A stretch of DNA of 64,000 nucleotides from an uncultured Bacilli bacterium. GTDB lineage: Bacteria > Bacillota_I > Bacilli_A > RFN20 > CAG-826. Of the stretch, positions 1-64,000 are shown piece after piece; position 1 is the first letter of the stretch; each line of letters starts with the position of its first letter. The notes under the pieces are model-generated. The model made no database searches, was not told the origin of the DNA, and worked only from the letters and a program-made list of their open reading frames with translations. Location of the stretch: positions 73,149 to 137,148 of the forward strand of contig CALVHN010000001.1 of NCBI GenBank assembly GCA_944327845.1, given 5' to 3'. The position numbers and the translations under genes were made by a program.

Positions 1-2195
1 CCATGCATATTTATAGTAATAGTGAAGACCACGGTTTGGTTTTATTAAGATCAAATTTAAATAACAATTATTTAACTGAATATAGTGAAAAAAGAAAATA
101 TACCTCTGAAGTTACAATTGCAGCTTATTCTAAAACTGATGTTAGATTCTTAGGATGGTATGATGAAAATAATGAGTTAGTTACTACAAATGCTGTCTAT
201 ACTTTTGTTATGCCTAACCATGATTATACTTTGGAAGCTAAATGGAATTATTTTAAAATTAACTACAATTTAAATGGTGGTACTAATAGTGAAAATAATC
301 CAGAATATTTTGATATAGATGATAATGAGATTATTCTTTCTAATCCAACAAGAAGTGATAAAGACTTTATAGGATGGAAATATAATGGTGAATTTATTGA
401 TAAAATCGATTCATCTATTATTAATAGTGGCAAAGATATAACGTTAGAAGCTGTTTGGAGTAATTATACATATAGTATTCTTGAGGATGATAATGGTGAT
501 AAATATATCAGTATCACTGGATGGGAAGAGCCAGGTGAAGAATTAGTTATTCCAGAAACAATGAATATAAATGGTGAAAATATTCCAGCAAAAGAAATTG
601 GAGCAAATGTATTTAAGGATAATAAAACATTAAAATCAGTTATTATGCCAGATACTATTACTACAATAGGAGAATATGCATTTTCAGGCTGCTCATCAAT
701 AGACTCAATTACTATTCCAGATAATGTTACTTTAATAGGAAATTATGCTTTCAATGGATGCTCTAATTTAGAAATAGTAACTATTAATGATAATAGTAAG
801 TTAACAACAATAGGAAGCTATGCTTTCTCAAGTTGTTCTTCCTTAACCTCAATTATTATCCCCGATAGTGTTACTGAGATTGGTTATAGTGCTTTCGAAG
901 GTTGCTCATCATTAACTTCAATAGTTATTCCAGATAGTGTTACTGAAATTGGTAATTTTGCTTTCTCTGGTTGCTCTAAACTTATTATCTACTGCGAAGT
1001 TACATCTAAACCTAATGGGTGGTATTCCTTGTGGAACCCTTCAAATCGCCTTATTGTGTGGGATTGTCTAAATTCAAACACTACAGAAGATGGGCTTGTT
1101 TATTACATGTATGAAAACGAAGATGGAACTAAATACATTGTTATTGATGCATATATAGGAACAGCGCCAGAAGTGATTATTCCAAATACAATTAATGTTA
1201 ATGGAGAAGAAATACCAGTTACTACGATTGGTTCTGATGCTTTCTATTCTTGTTCCTCTTTGATTTCAATAACCATACCTAGTAGTGTTACTTCAATAGA
1301 TTATTATGCTTTTGCTTCTTGCTCTAAACTCAGTACAGTAACATTCTCGGAAAATAGTCAATTAACTACGATTGGAGAATATGCTTTTAGAAATTGTTCC
1401 TCTTTAACTTCAATAACTATACCTAACAGTGTTACTACGATTCATCATGCTGCCTTTTTTGATTGCACTTCCTTAATTTCAATAACCATACCTAGTAGTG
1501 TTACTTCAATTTATGGTAGCCCTTTTTCTGAATGTTCTAAACTTAACATCTTTTGCGAAGTTACATCTAAACCCAAGGGATGGCCATCTAACTGGGATGA
1601 AGGCTCTTATGATGTTATATGGAATGCTCTTGGTGGTGGAGTATATAACAAATTTAAATATGCTATTCGTGTAGATGAATATAATGAATTATATATTGAA
1701 ATTTTAGATTACTTAGGAACTGAGACTAAAGTGGTCATCCCAAGTGCAATTAATGTTAATGGTGATAATATACTTGTTACTACAATTGGTGCAAGTGCTT
1801 TTGGATATTGTTCATCTTTAACTTCAATAACTATACCTAATAGTGTTACTACAATTGGTGCATATGCTTTTAAGTATTGCTCTAAACTCAGTACAGTAAC
1901 ATTCGCGGAAAATAGTCAATTAACTACGATTGGAGAATACGCTTTCTCTGAATGTTCATCTTTAACTTCAATAACTATACCTAATAGTGTTACTACAATT
2001 GGTGCATGTGCTTTTAAATCTTGTTCATCTTTAACTTCAATAACTATACCTAATAGTGTTACTACAATAGATTATTATGCTTTTAATTCTTGTTCTAAAC
2101 TTACCATCTACTGCGAAGCTACATCTAAACCCAAGGGATGGTCAGACAATTGGAATTTTTATGATTGTCCAGTTGTATGGGGCTATGTAGGATAA
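1..2195 (+). CDS. BspA-like leucine-rich repeat surface protein with InlB-type repeats (5' partial)
   Basis: Only the C-terminal 730 or so residues are in the window; the first ATG (base 3) falls inside a repeat, so the true start is upstream. Two InlB B-repeat (Listeria-Bacteroides) units come first, at about residues 38-82 and 83-150, each with an FLGW/FIGW core and ending in EAKW or EAVW. The rest is LRR_5/BspA-type repeats of about 23 residues with the recurring pattern SCSSLTSITIP.SVT.IG..AF. Three higher-order modules each end in a CE(V/A)TSKP.GW motif (near residues 332, 518 and 703). No sortase signal or C-terminal membrane helix is seen before the stop after VVWGYVG. The family is extracellular and commonly implicated in adhesion in gut and oral bacteria. 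The specific ligand cannot be read from sequence. Confidence 0.88.
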   Translation, partial: MHIYSNSEDHGLVLLRSNLNNNYLTEYSEKRKYTSEVTIAAYSKTDVRFLGWYDENNELVTTNAVYTFVMPNHDYTLEAKWNYFKINYNLNGGTNSENNPEYFDIDDNEIILSNPTRSDKDFIGWKYNGEFIDKIDSSIINSGKDITLEAVWSNYTYSILEDDNGDKYISITGWEEPGEELVIPETMNINGENIPAKEIGANVFKDNKTLKSVIMPDTITTIGEYAFSGCSSIDSITIPDNVTLIGNYAFNGCSNLEIVTINDNSKLTTIGSYAFSSCSSLTSIIIPDSVTEIGYSAFEGCSSLTSIVIPDSVTEIGNFAFSGCSKLIIYCEVTSKPNGWYSLWNPSNRLIVWDCLNSNTTEDGLVYYMYENEDGTKYIVIDAYIGTAPEVIIPNTINVNGEEIPVTTIGSDAFYSCSSLISITIPSSVTSIDYYAFASCSKLSTVTFSENSQLTTIGEYAFRNCSSLTSITIPNSVTTIHHAAFFDCTSLISITIPSSVTSIYGSPFSECSKLNIFCEVTSKPKGWPSNWDEGSYDVIWNALGGGVYNKFKYAIRVDEYNELYIEILDYLGTETKVVIPSAINVNGDNILVTTIGASAFGYCSSLTSITIPNSVTTIGAYAFKYCSKLSTVTFAENSQLTTIGEYAFSECSSLTSITIPNSVTTIGACAFKSCSSLTSITIPNSVTTIDYYAFNSCSKLTIYCEATSKPKGWSDNWNFYDCPVVWGYVG

Positions 2196-2221
2196 ATAAT
2201 AAATTTTAGAAATGGAGTAAT

Positions 2222-2968
2222 ATGTATTTAATTTTAGCAAAGAAAGAAAAAGGCGATAAAATCGCACCAATATACCTTTTGGTGGCACATTATCTTAGAA
2301 AATATGGTAAAGATGATTTCATCTTAGCGTATCCCGGATATTCTTCAAGACATTCTTATAAAAATGATAATTGTTTTGCTGGTCAAAAATTCATATGCGA
2401 CAAATTATATGACATTATAGGCAATAATAACACGGGTCTATTTGCTCATTTTATGAATCCTCAAGAAGCAAAGTATATGTCATTTTATCTTAATAAAAGA
2501 TGTCCTAATAGATATATGTTTTTGGATGCTTTATCTAGTAACAAGCAAGATCATTCTAAAATGTTAATTTTCTTTAGAAAAGAAGCTTATGATATATTTC
2601 TAAAGTTTTATAAAGATAGTAAAACACCTTCATTAAACATTCCAAGTCAGCTAATTAAAGCTTGTGTTATTGGTTCATCTAATCAAAGTGACAATACATA
2701 TTTACACCATCTTTATAACAAAAAAGCTGATAAAGGTGAGGCAGATTTATTTATAGTTAATAATGACTTTTTTGGCTTAGATAGTGAAAGGAAAATTGAA
2801 ATATTTATCAAAGATTCAATAATAAACTTTATTGAAAGTGGAGAGAGGCGTAATGATGATTATTTATATGGAATTTATCAAAGATTTACTGTTTCCAAAT
2901 CTATTGATATAGGTAATGGCAATAATACTTTATTAAATTTATTTAGAAATTTTATAGTTGAAAAATAA
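2222..2968 (+). CDS. hypothetical protein, 248 aa
   Basis: I do not recognise this protein. The ATG at 2222 follows a GGAG Shine-Dalgarno site and starts 26 bases after the BspA-like gene, so the two may be co-transcribed. The product is soluble in appearance, without signal peptide or membrane helices, rich in Lys, Tyr, Asn and Asp, and starts MYLILAKKEKGDK. It has no P-loop, no metal-binding cluster and no evident DNA-binding motif. Codon use is AT-rich like its neighbours. The next gene, a broken one, begins 52 bases downstream on the same strand. It lies in an accessory region, so strain-specific content is likely. Confidence 0.6.
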   Translation: MYLILAKKEKGDKIAPIYLLVAHYLRKYGKDDFILAYPGYSSRHSYKNDNCFAGQKFICDKLYDIIGNNNTGLFAHFMNPQEAKYMSFYLNKRCPNRYMFLDALSSNKQDHSKMLIFFRKEAYDIFLKFYKDSKTPSLNIPSQLIKACVIGSSNQSDNTYLHHLYNKKADKGEADLFIVNNDFFGLDSERKIEIFIKDSIINFIESGERRNDDYLYGIYQRFTVSKSIDIGNGNNTLLNLFRNFIVEK

Positions 2969-3020
2969 AATTTGTCGTCTAGTTTAATTTATTGATTGAA
3001 AGTTAGAAAGGTACATTTGT

Positions 3021-4137
3021 ATGAATCAAACAGAAATGTTTTGGCAAACATATTTGCAAATTGAAAAAGAAATGTTAGATATAGCAAAATATATTTATAT
3101 TACTGATGAAAATGCCGACAAACAATTAAATGTATATTCTTCCCATATCGCTAATTTATTAGTAAGAGTTTGTGTAGAAATAGAAGCGATATCAAAAGAA
3201 TTATATTATCGTTTAGGTGGTTCTAAACAACGTGGCGATAAGTCGTTAATGTTTGATACTGATTGTTTAAAATTAATAGATATAAATTATGCTACTTTTA
3301 AAAAAGAAGTTATTATAACTTGTCCATTATTTAACATTACTAAGGATGCTAATAAAAGATTTAATCCGCTTAAAAATGCGTATAAAAGGCAAGGTACAAG
3401 TTGGGAACGTGCCTATCAGGCGGGTAAAACATGATAGATATTCTTCATTGAGTAAAGGAACTGTTTGTAATTTAATACATGCTATTGGCGCATTATATTT
3501 ATTGAATATATACTATAAAAACATTAAATATCGTATTAAGTATAAGAATTTTTTAACATTTGATTTTTCTTTAGGCTCATCTATTTTTTCAGTAAATATG
3601 CCTGAGGAAGAATATGTGATAGATGTTATTAATAATTGTCAATGCCAAGCAAAATTACAATCTAATAGTAGTCCATATATTTTAAAATATACTGATGCAT
3701 CATATAAAAGAATTTTAGAAATTAACAACAAAATAGAAGAAGACATAAATAATTTTATTAAACAGCAGCCTGAATTTAATGAGAAAGAATTTCTTGATCA
3801 AATAAAAGTACAAAAAGATAAAGGTCGCGTAATACTATTTTCTGAATTATGTAAATATCGAATTAATAAAAAGATTCCTGTCAATTTATCTTTTAAAGAA
3901 AGAAAAAAACTTTTAATTGAAAGTGAAGAATGGAATAGTAATTTAATGAAAACAAGTGTTTCTAAAAAAGAAGATGAAATTACAGTGGAAAACATTCAAG
4001 AAGAGATAGATAATGCTGGAAAATCATATGGATTAAAATTACAAGAAAGTTTTGAAAAAGATAGATTCTTTCAAGCTACTAACAATGAAATATGTGAGTT
4101 AGTTCTAGACGATGGTAATATAAAATATAGCGTATAA
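3021..4137 (+). pseudogene. hypothetical protein gene interrupted by a +1 frameshift
   Basis: Two overlapping reading frames read as one protein of about 370 residues. The first frame (start 3021, with AGAAAGG upstream) runs through WERAYQA and stops at 3432-3434. The second frame continues as VKHDRYSSLSKG and ends at 4137. Removing one G from the GGG at 3422-3424 joins them as WERAYQAVKHDRYSSLS, which looks like a natural AY..VKH.R motif of the sort seen in HEPN-like hypothetical proteins (inference). The N-terminal part starts MNQTEMFWQTYLQIEKEM and is helical. The C-terminal 100 residues are Lys/Glu-rich and helical. This could be a true pseudogene, a phase-variable site or an assembly/sequencing indel. 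I see no classic slippery site that would make it programmed. Confidence 0.6.
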
Positions 4138-4992
4138 ATTTGTAAGTGTAAAATTCAAAATAAATTCAGTATTATGTTTAAAATTGGAGATTAAACATTT
4201 AAATGTACGAATATATAGATTAGGAAGTTTTATTAAAAACAATTTATTTATAACTATTAATAAGTTTATTTATGTATAAGTGTATAAGTATTTTTATATA
4301 TGAAATTATATATAATTTAACGTTAAAATATTATTTCATATGTAGGTGATAATTGTTTATTAATTGTATATCTTTTAAAGATAAAACAAACAGCCATATG
4401 CCATGAAAAGTTGCAGCCATATGCTACGAAAATTAACAGCCAAATGCTTCGAAATTTTTAAAAAAGCTTGATAGTTAACGGCTTTTTCGCGATTTCATAA
4501 TATGAGTAAAAATACGTTAATAGAATAATAGCAAATCAATAAAACGAAATCTTAATTTATGCAAAGAAAGTGTATTTTCTTAAAATTCATTCGATAATTT
4601 TATGCGAATTAAATTGAATTTTAATTATATTAGAAATTTGAATTTGTATTATATAATTTAAAAAAAGAAATTGGAGTATGTTAATTTCATAGAAAATTTA
4701 CTCAAGTTCTTTTTAGTTAATGTTGCTAATAATTTTATAAAAATACCCAATAAGAAAAATAAAAAAATTTGATATTAAAAACAAATAATGAAAACTTATT
4801 AATTGAAAAGATATTTAATTCATCAATTTCTAATCAAAACTATGAACTTATAAGGTATTAAAAATATCTTTTTATTTACAAATATTGTAAATTAGGAAGT
4901 AGATATAGAATTTATAAATTTTAAAAACTAACTCATTATTTACAATTTTTACTAATTAAAAATGTTTTAATAAAGTTAAAGGAGCTTAATAT
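4138..4992. other. 855-base gene-poor, very AT-rich intergenic stretch
   Basis: No open frame with a credible start and ribosome binding site is seen on either strand. The only clear structure is the three-copy 23-bp tandem repeat at 4391-4459, followed by a less AT-rich patch at about 4463-4500. One short open stretch near 4770-4860 ends in a stop but has only a TTG start and no Shine-Dalgarno site. The region may hold remnants of a mobile element or decayed genes. Confidence 0.5.
4391..4459. repeat. three tandem imperfect 23-bp repeats
   Basis: Units at 4391-4413, 4414-4436 and 4437-4459 share CAGCCA(T/A)ATGC and then (C/T)GAAA in the second half, with exact 23-base spacing. They sit in otherwise featureless AT-rich DNA and are more GC-rich than their surroundings. 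Arrays of two or three ~20-bp repeats occur at the termini of some insertion sequences, notably the IS21 family. No transposase gene is nearby, so an orphaned IS end is only a hypothesis. With no spacers this is not a CRISPR array. Confidence 0.75.
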
Positions 4993-5148
4993 ATGTATAA
5001 AACATTAATAATTGAATATTCACCTAAAGCAGAAATAATGGCAAAAAGAATAGAAGAAGAATCAAATAAAATGTTATTAGAAGGATATGAACTTGTTTCA
5101 GTATCAATTACAGGTTCAGCAAAAGGAATTTTGGTATTTAAAAACTAA
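4993..5148 (+). CDS. small 51-aa protein, DUF4177-like
   Basis: A short gene with a good AAAGGAG Shine-Dalgarno site about 8 bases before the ATG. The product starts MYKTLIIEYSPKAEIMAKRI, continues with an acidic helix and ends in a beta-rich segment GYELVSVSITGSAKGILVFK. The arrangement (YK...EYSPKA...EEG(Y/W)ELV...KGILVF) resembles the short DUF4177-type proteins of Bacillota, whose function is unknown. The strong ribosome binding site and amphipathic pattern argue that it is real. It stands alone between two unrecognised regions. Confidence 0.6.
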   Translation: MYKTLIIEYSPKAEIMAKRIEEESNKMLLEGYELVSVSITGSAKGILVFKN

Positions 5149-5302
5149 ATTGATAATAATTTCTTTATCTATATTTTCTTATATTTTTATACAAAGAAAT
5201 ATAATTAAAGCAAAAATTTTAAGTTTTAAACCATTATTATTTTTAATAATTTTTTAGATGATAATTTATTAATAGTTCTAAAAATAAAAGGAAATAAAAA
5301 GT

Positions 5303-5725
5303 ATGGAAAAGAATGAAAATCAAGAAATTAAAGATACTATTAAACATCAAAGAAAGAAAAAAGATACACTTATTAAAATAAAAAATTTAGATATATCTTT
5401 AAAAGAAAAAGAAAATGGTGAAAGTTATTTTCTTAATAATATTAAAAAATCATTTATTAAATATTTTGGATTTATATCTAATAATGGACTTCCTTATTCT
5501 TTTGGTGCTAGTTTATGGTGTGCTTTATCTAATAATACTTTAGAAGAACATACTAAAGAAGAATTAAATAATTTTGATCAAATCTATAATCTATTTAATT
5601 TATTAAATGAAGAAAATAAGTTAGATAATATTATTAAAAAAGCTAAAACTTATTTATCTAATATTAAAAATTTTTACGATGAAGAATGGTCTTTTGAAAT
5701 TATTAATTCAGAAAATAATGAATAA
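5303..5725 (+). CDS. hypothetical protein, 140 aa
   Basis: Not recognised. The ATG at 5303 follows an AAAGGAA site about 9 bases upstream. The first 45 residues are highly charged (MEKNENQEIKDTIKHQRKKK...) and probably helical. The middle contains an aromatic segment (IKYFGFISNNGLPYSFGASL). No signal peptide or clear membrane helix is seen. In the same frame, after a single TAA stop, another 60 codons stay open to 5911, so this may be the front part of a longer gene cut by a nonsense mutation. Confidence 0.5.
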   Translation: MEKNENQEIKDTIKHQRKKKDTLIKIKNLDISLKEKENGESYFLNNIKKSFIKYFGFISNNGLPYSFGASLWCALSNNTLEEHTKEELNNFDQIYNLFNLLNEENKLDNIIKKAKTYLSNIKNFYDEEWSFEIINSENNE

Positions 5726-5728
5726 ATA

Positions 5729-5911
5729 GTGAGGATTAGCAACCTTCTCGATAAAAATTTCTATCTTGAAACAAATATTTTTTCAGGGATTGATTTTAAA
5801 AAATGTCGATATTTTAAATTTTTTCTTGAATGTGTAATTAAAGATGATTTAGGAATTTATGAACTAAAAGATTTAAAAAAGTTTGAGATTCTATATTCAC
5901 CTTTTATATAA
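5729..5911 (+). CDS. possible 60-aa ORF or in-frame continuation of the preceding gene
   Basis: Opens with GTG one codon after the TAA that ends the preceding gene, in the same frame. There is no Shine-Dalgarno site. The predicted peptide (VRISNLLDKNFYLETNIFSG and onward) has no recognisable domain. Its first codons (AGG, AGC, CTC) are uncommon in this AT-rich genome, which argues against translation from here. It is listed because together with 5303-5725 it could represent one gene of about 203 codons with a nonsense codon at 5723-5725. Confidence 0.2.
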   Translation: MRISNLLDKNFYLETNIFSGIDFKKCRYFKFFLECVIKDDLGIYELKDLKKFEILYSPFI

Positions 5912-6047
5912 GAAAAGAAGAAATAAATTTATATCAAAAAATAAAAAACTAGTACAATTCTTACTTATAAAATATTAAAAAATATTCATTGATAAGTGAT
6001 TAAAAATGAGAAAAAAAAATTAATTTAGGAGGCTTTTTACTAAAAAA

Positions 6048-6323
6048 TCACATATTTTCCTTAATATCATTTTGCATTTCTTTACTTGCTTTTAAAAAAC
6101 CTTCAAGAACAAAATGATAATATCTTTTTAAGTTTTGATCTTTAATTTTGTTTAAGTTTTTATTTAACATTAATTCTTCTCTATTTGAATCAGTTACAGG
6201 AATGTTGTTCTCTAATTTAAAATTAATAACATCTTTAACAACATTCATTCTTTTTTCATATAAATTAATGATCTTTTCATCAATTTCATCAATTATTTCT
6301 CGATAAGTATTTAGTTTATTCAT
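6048..6323 (-). CDS. chorismate mutase, AroQ type
   Basis: A 91-residue all-helical protein of the usual length of monofunctional AroQ chorismate mutases, which convert chorismate to prephenate for Phe/Tyr synthesis. The pattern YREIIDEIDEKIINLYEKRM, then a Lys near residue 36 (FKLENNIPV), then D-x-NREEL, matches the AroQ signature with the Arg, Arg, Lys and Arg/Glu active-site positions. AGGAGG precedes the ATG at 6323. It is the last gene of a three-gene minus-strand run, 13 bases after the permease gene. No other aromatic-pathway gene is in the window, so its partner enzymes must lie elsewhere or the activity serves another purpose. Confidence 0.85.
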   Translation of the reverse strand: MNKLNTYREIIDEIDEKIINLYEKRMNVVKDVINFKLENNIPVTDSNREELMLNKNLNKIKDQNLKRYYHFVLEGFLKASKEMQNDIKENM

Positions 6324-6336
6324 AAAATATTTCCTC

Positions 6337-7785
6337 CTAAAATATTAATAATCCTAAAGGATAAGCTATTAATAAAGATAAAATAACTGCAATAAGCATT
6401 AATATTAATCCATATATAAAAACATCTTTTGTTGAACAACTTTCACTAGACGAAATTATTGCAATATGTGGCATAGCAGGAGGAGTAGCAAAAGCAAAGC
6501 TTGACAGCATTCCGATAATACAAATTAAAGCATTTAAATTAATTGAAGTGGAAGTAGATAATAAAATTGTACTAGCTACAGTTGCTACTAAAGTTGCAGT
6601 AACCATATTTGAGCTTAAATTTGTTTGAATAATTGCCCAAACAATAAAAACAATTAAAAGAACAATTCCAGGAAGAGAAATAAGTAAAGGTCCTAAATTA
6701 TTTTCTAAGTATGGAATAATTCCTATTGAATCACTTTTTATTGCTTCCCCTAAACATAAAGTAGCAGCACACATTATTAAACTTCCCCAAGGTACACCAT
6801 TTTTAAATGCATCATCAATTTTAATAATTGGTTCATTATCAATTCGAATAATACATAAAGCAAGTACTCCTAAAATTGGGGGCATAGCAGTTCCATATTT
6901 ATTAAAGAATAAATATATTGGTTCATAAATATATTCAAAAAGAGATGGAAGTATCCATAAAAATAAAATAGTAATAAAAATTATTAAAGTAATGATCTCT
7001 TTTTTATTAATTTTAGGTAATTCATCTTTTAATTTTGTTAAATTATCAAACTTAATTTTTTTAATATCTGGTTTAATAAATAAAATTAAAACAAAATACA
7101 TTAAAAGAAATAAAATTAATCCAGTAGGAAAAGCAAGACCAATATATTCAAAAGTAGAAACATCAATATTTGCAGCATTCATTGCTAAAACTGGAAAAAC
7201 ATGAGCAATAGGAGTGATCCCACTACTAATAGATACACTAAACCCAAGTCCTAGCATTAAAACCTTGCTAATCCTATCTTTTTTATCAATATTTAATATA
7301 TCTAATATTTCATTTAATATTGGAAGTAAGACTAAAAATAGAACACTAGGAGAGATAAATAAACCTAAAATTAAACTAGCTAATAAGAAGAAAAAGATAA
7401 ATAAATATCCATTTTTTCTTGCTAGTTTAAAATTAATAAAAGATATCGCTACTCTTTTAATAAAAGAAGTTTTACTTAAAGCATAAGTACAAATAAAAGT
7501 AAAAAGTAAGAAAATAAATGTTGAATTTCCAAAACTTGTAGTAAAGACTTTAGCAAAACCAAAACTTGGAATAAAACCTAAAGCAAAGATACATAATAAA
7601 GAAGGCCAATCTATTCCAATTGTTAGCCATAAAATTAAAACTCCTAAAAAGATAAATAAAACTCCAAATGCTTCACTAGAAAAGCCATTGACAGCAGGAA
7701 TAAATTGTCCAACAAAACATAAAATAAGAGATATTGGAATAATGATTAAACGAAATATTTTATTATCTTTTAATTTAGTTTTCAT
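6337..7785 (-). CDS. SLC13/DASS-type anion or dicarboxylate permease
   Basis: A 482-residue integral membrane protein with about 11-12 hydrophobic segments, starting MKTKLKDNKIFRLIIIPISL. The length, the paired half-repeats each with a hairpin-like Ser/Pro/Asn motif (FISPSVLFLVLLPI near residue 145; TNLSSNMVTATLV near residue 390) and the SGITPIAHVFPV segment fit the SLC13/DASS (sodium:sulfate/dicarboxylate symporter) superfamily. The first motif is SPS rather than the canonical SNT, so substrate and coupling ion are uncertain. Its start overlaps the end of the upstream U32-family gene by 11 bases, implying co-translation, and it is followed by chorismate mutase. Confidence 0.7.
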   Translation of the reverse strand: MKTKLKDNKIFRLIIIPISLILCFVGQFIPAVNGFSSEAFGVLFIFLGVLILWLTIGIDWPSLLCIFALGFIPSFGFAKVFTTSFGNSTFIFLLFTFICTYALSKTSFIKRVAISFINFKLARKNGYLFIFFFLLASLILGLFISPSVLFLVLLPILNEILDILNIDKKDRISKVLMLGLGFSVSISSGITPIAHVFPVLAMNAANIDVSTFEYIGLAFPTGLILFLLMYFVLILFIKPDIKKIKFDNLTKLKDELPKINKKEIITLIIFITILFLWILPSLFEYIYEPIYLFFNKYGTAMPPILGVLALCIIRIDNEPIIKIDDAFKNGVPWGSLIMCAATLCLGEAIKSDSIGIIPYLENNLGPLLISLPGIVLLIVFIVWAIIQTNLSSNMVTATLVATVASTILLSTSTSINLNALICIIGMLSSFAFATPPAMPHIAIISSSESCSTKDVFIYGLILMLIAVILSLLIAYPLGLLIF

Positions 7786-8995
7786 TTTCTTCTTTCATTC
7801 TTAAAATATCATATCTATTTAATTTATAAGGACATTTTAAATATACTCTTTCTTTGATCTTTTTAACTTCATCTATTTTTTCATTATTTGGATTGATTAT
7901 TTCATTAACTTTAAAAGATTTATTAAAGTTTTCTCCGTTTGATAATATTTCTAAACAATCTCCAAGTTTAAATTTATTACGGTGTTCAACTAAAATATAT
8001 CCATTATCTAAAGATTCAATAACGACTGCAACATATTTATAAGTAGAAGTAAGTTTAGAAGTTAGGATGTTAGTTTTTGAATTAGAATTAAAATAAAATC
8101 CTGTGGTAAATGCTCTATTTGATGTTTTATGTAGTTCATTAATATAATCAAAAGAAACTTTATTATTATAAAAATCATCAATTGCTCGACGATAAGCATT
8201 AACAACAGTACCAACATAATAATTAGATTTCATTCTTCCTTCAATTTTTAAACTTTTAATATTTGCTTTACTAAGTTCCTTTATATGTTCAATCATACAT
8301 AAGTCTTTGCTATTTAGAATATATGTTCCTCTTTCATCTTCTAAAATTGGATAATATTCTTCTTGATCAATATCATTTTTAATTCCTAAAGCATAGTTCC
8401 ATCTACAAGGTTGAGCACATTCTCCTTTATTAGAATCTCTTCCAGTTAAATAATTCGATAATAAACATCTTCCACTATAAGAAATACACATCGCTCCATG
8501 AGCAAAGCACTCGATATCAATATCTTGACCAACAAAATCTTTTATTTCTTTTATTTCGTTAAGTGATAGTTCTCTAGCTAAAACTAATCTTTTAGCGCCA
8601 AGTTCAACCCACATTTTTGCTGAATATTTGTTTGTGATATTTGCTTGAGTAGATACATGTAACTCTAAAGAAGTATATTTTTTAACTAAGCTAGCTATTC
8701 CTAAATCACTAACAATAATTCCATCAACATGATTTTCATCTAAGAATTTTAAATAATCTACTAATCCATCAAAATCTTCATTATGAGCTAAAATATTTAC
8801 GGTAATATACACTTTTACATTATGTTCATGAGCATAATTTACCGCTTTAATAATTTCATTTTCATCAAAATTATTGCTAAAAGCTCTTAAACCAAATTTT
8901 TTTCCAGCAAAATAAACAGCATTTGCTCCAAAATGGATTGCAGTAACAAGTCTTTCATAATCGCCACATGGAGCTAATAATTCTAATTTTTCCAT
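7775..8995 (-). CDS. U32 family protein, TrhP/YrrO-like tRNA hydroxylation factor
   Basis: A 406-residue protein starting MEKLELLAPCGDYERLVTAI, the hallmark of the U32 'collagenase-like protease' family. It has the family Cys cluster CFAHGAMCISYSGRCLLSNY and then GECAQPCRW at about residues 163-202, and the ILNSKDLCMIEHI and KIEGRMKSNYYV motifs. Bacterial members such as TrhP and RlhA act in prephenate-dependent 5-hydroxyuridine formation in tRNA or rRNA rather than in proteolysis. Prephenate is the product of the chorismate mutase at the end of this operon, which makes the TrhP assignment attractive. A TAATAT -10 box at 9007-9002 lies six bases before the ATG and no Shine-Dalgarno is seen, so the transcript is probably leaderless. 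Confidence 0.85.
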   Translation of the reverse strand: MEKLELLAPCGDYERLVTAIHFGANAVYFAGKKFGLRAFSNNFDENEIIKAVNYAHEHNVKVYITVNILAHNEDFDGLVDYLKFLDENHVDGIIVSDLGIASLVKKYTSLELHVSTQANITNKYSAKMWVELGAKRLVLARELSLNEIKEIKDFVGQDIDIECFAHGAMCISYSGRCLLSNYLTGRDSNKGECAQPCRWNYALGIKNDIDQEEYYPILEDERGTYILNSKDLCMIEHIKELSKANIKSLKIEGRMKSNYYVGTVVNAYRRAIDDFYNNKVSFDYINELHKTSNRAFTTGFYFNSNSKTNILTSKLTSTYKYVAVVIESLDNGYILVEHRNKFKLGDCLEILSNGENFNKSFKVNEIINPNNEKIDEVKKIKERVYLKCPYKLNRYDILRMKEENEN

Positions 8996-9153
8996 GAAAA
9001 TATATTAAGTTAAATTAAGTAAAAATTAAATTAAATCTTTTAAAATTTTTATTATTGTTAAAAGAATATAAATTCGTTTAAATTTGATAACTCAATAATT
9101 TTATTATTTTATTAGGATTAAAATAGTAAAAATATAATTTTTTATCAAAAATA

Positions 9154-9188
9154 AAAACCCTCAAATTTTCGAAAAATATGAGGGTTTT
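9154..9188. terminator. bidirectional intrinsic terminator
   Basis: The perfect 10-bp inverted repeat AAAACCCTCA (9154-9163) / TGAGGGTTTT (9179-9188) is flanked by T-rich runs in both directions. It lies just downstream of the purine permease gene on the minus strand. Confidence 0.85.
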
Positions 9189-9214
9189 AAAGGTTTTTTT
9201 AAATTTTTAATGAT

Positions 9215-10756
9215 TTATTTTGCCATTAATGGTGTAGCTAATAAAATAAAGTTAAGTAAGAAAAGTAAAGCACTAATACCAAGAATGATGCTGATATTTA
9301 ATTTTGGTTTAATGATTAAATTTCCATTTTGATCTTGAAGTTCACCTGTTTCTGAAGTAAGAGCATTTTTACTATGAATCTTATAAACAATAAAGTCTTT
9401 AGTATAAAGAGCAATTCTAACAAGACAATAAGTGATAAAGCCCATTGCAATACCATAAGAGATAGAATAGCAGAATGCCATAAATGCAGTTAAGAAGAAT
9501 GCAGGAACTGCTTCTTCAAGTTTAAACCATTCAACATCTTTAAAGTTAGCAAGCATCATACAACCAACAATAACTAAAACTGGAGCAGTAGCAACAGCAG
9601 GAATTGCACTAATTGGACCAGCAAAGAAAATAGCAATAAAGAAACATAAAGCAGTGACACAGCTTGCTAAACCGGTTCTGGCACCAGCTTCAATTCCACT
9701 TGCCGATTCAACAAAAGTAGTAGTATTACTTGTACCTAAAATTGCACCAATTGAAGTAGCGACGCTATCAGCAAATAAAGCACGATCCATTTTAGATTTA
9801 AAACCTTTTGAAGTTTCTAGAGCTGTTAAATCTTCATCAGTGAAGATTCCACTTTTTCTTCCTGTACCAATAAATGTACCTAATGTATCAAAAGTATCAG
9901 TTAAAGAGAAAGAGAAAATTGTGATAATCGCAGTAATTGCTTTCACACCATCATTAAATAATGAACCAAAGCCTTTACCTGTAAAGATTACACCAAATGT
10001 TTGAGGAAGTTGCTTAAATGCATCGATAAAACCATCCATATAACCATATTGAGCACTTCCAATCCCAAGATTACCAATAGTAGTAACAGCTGTTCCTTGT
10101 CCAAAGAAAGGTATTAAACCAATCAATGTTGTTGCGATAATTGAAATAATCATTGCGCCTTTTACTTTTAAAACATTTAAGACAATACAAATGATTAATC
10201 CAATTAAGAAGACGACTAATGTTGGTGAATTCCATAAAGCAGTTCCACTTGCCATTGCAGGAACACCACTTGAGAAATCAATAAAACCAGCATTTAACAA
10301 GCCTAAATAGGCGATGAACAATCCAATACCACCAGAGATTGCTGCTTGTAACGATTTAGGAATAGATTTAATTATCAGTTTCCTAACTTTTGTAATGGTA
10401 ATTATTATGTTGATAAGTCCACATATAAATACCATCGTTAGAGCTTCTTGCCAACTAAAACCTAAAGCACCACAGACTGTAAAGGCAAAGAAGGCATTTA
10501 AGCCCATTCCTGGAGCTTGAGCATATGGAACATCAGCAAATAATCCCATAATTAAAGTTCCAATAATCGACGCAAGAATTGTTGCAATAAATACAGCTCC
10601 CCAAGGTACTCCACTTCCTGAAAGGATGTTAGGATTGGTAATAATGATATAACTCATTGCAAAAAATGTAGTTAATCCACCAACGACTTCCTTTCTAATA
10701 GAGGAGTTAGTTCCTTTAATGTCAAAGAGCTGAAGTTTGCCATCAACCATTTTCAT
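9215..10756 (-). CDS. NCS2/AzgA-type purine (hypoxanthine/guanine) permease
   Basis: About 513 residues with some 12-14 membrane segments. The start KEVVGGLTTFFAMSYIIITN, the motif APGMGLNAFFAF and the later FSLTDTFDTLGTFIGTG and TTFVESASGIEAGARTGLAS segments are diagnostic of the AzgA/PbuG/PbuO branch of NCS2 transporters, which import hypoxanthine, guanine or adenine with protons. The frame opens at 10762, but the GGGG ribosome site sits directly against that ATG; the second ATG, at 10756, is better spaced. A promoter and an upstream inverted repeat lie at 10789-10848. The gene is monocistronic, ending at a strong terminator. Confidence 0.9.
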   Translation of the reverse strand: MKMVDGKLQLFDIKGTNSSIRKEVVGGLTTFFAMSYIIITNPNILSGSGVPWGAVFIATILASIIGTLIMGLFADVPYAQAPGMGLNAFFAFTVCGALGFSWQEALTMVFICGLINIIITITKVRKLIIKSIPKSLQAAISGGIGLFIAYLGLLNAGFIDFSSGVPAMASGTALWNSPTLVVFLIGLIICIVLNVLKVKGAMIISIIATTLIGLIPFFGQGTAVTTIGNLGIGSAQYGYMDGFIDAFKQLPQTFGVIFTGKGFGSLFNDGVKAITAIITIFSFSLTDTFDTLGTFIGTGRKSGIFTDEDLTALETSKGFKSKMDRALFADSVATSIGAILGTSNTTTFVESASGIEAGARTGLASCVTALCFFIAIFFAGPISAIPAVATAPVLVIVGCMMLANFKDVEWFKLEEAVPAFFLTAFMAFCYSISYGIAMGFITYCLVRIALYTKDFIVYKIHSKNALTSETGELQDQNGNLIIKPKLNISIILGISALLFLLNFILLATPLMAK

Positions 10757-10788
10757 AAGCATACCCCTTTCAAAAAAAATACTTTTTT

Positions 10789-10848
10789 ATTGTATGCCTA
10801 TTAAATTATTAAAATCAACAAAAAAGTGCGATTTTATCGAACTTTTTT
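10789..10848 (-). promoter_or_regulatory. promoter and candidate PurR-type operator of the purine permease
   Basis: Read on the minus strand, TTGATT (10818-10813) and TACAAT (10794-10789) are 18 bases apart, a good sigma-A promoter. Just upstream of the -35 box lies a 12-bp inverted repeat (10820-10831 and 10837-10848) with one mismatch and a 5-base loop; its right arm contains ATCGAACTTTTT, close to the CGAAC core of Bacillus PurR boxes. Position upstream of -35 of a purine permease fits PurR control, but the operator assignment is inference. No purine riboswitch is seen. Confidence 0.55.
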
Positions 10849-11039
10849 TTACTATTATGTGTGCTTAATTTTTAAGTATAATTTAAAAAATATTTAATTT
10901 GTATTAAAAGTGATAGAATTGATTTAAATACTAAAAAATTTAATTTTGACTTAATTTTTTAGTTTTACTTTTATTAAATAATTGGTCAAATATTTAAATG
11001 AATAGACTTTTTAATTTCAAAAAATTAAAATAAAAAGTA

Positions 11040-11747
11040 ATGATTAATATTGCAGTAGTTGATGATGAACTTGAAGCTTGTAATACTTTAAAATCAAGTT
11101 TAGATTTATTTAAAAATAAAATTAATGAGGAATTTAATATTGAAATATTTAATGATCCTCAAATTTTTTTAATGCATTTTGATAGTCAATATAATTTAAT
11201 TTTTTTGGATATTGAAATGGATAAGATTAATGGGATTGAATGTGGAAAAGCTATACGAAAAATTGATAAGTCGGTAATTATTATTTTTGTAAGTAATGCT
11301 GCAAAATATGCAATTCAAGGGTATGAGGTTGAAGCTTTAGACTATATTGTTAAACCAATTAATAATGAAGTATTTTTTCTAAAGATGGAAAGAGCATTAA
11401 AAAGAATTGCTAAAAGAAAAGATGCCAATATTGTTATTAAAACAAAAGATGGCGCTCAAAATCTTCAAATATCACATATTAAATATTTAGAAGTAGAGGG
11501 ACATTATTGTATTTATCATACTTATTTTGGAGAATTTAAAATTTATCAAACATTATCTAATGAAATAAAAAAGCTTCCTTCTTCTCAATTTGCTAAATGT
11601 AATCGAAATTGTGTTGTAAATTTAAGATATGTTGAATGTGTTAAGGATGATGCTGTAATAATTGATAAAGAAAAGTTATATATTTCTCGTCCACAAAAGA
11701 AAAAATTTCTTGAATATTTATATAAATATATTGAAGGTAATATTTAG
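11040..11747 (+). CDS. LytTR-family response regulator (AgrA/LytR type)
   Basis: 235 residues: an N-terminal receiver domain (1-120) with the acidic pair D8/D9, phospho-acceptor D57 in FLDIEMD and the conserved Lys of DYIVKPI, followed by a LytTR DNA-binding domain (about 135-230) with ISHIKYLEVEGHYCIYHT and FAKCNRNCVVNLRYV. The family binds pairs of direct repeats about two helical turns apart. The gene is followed after two bases by its histidine kinase. TAAAAT (11026-11031) lies eight bases before the ATG without a Shine-Dalgarno, suggesting a leaderless or nearly leaderless mRNA. A probable target site is in the intergenic region after the kinase gene. Confidence 0.92.
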   Translation: MINIAVVDDELEACNTLKSSLDLFKNKINEEFNIEIFNDPQIFLMHFDSQYNLIFLDIEMDKINGIECGKAIRKIDKSVIIIFVSNAAKYAIQGYEVEALDYIVKPINNEVFFLKMERALKRIAKRKDANIVIKTKDGAQNLQISHIKYLEVEGHYCIYHTYFGEFKIYQTLSNEIKKLPSSQFAKCNRNCVVNLRYVECVKDDAVIIDKEKLYISRPQKKKFLEYLYKYIEGNI

Positions 11748-11749
11748 AT

Positions 11750-13027
11750 ATGGGAATAAGTATATTTATTATTGAATTATTAATTGCTGAACTGATATTT
11801 CTTTATTCTTATCCTAAAAGAAAGTATTATCTTTACCGTATTATTGCTGGTTTTATTATTTTACCTTTACTTGGTTTACTTTTTATTTTTGATGGTCCAC
11901 TTATGGCTCATCAAATTTATCAATTTTTTAAATTCATAATAATTTTTATTATCACTGTTTTATATATGACATTTTGTTTTGATGTTAAATTTATTCCTCT
12001 TTTATCTGCTTGTGTTGCTGGATATACACTTCAGCATTTATCCTATCAAATTACACGAATGATTGCTCTTTCTTCTTGGTTAATTGATTTCGAGTATCGT
12101 GATCAAATATTTGAATTAATTATTTTTCCATTTACTTATTTATTAGCGTTTTTTGCTTTTGGAAGGAATGCTAAAAAATATCAATTTTATCTTAACTATG
12201 ATTTTCGCTTATTTTTAATTTCTATTTTTAGTTTATTTATTTGTTTAGTTATTAATCGATTTACTCGAATTGGTGCAAATTTAGGAAATATCTATGTTGT
12301 AATTGCTAATTCTTTATATTCAATTTCTTGCTGCTTATTATCTTTATTTATTAATTACAATTTACATTTTTTAAACTTAGAAAAAATTAAAAATCAAACT
12401 CTTGAAAGAATTGCTTATGAAGAAAAGAAACAGTTTGAGGTTTCAAAAAAGAATAAAGAACAATTAAATATTAAGTACCATGACTTAAAGCATGTTTTAT
12501 CTTTAATGGATGGTTCAAATAATAATAAAAAAGAAGTAATGGAAGAGATTAAAAAAGCAATCGATGATTACGATTCAGAAATTATTACTGGAAATGAAGA
12601 TTTAGACATTGTTTTAAACGAAAAGCTTGCTAAATGCAAATCAAATTCAATTAATTTTACTTTTTTAGGTGATGGAAGATTATTAAATTTTATTAATTCA
12701 TTTGATATTTATTCCTTATTCGGAAATATATTAGATAATGCAATTGAAGCAAGTTTAAAAATAGAAGATAAATCAAAAAGAGTAATCTCACTTGTTTTAG
12801 AAAAACAGGCAGAATTTATTTCAATAAATTGTTTAAATTATTATAAAGATGAAATAGTTATTGAAAATAATAATATTGTTACTTCTAAAAAAGAAAATAA
12901 AGAACTTCATGGGTATGGTCTTAAATCGATTCAATCAATTTGTAATAAATATAATGGTAATTTAAAAATAGAAGCTAAAAATAATATTTTTGAGTTAAAT
13001 ATTTTACTTTTAAAAGCTAAAAATTAA
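11750..13027 (+). CDS. AgrC-like sensor histidine kinase (GHKL ATPase domain)
   Basis: 425 residues. The first 200 or so form six or seven membrane helices without a periplasmic domain, as in peptide-sensing AgrC/ComD-type kinases. A coiled linker leads to the dimerisation box KYHDLKHVLSL with H244, then the N box NILDNAIEASL and the G box GYGLKSIQSICNKYNG of a GHKL ATPase. It lies two bases behind the response regulator gene and is surely in the same operon. No AgrB-like processing protease or AgrD-like peptide gene is visible near it, so the signal is unknown and might be nutritional rather than quorum-related. The 3' end overlaps a direct repeat likely bound by the partner regulator. Confidence 0.9.
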   Translation: MGISIFIIELLIAELIFLYSYPKRKYYLYRIIAGFIILPLLGLLFIFDGPLMAHQIYQFFKFIIIFIITVLYMTFCFDVKFIPLLSACVAGYTLQHLSYQITRMIALSSWLIDFEYRDQIFELIIFPFTYLLAFFAFGRNAKKYQFYLNYDFRLFLISIFSLFICLVINRFTRIGANLGNIYVVIANSLYSISCCLLSLFINYNLHFLNLEKIKNQTLERIAYEEKKQFEVSKKNKEQLNIKYHDLKHVLSLMDGSNNNKKEVMEEIKKAIDDYDSEIITGNEDLDIVLNEKLAKCKSNSINFTFLGDGRLLNFINSFDIYSLFGNILDNAIEASLKIEDKSKRVISLVLEKQAEFISINCLNYYKDEIVIENNNIVTSKKENKELHGYGLKSIQSICNKYNGNLKIEAKNNIFELNILLLKAKN

Positions 13028-13054
13028 CAATTCAAGATAAAAATTAACAATTCA
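13021..13054 (+). promoter_or_regulatory. candidate LytTR binding site: 14-bp direct repeat with 20-bp period
   Basis: AAATTAACAATTCA occurs at 13021-13034 and again, identically, at 13041-13054. The core ACAATTCA resembles the 9-bp direct repeats bound by LytTR regulators such as ComE and AgrA, which are also spaced two helical turns apart. It lies between the LytTR two-component genes and the first GH3 cassette. Target assignment is inference. Confidence 0.6.
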
Positions 13055-13104
13055 TTCTAAAATTTCCTTTTTAGATTCTTTTTGTAATATCTTTTAATAA
13101 AGTT

Positions 13105-13127
13105 TTGAAAGCGCTTACTTTTATAAT
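13105..13127 (+). promoter_or_regulatory. cre (CcpA) site overlapping the GH3-cassette promoter
   Basis: TTGAAAGCGCTTACTT (13105-13120) is a near-consensus catabolite-responsive element (WTGNAANCGNWNNCW). It sits immediately before a TATAAT -10 box at 13122-13127, thus inside the promoter spacer; the -35 region is weak. Repression by CcpA when preferred sugars are present is expected, with the LytTR direct repeats upstream possibly supplying activation. Confidence 0.75.
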
Positions 13128-13162
13128 TTAGCAATTTTAAAAACTATTTTTAGGAGGGAAGT

Positions 13163-13597
13163 ATGGAATTAGTAAAAAACTATTTCAAAAAGAAGAGTTA
13201 TGGCTTTTATGTTACTCTTGCAGTAATTGTTATGACCATAATTACAATGATAGTTTATTCAAGTTCATATGGATCAATTGATCGATATATGTCTTGGACA
13301 GCTATTTGGTTTATGGCTATTGGATTAATAGTTGGTCTAGCTCTTTCTATCTTAAATTTTGGTGAATGGGGTGCAGCAGTTTTAGGAATTTGCAATTTCA
13401 TCGGATTAATGCAATATATCACTAAAATTTATAATTACGTTGTCGTTGTTTTGGTTGGAATTGATGTTAACACTTTTTCATCTCAATTTATTGGTTGCAC
13501 AGTTTGTTTTGCAATTTTAATTGTTTTAAGTGTAGCAAATATATTCTTTAAACAAGAAAAGAAAGTGGAGGTTCTTACAAATGAAGTTAAAGCGTAG
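13163..13597 (+). CDS. four-helix membrane protein partnered with GH3 enzyme
   Basis: 144 residues with four predicted membrane helices (about 14-36, 45-66, 68-100 and 108-130) and short charged tails. Not a family I recognise. A second protein with the same architecture and the shared segment YNYV.VVV.GID...F lies before the other GH3 gene (minus strand, 24301-23852), so the pair is paralogous and constantly associated with the glycosidase. The ATG follows AGGAGGGAAGT. Its 3' end overlaps the GH3 gene by 17 bases, indicating translational coupling. A role in membrane insertion, anchoring or complex formation of the glycosidase is inference. Confidence 0.8.
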   Translation: MELVKNYFKKKSYGFYVTLAVIVMTIITMIVYSSSYGSIDRYMSWTAIWFMAIGLIVGLALSILNFGEWGAAVLGICNFIGLMQYITKIYNYVVVVLVGIDVNTFSSQFIGCTVCFAILIVLSVANIFFKQEKKVEVLTNEVKA

Positions 13598-16500
13598 TAC
13601 AAGAATTAATCTTCAAAAAACATGTTTAGTTGCTTTTGGTGCTATTTTTGGAGTCATGATGACTGCAACTCCAATATTATGGGATAATGAATCTACAATT
13701 ACTGGAGCTTTAGGACAAACTGATTCTATTATTGAACAAGATAAAGATGTTGAATATAAGGCAGAAGATTTAGAATATTACAAATCTTCATATAAAAATT
13801 TAAAAGAAGTTGTTTATAATGGCTTCCAAATTCAAGAACAAGAACAAGCTGAAGGTACTGTTTTATTAAAAAATGATAATAATGCATTACCACTTGCTAA
13901 AGGAAGTAAAGTTTCAGTTTTTGGTGTAGCTGGAGCTCATCCAATGTATGGTGCATCTGGATCTGGTGGAATTAATACTAAAGATAAAATTGATTGGTAT
14001 GAAGCTTTTGATGGATATAGTTATTCTAATCCTAATACACCTAATACAAAGGTTAAAGGTGATACTTTATTAGAAGTTAACCAAAAACTTGCTGATGATT
14101 ATTTAGTATGGGGTAAACCTGGTCAAAGTTCATGGACAGGAACCACTCCTGGTGGACCTTATTCATCTTCCTCATCAGTTTCTCAAGTTCATATCGGTGA
14201 TGCTCCTTGGGATGTTGTTAAAAAATCCAGTGGTTATAATGATATTGCTCAATATGGTGATGCAGCAATCTATGTTATTTCTAGATCTGGTGGCGAAGGA
14301 TATGATTTACCTGCAACAAGTGGTAGAAATGAACAATATGGTAATCAAAATAATCAATATGTTTCAGAGAATGATGGAACAGATGGAGATTATTTACAAC
14401 TTTCTCCAGTAGAAATTGGTGTTTTAAATGGACTTAAAGAATTAAAAGAACAAGGAACAATTAAGAAAATAGTTTTATTACTTAATATGGCAAGCCCTGT
14501 TCAATTAGATTTTTTAAGCGAGAATGAATTTGATATTGATGCTGCTTTATGGACTGGATCGGTTGGAGAGGTTGGAACTGTAGCTGTTGCTAAACTTTTA
14601 ACGGGAGAATATAACTTCTCAGGTGGAGCTTCTCAAACTTTATGGGCTAATCACTTAATGAATCCAGTAAATAATAATTTTATGGATCAAAATTATTTCT
14701 TTACTTATAAAGATGCATATGATGGAAAGCATTATTACGATCAAGAAAATGTTGCTTTAACTACTCAATATCAGTCTTCATTTACAACTTATACTGTATA
14801 TCAAGAAGGAATGTATTTAGGATATCGATATACTGAAACTAGATATGAAGATTTTGTTACTCAAAGAGAAAATGTTGGAGAATATGACTACTCTAAAGTT
14901 GTTTCTTATCCATTTGGCTTTGGCTTATCATATACTAATTTTGAATTTAGCAATATGAAAGTTACAAAATCTGATGATCATTATAATGTAAGTGTTGATG
15001 TTAAAAATAGTGGATCTGTCGCTGGAAAAACTCCTGTTCAAGTATATTTAGCTAAACCTTATACAAAATATGCACAAGAAAATAATATTCAAGTTCCTTC
15101 TGTTGAATTAGTTGATTTTGGGAAAACTGGAGTAATTGAACCTAATGGAAGTGAAACTGTTACTATCTCAGTAGATGAATCATTATTTGCTTCATATGAT
15201 ACATTTGGAGCTAAAACTTATATTACAATGGATGGAGATTATTCATTAATTGTTGCAAGTGATGCTCATAGTGCAGTTAATAATTTATTAGCTTCAAAAG
15301 GATATACTCCTGCAAATACTAATAATAGAATGGATGATGAGGGAGATTCTAATTTAGTAAAAACATTTGATTATAATTTTAACTCTTCAACATATTCGTT
15401 TACTGATGGTGGTTATCCAATAACTAATAGATTCGGATTTGGTGATATTAATACTTATAGTGGAAAAGGAGAAAATGAAGTAGAGTATTATTCTCGTGAT
15501 AATTGGAATGATATTATACTTCCAGAAAGAAACGAAGCTGGTGTCTTAATTAAACATAATGCTGAATTATCCATGACCAAACAAATGGTTGATGATATGA
15601 AAAATCAAATGGATGCAGGTTATGTAATTAAAGAAGATGATCAACCTTATCCAACATATGGTGCAAAAAATGGATTAAAACTTATTGATATGATGAGAGA
15701 AGATGGAACAATAAGAAATTATAATGATCCACTTTGGGATAAGTTACTTGATCAATTAACTTGGGATGATACTGTTACCTTACTTTCTAATGGAAGACAT
15801 AAAACTGTTGCTATTGAAAGTGTTACTAAACCATCAACTGGTGATGAAAATGGTCCAAATGGTTTTAATCAAACGTATAGAACAAAATCAGAAGGATCTG
15901 CTTATAGTGGACCAACAAATCCTTATGCTGAAAGAGCAGGTGGATTTGATGAAAATGGCAAATATATCCCTGATCCTGATATCGGATCTGGCTTTACTAC
16001 AACAGGTTTTTCATCTAACGGAGTTTTAGCTTCAACTTTCAACAAAGAACTTGCTAAGAAAGTTGGTGAACAAATCGGTGAAGAAGGATTATGGGCAGGA
16101 CAAGCTGGATTGCTTGGAATTGGTTTAAATATTCAAAGAAGTCCATATTCTGGAAGGACAGCTGAATATTATTCTGAATGTGGTACATTATCAGGATTAA
16201 TTGCTTCCCCTGAAATTAGTGGAATCGAATCAAAAGGTGTACATTGTTTTATTAAACATTGTGCTTTAAATGAATGTGAAACAGCTCGTCATGGTGTAAA
16301 TTTATGGGCAACTGAGCAAACATTAAGAGAAATTTACTTTAGACCTTTTGAAATGGGTATTAAAGATGGTGGTTCTTTCTCAGTTATGACATCTTTCTCA
16401 AGAATTGGTACACAAGCTGTTGCAAATTGTGTTGAATTTACTCAATTTTTACGTAATGAATGCGGTTTACAAGGTATTGTTGAAACTGATTGTGCTGGTG

Positions 16501-16904
16501 ATATGACTGATGGATCACACGGAGAAGCATATGTATCTAGAATTGTTAATGTTTATACCGGAGCTACCGATTTAAACGAATATAATTATGGTGATGGTGT
16601 AGCTGATTATACTGGTTCAACATACAATTATGATTATTTTAAACCAGGCAATTCTAATGGTAACTTTGGAAAACTTGGACAAGCAATGAGAGAGGCTTCA
16701 AAAAGAATTCTTTATCATACAGTTACTTCAAATGCTATGAATAGTTATTCTTCAACAACAAATATTATTAGTGTTACTCCTCCTTGGGAAATTGCAGTAA
16801 TTACAATAAATGTAATTAGTGGAATCTTGCTAGCTGCATCAGCAGGTTGGTTTATTACAACAACTGCTTTAGACTTTATAAATAAAAGAAAAGAAGCAAA
16901 GTAA
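13581..16904 (+). CDS. membrane-anchored, domain-permuted GH3 beta-glycosidase
   Basis: 1107 residues. A membrane helix near residues 12-32 is followed by the GH3 C-terminal alpha/beta sandwich domain (EGTVLLKNDNNALPLAKGSK), a fibronectin-III-like domain (about 450-575), then the catalytic barrel (about 710-1050), and finally a C-terminal helix (WEIAVITINVISGILLAASA) with a basic tail. The order is therefore reversed relative to usual GH3 enzymes, as known for some Ruminococcus and Butyrivibrio beta-glucosidases. The catalytic region contains FIKHCALNECETARHG and the predicted nucleophile D970 in GIVETDCAG. The enzyme should be held on the outer face of the membrane by both ends and release sugars from beta-glucosides or xylosides; the substrate is not readable. 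GGAGG precedes the start. Confidence 0.92.
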   Translation: MKLKRSTRINLQKTCLVAFGAIFGVMMTATPILWDNESTITGALGQTDSIIEQDKDVEYKAEDLEYYKSSYKNLKEVVYNGFQIQEQEQAEGTVLLKNDNNALPLAKGSKVSVFGVAGAHPMYGASGSGGINTKDKIDWYEAFDGYSYSNPNTPNTKVKGDTLLEVNQKLADDYLVWGKPGQSSWTGTTPGGPYSSSSSVSQVHIGDAPWDVVKKSSGYNDIAQYGDAAIYVISRSGGEGYDLPATSGRNEQYGNQNNQYVSENDGTDGDYLQLSPVEIGVLNGLKELKEQGTIKKIVLLLNMASPVQLDFLSENEFDIDAALWTGSVGEVGTVAVAKLLTGEYNFSGGASQTLWANHLMNPVNNNFMDQNYFFTYKDAYDGKHYYDQENVALTTQYQSSFTTYTVYQEGMYLGYRYTETRYEDFVTQRENVGEYDYSKVVSYPFGFGLSYTNFEFSNMKVTKSDDHYNVSVDVKNSGSVAGKTPVQVYLAKPYTKYAQENNIQVPSVELVDFGKTGVIEPNGSETVTISVDESLFASYDTFGAKTYITMDGDYSLIVASDAHSAVNNLLASKGYTPANTNNRMDDEGDSNLVKTFDYNFNSSTYSFTDGGYPITNRFGFGDINTYSGKGENEVEYYSRDNWNDIILPERNEAGVLIKHNAELSMTKQMVDDMKNQMDAGYVIKEDDQPYPTYGAKNGLKLIDMMREDGTIRNYNDPLWDKLLDQLTWDDTVTLLSNGRHKTVAIESVTKPSTGDENGPNGFNQTYRTKSEGSAYSGPTNPYAERAGGFDENGKYIPDPDIGSGFTTTGFSSNGVLASTFNKELAKKVGEQIGEEGLWAGQAGLLGIGLNIQRSPYSGRTAEYYSECGTLSGLIASPEISGIESKGVHCFIKHCALNECETARHGVNLWATEQTLREIYFRPFEMGIKDGGSFSVMTSFSRIGTQAVANCVEFTQFLRNECGLQGIVETDCAGDMTDGSHGEAYVSRIVNVYTGATDLNEYNYGDGVADYTGSTYNYDYFKPGNSNGNFGKLGQAMREASKRILYHTVTSNAMNSYSSTTNIISVTPPWEIAVITINVISGILLAASAGWFITTTALDFINKRKEAK

Positions 16905-16923
16905 TAAATAATAAAATGAAAGA

Positions 16924-16953
16924 AAAGCACTTATGAAAAATAAGTGCTTTTTT
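16924..16953. terminator. intrinsic terminator after the first GH3 gene
   Basis: Stem AAAGCACTTA (16924-16933) / TAAGTGCTTT (16941-16950) followed by further Ts. It is placed between convergent genes and has A/T tracts on both sides, so it may serve both. Confidence 0.85.
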
Positions 16954-16981
16954 GTAAAATAATGCAAAATAGAAAGGTTTT

Positions 16982-18145
16982 TTAATTATTTGAGGTATTT
17001 TTCTTAGTTAATCTAAACATGATTTCAATAAAAATTAATAAAAGAATTGCAAAGAAAAGTAAGTAAATTGGCATTATATTAAAACCTATTGAATTACCAA
17101 GATAACCAAATAGTGGAGGCATAAAAGTAGTACCAACATAAGCGCAAGACATTTCTAAACCAATTAATGTTCCAGAATATTCTTTTGGAAAATTTATTGG
17201 AACTAAATGAATTATAGAAGGATAAATTGGTCCACATCCAAAACCAATAATAATAAAAGCAATAATTGAAACAATATTTGAATTTGGTATAAATAAGAGA
17301 ATAATTCCAATAGTTAAAATTGAAATACCTAAAAGAATTAACTTATGATCGCCTAATTTATCAGAAATAAATCCACTTAAAAATCTACTTGCTGTTATTC
17401 CTATATAAAATAAAGATGCAAATTGTGCTGCTCCATCTAAAGATATATTTTTTACTTCAAAAAAGTAAGTGCTTGCCCAACCCATTGTTGTTGCTTCAAG
17501 AGCACAATAAGCAAAAAAAGCTATTAAAACAAAAGGCACACCTTTTAATTTTATAGTTTTAATAATTCCAGTAGAAACAGTTCTTTCTTCAGTTAAAAGT
17601 TTATTTATTTTCCAAACTGGGACAGTAAATAATAAAATTAAAGCAATTGTTATTTGAATAAAACCAACTATTAAATATCCATTATGCCAATTTGAGCTAG
17701 TTAAGGCATAACCCATAATAAACGGACTAATAATCGTACCTACTCCCCAAAAGCAATGTAACCAGCTCATATGTCTAGCTTTATAGTGTAAAGCAACATA
17801 ATTATTTAAGCATGAATCAATTGCTCCTGCTCCTAAACCATAAGGAATAGCTGATAAAATAAGAAAATGAAAGTTACTAGAAAAATAAAAACCAAATAGG
17901 CCAATAACTGTTAAAAAAATACTTACTATTGTTATAGTTTGAGTTGAAAATTTTTTATTTAATTTACTAGAAAATAAACTAGAAATAATAGTGCACCCTG
18001 CTATCGTCATGCTAATAAAACCCATGTATGAAGTTGGAATATTAAAATCTTTTGATATTGCAGGCCATCCTGATCCTAATAAAGAATCAGGCAATCCTAA
18101 GCTAATAAAGGCCAAATAAATTAAAATAAGTAAAATAATTTTCAT
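16982..18145 (-). CDS. MFS transporter
   Basis: 387 residues with 12 predicted membrane helices. The N-terminal segment LAFISLGLPDSLLGSGWPAI and the internal GLGAGAIDSCLNNYVALHY fit the branch of the major facilitator superfamily that includes FucP-like sugar porters and related uncharacterised MFS proteins of Bacillota. It is a single gene between the GH3 cassette and the glycosyltransferase. An attractive but unproven job is uptake of sugar released by the neighbouring GH3 enzymes. TATAAT (18158-18153 on the minus strand) ends seven bases before the ATG and no Shine-Dalgarno is present, suggesting leaderless translation. Confidence 0.85.
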   Translation of the reverse strand: MKIILLILIYLAFISLGLPDSLLGSGWPAISKDFNIPTSYMGFISMTIAGCTIISSLFSSKLNKKFSTQTITIVSIFLTVIGLFGFYFSSNFHFLILSAIPYGLGAGAIDSCLNNYVALHYKARHMSWLHCFWGVGTIISPFIMGYALTSSNWHNGYLIVGFIQITIALILLFTVPVWKINKLLTEERTVSTGIIKTIKLKGVPFVLIAFFAYCALEATTMGWASTYFFEVKNISLDGAAQFASLFYIGITASRFLSGFISDKLGDHKLILLGISILTIGIILLFIPNSNIVSIIAFIIIGFGCGPIYPSIIHLVPINFPKEYSGTLIGLEMSCAYVGTTFMPPLFGYLGNSIGFNIMPIYLLFFAILLLIFIEIMFRLTKKNTSNN

Positions 18146-18152
18146 AAAAAAG

Positions 18153-18158
18153 ATTATA
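18153..18158 (-). promoter_or_regulatory. -10 box of the MFS gene, leaderless spacing
   Basis: A consensus TATAAT on the minus strand ends seven bases before the ATG, placing the expected transcription start at or next to the start codon. Confidence 0.6.
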
Positions 18159-18342
18159 AGATTTATGAATAATAATTTTCAATTTTCAATCAAAAAATTT
18201 AAAAAATCATGAATTTGTAATTAATTAGTTGATTTATTTTTTAAAAATAGTAAACATTTCAGAAAAAATATTAAAAACTATTATATCTAGTTTTTAAAAA
18301 CTTGATAAAATTTTTACTCTTTTTTATAAAATAGATATGAAT

Positions 18343-18348
18343 TATAAT
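18343..18348 (+). promoter_or_regulatory. -10 box of the glycosyltransferase operon, leaderless spacing
   Basis: A consensus TATAAT ends seven bases before the ATG at 18356. No Shine-Dalgarno is present. The -35 region is weak. Confidence 0.6.
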
Positions 18349-18355
18349 ATAAACT

Positions 18356-19741
18356 ATGAATTTTGCTATTAGTCTAGTTTCAAATTTTGAAGGATGGCTT
18401 ACTTTCCTTTATGAATTTGACAACTATTTAAATTATTTTGTGCTTTTTGCGCTTTTATTCTTCGGAATAATGTCTTGGTATTATTTTATTTATTTCTTTT
18501 TATCATTAATGCCATTAGAAAAATTTCCAAAGGGAGAAAAGCTTTTTAAATACGCAGTATTAGTGCCTGCAAGAAATGAAGACAAGGTTATTGTTAATTT
18601 ATTAAAATCTTTAAAAGAACAAGATTATAATCCAGATTATTTTGACGTTTATGTAATTGTTGAATCTAAAGATGATCCAACCATTCAAATAACAAAATCT
18701 TTCGGTTACAACGTAATTATTCGAAAAGATTTAATTAATAAAAGAACAAAAGGATATGCTTTAAATGAAGCATATCAATATTTAAAAGCAAATAATTTAA
18801 AATATGATTCTTTAGTAATTTTCGATGCAGATAATATTGTAAGTAAAGATTTTTTATCTTTAATGAATGATTGCAAAAATAAAGGGTATCAAGTAACTGT
18901 TGGATATCGCAATTTTACTAATGCATCAACTAATTGGATAAGTGGATGTAGTGGAACTTTATTTTCCTATATGAATCAATTTACCTCAAACGGAAGATCG
19001 TTTTTCTTTAAAAAAGCAACTTTAACTGGAACTGGATATTATATTGATATGGATATTGTTGATAACGAAGGTGGATGGATTTGGACAGGAATGACTGAAG
19101 ATGTTGAATTAACTTGCTATTGTTATTATCACAATATTTCAATGCATTACTATAATTATGCTCAATATTATGATGAACAGGCAACAAGTTTTAAAGTTCT
19201 TCATAAACAACATATAAGATGGGTTTGGGGATATTTTGATAGTAAAAAAAGATTTAAAAATAAAAAAGAAAATTATTATGATGCTTTACCTAAATGGAAA
19301 TATTTCTTTGCAGTTTACGAATATAATTTATCAATTTATCCATTTTTAGTTTTTACTATTATGGAACTTATATGTTTTATTCTTTCTTTAATTGTCTTTA
19401 TAGGTTCTTTTCCTTTAGCTGTTTCTTATAATGCAGTTTGGGATGCAGTTCCAATATTTTTCGGCTTTACTATACTTTATTTTGCATATGTTTATTTAAC
19501 ATATTGTTTAGCAGCAGCTATTACATTTATTATCGATAATAAGAGACTAAAGTTTAGTATTGGTAAAAGATTATTAATTGTTTTTACTTATATGTTTTTC
19601 TTTGCTGATTTTGCTTTTGCATTTTTAGATGGTCTTTTCTATAAAAATAAAAGATATAGTTGGGATAAGATTGAACATAAAGGTAAAATATTAGATGAAC
19701 AAGCAAAAGGAGCAATAATCGATGAAGAGAAAAAAGGGTGA
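18356..19741 (+). CDS. membrane glycosyltransferase family 2
   Basis: 461 residues: one or two N-terminal helices (about 20-50), a GT-A catalytic domain (about 60-320) and three to four C-terminal helices. Key motifs are YAVLVPARNED, the DxD-type VIFDADN, TEDVELT and QHIRWVWG, the last equivalent to QxxRW of processive GT2 enzymes such as cellulose, hyaluronan and glucosylglycerolipid synthases. It likely transfers a nucleotide sugar to a membrane lipid or polysaccharide at the inner face of the membrane. The downstream acyltransferase gene overlaps by 20 bases, suggesting joint work in glycolipid synthesis, which matters for wall-less membranes (inference). Confidence 0.88.
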   Translation: MNFAISLVSNFEGWLTFLYEFDNYLNYFVLFALLFFGIMSWYYFIYFFLSLMPLEKFPKGEKLFKYAVLVPARNEDKVIVNLLKSLKEQDYNPDYFDVYVIVESKDDPTIQITKSFGYNVIIRKDLINKRTKGYALNEAYQYLKANNLKYDSLVIFDADNIVSKDFLSLMNDCKNKGYQVTVGYRNFTNASTNWISGCSGTLFSYMNQFTSNGRSFFFKKATLTGTGYYIDMDIVDNEGGWIWTGMTEDVELTCYCYYHNISMHYYNYAQYYDEQATSFKVLHKQHIRWVWGYFDSKKRFKNKKENYYDALPKWKYFFAVYEYNLSIYPFLVFTIMELICFILSLIVFIGSFPLAVSYNAVWDAVPIFFGFTILYFAYVYLTYCLAAAITFIIDNKRLKFSIGKRLLIVFTYMFFFADFAFAFLDGLFYKNKRYSWDKIEHKGKILDEQAKGAIIDEEKKG

Positions 19742-20519
19742 TATAATTTATTATTCTGATGAATTAAATGATGATTTTGGTGAGATCGGTTTAAAAAGAC
19801 CTGATGTTCCAGAAAATTATCAATATATTCGTAAAGGAAAAATATATAACTTTTTTTCTAATATTTTATATTATGGTGTTGCTTATCCTGTTTTATCTAT
19901 AGTTTGTTTAATATTTGGAGTAAAAGTAAAAAATAAAGAAAATCTTAAAAAAGTTTTAAATAGTGGTGGTTTTATTTATCAAAATCATACAAGTTTTGTT
20001 GATATGTTTCAAAATCAAGTTAAGGTTGTTGGAATAAAAAGAAGAACAAATATTATTGGATATTCTGATACTTTAACTATTCCTTTTGTTGGTTCTCTTT
20101 CAAGAAGTTTAGGTTATATTCCTTTACCAAATGATTTAAAAGGACAATTAAAATTTATGGGAGCTTTGAAACATTATATCGATAAAAAGCAATTTATTAT
20201 TATTTTTCCTGAGGCTCATATTTGGCCATATTATACAAAAATTCGTCCTTTTGTATCTGCCTCATTTCATTATCCAGCAAAGTTTAATGCTCCTGTAATT
20301 CCAGTAACAACTGTTTATCGAAAAGGCAGATTTAAGAATAGCAAACCTCGACCAATTTTAATTATTGGAGAGCCTATTTATCCAAAAAAAGAACTTTCAA
20401 TAAAAGAAAATAAAGAATATTTACGTAATGAATGCTACAAAGAAATGGTAGAGGCTTCTCAATCAATCAAACAATTTGAATATTTTAAGTATGTAAAAAA
20501 AGAAAAGGAAAGTATATAA
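19722..20519 (+). CDS. 1-acyl-sn-glycerol-3-phosphate acyltransferase-like (PlsC family)
   Basis: 265 residues with a membrane-embedding region around 48-68 and the acyltransferase signature NHTSFVDM (HX4D, residues near 87), followed by a Gly/Pro block GYIPLPND and IIIFPEAHIWP, a variant of the FPEG motif with Ala in place of Gly. The family acylates lysophosphatidic acid or similar lysolipids with acyl-ACP or acyl-CoA. The start chosen is the ATG at 19722 after AAAGGAG. It overlaps the glycosyltransferase gene, so the two are coupled. The FPEA variant and an unusual N-terminal extension leave the exact acceptor open. Confidence 0.85.
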   Translation: MKRKKGDIIYYSDELNDDFGEIGLKRPDVPENYQYIRKGKIYNFFSNILYYGVAYPVLSIVCLIFGVKVKNKENLKKVLNSGGFIYQNHTSFVDMFQNQVKVVGIKRRTNIIGYSDTLTIPFVGSLSRSLGYIPLPNDLKGQLKFMGALKHYIDKKQFIIIFPEAHIWPYYTKIRPFVSASFHYPAKFNAPVIPVTTVYRKGRFKNSKPRPILIIGEPIYPKKELSIKENKEYLRNECYKEMVEASQSIKQFEYFKYVKKEKESI

Positions 20520-20530
20520 TTTTATCACTT

Positions 20531-20606
20531 GCCACATTAGCTTAGTCGGTAGAGCAACTCATTCGTAATGAGTAGGTCGTGTGTTCGATTCACACATGTG
20601 GCTCCA
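20531..20606 (+). tRNA. tRNA-Thr (anticodon CGT)
   Basis: Full cloverleaf: acceptor GCCACAT/ATGTGGC (20531-20537 with 20596-20602), anticodon stem ACTCA/TGAGT around loop TTCGTAA, T-loop TTCGATT, encoded CCA at 20604-20606. Confidence 0.95.
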
Positions 20607-20618
20607 GTAAAATAAATT

Positions 20619-20661
20619 GAATTAATATATTCTATTAATAGAAAATATTAATTCTTTTTTT
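20619..20661 (+). terminator. intrinsic terminator after tRNA-Thr
   Basis: Long A/T stem starting GAATTAATAT at 20619 and closing with ATATTAATTC at 20654, with an inner TCTATTAATAGA hairpin, followed by seven Ts. Confidence 0.75.
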
Positions 20662-20711
20662 ATTAAAAGCACTATATATTTATAAAAAACCTTGCAAAAT
20701 CTTAATAAATA

Positions 20712-20742
20712 TAAAAAAAGTGGATTTTTCAATCCACCTTTT
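20712..20742 (-). terminator. intrinsic terminator of the second GH3 cassette
   Basis: Stem GTGGATT (20720-20726) / AATCCAC (20731-20737); on the minus strand it is followed by a run of seven Us. It lies just past the end of the second GH3 gene. Confidence 0.85.
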
Positions 20743-20762
20743 TCTTCAAGTTTTTATTAAAA

Positions 20763-23700
20763 TTAGTCTTCTTTCTTTTTACCTTTGATATTGATTAAGT
20801 AATAATCATATACAAATAAAGCAAGTGCACCTGCAGTTAAAACAGCAAATACTACATCTAAAGAAATTAAGCTAATTTGCCACCAAGTGAGAACTTCAAC
20901 AAGTGTGGTATTTGAATCGTAACCATTCATAGCATTTGAATGACATACAGTATATAAAATACGTTTTGCAGATTCTCTCATTTTCCAAGCAAGTTCACCA
21001 TGATTTTCTTTATAAGGATCAAATTGAGCAGCATTATTGATTGAACCATCAACTAAATCATTTCCTGCAAAAACACCAAGTGGCATTCTAAGTAATCCAA
21101 GGTAGAAAGTTAATGAACCATAGCTTCCAAGTTGATACATATCAGTAACAACAAAGCCATCAAATCCAGCTTCACCTCTTAACCAATCTGTTAATAAGTT
21201 AGATTTACCTCCAGGAACGCTTGTTCCGACTCTATTATATGAACTCATCATTGCATGAGCTCCGCCATCGTTAATTGCAATATAGAATGGTTCAAGGTAG
21301 AGTTCTCTAAAGCTTTGTTCATTTAACCAAGTTGATAAACCATAACGGTGTGTTTCTTGGTCATTTAATACAAAGTGTTTAATATAAGCATAAGTACCTT
21401 TTTCTTGCATAGCTTTAATTAAATCAGCGCTTGTATGACCAGATAAGAAACCATCTTCAGAATAATATTCAGGATTTCTTGAAGAGTATTGTGAACGATG
21501 AAGATTTACAGCTGGTCCATAAAGTCCGTTATATCCTGCCCATAAACAGTTTTCACCATACATTTCACCAACCTTAGTTAATAAATCATGATTCATGCTA
21601 GAAGCTAAAACACCACCTGCTGGGAAGGTTGAAGGTCTAACAGATGGATCAACTCCATTTTTAGCAGCTAAACCATTTGTACCATTTGCGAAAGGTTCAG
21701 TAACACCTAAAGGACCATTATGATCTAATGTACCAGGTTTAACAATAGTAGGAATAGCGGTAGTCATTCTCATACCATTAGAAAGTAAGTTAACAGTCTC
21801 ATCCCAAGTTAATTGATCCATAAATCTATTCCAAACATCAGCTTCATAGGGAATAGGTTTTCCTTCACGATCAACTCTCATATCGATTAAGTTTAAATTA
21901 GCTTCAACACCATAAGTAGGATATTCAACATCATCTTCTTTTAATTCAGTTTCTTCCCAAGAAGCTCTAAAGTCTTGAAGCATTTTTTCGGTTAATTTAA
22001 TTTTGGTGTAATTTGTATTGTTATTAAGTGGATCTAAAACAACTGTCCCTGCCCAATTATTACGTGTAATGTAAGTAACAGGAGAATTATCTTTGGTTTC
22101 AGAATATTTATTTAAATCTGAATCATCAAATAAATTAGTAATTTCATTTCCTGTAGCTTCAGATTTTGAATATTTTTCTTTATCTAAAGAATTTTGTTTT
22201 AAAGCAACAGCAGCTAAATTGCCATTTCCAACAGCATCCATTCTTCCGCTAGTATTAGATGGAGAATAACCTTTTGCAGCTAAAATATTGTTTGTAGCAT
22301 CATGTGCACCATTTCCAACAGCTAAATAATAATCACCTTCAGTTAAAACATAAGTTTTAGCTTTATTTGCATCATAAGAAGCAAATTGGCTTCCATCAAC
22401 ATCAATGGTAATAGTTACTGACTCAGAAGGATCTAATAATTCAGTTTTATCATAACCAACAAGTTCAACTGCACTTGCTTCAACATTATTTTCAATGTTA
22501 TAAGTTCCATATGGTTTTTGTAAATAAACTTGAACGACTTCTTTAGCAGCGACATCGCCAATATTTTTAACGTCAACTGATACAGTGTAGTCGTCTCCGT
22601 TTCTTCTTACTTGGTAGTTTGAATATTCAAATTCAGAGTAAGATTCACCATATCCGAATGGAATAGCAACAGTTTTTGAATAATCAAAATTACCAACGTT
22701 TTCTTTTCCAACAACATAATCTTCATAACGGGTTTCAGTATATCTATAACCTAAATAGATGCCCTCTTGATAAACAACATAATATTGTTCATAAGTACCT
22801 GAACCATTTGTTGCAGTATGTAATTCAAAATCGCTAGCATTAGTAAATTCATAACCTAATTGATTAGTTAATGTAGGGTTTTGAGAATTTGAATACCATA
22901 AGGTATCATTACTTTTGCCAGAAGGAGAAACGTTACCGACCAATAAATCACCAACACCATTAAAACCAGTTGTACCAACTGATTGGACTTGTAAACAAGC
23001 ATCAACTCCATATTGAGAATCATTTAAGAAATCTAAATCAATTGAAGCAGTGCAATTTAATAAAACAATAACTTTTTTAATTGTGTTGTTATCTTTTAAA
23101 GCTTTTAATGCTCTTAATGTTTCTCTTTCATCGTTTGATAAGGTTAAAGCATCACCATTAGGTGTATCTTCTGTTCCAGAACGGTTAACGTCTTTATTTC
23201 CTTCACCAGAAACTCTAGTAATATTAAAAATAACAGCGTCACCATATTGATTTAAAGTTGAACCAAAAGCTTCATTAGCAACACTCCAAGGAACCTCGTT
23301 AATTTTAGAAATAAGTGGTCCTGGAGCCATCATACCATTTCTTACTGGTCCATATGTTGTTTGTGTTGTATCATTTGAATAAAAGTCCCATGCTGTTTGA
23401 TTAACTTCTAATCCTGCATGTTCTAAACCAGCTTTTAATGTAACTTCTCTTCCTGTTCCGCTCTCTGCAGCAACAGATCCAGAAGAAGTTAATGTTGATT
23501 CAGTTGAAGCAATACCAACAGTAGTAACTTTTGAATTTTTTGCAAGTGGTAATGCATTGTTTTCATTTTTAAGTAAGACAGCACCTTCTTCAACGACCTC
23601 TTCAATTAATTTATCAGTATCAGAGATTAAATCATCAATTTTAGTATATTTTGATTTAAAGTATTCTGTATCTTGGCTTTCACCATCTTCACGGTTGACT

Positions 23701-23843
23701 TGTTCCCAAGAAGTGGTTCCTAAAGCAGTATTAATTGCGTAAACATTTGAGTTACAAATTGAAGTTGCAAGAGCAACTAAACTTAATACTGTACCAAATG
23801 AAGCGAGCAATGCTTTACTTGTTGTATATCTAATTTTTCCCAT
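20763..23843 (-). CDS. membrane-anchored, domain-permuted GH3 beta-glycosidase (second copy)
   Basis: 1026 residues with the same unusual layout as the enzyme at 13581-16904: N-terminal membrane helix (about 10-35), GH3 sandwich domain (EEGAVLLKNENNALPLAKNS), fibronectin-III-like domain (about 400-520), catalytic barrel (about 640-960) and a C-terminal helix with a Lys-rich tail. Motifs YIKHFVLNDQETHRYG and GFVVTDMYQ, with predicted nucleophile D901, are closer to canonical GH3 than in the first copy. It is expected to sit outside the cell anchored by both ends. AGGAGG lies at the stop codon of the preceding membrane-protein gene, so translation is coupled. The two GH3 enzymes are clear paralogues but differ in the loops of the catalytic part, which suggests different substrates. 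Confidence 0.93.
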   Translation of the reverse strand: MGKIRYTTSKALLASFGTVLSLVALATSICNSNVYAINTALGTTSWEQVNREDGESQDTEYFKSKYTKIDDLISDTDKLIEEVVEEGAVLLKNENNALPLAKNSKVTTVGIASTESTLTSSGSVAAESGTGREVTLKAGLEHAGLEVNQTAWDFYSNDTTQTTYGPVRNGMMAPGPLISKINEVPWSVANEAFGSTLNQYGDAVIFNITRVSGEGNKDVNRSGTEDTPNGDALTLSNDERETLRALKALKDNNTIKKVIVLLNCTASIDLDFLNDSQYGVDACLQVQSVGTTGFNGVGDLLVGNVSPSGKSNDTLWYSNSQNPTLTNQLGYEFTNASDFELHTATNGSGTYEQYYVVYQEGIYLGYRYTETRYEDYVVGKENVGNFDYSKTVAIPFGYGESYSEFEYSNYQVRRNGDDYTVSVDVKNIGDVAAKEVVQVYLQKPYGTYNIENNVEASAVELVGYDKTELLDPSESVTITIDVDGSQFASYDANKAKTYVLTEGDYYLAVGNGAHDATNNILAAKGYSPSNTSGRMDAVGNGNLAAVALKQNSLDKEKYSKSEATGNEITNLFDDSDLNKYSETKDNSPVTYITRNNWAGTVVLDPLNNNTNYTKIKLTEKMLQDFRASWEETELKEDDVEYPTYGVEANLNLIDMRVDREGKPIPYEADVWNRFMDQLTWDETVNLLSNGMRMTTAIPTIVKPGTLDHNGPLGVTEPFANGTNGLAAKNGVDPSVRPSTFPAGGVLASSMNHDLLTKVGEMYGENCLWAGYNGLYGPAVNLHRSQYSSRNPEYYSEDGFLSGHTSADLIKAMQEKGTYAYIKHFVLNDQETHRYGLSTWLNEQSFRELYLEPFYIAINDGGAHAMMSSYNRVGTSVPGGKSNLLTDWLRGEAGFDGFVVTDMYQLGSYGSLTFYLGLLRMPLGVFAGNDLVDGSINNAAQFDPYKENHGELAWKMRESAKRILYTVCHSNAMNGYDSNTTLVEVLTWWQISLISLDVVFAVLTAGALALFVYDYYLINIKGKKKED

Positions 23844-23851
23844 ATTTCCTC

Positions 23852-24301
23852 CTAAATTTTTGCTTCGTTATTTTCTGTAATTTGTTGATTTTCAACTTTA
23901 CCTTTCTTTTTTAAAGGAATAAAAATTGAAGCAAAACTTAAAACATAAGTTGCAATAAAGAAAATAGTTGATAAAACCCAGTCAATATTAAAGTTTTCAA
24001 TATCGATTCCGGTAACAACAACTGCAACGTAGTTATAACTTGTTAAGATAAAGAATAAAATTGTACCAAGTGATAAAATAACATTAGCTGCAGGTATAAA
24101 AGCTTCCTTCTTAATAATGATTAATAAAACAACATCTAATACTATAAGAAGTATTAAGCAAACTATACTTCCGTAAGAATGGTAGCCTGCTTGAAAGCCA
24201 ACCCCTATTAAAATTAAGGAGATTAGCGACGTAACGATTGTAGGAAAAATAAAATAAGTTCCTATGCTACAAGTCTTTAAAAAATCTTTAACTTTTTTCA
24301 T
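23852..24301 (-). CDS. four-helix membrane protein partnered with second GH3 enzyme
   Basis: 149 residues from the ATG at 24301, chosen because AGGAGG lies eight bases upstream; an in-frame ATG at 24367 lacks a ribosome site. Four membrane helices (about 15-37, 43-62, 69-92 and 105-130) and a polar C-terminal tail match the protein at 13163-13597, including YNYVAVVVTGIDIENF. The conserved pairing with a permuted GH3 gene in both cassettes argues for a shared function, such as membrane assembly of the enzyme. Family unrecognised. Confidence 0.8.
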   Translation of the reverse strand: MKKVKDFLKTCSIGTYFIFPTIVTSLISLILIGVGFQAGYHSYGSIVCLILLIVLDVVLLIIIKKEAFIPAANVILSLGTILFFILTSYNYVAVVVTGIDIENFNIDWVLSTIFFIATYVLSFASIFIPLKKKGKVENQQITENNEAKI

Positions 24302-24341
24302 TTTTCCTCCTGTTAAAAATCTTGAATAATTCATCAATATA

Positions 24342-24374
24342 AAAATACCGATTTCAAGTGAAAGCATTATTATA
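24342..24374 (-). promoter_or_regulatory. possible promoter with weak cre-like site, second GH3 cassette
   Basis: On the minus strand TATAAT (24374-24369) is followed a few bases downstream by TTGAAATCGGTATTTT (24357-24342), which matches the left half of a cre but lacks the final conserved C. It could act as a road-block site for CcpA. No good -35 box is seen. Confidence 0.3.
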
Positions 24375-24419
24375 AATTTAAATTAAGATTTCTATAAAAA
24401 AATTAATGAACTGAGTATT

Positions 24420-24839
24420 TTACTTGATTAAATTCTTTTTCATGAATAACTCAAGTGGTTGATCAAATGGAGTATTTTCTAAAACTAATCCTCCACAATC
24501 AATATAACCAAGTTTTCGGTATAAAAATTGAGCTTTTTCATCAATTTGAGTAGAAAGTAAAATTATTTTATAGTTTTTACTATTCATTAAATTTTCAAAT
24601 TGAATTAAAGCGTTTGTACCTAATTTTTGATTGCGGTATTTTTCTTTTATTATTAAATGTTGAATAAAAGGAAATTTTTCCCATAGTATTGAATATAATA
24701 AAATTCCAACTTTTATATTATCTTTATAAATACAAAATCCAGTTTTTGAAGATAAAAAAATATTAAATTGTTCTTCATTAATTCGAAGTAATAATTCTTT
24801 AACAAATTTAAAATCTTCATTTGTAAGTTCTTTTAACAT
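24420..24839 (-). CDS. GNAT-family N-acetyltransferase
   Basis: 139 residues with the GNAT fold: beta-strand IKVGILLYSILWEKFPFIQHLIIKEKYRNQKLGTNAL contains the acetyl-CoA pyrophosphate-binding pattern (R/Q)xxGxx, then a helix, FENLMNSKNYKIILLSTQID, and AQFLYRKLGYIDCGGL, a typical C-terminal motif. The substrate cannot be inferred. It follows the ECF substrate-binding gene by 19 bases and is probably in the same transcript, although no obvious Shine-Dalgarno site precedes its ATG. Confidence 0.85.
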   Translation of the reverse strand: MLKELTNEDFKFVKELLLRINEEQFNIFLSSKTGFCIYKDNIKVGILLYSILWEKFPFIQHLIIKEKYRNQKLGTNALIQFENLMNSKNYKIILLSTQIDEKAQFLYRKLGYIDCGGLVLENTPFDQPLELFMKKNLIK

Positions 24840-24858
24840 AGTGAAAACCCTGCAAAAC

Positions 24859-25383
24859 CTAATTATTTTTTATATTTTTAGTATAATTTAAGTGATAATT
24901 TAGTTTAAATAAATTAAATAAAACGACACTTATTAAACTTCCAACTAATCCTTGAATTAAATCAAACGATGAAGAAAGTAGAGCATAATTTAAATCATAA
25001 TAAATTACATAACCAACAAAATATGTTAAAACCATTGGTATAATTGGAAGTATAAAGGAAAGATATTTTAAAAATTTTCTATTTTTTAAATAGTAAAAAA
25101 TGATAAAAGCTAATATTGCTTCTAAACCTTTTGCAATTATTGTAAAAGGAATATAAATAAGAAAACCTGAAACGAAATCAGCAAAAGCAGTTCCAATAAT
25201 AGCACTAATTATTCCAACAAAAGGTCCAAAATATATTGTTGAAAAAATAATTAAACCATCACTTAAATTAAAATATCCTACTCCTCCAAAATATGGTATT
25301 TGTAAAAAGAAAGTAATAATAAAAATAAGAGAAGACATTAATGCTGTTAAACAAATATTCTTAATTAGTTTTTTAATTTTCAT
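24859..25383 (-). CDS. ECF transporter S component (riboflavin/vitamin type, PF07155-like)
   Basis: About 174 residues and five to six membrane helices. FNLSDGLIIFSTIYFGPFVG and IGTAFADFVSGFLIYIPFT are characteristic of S components of energy-coupling factor transporters in the family annotated as riboflavin/uncharacterised vitamin S components. It would pair with ECF A, A' and T proteins encoded elsewhere. I place the start at 25383 (MKIKKLIKN); the longer frame from 25419 adds 12 residues. A TAAATT box ends seven bases upstream and no ribosome site is seen, fitting a leaderless mRNA. The vitamin cannot be read from sequence. Confidence 0.75.
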   Translation of the reverse strand: MKIKKLIKNICLTALMSSLIFIITFFLQIPYFGGVGYFNLSDGLIIFSTIYFGPFVGIISAIIGTAFADFVSGFLIYIPFTIIAKGLEAILAFIIFYYLKNRKFLKYLSFILPIIPMVLTYFVGYVIYYDLNYALLSSSFDLIQGLVGSLISVVLFNLFKLNYHLNYTKNIKNN

Positions 25384-25536
25384 ATAAAATAATTTAAGTC
25401 TTATGACTATAAAATGCAAGTATTTTTATAAAATATTAAGGATTAGAAGGCTTTTAATTAAAAAAATTATATTTATCTTCTCTATTTAAATTAATTATTT
25501 CTTTAATTTATAAATAAAATTATTTAAAATTATTTT

Positions 25537-26430
25537 ATGGATATAAGAGTATTAAAATATTTTTTAGTTGTTAGTGAAACTTTAAACTTAACAAAGGCTG
25601 CTGAAATTTTATTAACTACCCAACCAAATTTATCTCGACAAATTCAAAATTTGGAAGAAGAAATAAATCAAACTTTATTTTTACGTGATTCTAAAAAGAT
25701 GGTTTTGACTGATGCCGGTGTATTTTTTAAGAAAAAAGCAGAAGAGATCGTTCAATTATTTGATAAAAATGAAGCTGAAATTCTTAATTTCAATCATTCT
25801 AATGATGTAATTGGTGAAATATATTTAGGTGTAGCTGAAACTTATACTTTTTCAATCATTGCTAAAGTTATTAAGAAAATTCAAGAAGAGAATAAAAACA
25901 TTAAATTTAATATTTTTAGTAGTGGATTAACTGATATTGAAGAGAAATTAGAAAATAATTTGATCGATTTTGGATTAGTGATTGAACCTTTTAAGATAGA
26001 TAAATATAACTCGATAAAAATGCCTTTAAAAGATGAGTGGGGTTTATTAATGCATAAAGATATGCCTTTAGCTAATAAAAAATTTATTAATATTGATGAT
26101 TTATATGATTTACCTTTATTAATGTCAAGACATACTTTTAATAACGCTTTTCATCCTTTAAGTAATTATTTAGATATTACAAAACTTAATATTGTTGATA
26201 CTTATAATTTAATTAATAATGTTCGATATTTAGCTTTAGAAAAAGTAGGTTATGTAGTTTCAATTGATAATTTGTTATGTTTAGAACCTCATTCTAATTT
26301 AAAATTTATCCCATTTAATCCAAAAATTGAATCTAGTAATTATTTAATTTATAAAAAACTTAAAGCTTTAAATAAATCTTCATTAATGTTCTTAGATTAT
26401 CTAAGAAAAGAAATAGAAAATTTTAAGTAA
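25537..26430 (+). CDS. LysR-family transcriptional regulator
   Basis: 297 residues: an N-terminal winged helix-turn-helix (MDIRVLKYFLVVSETLNLTKAAEILLTTQPNLSRQIQNLEEE is the classic LysR start) and a C-terminal periplasmic-binding-protein-like effector domain (about 90-290). It closely resembles the CysL/CynR-like architecture, but the effector is unknown. LysR genes are often divergent from a target; the divergent neighbour here is the ECF S component/GNAT pair, a plausible target. TAAAAT (25525-25530) ends six bases before the ATG with no Shine-Dalgarno. Confidence 0.93.
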   Translation: MDIRVLKYFLVVSETLNLTKAAEILLTTQPNLSRQIQNLEEEINQTLFLRDSKKMVLTDAGVFFKKKAEEIVQLFDKNEAEILNFNHSNDVIGEIYLGVAETYTFSIIAKVIKKIQEENKNIKFNIFSSGLTDIEEKLENNLIDFGLVIEPFKIDKYNSIKMPLKDEWGLLMHKDMPLANKKFINIDDLYDLPLLMSRHTFNNAFHPLSNYLDITKLNIVDTYNLINNVRYLALEKVGYVVSIDNLLCLEPHSNLKFIPFNPKIESSNYLIYKKLKALNKSSLMFLDYLRKEIENFK

Positions 26431-26437
26431 AATAAAA

Positions 26438-26490
26438 CCCCTAAATAAGCTAATATTTATTTAAAATATTGGACATTAGGGGGATTTTTT
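26438..26490 (+). terminator. intrinsic terminator after the LysR gene
   Basis: Stem CCCCTAA (26438-26444) / TTAGGGG (26476-26482) with an internal AT hairpin, then T6 at 26485-26490. Confidence 0.65.
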
Positions 26491-26497
26491 AAAAAAG

Positions 26498-26574
26498 TGG
26501 CGTCCCATGCAGGAGTCGAACCCGCAACCTCTTGGTTCGTAGCCAAACACTCTATCCAGTTGAGCTAATGGGAC
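26498..26574 (-). tRNA. tRNA-Arg (anticodon ACG)
   Basis: Read on the minus strand: acceptor GTCCCAT/ATGGGAC, anticodon loop CTACGAA, T-arm GTTCGACTC, encoded CCA. 77 bases. Confidence 0.95.
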
Positions 26575-26653
26575 AATTAAGTAAAATATAAGACAATTTT
26601 CTTATTTTTTCAATACCTATAAAAAAACCTCTTTTTAAGAGGAACATTACAAG

Positions 26654-26730
26654 TGGTCGGGGCGACTGGATTTGAACCAGCGGCCTTCTGCTCCCAAAGC
26701 AGACGCGATACCAAGCTACGCTACGCCCCG
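26654..26730 (-). tRNA. tRNA-Pro (anticodon TGG)
   Basis: Read on the minus strand: acceptor CGGGGCG/CGCCCCG, anticodon loop TTTGGGA, T-arm GGTTCAAATCC, encoded CCA. 77 bases, directly upstream of and in line with tRNA-Arg. Confidence 0.95.
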
Positions 26731-26856
26731 TGCCTAAATATATTATAACAACAGTTGCTTTAATGCAAGGACTTATTTCTATTTTAAGAAGCAAAAATAG
26801 TTAAAATATTTAATATAATTTTAGCTATCATTAATAAAATATTATAAAATATAACA

Positions 26857-28035
26857 ATGATTACTTTTTTAAGAAAACTATTTATTAAAGATTATCAAAA
26901 TATAAAAGATCCCAAGGTAAGAGAGAAGCACGGATTACTTGCTTCAATATTTGGAATTGTTATTAACTCAATTTTATTTATCTTTAAATTGATTATTGGT
27001 TTTATTAGTGGTTCAATGTCAATTATCTCCGATGCTATCAATAATTTAACTGATTTTTTAAATTCTTTCGTTAGTTTATTTGGGTTTAAATTTGCAAGTA
27101 AACCAGCTGATAAGGAGCATCCTTTTGGTCATGAAAGAATAGAATATATTTCTGGATTGATTGTTTGTATGGTTATTTTATGCCTTGCTTCAATACTTGG
27201 AGTGACAACAATTTTAGGATTAATTAATCAAACAAGTGATTTTGAATTTTCTATTTTTATAATCATTATTTTAATTGGCTCAATAATCTTAAAAATAATA
27301 TTATTTTTATTTAACTATAAAATGGCAAAAGTTATTGATTCTCTCACCTTAAAAGCTAATGCCCTTGATTCATTAAATGATGTTATTTCTACATCTTTAG
27401 TTTTAATATTTTCTATAGTTCAATATTATTACCCAAATTTATGGTATTTAGATGGAATTATATCTTTAATATTAGTCGTTTATATTTTTATTAGTGGAAT
27501 AAAAATGTTAAAAGAAACTTCTGCTCCATTAATAGGAACTCCAATTGATTCAAAATTTACTGTTCAAATAATTAATGATATAAAAAGCTATAATGGAATT
27601 TTAGGAGTTCATGATTGTATAGCCCATTCTTATGGACCAAATAAAATATTTATGACAATTCATTGTGAAGTTGATGGATATAAAAATAGTTTTGAAAACC
27701 ACGAATTAATCGATAAAATCGAAAATGTAATCTCAAATAAATATCAAATATTTTTAACTATTCATATGGATCCAATTGATACAAAGAGTGAAAAATTGAT
27801 TGAGATAAAGCAAGAATTATCAAAAATTATTAGTAATATTTCTCATGAATTATCATTTCACGATGTAAGAATTGTTAAAGGTAAAGAATCAAGTAATGTT
27901 ATTTTTGATTTAGTTTATCCATATGATAAAAAAATAATTTCTAAAGAGGAATTGACTAATATTATTCAAAAAGAATTAAATAAGATTGATCCAACATTAA
28001 AAGTAGTTATTCATTTTGATGAAGAGTACATCTAG
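26857..28035 (+). CDS. cation diffusion facilitator (CDF) family metal transporter
   Basis: 392 residues with six membrane helices in the first 230 and a cytoplasmic C-terminal domain. SDAINNLTDFLNSFVSLFGF and HPFGHERIEYISGLIV give the CDF signature, and NALDSLNDVIST the second metal-site helix. The family exports Zn, Mn, Fe or Cd in exchange for protons. The long C-terminal part (about 300-392) holds a dimerisation domain followed by a second, similar ferredoxin-like segment. TAAAAT at 26845-26850 lies six bases from the ATG and there is no Shine-Dalgarno. The tex gene follows after 11 bases. Confidence 0.9.
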   Translation: MITFLRKLFIKDYQNIKDPKVREKHGLLASIFGIVINSILFIFKLIIGFISGSMSIISDAINNLTDFLNSFVSLFGFKFASKPADKEHPFGHERIEYISGLIVCMVILCLASILGVTTILGLINQTSDFEFSIFIIIILIGSIILKIILFLFNYKMAKVIDSLTLKANALDSLNDVISTSLVLIFSIVQYYYPNLWYLDGIISLILVVYIFISGIKMLKETSAPLIGTPIDSKFTVQIINDIKSYNGILGVHDCIAHSYGPNKIFMTIHCEVDGYKNSFENHELIDKIENVISNKYQIFLTIHMDPIDTKSEKLIEIKQELSKIISNISHELSFHDVRIVKGKESSNVIFDLVYPYDKKIISKEELTNIIQKELNKIDPTLKVVIHFDEEYI

Positions 28036-28046
28036 GAGGTTAAATA

Positions 28047-30191
28047 ATGAATATAATTAAAAAAATAAGTGAAGAGCTAAAGCTAAAAGAGACACAAGTT
28101 AGTAGTGCAGTTAAATTAATTGATGAAGATAATACAATTCCTTTTATTGCACGTTATAGAAAAGAAGCAACTGGATATTTAACTGATGTTGATTTAAGAA
28201 ATATTTTTGATCGTTTAAATTATTTAAGAAATTTAGAAGAAAGAATTAACACTGTCTTAAATTCAATTAATGAGCAAGGAAAATTAACTGATGAATTAAA
28301 AGAAGATATTTTAAATGTTGAAACTTTAAGTGAACTTGAAGATATTTATCGTCCTTTTAAACCAAAAAGAAAAACAAGAGCTTCGATTGCTAAAGAAAAA
28401 GGTCTTGAACCTGTTAGTGAATATATTAAATTAGGAAAAGACGATGGTAAATTTAATGAATTTTTAGCTAAATTTATTAACGAAGAAAAAGGAGTTAATA
28501 CTATTGAAGATGTTTTAAATGGTGCAAAAGATATTCTTGCTGAAGAAATTTCTGATAATGCAACTTATCGTCAATTCATAAAAAATGGAATTTATAAAGA
28601 TGGTTTATTAACTTCTATAGAAATTAAAAAAGATGAAAAAGATACTTACGCTCAATATGCTAATTATGAAGAACTTATTAAAAAGATACCTCCACATCGA
28701 ATATTAGCACTTTATCGAGGTGAAAAAGAAGGTTGCTTGAAAGTAAATTTAAAATATGAAGATGATTATGAATTATTTTATATGTATTTATTTACTGAGA
28801 TTGCTAAGAAAAATGATTTTAAAGATATTTTAGGAAAAGTTATTAAAGATAGTTTAACTAGATTAATTTATCCTTCGCTTGATAATGAAATTAGAGCTCA
28901 ACTTTTTGAAAAAGCTGAAGATGAATCAATTATAGTTTTTAAGAAAAATCTTAAAGCTTTACTTTTATATCCACCTTTAAAAAATAAATTTGTTTTAGGT
29001 TTTGATCCTGGCTTTAGAACTGGATGTAAATATGCACTTGTTAATCCTCAAGGTATCCCATTAAAAATTGGTGTAAGTTATATTACAAGTAATGATGAAA
29101 AGAAAGTTAATCAATCAATTTTAGAATTAACTAATTTATTAAAAGAAAATACTATAGATTATATTGCTTTAGGAAATGGAACTGCTTCAAGAGAATCTGA
29201 AGCAATCTTATCTAAAATTGTTAAAGATAATAATTTTAAAACTAAAATTTTTATTGTTAATGAATCTGGAGCTAGTGTATATTCTGCTTCAAAATTAGGT
29301 GAAGAAGAATTTAAAGAATTAAGTGTTGAAAAAAGAAGTGCAATTTCTTTAGCGAGAAGATTACAAGATCCATTAAATGAATTAGTAAAAATCGAACCAA
29401 AAGCAATAGGAGTTGGACAATATCAACATGATATGAATCAAACTAAACTTAGTAATGCTTTAAATGGTGTAGTTGAAGATTGCGTTAATACAGTTGGCGT
29501 CAATTTAAATAATGCTAGTGTTTCAATTTTAAAATATGTTAGTGGCATTAATAAAACAATTGCTAATAATATTTATGAATATTTAAAAACACATAAATTT
29601 AAAAATCGTAATGAATTAAAAGATATTAAAGGTTTAGGAGAAAAAGCCTTTATTCAATGTGCAGGTTTTTTAAGAATTTATGATGGTGATGAAGTACTTG
29701 ATGAAACAAATATTCACCCAGAATCCTATGAAGTTGCAAAATATATCCTAAATAAATATGCAATTGATTTAAAAAATGACTCCTCTGAAATTAAAGAATT
29801 AAAAGTTAAAAAAGTTAATAAAGATGAAGTTATTAAGAAGTTTAATGTTGGTGAAGCAACTTTAGAAGATATTTTAAAAGAAATTGTTAAACCAGGAAGA
29901 GATATAAGAGAAGATGTTAAAATCGTTGAATTAAATAATGATGTTAAAGACATAAAAGATTTAAAAGAAGGAATGATTTTAAATGGAACTGTAAGAAACA
30001 TTATGGATTTTGGAATGTTTGTTGATATTAATGTACATCAAGATGGCTTAGTGCACATTTCTGAAGTTTCAGATAAATATGTAAAAAATATTTCTGACTT
30101 ATATAACATAAATGATGTTGTTAAAGTAAAAGTTATCAGTTTAGATGTTGAAAGAAAAAGAATTGGTCTTTCAATAAAACAAGCGAAGTAA
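28047..30191 (+). CDS. tex: Tex-like S1 RNA-binding protein
   Basis: 714 residues in the Tex order: N-terminal helical domain (PFIARYRKEATGYLTDVDLR), central YqgF-homologous RNase-H-like domain (VLGFDPGFRTGCKYALV, residues near 317), helix-hairpin-helix region (NRNELKDIKGLGEKAFIQ) and a C-terminal S1 domain (GTVRNIMDFGMFVDINVHQD). Tex proteins bind nucleic acid and associate with transcription; their exact role is unsettled. AGGAGG precedes the ATG. Length is typical of the family. Confidence 0.93.
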   Translation: MNIIKKISEELKLKETQVSSAVKLIDEDNTIPFIARYRKEATGYLTDVDLRNIFDRLNYLRNLEERINTVLNSINEQGKLTDELKEDILNVETLSELEDIYRPFKPKRKTRASIAKEKGLEPVSEYIKLGKDDGKFNEFLAKFINEEKGVNTIEDVLNGAKDILAEEISDNATYRQFIKNGIYKDGLLTSIEIKKDEKDTYAQYANYEELIKKIPPHRILALYRGEKEGCLKVNLKYEDDYELFYMYLFTEIAKKNDFKDILGKVIKDSLTRLIYPSLDNEIRAQLFEKAEDESIIVFKKNLKALLLYPPLKNKFVLGFDPGFRTGCKYALVNPQGIPLKIGVSYITSNDEKKVNQSILELTNLLKENTIDYIALGNGTASRESEAILSKIVKDNNFKTKIFIVNESGASVYSASKLGEEEFKELSVEKRSAISLARRLQDPLNELVKIEPKAIGVGQYQHDMNQTKLSNALNGVVEDCVNTVGVNLNNASVSILKYVSGINKTIANNIYEYLKTHKFKNRNELKDIKGLGEKAFIQCAGFLRIYDGDEVLDETNIHPESYEVAKYILNKYAIDLKNDSSEIKELKVKKVNKDEVIKKFNVGEATLEDILKEIVKPGRDIREDVKIVELNNDVKDIKDLKEGMILNGTVRNIMDFGMFVDINVHQDGLVHISEVSDKYVKNISDLYNINDVVKVKVISLDVERKRIGLSIKQAK

Positions 30192-30251
30192 TTTTTACTT
30201 TATTATCATTTATATAAATATTAAAATTATAAACGTTTGAAGGAGAATTAT

Positions 30252-31007
30252 ATGTCAAAAACTTATCAATTAGTATTAATTAGACATGGTGAATCCGAAT
30301 GGAATAAATTAAATTTATTTACTGGATGGACCGATGTTGAATTATCTGAAAAAGGTGTTGAAGAAGCTAAAAATGGTGGAAGATTATTAAAGGAAGAAGG
30401 ATTCCACTTCGATGTTGCTTATACTTCCTATTTAAAAAGAGCAATTCACACATTAAATTTTGTTTTAGGTGAAATGGAAGAGGAATATATTCCTGTATTT
30501 AAATCTTGGAGATTAAACGAAAGACATTATGGTGCACTTCAAGGCTTAAATAAAGCTGAAACTGCTGCAAAATATGGCGATGAACAAGTAAAAATTTGGA
30601 GAAGAAGTTATGATGTTCAACCTCCTGCATTAGAAGAAACAGATCCAAGAAATCCTGCTTTACAAAAAGCCTATTCTTCAGTTGGTGTTCAAGATTGCCC
30701 ATTAACTGAATGTTTAAAAGATACTGTCGCTCGTGTTCTTCCTTATTGGGAATGTGAAATTAAACCTGCAATTGTTAGCGGTAAAAGGGTTATTATTGCA
30801 GCTCATGGAAATTCTTTGAGAGCTCTTGTTAAATATCTTGAAGGAATTAGTGATGATGATATCGTTGCTTTAAATATTCCTACAGGTGTTCCACTTGTTT
30901 ATGAATTTGACGAAAAATTTAATGTCATTTCTAAAAGATATTTAGGCGATCAAGAAGCAATTAAAAAAGCAATGACAGCAGTTGCTAATCAAGGAAAAGC
31001 AAAGTAA
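30252..31007 (+). CDS. gpmA: 2,3-bisphosphoglycerate-dependent phosphoglycerate mutase
   Basis: 251 residues from the ATG at 30252, selected because AAGGAG lies eight bases upstream; an in-frame TTG at 30237 is not needed. [12 protein letters not shown] carries the catalytic His, and [19 protein letters not shown], and [16 protein letters not shown] the second His, all as in GpmA. The enzyme interconverts 3- and 2-phosphoglycerate in glycolysis. It is monocistronic, ending at a strong terminator, and complements the pfkA and pyk genes further on. Confidence 0.96.
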
Positions 31008-31016
31008 GCAAAATAA

Positions 31017-31048
31017 AATGGGATTGATAATTCAATCCCATTTCTTTT
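31017..31048 (+). terminator. intrinsic terminator after gpmA
   Basis: Stem AAATGGGATTGA (31017-31028) / TCAATCCCATTT (31032-31043) followed by CTTTTT. Confidence 0.9.
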
Positions 31049-31102
31049 TAAAAATTAAGTTATTAGTAGTTATTTAGTATATTTCTTGTAATTATTTTGA
31101 CG

Positions 31103-33034
31103 TTATAATTTTAAATCTTTTGGATTTACAAGAAGTTTTTTCTCGTTTATTTCTTTATTTAAAAGATTAATAAATTCATCGAGAGAAATATTGATTTGTT
31201 TTTCACTACCATATCTTCTATATGTTAAAGTTTTATTTTCTTTTTCTTTATCTCCAAGAACTATAGTATAAGGAATTTTCTTAATAACAGAATTTCTCAT
31301 TCTATAACCAAGTTTTTCTTCACTATCATCAAGAGTAACTCTAAAGCCTAAACTTTCAAATTTTGAAAGCAACTCTTTAGCATAGTCTAAATGAGATAAA
31401 TTATTTACAGGAAGAATATTTAATTGAACAGGAGTGCACCAAAGTGGGAATGCTCCAGCAAAATGTTCAATAATAATACCTAAAAATCTTTCAAAAGAAC
31501 CTAAGATTGCTCTATGAAGCATAATAGGTCTTTCTTTTTCACCTTTTGAATTAATATATGTGCAGTCAAATCTTTCTGGTAAGTTCATATCTAATTGAAT
31601 TGTTCCACATTGCCAAATTCTACCCATACAATCTTTTAATTTAAAATCAAGTTTAGGTCCATAGAATGCGCCATCACCAGGATTAATTTTGAAATCTTTT
31701 CCTGTTGCTTTGCAGGCTTCACCAAGAATTCTTTCACTCTCTTCCCAAATTTCATCATCACCAATATAATCGCTTTCTGGTTTTGTCGATAAAACTATTG
31801 AATAATCTAAATCAAAAGTTGAATATATTTCATCATAAAGTTTAAGTAATGATTCAATTTCATCTTGAAGTTGATCTTTTCTACAGAAAATATGAGCATC
31901 ATCTTGAGTGAAACTTCTTACTCTAAATAATCCATTTAATGCTCCGCTTGCTTCGTGACGATGGACTAAGCCAAGTTCACCTAATCTTAAAGGTAAATCT
32001 TTATAGGAATGTAAAGAAGAATTATATACTAAAATTGCACCTGGACAGTTCATTGGTTTAATAGCAAAATCTTTTTCATCAATTTTAGTAGTGTACATAT
32101 TTTGCTTATAATGTCCCCAGTGACCGGAAGTTTCCCATAATTCCTTTGATAAAATAATTGGAGTTTTAATTAATTGATAACCATGTTTATCATGAATTTG
32201 ATACCACCAATTTTCTATTTGTCTTCTTAACATTAACCCATTTGGAAGGAAGAAAGGAAATCCTGGTCCAAATTCTGAAATCATAAATAAACCTAATTCT
32301 TTACCTATTTTACGATGATCTCTCTTTTTAGCTTGCTCTTTAAGTTCTTGAAGTCTATCAAGTTCATCTTTTGAAAAAGTTGCGACACCATAAATTCTTG
32401 TTAATTGTTTATTTTTAGAATCACCTCTCCAATAAGCTCCAGCAATAGTATCAAGTTTAAAATATTTAATAAAAGAAGTAGATGGAACATGTGGGCCTTG
32501 ACAAAGATCGATATACTCACCTTGTTTATAAATTGTTATTGTGCCTTCTAAATCATTAATTAATTCAGTTTTATATGGATCGTTTTTAAAAATTTCTAAA
32601 GCTTCATCTTTTGTTACAACTTTACGAACAATGTATTGATTAGCTTTACTTAATTCTTTCATTTTTGCTTCAATTTTAGTTAAATCTTCTTCTTTTAAGA
32701 CATACTCATTAAAATCAACATCATAATAAAAGCCAGATTCAATTGAAGGACCAACACCAAATGTTGTTTTAGGAAATAATATTTTAATTGCTTCTGCCAT
32801 TAAGTGAGCTGCAGAGTGATTTAAAATACCAAAAGCTTCTTCATCATTTTTAGTAATTAATTTAAATTCACCCGATTCTTTTATTGGTGTAAATAAATCA
32901 TATAATTGACCATTTAATTTATAACAAATTGCTTCTTTTTTAAGAGTTGGATCAATTAAAAGAAGTGCATCCATTCCGTTTTTATTGTCATCTAATGTAA
33001 TTACTTTTTTATCATTTAATTTTAAATTAAGCAT
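31103..33034 (-). CDS. thrS: threonyl-tRNA synthetase
   Basis: 643 residues with the full ThrRS plan: TGS domain (1-60), editing domain with HSAAHLMAEAI and CQGPHVP, class II catalytic core with KPMNCPGAI and motif 2 HRHEASGALNGLFRVRSFTQ, and C-terminal anticodon-binding domain. It charges tRNA-Thr, one of which is encoded at 20531. The ATG follows AGGAGGAAAAATT. The 250-base leader is a T-box with an ACC (Thr) specifier, so expression rises when uncharged tRNA-Thr accumulates. Confidence 0.97.
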   Translation of the reverse strand: MLNLKLNDKKVITLDDNKNGMDALLLIDPTLKKEAICYKLNGQLYDLFTPIKESGEFKLITKNDEEAFGILNHSAAHLMAEAIKILFPKTTFGVGPSIESGFYYDVDFNEYVLKEEDLTKIEAKMKELSKANQYIVRKVVTKDEALEIFKNDPYKTELINDLEGTITIYKQGEYIDLCQGPHVPSTSFIKYFKLDTIAGAYWRGDSKNKQLTRIYGVATFSKDELDRLQELKEQAKKRDHRKIGKELGLFMISEFGPGFPFFLPNGLMLRRQIENWWYQIHDKHGYQLIKTPIILSKELWETSGHWGHYKQNMYTTKIDEKDFAIKPMNCPGAILVYNSSLHSYKDLPLRLGELGLVHRHEASGALNGLFRVRSFTQDDAHIFCRKDQLQDEIESLLKLYDEIYSTFDLDYSIVLSTKPESDYIGDDEIWEESERILGEACKATGKDFKINPGDGAFYGPKLDFKLKDCMGRIWQCGTIQLDMNLPERFDCTYINSKGEKERPIMLHRAILGSFERFLGIIIEHFAGAFPLWCTPVQLNILPVNNLSHLDYAKELLSKFESLGFRVTLDDSEEKLGYRMRNSVIKKIPYTIVLGDKEKENKTLTYRRYGSEKQINISLDEFINLLNKEINEKKLLVNPKDLKL

Positions 33035-33054
33035 AATTTTTCCTCCTAATATAT

Positions 33055-33285
33055 AAAAAAGCGCCCTTAATTTAAGGACGCTTTATACGTGGTACCACCT
33101 TAATTATAGATAAATAATATATTAATTTATCTATCACTTAATTTAAACTTTATCGGAAGTTCACCGTCATGTTACCATGATTGCTCCAAAGTGGTATTAA
33201 TTAATCTTCTTATGAAATTTCCACCAAGCATTTCACTCTCTATAAAGAATACTTAATTAACTTGTCTTTTTCTTAGCAAATAAAT
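33055..33285 (-). ncRNA. T-box riboswitch of thrS (ACC specifier)
   Basis: On the minus strand the conserved T-box AAGGTGGTACCACG lies at 33101-33088, followed by the terminator stem GCGTCCTTAA/TTAAGGGCGC and a U-run. The specifier ACC (33195-33193) is followed by A in the stem I loop. Upstream GAGAGTGA and GGTGG elements fit stem I. Uncharged tRNA-Thr(GGU) should stabilise the antiterminator. Confidence 0.92.
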
Positions 33286-33320
33286 ACTAAACTTATTAAT
33301 AATAAATTGCAATAAAGGAA

Positions 33321-34784
33321 TTATAAAACATCTCTATCTTCAGGAAGTTTAATAATTCTTAAGAAATTTGTCTTGCCAGCTCCAGTAGGAGTTCCACCAG
33401 ACATTAAAATTGTATCTCCAGCTTTTAATCCAAATTTTTTAGCTTTAACAATTGCAATAACTTCCATTTCTTCGATAAAATCTGGCATTTTTGATACTGG
33501 AATATAAACAGAATAAATTCCCCAGAACAATGCATTTTGTCTAACAGTAGTTAAATTTTTAGAAATTGAAAGTATTGGACAACAAGGTCTAGCTTTTGAA
33601 ATTCTTCTTGAAGATCTTCCTGTTTCAGTAAATGAAACAATTAATTTAGCATTGATTAATTTTGCAGTATTAGCAATAGCATTAGCAATTGAGTCGTTAT
33701 TATCTTTTAATGATGTTTCATAAGCTTGTCTTGCTAAATTTTCATAATCAAGTTCTTTTTCCATTGTACGAGCAATTTTAGTTTGCATTAAAACTGCTTT
33801 ATCAGGATATTCCCCGCTTGCAGATTCGGCTGAAAGCATAACGCAGTCAGTTGATTCATCAATAGAAGTTGCGACATCACTAACTTCAGCTCTAGTTGGA
33901 ATTGGTGAATGACACATACTATCTAACATTTGAGTAGCAGTAATTACAGGTTTTCCTTTTTCACGACATCTTTTAATTAATCTTTTTTGAACAATTGGAA
34001 CTTGTTCTTCAGGAATTTCTAATCCTAAATCACCTCTTGCAACCATGATTCCATCGCTTGCATCGATAATTTCATCAAGTTTATCCATTGCTTCGCCGTT
34101 TTCAATTTTTGAAATAATCATGATTTCAGGATGGCCATATTCTGTTAATACTTTACGCATTTCTTTAACATCGTTTGCGTTTCTCACAAAAGAAGCAGCG
34201 ATAATATCAACACCATTTTCACAACCCCATTTTAAATCATTGCGATCTTTTTCTGAGATGAAATTCATTGAAAGATGGCAACCTAAAACATTGACACCTT
34301 TTTTAGAACATAATTCGTGTTCGTTTTGAGCTTCACAAATTATTTCTTTATTTTTTTCATCTTTATCGATAACTAAATAATCAAGTTTTCCATCATCAAT
34401 TCTTACATGGTTTCCAACTGATATATCTTTAAATAAGTCAGAAAAAGTAATAGAAATTTTTTCAGGGGTTCCTAAAACTTCTTTCATGGAAATTCTAGTA
34501 ATTTGACCTTTTTTAATTAAAATTTTATCGTTTTCCATGTTATGGCATCTAATTTCAGGTCCTTTTGTATCAAGCATAACTGGAATATAAATATTTTCTT
34601 CTTTCTCTATTTTTCTAGCGAGAAGAAGCTTTTTTTCATGTTCAGAATAATCTCCATGAGAGAAATTTAATCTCATGATGTTCATACCATTTTCAATTAA
34701 AACTTTTAATACATCCTCTTTTTGACTTGCAGGCCCAATTGTACAAACAATTTTTGTATTTTTTGTATGGTTTTCTTTAAGCAT
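33321..34784 (-). CDS. pyk: pyruvate kinase
   Basis: 487 residues, the short form without the extra C-terminal PEP-utilising domain of the Bacillus enzyme. Motifs: TKIVCTIGPAS, NIMRLNFSHGDYSEH, MLDTKGPEIR, the catalytic-loop IISKIENGEAMDKLDEI and KPVITATQMLDSM. It makes pyruvate and ATP from phosphoenolpyruvate. It follows pfkA by 13 bases and is thus in the classic pfkA-pyk operon. The C-terminal domain ends with GGTPTGAGKTNFLRI, the allosteric region typical of the family. Confidence 0.97.
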   Translation of the reverse strand: MLKENHTKNTKIVCTIGPASQKEDVLKVLIENGMNIMRLNFSHGDYSEHEKKLLLARKIEKEENIYIPVMLDTKGPEIRCHNMENDKILIKKGQITRISMKEVLGTPEKISITFSDLFKDISVGNHVRIDDGKLDYLVIDKDEKNKEIICEAQNEHELCSKKGVNVLGCHLSMNFISEKDRNDLKWGCENGVDIIAASFVRNANDVKEMRKVLTEYGHPEIMIISKIENGEAMDKLDEIIDASDGIMVARGDLGLEIPEEQVPIVQKRLIKRCREKGKPVITATQMLDSMCHSPIPTRAEVSDVATSIDESTDCVMLSAESASGEYPDKAVLMQTKIARTMEKELDYENLARQAYETSLKDNNDSIANAIANTAKLINAKLIVSFTETGRSSRRISKARPCCPILSISKNLTTVRQNALFWGIYSVYIPVSKMPDFIEEMEVIAIVKAKKFGLKAGDTILMSGGTPTGAGKTNFLRIIKLPEDRDVL

Positions 34785-34797
34785 AATTTACCCCAAT

Positions 34798-35754
34798 CTA
34801 TTTAATTAAATCATGAATTCTATAAAATTCTAAATGCTTATTACGCTCTAATTCGAGTGCAATGTCAATATCATAATGAGTTAATTCATTATTTACAATA
34901 CCAACACATACCCCTCCGATATTTTTATCTAATAATTCAACTGCGTAAGATCCCATTCTTATTGCATTAACTCTTTCCATAGCTGAAGGAGTTCCTCCTC
35001 TTTGAATGTGACCTAATATTGATAATCTTGTTTCCCAACCTGTTTCTTTACTAACACGTTCGGTGAAAGCTATTGTATCAATTAACTTTTCAGAAATAAG
35101 GACAATCGCATAATCTTTTTTCTTTTTTAATTCTTTTAATTGCTCGACTACATCATCAAAATTAGGATTATTATCTCCTGTAATAATAATATCGGCAGTA
35201 GTTGCAATTCCTGCATATAAAGTTAAATCAGGACATCTATTACCCATGATTTCAACAATTCCACAGCGATTATGAGATTGCATTGTTTCTTTAATTTTAT
35301 CAATTGCTTCAACAATAGTGTTTAAACTTGTATCAAAGCCAATTGTATAATCGGTTGATGCAATATCGTTATCGATTGTTCCTGGAAGTCCAACACATAA
35401 AATTCCTAAATCAGTTAATTTTTTAGCTCCACGATAAGAACCATCTCCACCGATAACAATTAAAGCATCAATCCCTTCTTCTTTTAAAATTTCAACTGCT
35501 TTTTTTCTTACATCTTCTTCTTTAAATTCTGGAAGTCGTGCTGTTTTAATTCTTGTTCCGCCTCTTGTTAAATAGTCGTCCATAAAAGAAGTAGTAACTT
35601 TTTCAAATTTATGTTCTAATATTCCTCGATAGCCTTCATAAATTACATACATTTCTTTGTTTAATTTAATTCCAGTTTTAATTGCTGCTAATAAAGCTGC
35701 ATTCATTCCTGGAGAATCGCCACCTGAGGTTAAAATTCCGATCTTTTTAATCAT
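34798..35754 (-). CDS. pfkA: ATP-dependent 6-phosphofructokinase
   Basis: 318 residues from the ATG at 35754, which is seven bases from GGAG; a GTG one codon earlier also fits. ILTSGGDSPGMNAALLA, the GGDGS nucleotide loop, catalytic PGTIDNDIASTDYTIGFDT and LGHIQRGGTPSAMER are those of bacterial group A PfkA. It commits fructose-6-phosphate to glycolysis. First gene of the pfkA-pyk operon. Confidence 0.97.
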   Translation of the reverse strand: MIKKIGILTSGGDSPGMNAALLAAIKTGIKLNKEMYVIYEGYRGILEHKFEKVTTSFMDDYLTRGGTRIKTARLPEFKEEDVRKKAVEILKEEGIDALIVIGGDGSYRGAKKLTDLGILCVGLPGTIDNDIASTDYTIGFDTSLNTIVEAIDKIKETMQSHNRCGIVEIMGNRCPDLTLYAGIATTADIIITGDNNPNFDDVVEQLKELKKKKDYAIVLISEKLIDTIAFTERVSKETGWETRLSILGHIQRGGTPSAMERVNAIRMGSYAVELLDKNIGGVCVGIVNNELTHYDIDIALELERNKHLEFYRIHDLIK

Positions 35755-35891
35755 CACATTTCTCCTTTAACCTATAAATTATATTATATTTTTATAGTAA
35801 TAGAATAAAAAAATGATAGTTAATAATAAGAAATTTTCTTTATCTTTGTCTTTAAAGTTATACTAAAAAAATATTATAATTTCTTTTACTT

Positions 35892-37121
35892 ATGGATAAG
35901 AAAATCATTTTAAAGTGTGAGACAAGTTTATACTATGAAAGTGAAAAATATTTATTTGATCTTTACCTTCCTTTTGCAACTTATAAAGCAATTTTTCTTT
36001 ATTTATATTTAAGAAATTGCTTTTTAAATGGAAGAATTGATTTAGATTTAAATGATCTTTTAATTGAAACTTCTCTTAATGAACAAGATTATTTACTTGC
36101 AAGAAGAAGCTTAGAATCCTCTTCACTAATTAAAACTTATCAAAATGAAAATACCTTTTTAATTTTTATTAACTCACCTTTAGAACCTAATGACTTTTTT
36201 AACAATGAAATACTTAAAAATTTATTATTAAAATCAACCAATGAAAAATATATCAATGAGGTAATAAATAAATACCAAGTTGAAAAAGAAAAACTCACTG
36301 ATTTTGAAGAAATCTCTGCAAAATTCAGTGATTCTTATGAAATTTCAATTAATAATTCTTCAAAACTTGATAAAAAATTTATCGGAAAAAATAAAAATAC
36401 ATTCGATGATGGATTTGATGAGATTAAGTTTACTAATCTTTTAACAAAAAGAGCACCTTTGATTTCTAAAAATTTAACTGATAAAGATATAAATACTATT
36501 CATAATTTGGTTTCACTATATGGATTAAATTATGATGAAATGATCAATATTGTAATTGATGGATTTAAAGTAAATGGGCCAGATGGTGAAAAACTTGATT
36601 TGGAATATGTTAATAATCGAGCAAAATTAAATGCATCATACTTTAAAAAATCATTTAAGAAAAATACTAAACAAGAAAAAACAAAAATTAGTAGTGAAAC
36701 TGAACTTGCATTAAAAATTAAAAAATATGAAGAAACAAATCCTCGACTTTTCTTAAAAGAAATTAATAGAGGAGTTGATCCAGTTATTGCCGATTTAAAT
36801 ATACTTGAAATGCTTAAAAATAGATTTGATTTTTCTAATGGAATTATTAACTGTTTAATCGAATTTGTTGTTTTAAGATTTAATGGTGATTTAAATAAAA
36901 GCTATATTGAAAAACTTGCTTCAAACATGAAAAGATCGGATGTAAATAATACTTTAAGTGCAATAAATTATTTGCATAAGCCTAAAAAGATTAATGAATC
37001 TTATCAAGAAAATACAAAATTAGAAAAAAATAATAAAGAAATACAAAATGTTACAAATGTTGATGATAATGAGGAGGAAGAAGAAGTCGAGTTTGACTTT
37101 AGAGATTTATGGAAAGACTAA
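35892..37121 (+). CDS. dnaB: DnaB/DnaD-like replication initiation and membrane attachment protein
   Basis: 409 residues: an N-terminal winged-helix region (about 1-110), a middle DnaB_2/DnaD-like helical domain, a second such domain (FSNGIINCLIEFVVLRFNGDLNKSYIEKLASN, residues near 315) and an acidic C-terminal tail. The layout and the directly following dnaI gene identify it as the Gram-positive DnaB helicase-loading protein (not the helicase), which helps bring the replicative helicase to the origin with DnaD and DnaI. A TATAAT (35875-35880) lies 11 bases before the ATG with no Shine-Dalgarno. Its end overlaps dnaI by 13 bases. Confidence 0.8.
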   Translation: MDKKIILKCETSLYYESEKYLFDLYLPFATYKAIFLYLYLRNCFLNGRIDLDLNDLLIETSLNEQDYLLARRSLESSSLIKTYQNENTFLIFINSPLEPNDFFNNEILKNLLLKSTNEKYINEVINKYQVEKEKLTDFEEISAKFSDSYEISINNSSKLDKKFIGKNKNTFDDGFDEIKFTNLLTKRAPLISKNLTDKDINTIHNLVSLYGLNYDEMINIVIDGFKVNGPDGEKLDLEYVNNRAKLNASYFKKSFKKNTKQEKTKISSETELALKIKKYEETNPRLFLKEINRGVDPVIADLNILEMLKNRFDFSNGIINCLIEFVVLRFNGDLNKSYIEKLASNMKRSDVNNTLSAINYLHKPKKINESYQENTKLEKNNKEIQNVTNVDDNEEEEEVEFDFRDLWKD

Positions 37122-38047
37122 AAAAATTAAATTTTGAAAGTGATTCTAATAATGATTATGTTTCAAGAAAAGACTTCGAAGACTATAAAACAGAAATTTA
37201 TAACTCGATATTAAATGATAATGAAGTTTATAAGATTCTTGTTGATAAAGGTTTTTCTAATGAAGATATTTTTAAGAGTTTAGATAAATGCTATGAATTT
37301 TATAAAAACTATAATTTAGTAAAAAATATTAAAACTTTAAAAGATTGTGAAAAAAACAATATTTATTATCGATTTGACATATTTAAAAATCAAAATTTTG
37401 TTGAGTTAAAAAAGATTGCTCTTGAACCCTTAAGAAAAAATTTAAAGTATAATGCTTCGTTTGAATTTAAAGATTTTGATTCAACATTTGATGAAATTAC
37501 CTTAAAAGATGTTGATAATAAAAAAATGAAAAACGAAATTAAAAATTGTTTTAAAAATGGTAATTGGATATATATAAAAGGTGAAATAAGAACTGGAAAA
37601 AGCTTCGCCGCAATCGCATCAATTAATGAATTAATTTATTCAAGTGAAGATAAAAATATATTTGGTTCTTTTATTAATTGTCAGGATAGATTTAAAGAGT
37701 TACTTGATCTTTATTTTAAAAAAGATAACGATTCAAGAAATGAATTTAATCGAATTTTAAACCATTATAAAAAATGTGATTTTTTAGTTTTTGATGGGTT
37801 TGGGAATGAAATAAAAAATGAAATTTTAAGAGATGCAATCATACTTCCAATAATTCAAGAAAGAAATTCTAATCGAAAAGCTTATACATTATTTACTTCA
37901 AATTATAGTATTGAAGACGTTTGTAATATGTATTCCTTTAAAAAATATTTTGGTGAAAAAAAAGATGTTAAAGCTAGTCAATTAGAAACTTTATTGGCTA
38001 ATAAATCTAAAGAATGCGTAACTAGTACCGCGCCTAATCTTTATTAA
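37109..38047 (+). CDS. dnaI: primosomal protein DnaI (helicase loader)
   Basis: 312 residues: a divergent N-terminal helicase-interaction domain and a C-terminal AAA+ domain with Walker A GEIRTGKSFAA (residues near 156) and Walker B CDFLVFDGFG. No zinc-binding Cys set is evident in the N-terminal part. AAA+ loaders of this type place the hexameric DnaB/DnaC helicase on DNA. It overlaps the preceding dnaB gene and its last 14 bases overlap, tail to tail, the mutM-coaE fusion on the other strand. In Bacillus subtilis dnaB-dnaI-thrS are adjacent, so the context supports the call. Confidence 0.88.
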   Translation: MERLKKLNFESDSNNDYVSRKDFEDYKTEIYNSILNDNEVYKILVDKGFSNEDIFKSLDKCYEFYKNYNLVKNIKTLKDCEKNNIYYRFDIFKNQNFVELKKIALEPLRKNLKYNASFEFKDFDSTFDEITLKDVDNKKMKNEIKNCFKNGNWIYIKGEIRTGKSFAAIASINELIYSSEDKNIFGSFINCQDRFKELLDLYFKKDNDSRNEFNRILNHYKKCDFLVFDGFGNEIKNEILRDAIILPIIQERNSNRKAYTLFTSNYSIEDVCNMYSFKKYFGEKKDVKASQLETLLANKSKECVTSTAPNLY

Positions 38048-39425
38048 TATTTTCTTGTATTTTTTCAAAAAAGTCTGCTAAACTGCTATTATTTTCAATA
38101 ATTATTATATTTTTATTATCTTTATTATAGTTAAAATCTGAGTTAATTTTGATTGAATTTAAATCATTTGCATGATTTCTAGAATTTAAATTAGAAATTT
38201 GTTTATCTTTATTAACTATGATAACAAAAATCTTTTTAAACATATATTCAAAATGTGCTTTAAATAAAAGAGGAACTTCAAATACAACGTTTTCATTATT
38301 TTTAATAATATTTAACATCTTGTCTTCAAGTAAAGGATAAATATAATCTTCAACTTGGGTTTTTAAAGTTGGATTTTCAATCATAATTTTTCGAGCATAA
38401 TTTCGACTATTTTTATCCGAATAAACAAATTTAAATTTTAAAATTTTTGAAATTTTATTTTGAATATAAGTTTCATTATATAGTTCATGTACCATTTCAT
38501 CGGCAGAAAAAGTTAAATATCCTAATTCTTCTAAATATTTTAAAGCAGTAGATTTACCACTTCCTATTGGTCCAGTTATTCCAATTGCTTTTTGTAGTTC
38601 ATGGTTAATTTGACAGTTAGGGCAAAAAGTTGTTCCACGTTTATTTAAAAATATTTTATGAAATCTAGTTTGACATCTAGGACATTTTTCCCCTTCTTTT
38701 CCATAGCATAATAGAGATTCTTGAAATTTTCCATCAATTCCAACACCTGGATGAAAACTATGTATAGTTGAACCTCCTAAATTTATTGCTTTTCTTAGTA
38801 TTTTTTTAGAATTTTCAACAATTTGATTAATATCTTCATTATTTAATTCGCTTCCAAGAGTTAAAGGATTTATTTTTGAAAGATATAAAGTTTCATCGGC
38901 ATAAATATTTCCAATACCAGTAAGAATAGTTTGATCTAAAAGTAAAAGTTTAATAGGTTTTTTCTTATTAAATTTTTTATATATATCATTTATATTATTT
39001 GAATTTACATCAAAAGGTTCATACCCTAATTTTTTAATCATTTCTAATTCTTTAAATTTATCTTCAGTTGATAAATACATAATTCCAAATTTTCGAGTAT
39101 CATCAAAAGCTAAACCTGTGCCATCTTTAAAATAAAAGATTAAACTTGTTGATTTTATTCTAAAATTATCATTTTCAACATATCTAAATTTACCTTCCAT
39201 TCTTAAATGGACAATTAAAACCAAGTTATTGGTTAAATGTAAAAATAAATATTTTCCATAACGAGTTACATTTAAAAATGTTTGATTAAGTAAATTATTT
39301 TTAAAATCATCAATATTAGACTTAATTAAATTGTTATAAAAAATTTCAATACTTGATATTGTTTTATTTTTAATTAAAGGTTCTATTATATTTTTAACTG
39401 TTTCTACTTCTGGTAATTCTGGCAT
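38034..39425 (-). CDS. MutM (Fpg) formamidopyrimidine-DNA glycosylase fused to CoaE-like dephospho-CoA kinase
   Basis: 463 residues in one uninterrupted frame. Residues 1-272 are Fpg/MutM: the catalytic N-terminal PELPEVETV, LRMEGKF, the H2TH region with GIGNIYADE, and a zinc finger CPRC...CPNC; it removes 8-oxoguanine. From about residue 280 a CoaE domain starts with P-loop GITGPIGSGKSTALKYLEELGYL, then SADEMVHELY, VPLLFK. CoaE phosphorylates dephospho-CoA. Several CoaE positions are altered: DAD is SAD, LLFE is LLFK, and the usual R...R...RI..Q lid pattern is eroded after residue 410. The kinase may therefore be weak or specialised. It lies two bases after polA. Confidence 0.9.
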   Translation of the reverse strand: MPELPEVETVKNIIEPLIKNKTISSIEIFYNNLIKSNIDDFKNNLLNQTFLNVTRYGKYLFLHLTNNLVLIVHLRMEGKFRYVENDNFRIKSTSLIFYFKDGTGLAFDDTRKFGIMYLSTEDKFKELEMIKKLGYEPFDVNSNNINDIYKKFNKKKPIKLLLLDQTILTGIGNIYADETLYLSKINPLTLGSELNNEDINQIVENSKKILRKAINLGGSTIHSFHPGVGIDGKFQESLLCYGKEGEKCPRCQTRFHKIFLNKRGTTFCPNCQINHELQKAIGITGPIGSGKSTALKYLEELGYLTFSADEMVHELYNETYIQNKISKILKFKFVYSDKNSRNYARKIMIENPTLKTQVEDYIYPLLEDKMLNIIKNNENVVFEVPLLFKAHFEYMFKKIFVIIVNKDKQISNLNSRNHANDLNSIKINSDFNYNKDNKNIIIIENNSSLADFFEKIQENINKD

Positions 39426-39427
39426 AA

Positions 39428-42031
39428 CTATTTAGCATCAAACCAAGTTTTAGCATAACCTCCTTCAACTTTTAAACATACTTTTAAAGAAACGCATGTT
39501 TCCATTATATTCTTGACTAAGTCATAAACTTTTTCTTTTTCATCTTCATAAACCTTTAAAATAAGTTCATCATGGATTTGATTTACAAGTTTAGATTTTA
39601 AATTATTTTCTTTTAAAGCTTTATCTACTTTAATCATTGCAATTTTAATAATATCGGCAGCACTTCCTTGAATTGGTGCATTCATTGCAGCACGTTTAGA
39701 AAATTCACGTAATTGATAATTATTTGAATTTAAATCAGGTAGATATCTTCTTCTATTAAATAAAGTGGATGAATATCCTTTATTTTTTGCATCTTCAATA
39801 ATTGAATCTAAATATTCTTTAATTTCAGGGAATGCATTATTAAAAGAAATGATAATTTCTTTTGCTTCTTTAACTGGAATTTCTAATTGTTCAGCTAATC
39901 CCCAATCTGAAATTCCATAAATTATTCCAAAATTAACTGCTTTTGCTTTTCTCCTTTCTAAGCTTGTTGGTTCTCTATCAAGATGGAATATTTTTTTAGC
40001 GGTTTCGCTATGAATATCTTTATCGTGATTAAATGTATTTATTAAAGAAGTAGCGTTAGATAAACTAGCTAAAACTCTTAATTCAATTTGAGAATAGTCT
40101 AAAGAAAGTATCGATAATGCTTCATCTTTATAATAAAAAGCTTTTCTAATTTGTTTACTTTCTTCATCTCTTACCGTAATATTTTGCAAATTTGGTTCGC
40201 TTGAAGATAATCTTCCGGTTTGAGTTAAAGCTTGATTAAAGGTTGCATGGATTAAGTTATCTTCTTTAATATATGGAAGAATTCCATTAACATAAGTTGA
40301 AAGTAATTTTGAATATTTTCTATATTCTAAAATTTTATAAATTATTGGATGTTCATTTAGTAATTCTTTTAAATATTCAATAGAAGTAGATCTCTTTTTA
40401 TTGGTTTTAAGCTTTAAATCATCATATAAAACCTCAGCAAGTTCTTTTGGAGAATTTATATTAAATTCCTTACCTGCAAAAAAATAAATATCTTTTGAAA
40501 TTTCTTCAATATTTTTCTTATATTTGTTTCCTAGCTCAACTAAATAATTTTTATCTACTGGAAATCCTTCAATTTCCATATCAGCTAAAACAATAGTTAA
40601 GGGCTGCTCAATATCTAATAATAATTCCAATTGGTTTAACTCTTTTAATTTATTATTTATTTTATTATATAAAGAATAAGAATAGTGAGCTTCAATTCCA
40701 GTTAATAGTGGATTATTAGTAGAAAATAAGGAAATACTATTTTCATAGGCATAATTGATATCAATACTAAAATATGACAAAACTGAGTTTAAATCGTTTT
40801 TAATAGAAGGATCAATCAAATATGATGCTAGAAGTAAATCAAATTTTAATTTTTTTATATTTATGCCATATCTTGATAAAACGCATTTAATTTTTTTAAA
40901 GTCATAACAATAAATTAAATTATCTTTATTTTCTAAAATTTCTTTAAAATAGTTAAGATTTGCAGGGTTATTAGTAGAAAAATAGTAGTTTTTGTTATTA
41001 AAAGATATAGCAAAGCCTAATAATTCTGCGTCGTGATAGTTTTCATCGGTTATATCGATACTAAACCCAAATTCATTAGGAATTGTTAATTTAGTAGGAT
41101 CGACATCCTCTTCAACTTCAATTTTGTTTAAAGTTTCATTTTGGATTCTTAAAGATTTTGATAATTTATTTAATAATGTTTGAAAACTATATTTTGAACA
41201 AAAATTAGAGATAACATCAAAACTATATCCTTGATAAACTGTTTCACTTGGAGAATAAGGTAGATCAAAATCAGTTTGAATAATTGCTAATTCTTTTGAA
41301 ATTTTTCCTTGTTCAAAATTTTCTTTAAAAGATTTAGAAATTGCTGGTTTGAGTTCATCAACATGATTAAAAATTTCTTCAAAACTTCCATATGTTGAAA
41401 TTAAATTTTTTGCAGTTTTTTCGCCAATTTTTGGGATTCCTTTTAAATTATCACTCGAATCTCCATTTAATCCTTTAAAATCTGGAATATATTTTGGCTC
41501 AAAACCCCATTCTTCTTTAAAGGTTTCAGGATTCATTTCATGAATGTCTTTTAAACCTTTTTTAATTAATTTTATTGAAATGTTTTCATTAATTAATTGC
41601 AGATAGTCTTTATCAGAAGTATAAATTTGAACCTTGTATCCAGCTTTTTCAGCTAATTTTGCCATATTTCCAGCGATATCATCTGCTTCATAATCATCTG
41701 CTTCATAATATAAAATATTTAATGAATCTAATAATTCTCGAGCAATAGGGAATTGGACAATTAAATCTTCTGGACATGGAGGTCTATTTGCTTTATATGA
41801 TTCTAATGTTTTATGGCGAAAAGTCTTCGCTCCTTTATCAAAGGCAACAAATATCCCATCGCCTTTATTTAATTGATTTAATAAACTGACAATCATGTTA
41901 GAAAAAGCAAAAATTGCATTAGTTGGTGTGCCATCTTTACTATGCATAAGCTTATCTTTATTAACATTATATAAAGCGTAATATGCTCTAAATAGAAGTG
42001 AATTTCCATCTACAATAATAATTTTTGCCAT
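39428..42031 (-). CDS. polA: DNA polymerase I
   Basis: 867 residues: 5'-3' nuclease domain (1-290) with GNSLLFRAYYAL and YEADDIAGNMA, a 3'-5' exonuclease-like domain whose catalytic acidic residues are replaced (FSIDITDENYHD), and a family A polymerase domain with DYSQIELRVLASL, RRKAKAVNFGIIYGIS and QIHDELILKV. Proofreading is probably absent, as in the Bacillus enzyme. It fills gaps in repair and replaces Okazaki primers. A GAGGT site precedes the ATG; four bases separate it from dnaE. Confidence 0.96.
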   Translation of the reverse strand: MAKIIIVDGNSLLFRAYYALYNVNKDKLMHSKDGTPTNAIFAFSNMIVSLLNQLNKGDGIFVAFDKGAKTFRHKTLESYKANRPPCPEDLIVQFPIARELLDSLNILYYEADDYEADDIAGNMAKLAEKAGYKVQIYTSDKDYLQLINENISIKLIKKGLKDIHEMNPETFKEEWGFEPKYIPDFKGLNGDSSDNLKGIPKIGEKTAKNLISTYGSFEEIFNHVDELKPAISKSFKENFEQGKISKELAIIQTDFDLPYSPSETVYQGYSFDVISNFCSKYSFQTLLNKLSKSLRIQNETLNKIEVEEDVDPTKLTIPNEFGFSIDITDENYHDAELLGFAISFNNKNYYFSTNNPANLNYFKEILENKDNLIYCYDFKKIKCVLSRYGINIKKLKFDLLLASYLIDPSIKNDLNSVLSYFSIDINYAYENSISLFSTNNPLLTGIEAHYSYSLYNKINNKLKELNQLELLLDIEQPLTIVLADMEIEGFPVDKNYLVELGNKYKKNIEEISKDIYFFAGKEFNINSPKELAEVLYDDLKLKTNKKRSTSIEYLKELLNEHPIIYKILEYRKYSKLLSTYVNGILPYIKEDNLIHATFNQALTQTGRLSSSEPNLQNITVRDEESKQIRKAFYYKDEALSILSLDYSQIELRVLASLSNATSLINTFNHDKDIHSETAKKIFHLDREPTSLERRKAKAVNFGIIYGISDWGLAEQLEIPVKEAKEIIISFNNAFPEIKEYLDSIIEDAKNKGYSSTLFNRRRYLPDLNSNNYQLREFSKRAAMNAPIQGSAADIIKIAMIKVDKALKENNLKSKLVNQIHDELILKVYEDEKEKVYDLVKNIMETCVSLKVCLKVEGGYAKTWFDAK

Positions 42032-42035
42032 AAAT

Positions 42036-45000
42036 TTACCTCATTAATTTTAAATTTTCTGCTATAAAACTTGAACGATTATTTTTATATTCTAACTTGC
42101 CTTTAATTAATAAAATATTATTTAATTCAAGTTCACCTTGATGCTTTGAATATACTTCTGGAAATAAAGTAACATCAATTTCATCACTTTCATCAAAAAC
42201 AGTGATAAATGCCATTGGTTGACCTTTTGACATTCCGTTTTTAATTTGAGTTGTTTTAATTGAACGAATTATTACTAAGATATAGCATACATAATTAAGC
42301 TTAATTTCACTTATTTTAGTAATTACTAATTTTTTATATTGAGAAAGTGAAACATGTTTTAATGGTGAATCCGAAAGCATAACTCCGATTGCATTATATT
42401 CATTTTCAATTCTTTCTAACGGATCATCAACTGTATCAATATATTTAAATTCAAGCCCAAAATTATCAAAAAGCATCCCATCCTTATAAATAGTAGTGCT
42501 TGCATATTGAAGTGCATGAGGTATTGAAAGCTTTAAAGATTTTCTATTTGAATATAATGAATCAAAACATCCAGCATCAATTAATTTAGATAGTTGATTA
42601 CTAGTAATTTTATCTTCTTTTTGAAACATTCTTACAACAAAATCGATGAAATCTTTAAACATTCCTTTAGTGTTTCTTTCTTCAATAATATTAAAAACAA
42701 CTTTAGAAGGAAATTCTTTTATACCAATTAATGGCATTCTTAATTTAGAGTTTTCTAAAGTAAAATGAAAATCAGATTTATTAATATCAGGTAATAATAT
42801 TTCGATATTTAATCTTTTAATTTCAGCTAGGTATTTATTAAATTTTGTATCGTTTGATCCGTATTGTTGATCTAAAATTGCTAAATAAAACTCTGGACCA
42901 TAATGAGCTTTTAAATAAGCTTCTTGACAAGCAATAATTGCATAACATATTGCATGAGATTTATTAAACCCATAGTTTGCGAATTTTAAAATTAAATCAA
43001 AAATTTTATCTATAGTTTCATTAGAATGGTTATTTTTTAATGCAGATAATTTAAAATTATCCTTCATTTTTTTTAATTGTTTTTCATCTTTTTTAGAAAT
43101 TGCACGTCTAAATAAATCTGCTTCTTTAAAAGAAAACCCTGCAAAAGCCTGACATATTTGCATAATTTGCTCTTGATATACGATAATTCCATATGTTTCT
43201 TTTAAAATTGGAATTAAACATTTATCAAGATAAGTTACCTTTTGCTTTCTTTCTTTTCTTAAAGCGTAAGTTGGGATTTGTTGTTGTGGCCCTGGGCGAT
43301 CTAAAGAAATTGTTGCAACAACATCCATAAAATTATTTGGTTTAATATAATTTAAGGCTTGAGTTGCAGCAGAAGTATCAAGTTGAAATAATCCCATAGT
43401 TAAACCATTTCGAATTAATTTAAATATTGCATCTTCTTCATAAGGAATTTTATTAATTTTTATATCGATATTACGATTTTGTTTAATATAAATTAAACAA
43501 TTTTCAATAGTTCTTAAATTAGATAAACCTAATAAGTCCATTTTTAAGAAACCTTGTTTTTCTAAATAATCTTTTTCATATTGGGTAACATTACCAAAAG
43601 TTAAATCATAAAATAATGGGATTTTCTCGTTTAGATCATTATTATCGATGATAATTCCTGCAGCATGAAGACCTGTTTGACGAGGTAAACCTTCAATAAG
43701 ATGAGCCATTTTAAAAATCGTTTTAAAATCATTTAAAGAATCAATTGTTTCTTTAAAAGCAGGAATTTTTTCATAAGCATAATCTAAACTATAATTTCCG
43801 GCATTAAAACTATTTGGAATTGTTTTACAAATTTTATCAGCAATTGAATTAGTAAAGCCAAAAGCTTTTGTTACATCTCTTAAAGCTTGTTTTGCACCAA
43901 AAGTTTGATATGTTACAACTCTAGCGCAACGATTTTCACCATATTTATTAATTAAATAGCTAAAGACTTGATCTCTTTTAGTATCTGAAAAATCAATATC
44001 AATATCAGGCATAGTTTCTCTTTGATCATTTAAAAATCTTTCAAAAAGTAAATTATATTTTAAAGGATCGACTTCAGTTATTCCTAATAAGTAAGAGACT
44101 AAGCTTCCAGCGGCAGAGCCTCTCCCTGGACCAACTGGAATATTATTATGTTTTGCGTAATTAACATAATCTTGAACTATTAAAAAGTAGTCACTAAATC
44201 CCATATTTTTAATGGTGATATATTCATAGTTTAATCTATTGCGATATTTTGAATTTAAAGAAAGATTTATGTTTCTAAATTTTAAGCCTTCTTTTAAATT
44301 ATTAATTAATAGTTCATCAGAGTTAGAATTTTCATTATAGTGAAGAAGTTTTCCTCTTTTTTTATCAAAATCAAAATTAATATTTTGAGCAACAAGAGAG
44401 GTATTTTCTAATTCTTCATCAGTATAAAATTCTTCTAATTCTTTTTGATTTTTTAAAAAATAATAAGGTTTTGCAGGGTTTTCATTAAAATCAAAGCTTA
44501 TTTGCTTATTTATTGCATCTAAAATTTTTAAAGAAATAGCTTCTTCTTTTTTACAATATCTTACTTCTGGATAAGCTATAATTTTAAAATTATAAGAAGA
44601 AGCAAAGCTTCTTATTAAATTAGCTTTTAATGTATCTTCGTTATTATAAATTTCTAATCCTAAATAAAACTCATCAAAGTAAGCGGAGATATTTTCTAAG
44701 GTTTTAAAAGTATTATCATCAATTTTATCTAAAAATAATTTGTTAGTTGTTTTAAAAACACATTTTAGACCTTTTAATTTGTCCTTTATTTCTTCAAAAC
44801 TAAAATTTTCTTGTTTTAATGAATTTGTTGATAAAAAACATAGATTTTGATATCCAACTTCATCTTTTAAAAATAGTGAATAAAAATTATTATCAATCTT
44901 TATTTCAATTCCTAATATCGGATTAATATTTTGCTTTTTACATCCATAATAAAATTCAGGAAAAGCATGCATTACTTGATAATCTGATATACCAAGTGTT

Positions 45001-45098
45001 TGATAATTTAAGTTTTTTGCTGTAAACAAAAGTTTATCAATTAGAATTGAAGATTTAAGAAAATTATAGCCTGAGTAAATATGAAGCGGGACAAACAT
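42036..45098 (-). CDS. dnaE: DNA polymerase III subunit alpha, DnaE type
   Basis: 1020 residues: PHP domain (1-200), family C polymerase core with GPGRGSAAGSLVSYLLG and the catalytic aspartates in MPDIDIDFSD, helix-hairpin-helix region and a C-terminal OB fold (LILVIIRSIKTTQIKNG-like strand set near 930-1010). The PHP metal-binding signature H-x-H is changed to LHIYSGYNFL, so this domain is probably inactive. In low-GC Gram-positives this DnaE extends primers together with PolC. Its ATG overlaps the nrnA stop codon (TAATG), giving translational coupling. Confidence 0.95.
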   Translation of the reverse strand: MFVPLHIYSGYNFLKSSILIDKLLFTAKNLNYQTLGISDYQVMHAFPEFYYGCKKQNINPILGIEIKIDNNFYSLFLKDEVGYQNLCFLSTNSLKQENFSFEEIKDKLKGLKCVFKTTNKLFLDKIDDNTFKTLENISAYFDEFYLGLEIYNNEDTLKANLIRSFASSYNFKIIAYPEVRYCKKEEAISLKILDAINKQISFDFNENPAKPYYFLKNQKELEEFYTDEELENTSLVAQNINFDFDKKRGKLLHYNENSNSDELLINNLKEGLKFRNINLSLNSKYRNRLNYEYITIKNMGFSDYFLIVQDYVNYAKHNNIPVGPGRGSAAGSLVSYLLGITEVDPLKYNLLFERFLNDQRETMPDIDIDFSDTKRDQVFSYLINKYGENRCARVVTYQTFGAKQALRDVTKAFGFTNSIADKICKTIPNSFNAGNYSLDYAYEKIPAFKETIDSLNDFKTIFKMAHLIEGLPRQTGLHAAGIIIDNNDLNEKIPLFYDLTFGNVTQYEKDYLEKQGFLKMDLLGLSNLRTIENCLIYIKQNRNIDIKINKIPYEEDAIFKLIRNGLTMGLFQLDTSAATQALNYIKPNNFMDVVATISLDRPGPQQQIPTYALRKERKQKVTYLDKCLIPILKETYGIIVYQEQIMQICQAFAGFSFKEADLFRRAISKKDEKQLKKMKDNFKLSALKNNHSNETIDKIFDLILKFANYGFNKSHAICYAIIACQEAYLKAHYGPEFYLAILDQQYGSNDTKFNKYLAEIKRLNIEILLPDINKSDFHFTLENSKLRMPLIGIKEFPSKVVFNIIEERNTKGMFKDFIDFVVRMFQKEDKITSNQLSKLIDAGCFDSLYSNRKSLKLSIPHALQYASTTIYKDGMLFDNFGLEFKYIDTVDDPLERIENEYNAIGVMLSDSPLKHVSLSQYKKLVITKISEIKLNYVCYILVIIRSIKTTQIKNGMSKGQPMAFITVFDESDEIDVTLFPEVYSKHQGELELNNILLIKGKLEYKNNRSSFIAENLKLMR

Positions 45099-46105
45099 TA
45101 TTTATTATCAGTTTCTTTAATAAGTTGATCTAATCGAGCAATAAATTTTGGAAGTTCTGTTAAATCTTTAATTTCTGCACCACTTGCTGATGGATGTCCG
45201 CCACCTTTAAATTCTTGAGCCACTCCGTTAATTACATAACGACGGCTTCTTATAGAAATTCTAAAGCATGGTCCAGTAACATCTTCAGTAATTGAACACC
45301 AAATTTTTATTCCTGAATAAGAGGAGAAAAAATTAACATTTTCTTTTCCACGATCAACAGTTAAGTTGAATTTATTTAAATCATCGTTTGTAAAAACATA
45401 ATATGCAACACCTTGTTCAGAAATCTTGTAATTATTTAAAATAAATTTGATTACTTCTAAATCAGCAATTTCTTTACGATACATTTTTTCATAGATTGAA
45501 ACAATGTCAATGCCACTTGTTAAAAGTTTAGAAGTTAAAGTAAAGGTGTGAGCAGTGGTATTACTATATTGAAAACGGCCACTATCTCCAACGATTGCAC
45601 TATAAAAATATTCGGCAGCAAGTTTAGACATAAAATATTTATTTCCAAAATTAAATAACATATTACAAATTAATTCACTTGCAGCAACTGCATGAGTATT
45701 TGTTATTTCTAAATCAAATAAATTTTCATCTCCAAAAGGGTGATGGTCGATTTTAATTTTAAAAGTACCTTTTTCAAAACGTGGATCAGCGATTCTTTTT
45801 TTATTTCCAACATCAAGAATAATCGCTAAAAATGGTTCATCAAACCAAGAATCTTTCAATTTATCGGTTTGAGGATATAGTCCATTTTTAGTAAAAACAA
45901 CATTGTTATCACCTAAAACTTTTACTTCCTTATTTGGAAAATTATCTTTTATCCAAGTAGCTAAACCAAATTGTGATCCTAATGCATCAAAATCAGGCAT
46001 AATATGTCTAAAAATAGCAATGCGATCGAACTTTTTAATGTTATTTAAAACTTCTTTATATTCTTTTTTAAAAGCTTTACCTTCTAATTTGATTTGATCT
46101 AGCAT
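45098..46105 (-). CDS. NrnA-like DHH/DHHA1 phosphoesterase (nanoRNase/pAp phosphatase)
   Basis: 335 residues. DHH motifs: HIMPDFDALGSQFGL, AIILDVGNKKRI, KIDHHPFGDE; the DHHA1 motif FKGGGHPSASGAEI is at the end. The family degrades very short RNAs and hydrolyses 3'-phosphoadenosine 5'-phosphate or cyclic dinucleotide products in the cytoplasm. AAAGGAG precedes the ATG. It overlaps ackA upstream by seven bases and dnaE downstream by one, in a tight five-gene operon. The nearby nrnA/ytqI and dnaE in Bacillus match this arrangement. Confidence 0.9.
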   Translation of the reverse strand: MLDQIKLEGKAFKKEYKEVLNNIKKFDRIAIFRHIMPDFDALGSQFGLATWIKDNFPNKEVKVLGDNNVVFTKNGLYPQTDKLKDSWFDEPFLAIILDVGNKKRIADPRFEKGTFKIKIDHHPFGDENLFDLEITNTHAVAASELICNMLFNFGNKYFMSKLAAEYFYSAIVGDSGRFQYSNTTAHTFTLTSKLLTSGIDIVSIYEKMYRKEIADLEVIKFILNNYKISEQGVAYYVFTNDDLNKFNLTVDRGKENVNFFSSYSGIKIWCSITEDVTGPCFRISIRSRRYVINGVAQEFKGGGHPSASGAEIKDLTELPKFIARLDQLIKETDNK

Positions 46106-47310
46106 GTTTTCTCCTTTTTAAGTAAAAGAGCATATGCATCTCTTGCAATCATAACTTCTTCATCAGTTGGAATAATTACAACTTTAATTGGACTATCTTC
46201 TTTTGATAAAACAGCTTCTTTACCGCAAGGTAATTCTTTATTTAATTTATAATCAATTTTTAAATTTAAAGCTTCTTCAATATTTTTAAGAGCTAATTCA
46301 CGATAAGTTGAAGCGTTTTCTCCAATTCCTGCAGAGAAGATAATTAAATCACATCCTCCAAGTCTAACATAATATTGTCCAATGTAGTCAGCAACCCTTC
46401 TTGCCCATAATTTCATAGCAATAATTGAGTTTTTATCTCCTTCTTTAGATTTTGTTTCAATATCTCTTGAATCGTTTGAAACTTCACTAACTCCGTATAA
46501 ACCGCTTTTTTTGTTTAATTCTTGGAATAAAGTTTCATTATCTTTACCTGTAACTTTAAGTAATTGATAATAAACTGATGGATCCATATCACCGGTTCTA
46601 GAGTTCATCATTATTCCGCCAAGTGGAGTTAATCCCATTGAAGTAGCGACGCATTTTCCATTTTTAGTTGCGGTAATACTAGCTCCGCTTCCTAAATGGC
46701 AAATAATCATCTTTTTATCTTTTGAATTAGGAATGTATTCTTCACCTTTTTGTGATAAATATTTATGTGAAGTTCCATGAGCTCCGTATCTTCTAATTAA
46801 ATATTTATCGCTATATTCTTTTGGAATAGGGAATAAATAATCTTCTTCCTCCATAGTTTGGTGAAAAGCTGTATCGAAAACTGCAATTGCAGGTGTATTT
46901 GGTAAAACCTTTTTAAAAGCTTCAAAACCTGTCAAGTGTGCTTGATTATGAAGTGGAGCAAGTGGAATTAAAGAACGAATTTTTTCGACCGTATCTTCAT
47001 TAAATTCAGTAGATTCTTTAAAATAAGGTCCACCTTGAACAACACGATGTCCAGTTGCTTTTATTTCATTTAAATCTTTAATAATATGTTCTTCAACTAA
47101 AGCTTCCATTACAAGATTAACTGCGACTGCATGATCTTTTACTGGAACGATTTTTTTATTGTTTTTTCCTTTATATTTGAGTTGAAAAATACCATCTTCG
47201 TGTCCAATTCTTTCAACAATTCCTGAACAGATAACAACTTCTTCAGGCATTTCATATAATTTAAATTTTAAACTACTAGAACCGCAGTTTACTGCCATAA
47301 CTTTACTCAT
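46099..47310 (-). CDS. ackA: acetate kinase
   Basis: 403 residues with the ASKHA fold: VMAVNCGSSSLKFKLYEMP at the N-terminus, GHRVVQGGPYF, VFDTAFHQTM, HLGSGASITA, and STRTGDMDP-like NSRTGDMDPS, and FSAGIGENAS. It forms ATP and acetate from acetyl phosphate, a main energy step in fermentation. First gene of the operon that continues with nrnA, dnaE, polA and mutM/coaE. An AGGGAAGGAA site precedes the ATG. The 200-base space to glgB must hold both divergent promoters. Confidence 0.97.
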   Translation of the reverse strand: MSKVMAVNCGSSSLKFKLYEMPEEVVICSGIVERIGHEDGIFQLKYKGKNNKKIVPVKDHAVAVNLVMEALVEEHIIKDLNEIKATGHRVVQGGPYFKESTEFNEDTVEKIRSLIPLAPLHNQAHLTGFEAFKKVLPNTPAIAVFDTAFHQTMEEEDYLFPIPKEYSDKYLIRRYGAHGTSHKYLSQKGEEYIPNSKDKKMIICHLGSGASITATKNGKCVATSMGLTPLGGIMMNSRTGDMDPSVYYQLLKVTGKDNETLFQELNKKSGLYGVSEVSNDSRDIETKSKEGDKNSIIAMKLWARRVADYIGQYYVRLGGCDLIIFSAGIGENASTYRELALKNIEEALNLKIDYKLNKELPCGKEAVLSKEDSPIKVVIIPTDEEVMIARDAYALLLKKEKTC

Positions 47311-47539
47311 AAATAAATTCCTTCCCTAAAAATAAATCTATAAAATTATAAAACAATTAAGGATGTATTTAAACTTTTAAAAATAAAATTTTCTTTCTAT
47401 AGTTTATGAACTATTTATAAAGTTAAATTTTCAAATTTTGAAAATATTTTCATTGATTTCTCAAAAACAAATAAAAATTTATGATATTTCTACATTTTAA
47501 GTTTTTGGTTTGCTAAAATATTTTCAAGAGGAAAAATAT

Positions 47540-49453
47540 ATGGCATACGGATTACTTTATGATTTTTTAATCGGACAAACGATTGAAGCTTATAAATATT
47601 TTGGAGCACATTTTGAAAGTAGAGAAATAATTGAAACTATTGATGTTCCATTAAAAAAAGATCCTACTAGAACAAAGAAGGCTCGAAGAAAAAGAAAAAT
47701 TTATGGTGTGGTTTTTAGACTTTATGCACCATCAGCAAGTGATGTTAGTGTTATTGGTGATTTTAATAATTGGGATCCAACAGTGCACAAAATGACAAAA
47801 GTTGATGATTGTGGAGCTTTTGAAATTTTTATTGAAAATCTACACAATTATTCTTTTTATAAATATCATTTCAAAGATGCAAATGGAAATTATGTTGATA
47901 AAGCCGATCCTTTCGCTTTCTTTTCTGAATATAGACCAGGAAGTTGTTCAAGATTATTTAATATCGAAGGATTTATTTGGCACGATCGTCCTTTTTTAGA
48001 AAATAGAGATCGAAATTTTGATAGACCAATGTCCATTTATGAAATGCATTTAGGAAGTTGGAAAGGAATGACTAATGGTCGTAATTTATCTTATGAAGAA
48101 ATTGCTGATTATCTTATTCCTTATTTAAAAGAATTAGGGTATACCCATATTGAAATTATGCCAATAACTCAATATCCTTTTGATGGAAGTTGGGGCTATC
48201 AAGCGACTGGATTTTATAGTGTTGATTCTCGATATGGTAATCCTTTTCAATTAATGTCTTTTATAGACCGAATGCATCAAGCAGGAATTGGTGTAATTTT
48301 AGATTTTGCACCAGTTCATTTTGCAACAGATCCATGGGCATTATCTAAATTTGATGGAACTTGTTTATATGAATATGATAATGAACATATGTATTCTCCA
48401 TGGGGTTCTTTACAATTTGATTTAGGTAAAGATCCTGTTCGTTCATTTTTAATGTCAGCCATGAATTATTTTATTGAATACTTCCATTTTGATGGAATTC
48501 GTTGTGATGCAGTAAGCAACATTGTTTATTGGGAAGGAAATAAGGAACGCGGTGAAAATCATGGTGCAACCGAATTTATTAAAAGACTTAATGGAAAAAT
48601 ACATATTGCTCATAATTCAGTTATGATGATTGCTGAAGATTCGACTGATTTTCCTGGTGTTACAAAACCTCTTGATTGGCAAGGTTTAGGTTTTGATTAT
48701 AAATGGGATTTAGGTTGGATGAATGATACTTTAAAATATTATGCTTTAGATCCAATTTATAAAAAGTATCATCATAATTTAATTAATTTTTCTATGGCTT
48801 ATTTTTATTCAGAAAATTTCTTATTACCTTTATCTCATGATGAAATTGTTCATGGAAAAGGAACAATATTAAATAAAATGTGGGGTGAATATAATGATAA
48901 ATTTGCCTTAGTAAGAAATTTATATACTTATCAATTTTCTCATCCAGGAAAGAAATTGAACTTTATGGGAAATGAGCTTGCAAGTTGGGATGAGTGGAAC
49001 GAGAAAAAATCTTTACCTTGGGAATTAAAAAGATTTCCAAAACATGATTCTGTTTCTAGATTATGTCGAGACTTAAATTTAATTTATCGTTCAGAAAAAG
49101 CAATGTATTTTGAAGAATATAATCCAATACATTTTAATTGGTTAATGGTTGATAATGCTAATGATTCAATCTTTGCTTTTGAAAGAAGATGTGGAAATTC
49201 TCACCTTGTTTTTGTCTTTAATATGACACCTAATTATTACGAATATTATTCAATTGGATTAACAAGAAGTGGAATTTATCATGAAATATTTAATTCTGAT
49301 AAAGATGTATATGGTGGAAGTAACGCTTATAACGGTTTGGATTTAGAATCAAGTGAATTTGGACCTGAAAATAAACCATATAAATTAACAATAAAGCTTG
49401 CTCCATTTGCTGCTTGTATCTTTAAGTATATTGAAAAAAAGGAGACTAAATAA
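47540..49453 (+). CDS. glgB: 1,4-alpha-glucan branching enzyme
   Basis: 637 residues from the ATG at 47540, which follows AAGAGGA; an upstream TTG at 47510 has no ribosome site. A CBM48 domain (about 60-160, VFRLYAPSASDVSVIGDFNN) precedes the GH13 barrel with ILDFAPVHF, the nucleophile in GIRCDAVSN, the acid/base Glu in MIAEDSTD and LSHDEIVHGKG. It creates alpha-1,6 branches in glycogen. Only three bases separate it from glgP, a compact glycogen operon without synthase or ADP-glucose genes here. A perfect 14-bp palindrome lies upstream at 47439-47452. Confidence 0.96.
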   Translation: MAYGLLYDFLIGQTIEAYKYFGAHFESREIIETIDVPLKKDPTRTKKARRKRKIYGVVFRLYAPSASDVSVIGDFNNWDPTVHKMTKVDDCGAFEIFIENLHNYSFYKYHFKDANGNYVDKADPFAFFSEYRPGSCSRLFNIEGFIWHDRPFLENRDRNFDRPMSIYEMHLGSWKGMTNGRNLSYEEIADYLIPYLKELGYTHIEIMPITQYPFDGSWGYQATGFYSVDSRYGNPFQLMSFIDRMHQAGIGVILDFAPVHFATDPWALSKFDGTCLYEYDNEHMYSPWGSLQFDLGKDPVRSFLMSAMNYFIEYFHFDGIRCDAVSNIVYWEGNKERGENHGATEFIKRLNGKIHIAHNSVMMIAEDSTDFPGVTKPLDWQGLGFDYKWDLGWMNDTLKYYALDPIYKKYHHNLINFSMAYFYSENFLLPLSHDEIVHGKGTILNKMWGEYNDKFALVRNLYTYQFSHPGKKLNFMGNELASWDEWNEKKSLPWELKRFPKHDSVSRLCRDLNLIYRSEKAMYFEEYNPIHFNWLMVDNANDSIFAFERRCGNSHLVFVFNMTPNYYEYYSIGLTRSGIYHEIFNSDKDVYGGSNAYNGLDLESSEFGPENKPYKLTIKLAPFAACIFKYIEKKETK

Positions 49454-49456
49454 ATT

Positions 49457-51868
49457 ATGTTATTTAAAAATAAGAAGGAATTTGCAGAGATTTTTAAAGA
49501 AAGAATAATTGCTAAATATGGGAAGGAACCAAAAGATGCACATATTTTTGAAAAATATGACATTCTTGGAGAGATGGTTAGAGATTATGCTGGAACAAAC
49601 TGGAGAAATACAAGAACCTACGTTAATAATCATCATCAAAAACAATTAATATATTTTTCAATGGAGTTCTTAATTGGAAGATTATTAACTAATAATATGA
49701 TGAATTTAGGAATCTTTAATATCTGTAAAGAAGGTTTAGCTAGTTTAGGAATAGATATAGCTGAACTTGAAGATATGGAATCTGATGCTGGACTTGGAAA
49801 TGGTGGATTAGGGCGTTTAGCGGCTTGCTTTTTAGATTCAATTGCTAGTTTAGGCTATCCAGGAAATGGAAACTGTATTCGATATGAATATGGATTTTTT
49901 AAGCAAAAAATTATTGATGAAAGACAAGTTGAACTTCCAGATCAATGGCTAGCCAATGGGTTTGTTTGGGAAGTTAGAAAACCTAAGCATTCATGCGATG
50001 TAGAATTCTTTGGAAATGCTGAAACTTTCTTAAAACCTAATGGTGATTATGGAATTAGAACTGTAAATGCAACAAAAATTACTGCTTGCCCTTATGATGT
50101 TTCAATTGTCGGGTACAAAAATGGTGTTGCAAATAATTTAAGATTATGGTCTGCACAACCTTGTGAAGATAATTTAGTTGGTGGAATGTCATTTGATGAT
50201 TATTTATCAACATTAAAAGAATTATCTCATGGTCTTTATCCAGACGACACAACTGAACATGGTAAATTATTAAGATTAAGACAACAATATTTCTTTGTTT
50301 CTGCTGGCCTACAATCTGCAATAAGAGGTCATTTAAGAATTTATGGAACTTTAGATAATTTCCATGAAAAATATGTTTTTCAACTTAATGACACCCATCC
50401 AATTTTAGCAATTCCAGAATTAATGAGATTATTAATGGATGTTCACGGTTATGGTTGGGATGATGCTTGGAATATTGTGACACATTGTATCGCTTATACT
50501 AATCACACCATCATGCCTGAAGCATTAGAAAGATGGCCTATCCAATATATTCAAATGTTAATGCCAAGGTGCTACATGATTATTGAAGAAATTAATCGTA
50601 GATTTTTAATTTGGATGAATGAACATAATGTTTCTGAGCAAGAACATGACAACATGGAAATTATTAGAGATGGCATGGTAAGAATGACAAATCTTGCGAT
50701 TGTGACATGCTTTTCAGTGAATGGTGTTGCTGAAATTCATACTAATATTCTTAAAAATGTTACCTTTAAACATTTCTATAAATATTTTCCTGAAAAATTT
50801 AATAATAAAACAAATGGTGTAACTCACCGTAGGTGGCTTGTTTATTCAAACGAAGAATTATCAAATTTAATAACTTCCTTAATTGGAGAAGATTGGATTA
50901 AGGATCCTGATCAACTTGAAAAATTAATGGAATTTAAAGACGATAAAAAAGTTTTAAAAGCGTTAAAAGAAATAAAATTAAAAAATAAGATGAGATTAGC
51001 AAAGTATATTAAAGAAAAGAATGGAATTGATATTGATGTTAATTCAATTTTTGATACTCAAATTAAAAGACTTCATGCTTATAAAAGACAACTTTTAAAT
51101 GTTTTTAGAATTATTTATTATTATCATCAAATTAAAACTAATAAAAACTTTAAAATGTATCCTCATACCTTTATTTTTGGTGCAAAAGCAGCTCCTTCAT
51201 ATTACTTTGCAAAAGAAATTATTGCTTTAATTAATGCTTTAGCAAATGTTATCAATAATGATTCAGAAGTGAATAAATATATGAAAGTTGTATTTATTGA
51301 AAATTATGGTGTAAGTCTTGCTGAATTAATAATTCCTGCAACAGACATTTCTGAACAAATTTCAACTGCTGGAAAAGAGGCAAGTGGTACATCTAATATG
51401 AAATTTATGATGAATGGTGCTTTAACTTTAGGAACACTTGATGGAGCAAATGTAGAAATAAATGAACGTGTAGGTGATGAAAATTCATTTATTTTTGGAT
51501 TAAAAGTTGAAGATATTGAAGCTATTAGAAAGAAAGGTTCATATAATGCCTGGGACTTATACAATAAAAACGAGAATATTAGATATATTTTAAATTCATT
51601 ATTTAATGGTCCATGGTGTGAAAATATTCCTGATAGATTTAGAGGTATCTTTGATGAAATTATGAATCACAATGATGAATATTTTATCTTTGAAGATTTT
51701 GAAAGTTATATTAAAGAATCTAAAAAGATTGATGATTATTATTTAAACGAAGAAAATTGGGAAAGATCTTGTTTAATTAATATTGCAAAAAGTGGATATT
51801 TTTCTAGCGATAGAACAATAGAAGAATATAATAAAGATATCTGGCATCTTGAAAAAATTAAATTTTAA
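49457..51868 (+). CDS. glgP: glycogen/maltodextrin phosphorylase
   Basis: 803 residues of the GT35 family. Motifs: YFSMEFLIGR, GLGNGGLGRLAACFLDS, QLNDTHP, TNHTIMPEALE, VTHRRWL, and the pyridoxal-phosphate lysine region EASGTSNMKFMMNGALTLGT. It phosphorolyses alpha-1,4 glucans to glucose-1-phosphate. Length matches bacterial GlgP. Placed three bases after glgB and ending at an intrinsic terminator. Confidence 0.97.
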   Translation: MLFKNKKEFAEIFKERIIAKYGKEPKDAHIFEKYDILGEMVRDYAGTNWRNTRTYVNNHHQKQLIYFSMEFLIGRLLTNNMMNLGIFNICKEGLASLGIDIAELEDMESDAGLGNGGLGRLAACFLDSIASLGYPGNGNCIRYEYGFFKQKIIDERQVELPDQWLANGFVWEVRKPKHSCDVEFFGNAETFLKPNGDYGIRTVNATKITACPYDVSIVGYKNGVANNLRLWSAQPCEDNLVGGMSFDDYLSTLKELSHGLYPDDTTEHGKLLRLRQQYFFVSAGLQSAIRGHLRIYGTLDNFHEKYVFQLNDTHPILAIPELMRLLMDVHGYGWDDAWNIVTHCIAYTNHTIMPEALERWPIQYIQMLMPRCYMIIEEINRRFLIWMNEHNVSEQEHDNMEIIRDGMVRMTNLAIVTCFSVNGVAEIHTNILKNVTFKHFYKYFPEKFNNKTNGVTHRRWLVYSNEELSNLITSLIGEDWIKDPDQLEKLMEFKDDKKVLKALKEIKLKNKMRLAKYIKEKNGIDIDVNSIFDTQIKRLHAYKRQLLNVFRIIYYYHQIKTNKNFKMYPHTFIFGAKAAPSYYFAKEIIALINALANVINNDSEVNKYMKVVFIENYGVSLAELIIPATDISEQISTAGKEASGTSNMKFMMNGALTLGTLDGANVEINERVGDENSFIFGLKVEDIEAIRKKGSYNAWDLYNKNENIRYILNSLFNGPWCENIPDRFRGIFDEIMNHNDEYFIFEDFESYIKESKKIDDYYLNEENWERSCLINIAKSGYFSSDRTIEEYNKDIWHLEKIKF

Positions 51869-51890
51869 TTGAGTTTTGCAAGGATTTTTT

Positions 51891-51922
51891 AAAAAAGGAA
51901 GATATATTAATCTTCCTTTTTT
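51891..51922. terminator. bidirectional terminator between glgP and the DUF523 gene
   Basis: Perfect 13-bp stem AAAAAAGGAAGAT (51891-51903) / ATCTTCCTTTTTT (51910-51922). It includes the stop region of the minus-strand DUF523 gene. Confidence 0.9.
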
Positions 51923-52356
51923 GTTAAAAATAATTCAATAAATTCATCAAGAGTGTAGCAATCTACTTTATGATTTTTTAACTCTTTTGTTGCATAACCT
52001 TCTCCATCAATGAGTCCGCCATTAAATAATCCGTTATGTATTTGATGGACACCACAGCTTGGAGATTTTTCTACTAAAATAGCTTTGGTAATATGCTTAT
52101 ATTTAACAATATTAATAATTTGTTTTGTTCCTCTTAGAAAATAAGAATTTACATCTTTTCCAGATTTTGAATAAGGTAAGCCATTTTTTAATTCAGTAGG
52201 TTCTCTTGGAATTTTCATTCCACCCATTACTTCTGGACAAATTGGAATAATGTCATAATTTTCTTTTATTAACTCAATTTTTGGGTTGTAATTACTTTTC
52301 CCATCGTATCGAGTTTTATCACCTAATAAACATGCACTAACAATAATCGTTTCCAT
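51907..52356 (-). CDS. DUF523 family protein (YbbK-like)
   Basis: 149 residues with the DUF523 signature: VSACLLGDKTRYDGKSNYN at the N-terminus, ICPEVMGGMKIPREPTEL, and KSPSCGVHQI with the conserved Cys, followed by GEGYATKEL. Four well-spaced cysteines suggest a metal or Fe-S site, but the function is not established. A TATAAT on the minus strand (52373-52368) lies 11 bases before the ATG, without a Shine-Dalgarno. It is divergent from the metallopeptidase gene 62 bases away. Confidence 0.9.
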   Translation of the reverse strand: METIIVSACLLGDKTRYDGKSNYNPKIELIKENYDIIPICPEVMGGMKIPREPTELKNGLPYSKSGKDVNSYFLRGTKQIINIVKYKHITKAILVEKSPSCGVHQIHNGLFNGGLIDGEGYATKELKNHKVDCYTLDEFIELFLTKKED

Positions 52357-52418
52357 AAATCTTAAAAATTATAAAGAAAAATTAATTAGTTTTAAAGCAT
52401 TTATTATATAATTATCAC

Positions 52419-53075
52419 ATGATTGTTAAAGAAATTACACAAGTTGAATATTTAGGAAAGAAATATCCAGTAATTTTAAAGAACTTTGATAATCAAAAAA
52501 CTATTAGACTCTATTTTAAAAATGATAAATTTATTCTTACTTGTAATAGATTTGTTTCTCAAACAAACGCTTTAAATGTCATGCTTAAGGATCTTGATTA
52601 TAAAGGTTTAATCGAAAAAAGTAAGTCGACTATTAAAGATCCATTTAAAGAGGATGGTGTTTATTTTTTAGGTAACTTTATTAGAAATAGTGACGGTCTG
52701 GTCAATGTTTTTAATAAGTTTGTTCCATATAAAGATAAAAAGATTTTTTATAAATTAATTAAAAAAGATGTATATAAATTTTTTAATGATCGATTAAATT
52801 ATTATAAACAAGTAATGAATATCAAAACAAATTATTCATTACATATTAAAGATGTTTCTTCAATTTATGGCTCAAATAGTAAAAAAACTTCGTCAATTAC
52901 CTTAAATATTTCTTTAATACATCATTCAATTGGAGAAATCGATTCTGTTATTGTTCATGAATTAGCTCATGATAGAGTAAGAAATCATTCTAATGCTTTT
53001 TATAATGAAATTTTAAAATATTTTCCTGATTATTTTGAATGGGATAAAAAGTTAAGACGAGGAGAATTTAAATGA
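52419..53075 (+). CDS. YgjP-like (DUF45) zinc metallopeptidase-fold protein
   Basis: 218 residues. The C-terminal half has VIVHELAHDRVRNHSNAFYNEI, the HELxH zinc motif followed by an NHS/F pair as in the YgjP/DUF45 family; the N-terminal half has the family's beta-rich domain. Members are predicted metal-dependent hydrolases of unknown substrate. TATAAT (52407-52412) ends six bases before the ATG and there is no Shine-Dalgarno, so the mRNA is probably leaderless. The gene stop (TGA) overlaps the next start by four bases. The TGA confirms normal use of UGA. Confidence 0.88.
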   Translation: MIVKEITQVEYLGKKYPVILKNFDNQKTIRLYFKNDKFILTCNRFVSQTNALNVMLKDLDYKGLIEKSKSTIKDPFKEDGVYFLGNFIRNSDGLVNVFNKFVPYKDKKIFYKLIKKDVYKFFNDRLNYYKQVMNIKTNYSLHIKDVSSIYGSNSKKTSSITLNISLIHHSIGEIDSVIVHELAHDRVRNHSNAFYNEILKYFPDYFEWDKKLRRGEFK

Positions 53076-53815
53076 TTAAGGAAATAACATCTTTAAAAAA
53101 TGAAAAAATTAAATATTTTGCATCTTTAAAAAATAATGATTCAATTAAAAAAGAGAAACTTTTTTTAGTTGAAGGAGAGCATCTTATAAAAATGGCGAAA
53201 GACTATTTAGTAGCGACACTCTCTTTAAAAAAGATTGATTATTTAAGTGATGATATAGACCAATATATTGTCAAAGAAGAAATATTAAAGAAATTAAGTT
53301 TAAACAAATCTTGTAGTAAAGTTATTGGCGTTTGCCGATTAATTCAAAAAGATTTAGAAGAAAATAAACCTTATATTTATTTAGATTGTGTTCAAGATCC
53401 AGGAAATGTTGGAACAATTTTAAGAACAGCTCTAGCTTTTAATTTTAAAAATATTATTTTATCGAGTGATTCAGCAAATCTTTATAATCCAAAAGTTATT
53501 CAATCTTCTCAGGGTGCAATTTTTAATTTAAATGTTATTCAAGGAGATTTAAATACATTAATAGATTTTAAAAATAAAGGGTATAAAATTTATTCAACAA
53601 CTTTGAATGATAAATCAAAATTTCTAGATGAATTTTTAAAAATCCCTGCAAAAACCCTATTAATATTTGGAAATGAAGGAAATGGGATTAGAGAAGAAAT
53701 ATTTAAAATTTCCGATTATTTTATTAAAATTGAGATTGATAATATTGATTCTTTAAATGTTGGTGTAGCTACTGGAATTATATTAAATTATTTTAAGAAT
53801 AAGATTATTGAATGA
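53072..53815 (+). CDS. TrmH/SpoU-family RNA 2'-O-methyltransferase (YsgA-like)
   Basis: 247 residues with an N-terminal substrate-binding domain and a C-terminal SPOUT knot: DCVQDPGNVGTILRTALAF, LLIFGNEGNGIREE and SLNVGVATGIIL are the three SpoU motifs. It methylates ribose 2'-OH in rRNA or tRNA using S-adenosylmethionine. In Bacillus subtilis the homologue ysgA also lies just upstream of pheS-pheT, matching the position here. It overlaps the metallopeptidase gene by four bases (ATGA). Confidence 0.92.
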   Translation: MIKEITSLKNEKIKYFASLKNNDSIKKEKLFLVEGEHLIKMAKDYLVATLSLKKIDYLSDDIDQYIVKEEILKKLSLNKSCSKVIGVCRLIQKDLEENKPYIYLDCVQDPGNVGTILRTALAFNFKNIILSSDSANLYNPKVIQSSQGAIFNLNVIQGDLNTLIDFKNKGYKIYSTTLNDKSKFLDEFLKIPAKTLLIFGNEGNGIREEIFKISDYFIKIEIDNIDSLNVGVATGIILNYFKNKIIE

Positions 53816-53869
53816 TAGAGATTTATAATTTTTATTAAACAATTTAATGCTCAGAGTTAGAGATTGTGG

Positions 53870-54060
53870 TAAAATAAATTGTTGTTTTAGGAGTAGTAAT
53901 CAAAAGATATCTTTAAAGGGAGAAGAGAAAAGTGAAACCTCTTCAAGTAAGGTTTGATGAATTCACCTATTAAATAAAAACAACATTAATTAAGTGCTTT
54001 ATAAAAAATAAAGAATTAGGATGGTAACGCGGATATTTCGTTCCTAACTAATTCTTTTTT
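53870..54060 (+). ncRNA. T-box riboswitch of pheST (TTC specifier)
   Basis: Stem I base TTGTTGTTTT (53880-53889) pairs with AAAACAAC near 53977-53985. The specifier TTC (53962-53964) is followed by A. The antiterminator motif AGGATGGTAACGCGG is at 54018-54032 and the terminator stem AAGAATTAG/CTAATTCTT with U-run ends by 54060. Confidence 0.92.
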
Positions 54061-54090
54061 ATTTATTAATAGTTTATTGGAGGGGAGAGA

Positions 54091-55131
54091 ATGGACATTA
54101 AAAAATATTTTGATGACATTACAAAAGAATTTATTGAAGAACTTACTAAAGTTAAAACATATGAAGAACTTAGTGTAGTAAGAATTAAATATCTTTCTAA
54201 AAAAGGTGTAGTTCCTATGCTTATGCTTAAAATTAAGGAAGTATCTGACAAGAAATCTTTCGGTGAAGCATATAATAAGATTAAAAATTTTGTTGAGCTT
54301 ACATTAAATGAGAAACAAAAAGTTTATGAAACTGAAAAATTAAAACAAGAATTAGAAAAAGAAAAAATAGATATTTCCTTACCTGGAAGTAGTTTAAAGC
54401 GCGGAATGATGAATCCATATTATAAGATTATTAGAGAAATTGAAGATATTTTTGTTGGTATGGGATATCAAGTTGAGGATGGACCTGAAGTTGAAAATGA
54501 TAAGTTTAATTTTGAACTTTTAAATATTCCTAGCGATCATCCAGCAAGAGATATGCAAGATTCTTTATATATTGATTCAAATATTTTATTGAGAACTCAT
54601 ACATCTCCTGTTCAAGCACGAGTTATGCAAAAAGCTAAGGGTAAACCAATTAAAGTTATTTGCCCTGGTAAAGTTTATCGAAGAGACGATGATGATATGA
54701 CACATTCTCATCAATTTGGTCAAGTTGAAGGTTTAGTTATTGATAAGAATATTAATATGGCTAATTTAAAAGCAACTTTAGAATTATTTATTAAGTCAAT
54801 GTTTGGAGAAAAAAGAGAAATAAGATTAAGAAGCTCTTATTTTCCATTTACCGAACCTTCTGTTGAAGTTGATATTTCATGTATAAACTGTGGTGGAAAA
54901 GGATGTTCAATGTGTAAAAACACTGGTTGGATCGAAATTCTTGGTGCGGGTATGGTTAATCCAAAAGTTTTAACAATGAATGGTTATGATGCTGATGAAT
55001 ATAGTGGATTCGCTTTTGGAATTGGTATTGAACGTGTTGCAATGTTACGTTATGGAATTGATGATATAAGAAGAATTTATCAAAATGATATTCGCTTTTT
55101 ATCAAATTTTAACAAAATTTGTGAGGATTAA
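54091..55131 (+). CDS. pheS: phenylalanyl-tRNA synthetase alpha subunit
   Basis: 346 residues: an N-terminal coiled-coil tRNA arm (1-90) and the class II catalytic domain with HPARDMQDSLYI, RTHTSPVQARVM, HQFGQVEGLVI and GFAFGIGIERVAMLRYGIDD. A Cys set CINCGGKGCSMCKNTGW (a zinc-like knuckle common in the bacterial enzyme) is present. The ATG follows GGAGGGGAGAG. Expressed from the T-box leader with pheT, five bases downstream. Confidence 0.97.
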   Translation: MDIKKYFDDITKEFIEELTKVKTYEELSVVRIKYLSKKGVVPMLMLKIKEVSDKKSFGEAYNKIKNFVELTLNEKQKVYETEKLKQELEKEKIDISLPGSSLKRGMMNPYYKIIREIEDIFVGMGYQVEDGPEVENDKFNFELLNIPSDHPARDMQDSLYIDSNILLRTHTSPVQARVMQKAKGKPIKVICPGKVYRRDDDDMTHSHQFGQVEGLVIDKNINMANLKATLELFIKSMFGEKREIRLRSSYFPFTEPSVEVDISCINCGGKGCSMCKNTGWIEILGAGMVNPKVLTMNGYDADEYSGFAFGIGIERVAMLRYGIDDIRRIYQNDIRFLSNFNKICED

Positions 55132-55136
55132 TATTT

Positions 55137-57527
55137 ATGCTAGTTAGTTTAAATGAAATTAAAAAATATGTTGATATTAGTGATTTAACTCCTGAAGATA
55201 TTGCTAATAAATTAACCTTTGCGGGAATTGAAGTTGAAAATATTACTCATCAAGCATTTGGAACAAATTTAGTTATTGGTGAAGTATTATCTTGCCAAAA
55301 TCATCCTGAAAGTGATCATCTACATATATGTAAAGTAGATGTAAAAGATGAAATACTTGATATTGTTTGTGGTGCTCCTAATGTAAGAAAAGGTTTAAAA
55401 GTTATTGTTGCAAAAGTTGGAGCTAAACTTCCTAAAATTGAGATAAAACAAGCTATGATTAAAGGTATGACTTCAAATGGAATGCTTTGTTCCTTACTTG
55501 AATTAGGAGTTGATTCTAAGTTTTTAAAAGAAGAACAAATTAAAGGAATTGAGGAACTTCCTATTGATGCTCCTGTTGGAGAAAAGGATGTCTTAAAATA
55601 TCTTGGGTTAGATGACACTATTTTAGATCTTTCTTTACTTGCTAATAGAAGTGATTGCTATGCTTTAGAAAATGTAGCTCGAGAAATTGGCGCTTTATTT
55701 AATAGAAAAGTAAATATTCCTGAAGTTAAAAATGATGCTACTTATACTGACAATAATTTTAAAGTAGGTAGTGAAACTGTTAATTGTCCTTCTTTTGCAA
55801 TTAAAATCGTTAAAGGAATTGAAATTAAAGAGTCTCCAAAATGGTTAAAGAATGTTTTAAACAGTATGGGTATAAGAAGTATTAATAATATAGTTGATTT
55901 AGGAAATTATATTATGTTAAGAACTGGAAGACCTTTACATATTTATGATTTAGATTTAATTAAAAATGATTTAACTGTAAAAGATAATTTAAATTTAAAG
56001 TTTAAAGCACTCGATTCAAAAGAATATCAAATTAATGAAGGTGATTTAGTTGTTACTACAAATAACGAAGCTGTTTGTCTTGGTGGAATATTAGGTGGTA
56101 AAAATAGTGAAGTAAATGCTTCGACAAAAAATATTGCTATTGAATGTGCTGTATTTAATCATGCTCAAATTAGAAAAACTTGTTCTAGGCTTGGTGTAAG
56201 TAGTGATTCATCTCTTAGATTTAATAAGGGAGTAGATGAAAATATTACTGATTATGTTTTAAACTTAACGACTAACATTTTAAAAGAAATTTCTCCAATA
56301 AAAGAAATTTCTAATATTATTTCTTTTAATAAGATAAAACCTATCGATACAAAACTTATAATGAAAAAAGATTATATAAATAATCGTTTAGGTACTGATT
56401 TTGATTTTGAAGTTATTAAAGATACTCTTGAAAAATTAAGCTTTAAAGTAGATGTTGATAATGATTTAGTAACAGTAATTCCTCCTTCTTATCGAAAAGA
56501 TATTAAAGATAAAGCAGATTTATCAGAAGAAGTAATTCGTTATTTAGGCTTAGACCACATTAAATCTAGCTTACCTACAATGAAAACTACTGTAGGAAAA
56601 TTACATCAATTTGAAGATAAAAAAAGAATAATTGAAGATTATCTTTTAAATAGAGGTTTAAATGAAGTACTAACTTATACATTAGTTTCAAAAAAAGAGA
56701 TTGAAGAATCTGCAATTTTTACAAAAAATCAGCCATATGAGATTTCTAATCCAATAGTTGAAGATCATAAATTTACTCGAACAATGATTTTACCTTCAAT
56801 AATTAAATGTGCAGTTTATAATTACAATCACCAACAAACTAATTTTGGATTATTTGAAATTTCTAAATTAAATATTTTAAATAAAGAAGCTGAAGAGCAT
56901 CTTTCACTTGTTTTATTTGGAAAACAATTTAAACAAGATTTATTAGGCTTCGCTAATTATTCTTATTTTGATGCTAAAGGAATTCTTGAAAATATTCTTA
57001 ATTTCTTTAATGTACAAGAATCAAGAATTAAAATTGAAAGAATTAATGAAGATAATACATACTTACATCCATATAGAAGTGCAAAAATGTTTATTGATAA
57101 TAAATTATTTGCTTACTTTGGAGAACTTCATCCTCTTAAAGCTAAAGAATTAGGCATAAATAAGGAATCAATCGTTGTTTTAGAAGCAGATTTATCTTTG
57201 CTTTATAAAACAAAAACAAAGAATAATAAATTTGAACCTATTTCAATTTATCCTGTTTCATATCGTGATTATGCTTTTATTGCTGATTCAACTTTTGAAT
57301 TTGGCAAATTAAAAACTGAATTAAAACGTACCTCACATTATATTAAGGATGTTCATGTATTTGATATTTTTTCACCAATAAATTTAGATGATAAGTTTAA
57401 ATCTATTGCTATAAGAGTATCAATCGATGGAAAGGATCATACTTTAAAAGATAGTGAAATTACTGAAGTCGATACTAAGATAAGAGAAGCTTTAAAAAAT
57501 GTCATGAAAGTGGAGCTTAGAAAATAA
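55137..57527 (+). CDS. pheT: phenylalanyl-tRNA synthetase beta subunit
   Basis: 796 residues in the standard order: EMAP-like OB domain (residues 40-150, NHPESDHLHICKV), B3/B4 editing domain (about 210-390), B5 domain, catalytic-like core and C-terminal FDX-ACB anticodon domain ending in MKVELRK. It forms an alpha2-beta2 enzyme with PheS. The next gene starts one base before its stop codon is complete (ATGA/TAATGA type overlap). Confidence 0.97.
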   Translation: MLVSLNEIKKYVDISDLTPEDIANKLTFAGIEVENITHQAFGTNLVIGEVLSCQNHPESDHLHICKVDVKDEILDIVCGAPNVRKGLKVIVAKVGAKLPKIEIKQAMIKGMTSNGMLCSLLELGVDSKFLKEEQIKGIEELPIDAPVGEKDVLKYLGLDDTILDLSLLANRSDCYALENVAREIGALFNRKVNIPEVKNDATYTDNNFKVGSETVNCPSFAIKIVKGIEIKESPKWLKNVLNSMGIRSINNIVDLGNYIMLRTGRPLHIYDLDLIKNDLTVKDNLNLKFKALDSKEYQINEGDLVVTTNNEAVCLGGILGGKNSEVNASTKNIAIECAVFNHAQIRKTCSRLGVSSDSSLRFNKGVDENITDYVLNLTTNILKEISPIKEISNIISFNKIKPIDTKLIMKKDYINNRLGTDFDFEVIKDTLEKLSFKVDVDNDLVTVIPPSYRKDIKDKADLSEEVIRYLGLDHIKSSLPTMKTTVGKLHQFEDKKRIIEDYLLNRGLNEVLTYTLVSKKEIEESAIFTKNQPYEISNPIVEDHKFTRTMILPSIIKCAVYNYNHQQTNFGLFEISKLNILNKEAEEHLSLVLFGKQFKQDLLGFANYSYFDAKGILENILNFFNVQESRIKIERINEDNTYLHPYRSAKMFIDNKLFAYFGELHPLKAKELGINKESIVVLEADLSLLYKTKTKNNKFEPISIYPVSYRDYAFIADSTFEFGKLKTELKRTSHYIKDVHVFDIFSPINLDDKFKSIAIRVSIDGKDHTLKDSEITEVDTKIREALKNVMKVELRK

Positions 57528-58015
57528 TGAAAAAAAAGTTTAATTCTTTTTGTGATGGCGAAAAAATTAATTATATTTTTGACTATCAAACTTTAAATTC
57601 ATTAAATAAATCTTCAGACATTAAATCTATTGATGATGTAAATATTACAATACATGTCTTAAAATTTGACAGTTACATTACTTTAAAATTTAAAGGCGAA
57701 ATAGACTTAACTTTAATTAGTGCATATAGTTTTAAACCATTTAAAAATTTAGTAAAAATTGATGATGAAATATTAAAATTTACTAATATTAAAGAATATG
57801 AAAACGAAGAAGTAATTTATTTAAAAGATGTGATTGATTTGGATGAAATAATTTATTCTTTAATTGTTATAAACTTACCTTTAAATCCACATAAAGATGA
57901 CGAAAGTCTCGATGATATCGAAGGAATTCATGTTTATAGTGAAGATGAAGCTGAAAAAGAAAGAACCAATAACTCACCTTTTTCAAAGTTAAAAGATATG
58001 GATTTTGATGATTAA
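57527..58015 (+). CDS. DUF177/YceD-like protein
   Basis: 162 residues; acidic C-terminal half (VINLPLNPHKDDESLDDIEG) and a pattern ID.. VEI..LEI-like, as in the YceD/DUF177 family, which is linked to 23S rRNA accumulation and is usually followed by rpmF (ribosomal protein L32). Here no rpmF follows: the gene ends in a terminator and then mraZ. The start overlaps the end of pheT, so it is part of the pheST transcript. The family call rests on overall pattern and is moderate. Confidence 0.6.
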   Translation: MKKKFNSFCDGEKINYIFDYQTLNSLNKSSDIKSIDDVNITIHVLKFDSYITLKFKGEIDLTLISAYSFKPFKNLVKIDDEILKFTNIKEYENEEVIYLKDVIDLDEIIYSLIVINLPLNPHKDDESLDDIEGIHVYSEDEAEKERTNNSPFSKLKDMDFDD

Positions 58016-58038
58016 TAATCAAAATAATTCTAATTGAT

Positions 58039-58065
58039 AAGCCACTCTCAATTGAGTGGCTTTTT
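58039..58065 (+). terminator. intrinsic terminator after the YceD-like gene
   Basis: Stem AAGCCACTC (58039-58047) / GAGTGGCTT (58054-58062) with T run. Confidence 0.92.
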
Positions 58066-58104
58066 ACATTGTCAAAAAAATTAGATAAAAAATTAAATTA
58101 AAGA

Positions 58105-58175
58105 TTTACATATTTTTTTATTAAATGTATGATTTAGTTAATTGTAGTGGGAGAAAGTGGGTTAAAGTGTAAAAT
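58105..58175 (+). promoter_or_regulatory. mraZ promoter with three MraZ-type boxes
   Basis: TTTACA (58105-58110), 17-base spacer and TATGAT (58128-58133) form a good promoter. Immediately after the expected start are three 10-bp units: AGTGGGAGAA (58146), AGTGGGTTAA (58156) and AGTGTAAAAT (58166). MraZ binds repeated AAAGTG(T/G) or TGGGN boxes at about 10-bp spacing, so autoregulation of the division cluster is likely. Confidence 0.8.
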
Positions 58176-58176
58176 T

Positions 58177-58608
58177 ATGTTCTTCGGGAGCTATGAATAT
58201 AGTATAGATGCAAAAGGTAGGCTAGTCTTACCTAGTAAAATGAGATCAGAAGAGAATGAAAAATTCTATATGATTAAGGGTTACGATGGTTGCCTCTCTT
58301 TGTATACTGAAGCTGATTTTGCAAAATACACTTCAAGATTACAAACATTACAATTTGAAAAAGAGATTGTTCGTTTGCATCAAAGACTTTTATTATCAAC
58401 AGTAGTTGAAGTTAAATTAGATTCACACGGACGAATTCAAATTCCACTTAAGACATTAAAAGATTACAACATTGGTTTAAAAGTAATGATTATTGGAGTG
58501 CTTGATCACATTGAAATTTGGAATCTTGAAACATTTAATAACTATAAGATAGAACATGAGAAAGATTTCGAAAAAGATGCTGAAGCAATATTAAAAGATG
58601 AAATCTAA
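58177..58608 (+). CDS. mraZ: transcriptional regulator MraZ
   Basis: 143 residues from the ATG at 58177. Two AbrB-like repeats, each with the DxxGR signature: YEYSIDAKGRLVLPSKMR and EVKLDSHGRIQIPLKTL. MraZ binds DNA as a large ring and controls the division and wall gene cluster. A GTG at 58147 lies inside the operator boxes and was not chosen. No strong Shine-Dalgarno is seen; the boxes occupy the leader. It overlaps rsmH by 11 bases. Confidence 0.95.
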   Translation: MFFGSYEYSIDAKGRLVLPSKMRSEENEKFYMIKGYDGCLSLYTEADFAKYTSRLQTLQFEKEIVRLHQRLLLSTVVEVKLDSHGRIQIPLKTLKDYNIGLKVMIIGVLDHIEIWNLETFNNYKIEHEKDFEKDAEAILKDEI

Positions 58609-59539
58609 TTATCATTATTCAGTAATGCTTAATGAATCAATTGATGGATTAAACATTAAAGAAAATGGAATATATGTTGACTGTACTTTAGGTCGAGGTG
58701 GACATGCTTCAAAAATCTTATCGCAATTAAAAACAGGTTTATTAATTGGAATTGATCAAGATCAAGAGGCAATTGATTATTCAAAAGAATTATTATCAAG
58801 TATTTCATCAAATTATAAGGTTGTTAAAAATAATTTTCGAAACATAGATAAGATTCTAGAAGAATTGAATATCAATAAAATTGATGGTGCCATATATGAT
58901 TTAGGCGTTTCTTCTCCACAGTTTGATGAAGATTATCGAGGATTTTCTTATAAATTTGATTCATCGCTTGACATGAGGATGGATCAAAATAATCCTTTAA
59001 CTGCAAAGTACATCGTAAATAATTATTCATTAAATGATTTAGTTAGAATTTTTAAAGAATATGGAGAAGAAAAATATTCATACTCAATTGCAAAAAATAT
59101 TGTTGAGCAAAGAAAAAGTAAAGAAATTTGTACTACATTTGATTTAGTAGAAATTATTAAAAAATCTAAACCTACCAAAGAATTAAATAAAAAAGGGCAC
59201 CCAGCAAAACAAATTTTCCAAGCATTAAGAATTGAAGTAAACGATGAGTTGAATGCTTTAGAGGATTCTCTAAATAAAATTCTTAAATTATTAAATGTAG
59301 GTGGTAGGTTGGTTGTTATTTCATTTCATTCCTTAGAAGATAGAATTGTAAAAAATATTTTTAAAGAAAATTCTGTTGTTGAAGGAAATAGAGTAAATGA
59401 AATAATCGATCCGAAAAATATCAAACAAGCAAATTATCGAAGTATAAATAAAAAAGTCATTTTTCCTTCTGATAAAGAATTAGAAGAAAATAGTCGTTCA
59501 AAATCGGCAAAATTAAGAATATTGGAAAGATTAAGATAA
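58598..59539 (+). CDS. rsmH: 16S rRNA (cytosine-1402-N4)-methyltransferase
   Basis: 313 residues. HYSVMLNESIDGLNI, VDCTLGRGGHASKIL (S-adenosylmethionine loop), YDLGVSSPQFDEDYRGFSY and FQALRIEVNDELNALE, SFHSLEDRIVKN are the RsmH/MraW signature. It methylates C1402 of 16S rRNA. Second gene of the mraZ-led cluster. Confidence 0.97.
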   Translation: MKSNYHYSVMLNESIDGLNIKENGIYVDCTLGRGGHASKILSQLKTGLLIGIDQDQEAIDYSKELLSSISSNYKVVKNNFRNIDKILEELNINKIDGAIYDLGVSSPQFDEDYRGFSYKFDSSLDMRMDQNNPLTAKYIVNNYSLNDLVRIFKEYGEEKYSYSIAKNIVEQRKSKEICTTFDLVEIIKKSKPTKELNKKGHPAKQIFQALRIEVNDELNALEDSLNKILKLLNVGGRLVVISFHSLEDRIVKNIFKENSVVEGNRVNEIIDPKNIKQANYRSINKKVIFPSDKELEENSRSKSAKLRILERLR

Positions 59540-59554
59540 AAGAGAGGTAGGAAC

Positions 59555-59779
59555 ATGGAAGACAAATTAATTAAAAATCATCACGGAGCCACATATTATT
59601 ACTTTAGAAAAATAAGTACTTTTTTTGGCATTTTCTTAGTTTCAAGTGCAATTGTTGCTATTCCAATTTCAGTTGCCGCATCGATTAGAGCAGTTAATGA
59701 GAGTAATGTAGAAAAAGAGAAAGAAAAAGAAACTAATAATATTACTCAAGATTCAGAAAAAGATTTATTACTTTTTTAA
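59555..59779 (+). CDS. small single-pass membrane protein in the ftsL position
   Basis: 74 residues: a short N-terminal cytoplasmic part, one membrane helix (about residues 22-46, KISTFFGIFLVSSAIVAI), and a polar tail (NVEKEKEKETNNITQDSE). GAGAGGTAGGA precedes the ATG. The location between rsmH and ftsA is where ftsL stands in many Bacillota, but the leucine-zipper coiled coil of FtsL is missing and the protein is shorter. I do not recognise a family. It could be a degenerate FtsL or a membrane anchor for the division machinery. Confidence 0.65.
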   Translation: MEDKLIKNHHGATYYYFRKISTFFGIFLVSSAIVAIPISVAASIRAVNESNVEKEKEKETNNITQDSEKDLLLF

Positions 59780-59805
59780 CAATATATTCCTCCAATTTAA
59801 AAGGC

Positions 59806-59831
59806 AAGGCAATTTCTTAGATTGCCTTTTA
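59806..59831 (+). terminator. weak terminator-like hairpin after the small membrane protein gene
   Basis: Stem AAGGCAAT (59806-59813) / ATTGCCTT (59821-59828) followed by TT. The T tract is short. Confidence 0.5.
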
Positions 59832-59881
59832 AATTACTTAAAAGCTACTAAAAATCAACTAAAAAATTAATTTTTAGTTAA

Positions 59882-59910
59882 TTGTCTATTAAAAATACGA
59901 AGTTTATAAT
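59882..59910 (+). promoter_or_regulatory. promoter of ftsA-ftsZ, leaderless spacing
   Basis: TTGTCT (59882-59887), 17-base spacer and TATAAT (59905-59910). The -10 box ends six bases before the ATG at 59917, and there is no Shine-Dalgarno site. This separates ftsAZ transcription from mraZ-rsmH. Confidence 0.75.
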
Positions 59911-59916
59911 TTATAT

Positions 59917-61143
59917 ATGGAAAAAATTGCTACATTAGAAATTGAAAATTCATCATTTAGAGTTACTGTTGGATATTTGCTTGATAATAAAGTAGATATC
60001 ATTTATCGTAAGGTCTTTCCTTTAACAATACCTTTAAATGATTTTGATATTTATGATTTTGAAAGTTTAGCTAATGATTTAAGTGTTTTAAAACATCTTG
60101 AAGATAAAAAATTAACTATTCCAGTAAATGAAGTGGTTTTAATTTATCCTCCTTATGGTTTAGATGTTTATACTTCAACAAAGGAAACAAATACTATTTC
60201 AGACGATTCAAAAATAACTGCTTTAGATATTTCAAATTGCTTATCTATTATTAAAAAAGAAAGAATACCTAATCCTAATAATATAATGGTTGATGTTATA
60301 CCTAACTTATTTTATTTAGATAATAATGTTGAGATTTTTCAACCTCCTTTAGATCGATTTTCTTCGATTTTAAGAATCAAGGCTAATATCTATACACTTC
60401 CTAAAAAGATGATTGATGATATTAAAAAAGTTCTTTCAATGATAAAAATTAAAGTTAAAAAAGAAGTAATTGCACCTGTTGGAACAACATATTTACTTAC
60501 TTCTTTACATTATAATCCGATACATTATTTTTTAATTAACTTTGGTGAAAGAACAACAACAGTCTCATTAGTTTCAGGTAGAAGTGTTGTATCTAGTACA
60601 TATTTTCCTACTGGAATTGAACATTTAGTTGATCGAATTTCTTTAAACTTTAATATTGATAAAGATGTTGCAAATAAATTTAAGAATATTTTAGGTTTAG
60701 ATGAACGCAAATCAACCTTTAATCCAAGCATTTTTCAAGATAATGATGGTGAATTTTCAAAACGAATAAATAATGAAGATTTGGTAAATATTGTCAGTTC
60801 CTTTTTAAAGGAATGGGTTGTTTCTATTAAAAATGCTTTTTCCACTTTATTTATTGATAGCGCTAATGAATTAAATTTACCTATTGTTTTAACTGGTGAA
60901 GGTAGTGAACTTAATGGTTTATTAGGATATTTAAAGAGATTTTTTGTAGATACTTCTATTACAATTTTTAAAACTAATACAGTTGGAGCTATTGAACCTA
61001 GCTGGGTTAATTCAATCGCTGCTATTTATTTTACAAGTGTTTATAAAGGCTCACTTGCTGACAATGAGAAAAATAAAGTTAATGAAGTTTTCAGAATCGA
61101 ATCAAAAAATGAAGATTATAGTGAACTAAAAGATACATTATAA
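59917..61143 (+). CDS. ftsA: FtsA-like actin-fold division protein (divergent)
   Basis: 408 residues. The position directly before ftsZ and the overall plan identify it as FtsA: actin-like 1A and SHS2 regions, a phosphate-2-like strand HYFLINFGERTTTVSLVSG (residues near 206) and the adenosine motif VLTGEGSELNGLLGYL. Several ATP-site residues are altered: the usual DxG at the phosphate-2 loop reads NFG, and the phosphate-1 loop IENSSFRVTVG lacks the Gly-Thr pair. The C-terminus (NKVNEVFRIESKNEDYSELK) does not look like the amphipathic membrane-targeting helix of FtsA. It may depend on another anchor and may bind ATP weakly. Confidence 0.8.
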   Translation: MEKIATLEIENSSFRVTVGYLLDNKVDIIYRKVFPLTIPLNDFDIYDFESLANDLSVLKHLEDKKLTIPVNEVVLIYPPYGLDVYTSTKETNTISDDSKITALDISNCLSIIKKERIPNPNNIMVDVIPNLFYLDNNVEIFQPPLDRFSSILRIKANIYTLPKKMIDDIKKVLSMIKIKVKKEVIAPVGTTYLLTSLHYNPIHYFLINFGERTTTVSLVSGRSVVSSTYFPTGIEHLVDRISLNFNIDKDVANKFKNILGLDERKSTFNPSIFQDNDGEFSKRINNEDLVNIVSSFLKEWVVSIKNAFSTLFIDSANELNLPIVLTGEGSELNGLLGYLKRFFVDTSITIFKTNTVGAIEPSWVNSIAAIYFTSVYKGSLADNEKNKVNEVFRIESKNEDYSELKDTL

Positions 61144-61158
61144 AGAAGGGAGAATTTT

Positions 61159-62274
61159 ATGTTTAGTAATGATAGTTTAGATAATTTTGAACCAGTTGCT
61201 AAAATTATTGTAATTGGTGTTGGTGGAGCAGGTAATAATGCCGTTAATAGAATGATTGATGAAAATATTAATAATGTTGAGTTTTATGTTGCTAATACTG
61301 ATAAACAAGCTTTATCTTTATCAAAAGCTCCAAATAGAATAATTTTAGGTGAAAGTTTAACAAATGGACTTGGAGCAGGTGGCGATCCTAAAGTTGGAAA
61401 AGCAGCTGCAGAAGCTTCACAAGAAGACATTGAAAAAATTGTTACTGGTGTCAATATGGTTTTTATTGCTGCTGGAATGGGTGGGGGAACTGGAACTGGT
61501 GCTGCACCTGTTATCGCAAAGATTGCTAAAGAAAAAGGGGCTTTGGTTGTTGCAATTGTCACTAGACCATTTAGTTTTGAAGGAAATAAGAAAAATCAAT
61601 TTGCAATTGAAGGATTAAATGAATTAAAAAATGCTTCTGATAGTTTAATTATTGTTAGTAATGATAAATTATTGATTAACAGTGGAAATTTAAGAATTGG
61701 TGATGCTTTTTCTGAAGCCGATAAAGTTTTAGCATCAAGTGTTAAAACTGTTACCGATTTAATTTTAATGCCTGCGATTATTAATCTTGATTTTGCTGAT
61801 GTTAAAAGTACTTTAAAAGATAGTGGTGTTTCTTTAATTGGTTTTGGTACTGGAACTGGAGAAAAAAGAGCTGAAGAAGCAGCAAGAACTGCCTTATCTT
61901 CTCCTTTAATTGAACAATCTATTGAAGGTGCAACAAAAGGTATTTGTCATGTTACTTGCGGACCTGAAGTTTCTTTATTTGATTCTCAAACTTGTGTTCA
62001 AAAAATTATTGAAAAGAGTGGAAATACAATGGATATGAAATTTGGTATTTCTATTAATGACCAACTTGGTGATCAAATTTTAGTTTCAATTATTGCAAGT
62101 GGTTTTAAAGGTGAAATTGATTTTTCAAAGACAAATTTATCTTTATATAAAAACACAATTCAAGATATAAAAGATAGACAAAAAGATTTAGATGGTTTAG
62201 TTAATCAAAATAATACTGAAGAAGATAATAAAAACGATTTTATTCCTACTTTCTTAGAAGGCAGAGACTTTTAA
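61159..62274 (+). CDS. ftsZ: cell division protein FtsZ
   Basis: 371 residues: the tubulin-like GTPase domain with VGGAGNNAVNRM, GGDPKVGKAAAEAS, the GMGGGTGTGAAPVIA glycine loop and, later, the synergy-loop region NLDFADVKSTL. The variable linker is short and the C-terminal peptide DFIPTFLEGRDF is present, which is the docking segment for FtsA-like partners. It polymerises into the division ring. GAAGGGAG precedes the ATG, 15 bases after ftsA. Confidence 0.97.
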   Translation: MFSNDSLDNFEPVAKIIVIGVGGAGNNAVNRMIDENINNVEFYVANTDKQALSLSKAPNRIILGESLTNGLGAGGDPKVGKAAAEASQEDIEKIVTGVNMVFIAAGMGGGTGTGAAPVIAKIAKEKGALVVAIVTRPFSFEGNKKNQFAIEGLNELKNASDSLIIVSNDKLLINSGNLRIGDAFSEADKVLASSVKTVTDLILMPAIINLDFADVKSTLKDSGVSLIGFGTGTGEKRAEEAARTALSSPLIEQSIEGATKGICHVTCGPEVSLFDSQTCVQKIIEKSGNTMDMKFGISINDQLGDQILVSIIASGFKGEIDFSKTNLSLYKNTIQDIKDRQKDLDGLVNQNNTEEDNKNDFIPTFLEGRDF

Positions 62275-62281
62275 TTGTTAA

Positions 62282-62505
62282 TTGAATTTAATTAATGTTT
62301 TTACTATAATTTCTACATAAAAGACACGTCTTTTAGACTTTAATGCGTAGAGAGATATCGTTTGGTGAAAGATATTCATTAAATCTAATAAGATATCACT
62401 TTTATTTAGGTTAAATTTTATAAGTGATTAATATATATTTATATTAATAACTAAGGTGGTACCACGTTAAATTTACGTCCTTAGATTAACTAAGGACTTT
62501 TTATT
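62282..62505 (+). ncRNA. promoter and T-box riboswitch of ileS (ATC specifier)
   Basis: Promoter TTGAAT (62282-62287), 17-base spacer, TATAAT (62305-62310). The leader has an ATC specifier (62395-62397) followed by A, the T-box AAGGTGGTACCACG at 62453-62466 and the terminator stem GTCCTTAG (62477-62484) / CTAAGGAC (62490-62497) with a U-run. Uncharged tRNA-Ile should prevent termination. Confidence 0.92.
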
Positions 62506-62519
62506 TTTTTGGAGGTTTT

Positions 62520-64000
62520 ATGGAAACAAAAGATAGCTTATTAATGCCTAAAACAAATTTTGAAATGAGAGGCAACTTAAATCAAAAAGAACCTATATTA
62601 GTTAAAAAATGGCAAGAAAATGATATATACCATAAGATGAATGAGAATCGTCCACTTGATGATTACATGCTTCATGATGGTCCTCCTTATGCAAATGGTG
62701 CAATGCACTGTGGACATTTATTAAATCGAGTTCTTAAAGATTTTGTTGTTCGTTTTAAAAATATGCAAGGGCATAAAACAAACTTTGTTTTTGGCTGGGA
62801 CACTCATGGATTACCAATTGAAAATATGGTAACAAAAAGTGGTGTTAATCGTAAAACTACTCCAATCTATGAATTTAGAGAAAAATGTAAAGAATATGCC
62901 TTATCACAAGTTGAAAAACAAAAAAGTGAAATTCAAAGACTTGGATGTTTAGGCGATTATGAAAATCCTTATTTAACTTTAAATAAAGAATTTGAAGCTA
63001 GTGAAATTCATTGTTTTTCTGTTATGGCTCAAAAAGGTTTAATTTATAAAGGACTTAAACCTGTTTATTGGTCACCAAGTAGTGAATCTGCATTAGCTGA
63101 AGCTGAAATTGAATATCACGATGTTGAAGCTTATACAATTTATGTTTCTTTTGAAATTATTGATGGAAAAAATATCGTTCCTAATGGTACCAAAGCTATT
63201 ATTTGGACAACAACACCTTGGACTTTACCTGCAAATTTAGCAATTTGTGCTCATCCAGATTTTATTTATGGCTTATTTGAAACTGACTTAGGTAATTTTA
63301 TCTTCTTAAGAGATTTAGAAAATACTTTAAAAGAGAAAATTGGTTTTAAAGAATGTAAATTAATTAAAGAATATGAAGGTAAAGAATTAGAAGGCATCAA
63401 AGCAAAGCATCCTTTTTATGATCGTGAATCAGTTTTAATTTTAGGGGATTACGTTACAAGTGATACTGGTACAGGTCTTGTTCATATTGCTCCAGGTCAT
63501 GGTGAAGATGACTATAATGTTTGTTTAAAATATGGAATTAAACCTTATTGTCCAGTTGATGAACATGGAAAAATGATGGCTGAAGCTGGAGAAAGATTAG
63601 CTGGATTATTTTATGAAGATGCAAATTTAGAAGTTTTAAAAATTTTACAAGAAAATAATTGCTTATTAAAAGAAGAAAAGATTGTTCATAGCTATCCTCA
63701 TGATTGGAGAACACATAAACCTGTTATTTTTAGAGCTACTTCTCAATGGTTCTGTTCTATTGAGCCAATTAGAAATTTATTACTTAAAGAAATTGATAAT
63801 GTTGAATGGACTCCAGCTTGGGGAAAAACCAGAATGACTAATATGATTAAAGATCGTAATGATTGGTGTATTTCACGTCAAAGAGCTTGGGGTGTACCTA
63901 TTCCAATTATATACTGTGAAGATGGAACTCCTATTTTAGAAAAGGAAGTTTTTGATCATATTGAAAAATTAATTCGAGAAAATGGTTCAAATATTTGGTA
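62520..64000 (+). CDS. ileS: isoleucyl-tRNA synthetase (3' partial)
   Basis: The first 493 codons are in the window; no stop occurs before the end. The class I signature DGPPYANGAMHCGH (HxGH, residues near 60), GWDTHGLPIEN, the editing-domain TTTPWTLPAN and DTGTGLVHIAPGHGEDD are those of IleRS. It charges tRNA-Ile and hydrolyses mischarged Val-tRNA-Ile. GGAGG lies six bases before the ATG. Expression is under the T-box leader. Confidence 0.96.
   Translation, partial: METKDSLLMPKTNFEMRGNLNQKEPILVKKWQENDIYHKMNENRPLDDYMLHDGPPYANGAMHCGHLLNRVLKDFVVRFKNMQGHKTNFVFGWDTHGLPIENMVTKSGVNRKTTPIYEFREKCKEYALSQVEKQKSEIQRLGCLGDYENPYLTLNKEFEASEIHCFSVMAQKGLIYKGLKPVYWSPSSESALAEAEIEYHDVEAYTIYVSFEIIDGKNIVPNGTKAIIWTTTPWTLPANLAICAHPDFIYGLFETDLGNFIFLRDLENTLKEKIGFKECKLIKEYEGKELEGIKAKHPFYDRESVLILGDYVTSDTGTGLVHIAPGHGEDDYNVCLKYGIKPYCPVDEHGKMMAEAGERLAGLFYEDANLEVLKILQENNCLLKEEKIVHSYPHDWRTHKPVIFRATSQWFCSIEPIRNLLLKEIDNVEWTPAWGKTRMTNMIKDRNDWCISRQRAWGVPIPIIYCEDGTPILEKEVFDHIEKLIRENGSNIW

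Follow-up and report, generated by a model that had tools for sequence, protein, structure and literature searches.

A candidate chorismate salvage operon for RNA hydroxylation in an uncultured Bacilli bacterium

An uncultured Bacilli bacterium that apparently cannot make chorismate retains a tight minus-strand operon of 3 genes encoding a TrhP-type U32 protein, a DASS-type transporter that is a probable chorismate importer, and a monofunctional AroQ chorismate mutase (CM). This suggests that the organism takes up a metabolite from its neighbors in order to modify its RNA. No chorismate synthase, EPSP synthase, prephenate dehydratase (PDT), or prephenate dehydrogenase (PDH) was found in the genome, so CM has no evident internal substrate and no Phe/Tyr outlet. 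The simplest reading is that the transporter imports chorismate, CM converts it to prephenate, and the U32 protein uses prephenate for RNA hydroxylation, although the transport and hydroxylation steps are inferred rather than measured.

Organization of the operon

The operon lies in a window of 64,000 nucleotides (assembly GCA_944327845.1, contig CALVHN010000001.1, positions 73,149 to 137,148), and its features are listed in Table 1. The initial annotation had noted a lone chorismate mutase in an operon with a U32/TrhP-type protein and a permease gene between them, and this is confirmed. The 1.135-Mb, 96.85%-complete genome contains a single CM_2 match and a single U32 match. The gene order U32-transporter-CM recurs in relatives, so the arrangement is not due to chance. 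A promoter scan returned 19 sites against 27.7 expected from shuffles, and the 3 terminator-like sites lie inside genes.

Table 1. Coordinates of the operon features within the window.
Feature	Position	Strand	Length	Remarks
U32 protein of TrhP type	7775..8995	-	406 aa	First gene of the operon
DASS/INDY transporter (fold predicted), candidate chorismate importer	6337..7785	-	482 aa	Middle gene
Overlap of the U32 and transporter genes	7775..7785	-	11 nt	
AGGAGG, presumed ribosome-binding site of CM	6333..6338	-		Overlaps the transporter's stop codon, 9 nt before the CM start
Monofunctional AroQ chorismate mutase	6048..6323	-	91 aa	

Sequence features of the 3 proteins

All 3 proteins score over the cut-offs of their Pfam models, with PF01136 and PF16325 in U32, PF00939/PF03600 in the transporter, and PF01817 in CM. 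CM also matches the gram-positive chorismate mutase model TIGR01805, although only just over the cut-off (71.5 bits, cut-off 71.2). In an alignment with E. coli PheA, it conserves 8 of 8 of the residues taken here as the active site of the PheA CM domain (R11, R28, K39, D48, R51, E52, S84, and Q88). The genome, however, has no detected chorismate synthesis or Phe/Tyr branch enzymes.

The U32 protein is closer to E. coli TrhP (YegQ), with which it shares 34% identity, than to RlhA (226 versus 168 bits). It has no DUF3656 domain, while the 4 RlhA-like relatives that were scanned carry PF12392. The essential Glu (E162; PMC6599085) and the CX6CX15CX3C motif (PMC11574389), here C170, C177, C193, and C197, are present, with E162, C170, and C177 at the same numbering as in E. 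coli TrhP. TrhP is also the best NCBIfam model for this protein, but the protein is shorter, and the score of 335 bits is under the equivalog cut-off of 534, so we refer to it as TrhP-type rather than as a TrhP equivalog. No PDB relative was found by sequence at E 0.001. In E. coli, prephenate is needed for TrhP-dependent 5-hydroxyuridine (ho5U) and comes from the cell's own shikimate pathway, and prephenate added to the medium restores the modification (PMC6599085).

A structural model of the transporter (pLDDT 87.7) matches di/tricarboxylate transporters of the DASS/INDY (SLC13) group, which includes VcINDY, NaDC3, and NaCT, with TM scores of 0.82 to NaDC3 and 0.78 to VcINDY at 18-21% identity. 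The protein belongs to a divergent branch, since it falls below the cut-off of the DASS model TIGR00785 (119.9 versus 198.6 bits) and lacks the canonical twin SNT motifs. In this branch the first SNT-type motif reads mostly SPS/SPT and the second SSN followed mostly by M, and the window protein has SPS and SSNM. Some members of about 600 aa are not fusions with CM, as alignment shows that they instead carry an extra, apparently membrane-type insert of about 120 residues.

Distribution of chorismate synthase, CM, the transporter, and U32

The initial annotation proposed that the mutase serves RNA modification rather than amino-acid synthesis, in a genome possibly reduced for aromatic pathways. 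A complete Phe/Tyr pathway using this mutase would argue against that proposal, and none was detected when the genome was searched for the 4 marker genes named above. The absence of EPSP synthase also speaks against hidden chorismate synthesis.

We then examined 146 sampled genomes of the family. Ten have chorismate synthase, and of these all 10 have CM, 9 have U32, and none has this transporter. Sixteen lack the synthase but carry the transporter, and all 16 have CM (one, G084, with a stop in the frame) and U32. The other 120 have neither synthase nor transporter, and among these none has CM and 3 have U32. Within the synthase-negative genomes the association between transporter and CM is strong (Fisher p 4e-21, uncorrected for kinship). 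The 3 genomes with U32 but neither CM nor transporter count against the proposed role. In the genus, 11 of 13 sampled genomes have all 3 genes and the other 2 lack all 3. In all 16 transporter-bearing genomes the transporter is directly next to CM. A TrhP-type U32 precedes it in 14, while in 2 the neighbor is a divergent RlhA-type (rRNA) U32 and there is no TrhP-type gene. This indicates that the outlet is U32 hydroxylation in general, a point that the initial annotation missed. It also missed that without chorismate synthesis CM has no substrate, so that the permease between the 2 genes is probably the chorismate importer.

A wider scan found the transporter subfamily in Clostridia and Erysipelotrichaceae. 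Of 46 genomes searched, 2 have the synthase, 40 have CM, and 45 have U32. Eleven of these are close relatives, and the other 35 give 2, 30, and 34, respectively. Five synthase-negative genomes had no CM match, 4 of them with the contig ending at or near the transporter. Of the 2 with the synthase, Anaerorhabdus furcosa has an adjacent CM and the other has no CM, and one of the 46 genomes has no U32 match. In the one order for which base rates were taken, that of one Oscillospiraceae hit, the synthase is present in 261 of 295 genomes. It is found in 0 of 7 transporter-bearing genomes named as Oscillospiraceae by title or by the tree program (p 5e-7), or in 1 of 10 if 3 "Clostridia" MAGs in that part of the tree are added (p 7e-8), both values uncorrected for kinship. 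Adjacency of the transporter and CM occurs in 3 separate parts of the transporter tree with different gene orders, although in 23 of 59 loci CM is not adjacent (including one where a broken CM frame does lie beside the transporter).

Notably, 5 relatives that have the synthase but no PDT or PDH matches have CM beside an RlhA-type U32. In 4 of these, 7 shikimate activities lie in one run that ends in an EPSP synthase-U32 fusion and a further U32 gene. CM also adjoins an RlhA-type U32 in a genome that has both PDT and PDH, so adjacency alone does not prove the role.

A model of chorismate salvage and its alternatives

Together these observations support, with moderate confidence, a model in which the DASS-type transporter imports chorismate, a dicarboxylate, made by neighboring microbes. 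The AroQ mutase would convert it to prephenate, and the TrhP-type U32 iron-sulfur protein would use prephenate, probably as hydroxyl donor, to form 5-hydroxyuridine at U34 of tRNA. The prephenate requirement of TrhP and RlhA and the iron-sulfur cluster are known from the literature, while the transported substrate, the direction of transport, and the presence of ho5U in this organism are inferred. Chorismate is unstable and its supply in the habitat is unknown. Extracellular chorismate did not act in C. glutamicum (PMC11258901), which shows only that an importer would be needed. We consider it somewhat more likely than not that this DASS branch is a dedicated chorismate importer, letting bacteria without a shikimate pathway scavenge chorismate, with prephenate serving as a vitamin-like oxygen donor for RNA hydroxylation. 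Within one family the donor would then be either made by a shikimate operon linked or fused to the hydroxylase genes or imported by this operon.

An unlikely but still possible alternative is that CM and U32 work together in this way but chorismate enters by some other route, and the DASS protein moves something else, such as a C4 dicarboxylate or a reaction by-product like phenylpyruvate. DASS-fold proteins of known structure were solved with succinate, citrate, alpha-ketoglutarate, fumarate, malate, or sulfate, and some relatives of the transporter lie beside unrelated genes. However, in the family sample the transporter's distribution equals the set of synthase-negative genomes with CM, and it lies beside CM in several parts of its tree. 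An exporter of a U32 by-product should also occur in the synthase-positive genomes, from which the transporter is absent.

It is doubtful that the transporter brings in prephenate or a chorismate/prephenate mixture, with CM only topping up or recycling. Prephenate is also a dicarboxylate, and E. coli took up enough of it from the medium to restore ho5U (PMC6599085), but if prephenate were the main cargo CM would not be kept, and CM is matched in every transporter-bearing family genome (in G084 with a broken frame), and its residues are intact here. Shikimate is excluded as the useful cargo because chorismate synthase is missing.

A role for CM in feeding aromatic amino-acid synthesis from imported chorismate would be its usual one, but this is disfavored in the family, as PDT was found in 0 of 16 transporter-bearing genomes and PDH over cut-off in 0 of 16 (3 have sub-cut-off PDH matches of 19-21 bits), although neither was searched in the 46 wider genomes. 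The least likely alternative is that these are functionless relicts of a lost shikimate pathway, as the small genome, the broken CM frame in G084, and a decaying second CM copy in another genome might suggest, since the catalytic residues are intact, the 16 transporters share 75% mean column identity with no stops inside the matches, all 3 genes are jointly absent from 2 genomes (G085 and G125), and linkage is seen in several lineages.

Implications

Our searches of open-licence papers returned none that, judging by title and start of abstract, describes a bacterial chorismate importer or this operon. The concept of taking up a shikimate-pathway intermediate is known from the ShiA shikimate permease (PMC3018139), where shikimate would still need chorismate synthase, which is absent here. 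The presumed plant isochorismate transporter EDS5 has been proposed to move a chorismate isomer in a different process (PMC11416591). A 2010 survey of shikimate-pathway loss named specific uptake of shikimate intermediates or products as a possibility that warrants examination (PMC3018139), and a 2024 paper treats chorismate as unlikely to be imported easily (PMC11258901). The operon described here provides a concrete candidate importer. It also suggests that the need for prephenate in RNA hydroxylation can be strong enough to keep chorismate mutase, or in some relatives an apparently whole shikimate operon, where no Phe/Tyr branch enzyme is found. That would tie RNA modification to cross-feeding between microbes, and it means that CM or shikimate genes in a genome do not by themselves indicate aromatic amino-acid synthesis.

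Gene content and integrity of the encoded enzymes

The U32, transporter, and chorismate mutase (CM) genes lie together on the minus strand, with the U32 and transporter genes overlapping by 11 nt and an AGGAGG for the mutase lying on the stop codon of the transporter. Pfam searches assigned Peptidase_U32 with its C-terminal domain to the first protein, Na_sulph_symp/CitMHS to the second, and CM_2 to the third. A xanthine/uracil-type permease is encoded upstream on the same strand, but among the 38 genomic stretches compared a relative of it was found only in that of the genome under study, so it is not part of the conserved set. Two further genes in the window were named only by inspection of their translations.

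Coordinates of the features in the window and in related genomes
Sequence	Coordinates	Strand	Feature
Window	7775-8995	minus	U32 protein
Window	6337-7785	minus	Transporter
Window	6048-6323	minus	Chorismate mutase
Window	9215-10762	minus	Xanthine/uracil-type permease
Window	3-2195 and 13581-16904		BspA-like leucine-rich-repeat protein and large protein resembling family-3 glycosidases
Locus L061 (genome G026)	7487-8424		Second CM copy next to a C-terminal transporter fragment
Locus L080	5436-16047		Shikimate gene run with EPSP synthase-U32 fusion
Locus L085	4033-14599		Shikimate gene run with EPSP synthase-U32 fusion
Locus L088	5172-15790		Shikimate gene run with EPSP synthase-U32 fusion
Locus L089	4956-15650		Shikimate gene run with EPSP synthase-U32 fusion
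Locus L091 (genome G120)	9354-10727		CM fused to 3-dehydroquinate synthase

Both enzymes look intact. The mutase has all eight residues of the E. coli PheA active site, and in an alignment of 16 such mutases these positions are invariant or nearly so. The only deviating sequence is the second, decaying CM copy of G026, a genome of the family sample described below, in which R8 is changed to C and Q84 to H, and which, next to a C-terminal transporter fragment, represents a partial tandem duplication of the end of the operon. The U32 protein contains E162 and the cysteine pattern CX6CX15CX3C, and it is closer to E. coli TrhP (34% identity, 226 bits) than to RlhA (168 bits). Since it scores 335 bits against the TrhP model, under the cut-off of 534 for that model, we refer to it as TrhP-type. 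TrhP-dependent formation of ho5U needs prephenate, as was shown genetically and by feeding (PMC6599085), and a review of U32 oxidases describes their cysteine motif and prephenate as the hydroxyl source in anaerobic ubiquinone synthesis (PMC11574389).

Apparent absence of chorismate synthesis

The genome (1.135 Mb, 9 contigs, 96.85% complete) has one CM_2 match and one U32 match, but no match to chorismate synthase, EPSP synthase, prephenate dehydratase (PDT), or the prephenate dehydrogenase (PDH) domain. Each of these four searches found its family in all 14 control genomes. The host therefore apparently cannot make chorismate, the mutase has no evident internal substrate, and its product has no Phe/Tyr outlet that we could find.

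In order to place this gene content in context, the same 146 genomes of the family were searched for chorismate synthase (10 positive), CM (26), U32 (28), and the transporter profile (16). The 10 genomes with the synthase all have CM, none has the transporter, and 9 have U32, the exception being G115. The 16 genomes with the transporter all lack the synthase and all have CM and U32 matches, although the CM match of one of them, G084, contains a stop codon. The remaining 120 have neither synthase nor transporter, and none of them has CM, while 3 have U32 (G043, G064, and G095). These three are drafts, 73-94% complete, from two genera, each of which also holds a synthase-positive member, and many of the genomes examined are drafts. 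EPSP synthase is found in the 10 synthase-positive genomes and in one other, G145. PDT is found in 8 genomes (5 of these matches are weak) and PDH over cut-off in 5, none of them among the 16 with the transporter, three of which have sub-cut-off PDH matches of 19-21 bits. In the genus, 11 of 13 sampled genomes have all three genes, while G085 and G125 lack all three. Fisher tests of the family sample were not corrected for kinship, and the 16 come from 5 of 35 genera.

Conservation of the gene neighborhood

In all 16 transporter-positive genomes, the transporter lies directly beside CM; in G084 the broken CM was not among the ORFs called, but its match lies just downstream. In 14 of these a TrhP-type U32 precedes the transporter. 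In the other two, G094 and G127, the only U32 protein is a long one with a DUF3656 domain, as in RlhA, divergent from the transporter-CM pair. As RlhA also needs prephenate (PMC6599085), the common outlet is inferred from gene content to be U32 hydroxylation.

A scan of named genomes with the transporter alignment gave 59 loci. Of 46 genomes searched, 2 have chorismate synthase (Anaerorhabdus furcosa, G175, and G186), 40 have CM, and 45 have U32. Eleven of the 46 are close relatives, with 59-79% transporter identity, and the other 35 give synthase in 2, CM in 30, and U32 in 34. As a control, which was confined to the order of one hit, 261 of 295 genomes were found to have the synthase, against 0 of 7 transporter-positive genomes named as Oscillospiraceae, or 1 of 10 when three "Clostridia" MAGs of the same part of the tree are included. 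The closest named hits are uncultured Bacilli MAGs, one of which (locus L114) is from horse faeces by its title, and Candidatus Onthovivens merdipullorum (locus L155) shares the U32-transporter order, with 76% identity over a fragment.

In the transporter tree, CM adjacency occurs in the clade of the window protein (with Christensenella and other Clostridia), in Levyella/Murdochiella, with divergent genes, and in Anaerorhabdus, with CM upstream. In the divergent arrangement of Levyella and Murdochiella a CstA-type protein follows CM (loci L145, L147, and L148; assigned by Pfam in L145 only). In five other loci (L127, L130, L133, L141, and L144), relatives of the transporter lie between an FAD_oxidored-type and a DUF6198-type protein (assigned by Pfam in L127 and by clustering in the others), three of the five also with a LysR-type regulator, and CM lies elsewhere in these genomes.

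The transporter

A structural model of the window protein, built from an alignment of 30 sequences (mean pLDDT 87.7), matches NaDC3 with alpha-ketoglutarate (TM 0.82) and VcINDY (0.78). The substrate motifs deviate from the SNT pairs of VcINDY: they read SPS and SSNM in the window protein, with the proline and the SSN invariant in 30 diverse members. The transporters of three loci (L149, L151, and L153), in genomes of 0.8-1.0 Mb, are 604-610 aa long and contain an extra, apparently membrane-type segment of about 120 residues in the middle. Chorismate carries two carboxylates, which suits a dianion transporter, but this does not establish the cargo, and transport of chorismate remains an inference from gene content. 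Exogenous chorismate has been judged unlikely to be imported easily and had failed to induce in C. glutamicum (PMC11258901), while a survey of shikimate-pathway loss asked for work on specific uptake (PMC3018139). Among the papers we found, none described a bacterial chorismate importer, judging by title and start of abstract.

A second solution to the same need

Five synthase-positive relatives (G005, G010, G036, G058, and G076; 86-96% complete) have no PDT or PDH match. In all five, CM sits beside an RlhA-type U32, while among the five synthase-positive genomes that do have PDT or PDH this is so in one, G044. In the four of one genus, one run encodes 3-dehydroquinate synthase, chorismate synthase, a shikimate dehydrogenase-kinase fusion, dehydroquinase, DAHP synthase, and an EPSP synthase-U32 fusion of 695-698 aa, followed by a U32 gene of 396-400 aa, with the run flanked by CM and an RlhA-type U32. 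These assignments were made with Pfam for G005 and by similarity to it for the other three. In G010, a contig with the same order from chorismate synthase on ends in separate U32 genes of 281 and 397 aa, while CM, 3-dehydroquinate synthase, and an RlhA-type U32 are on another contig. This pattern is independent support for prephenate being made for U32 proteins.
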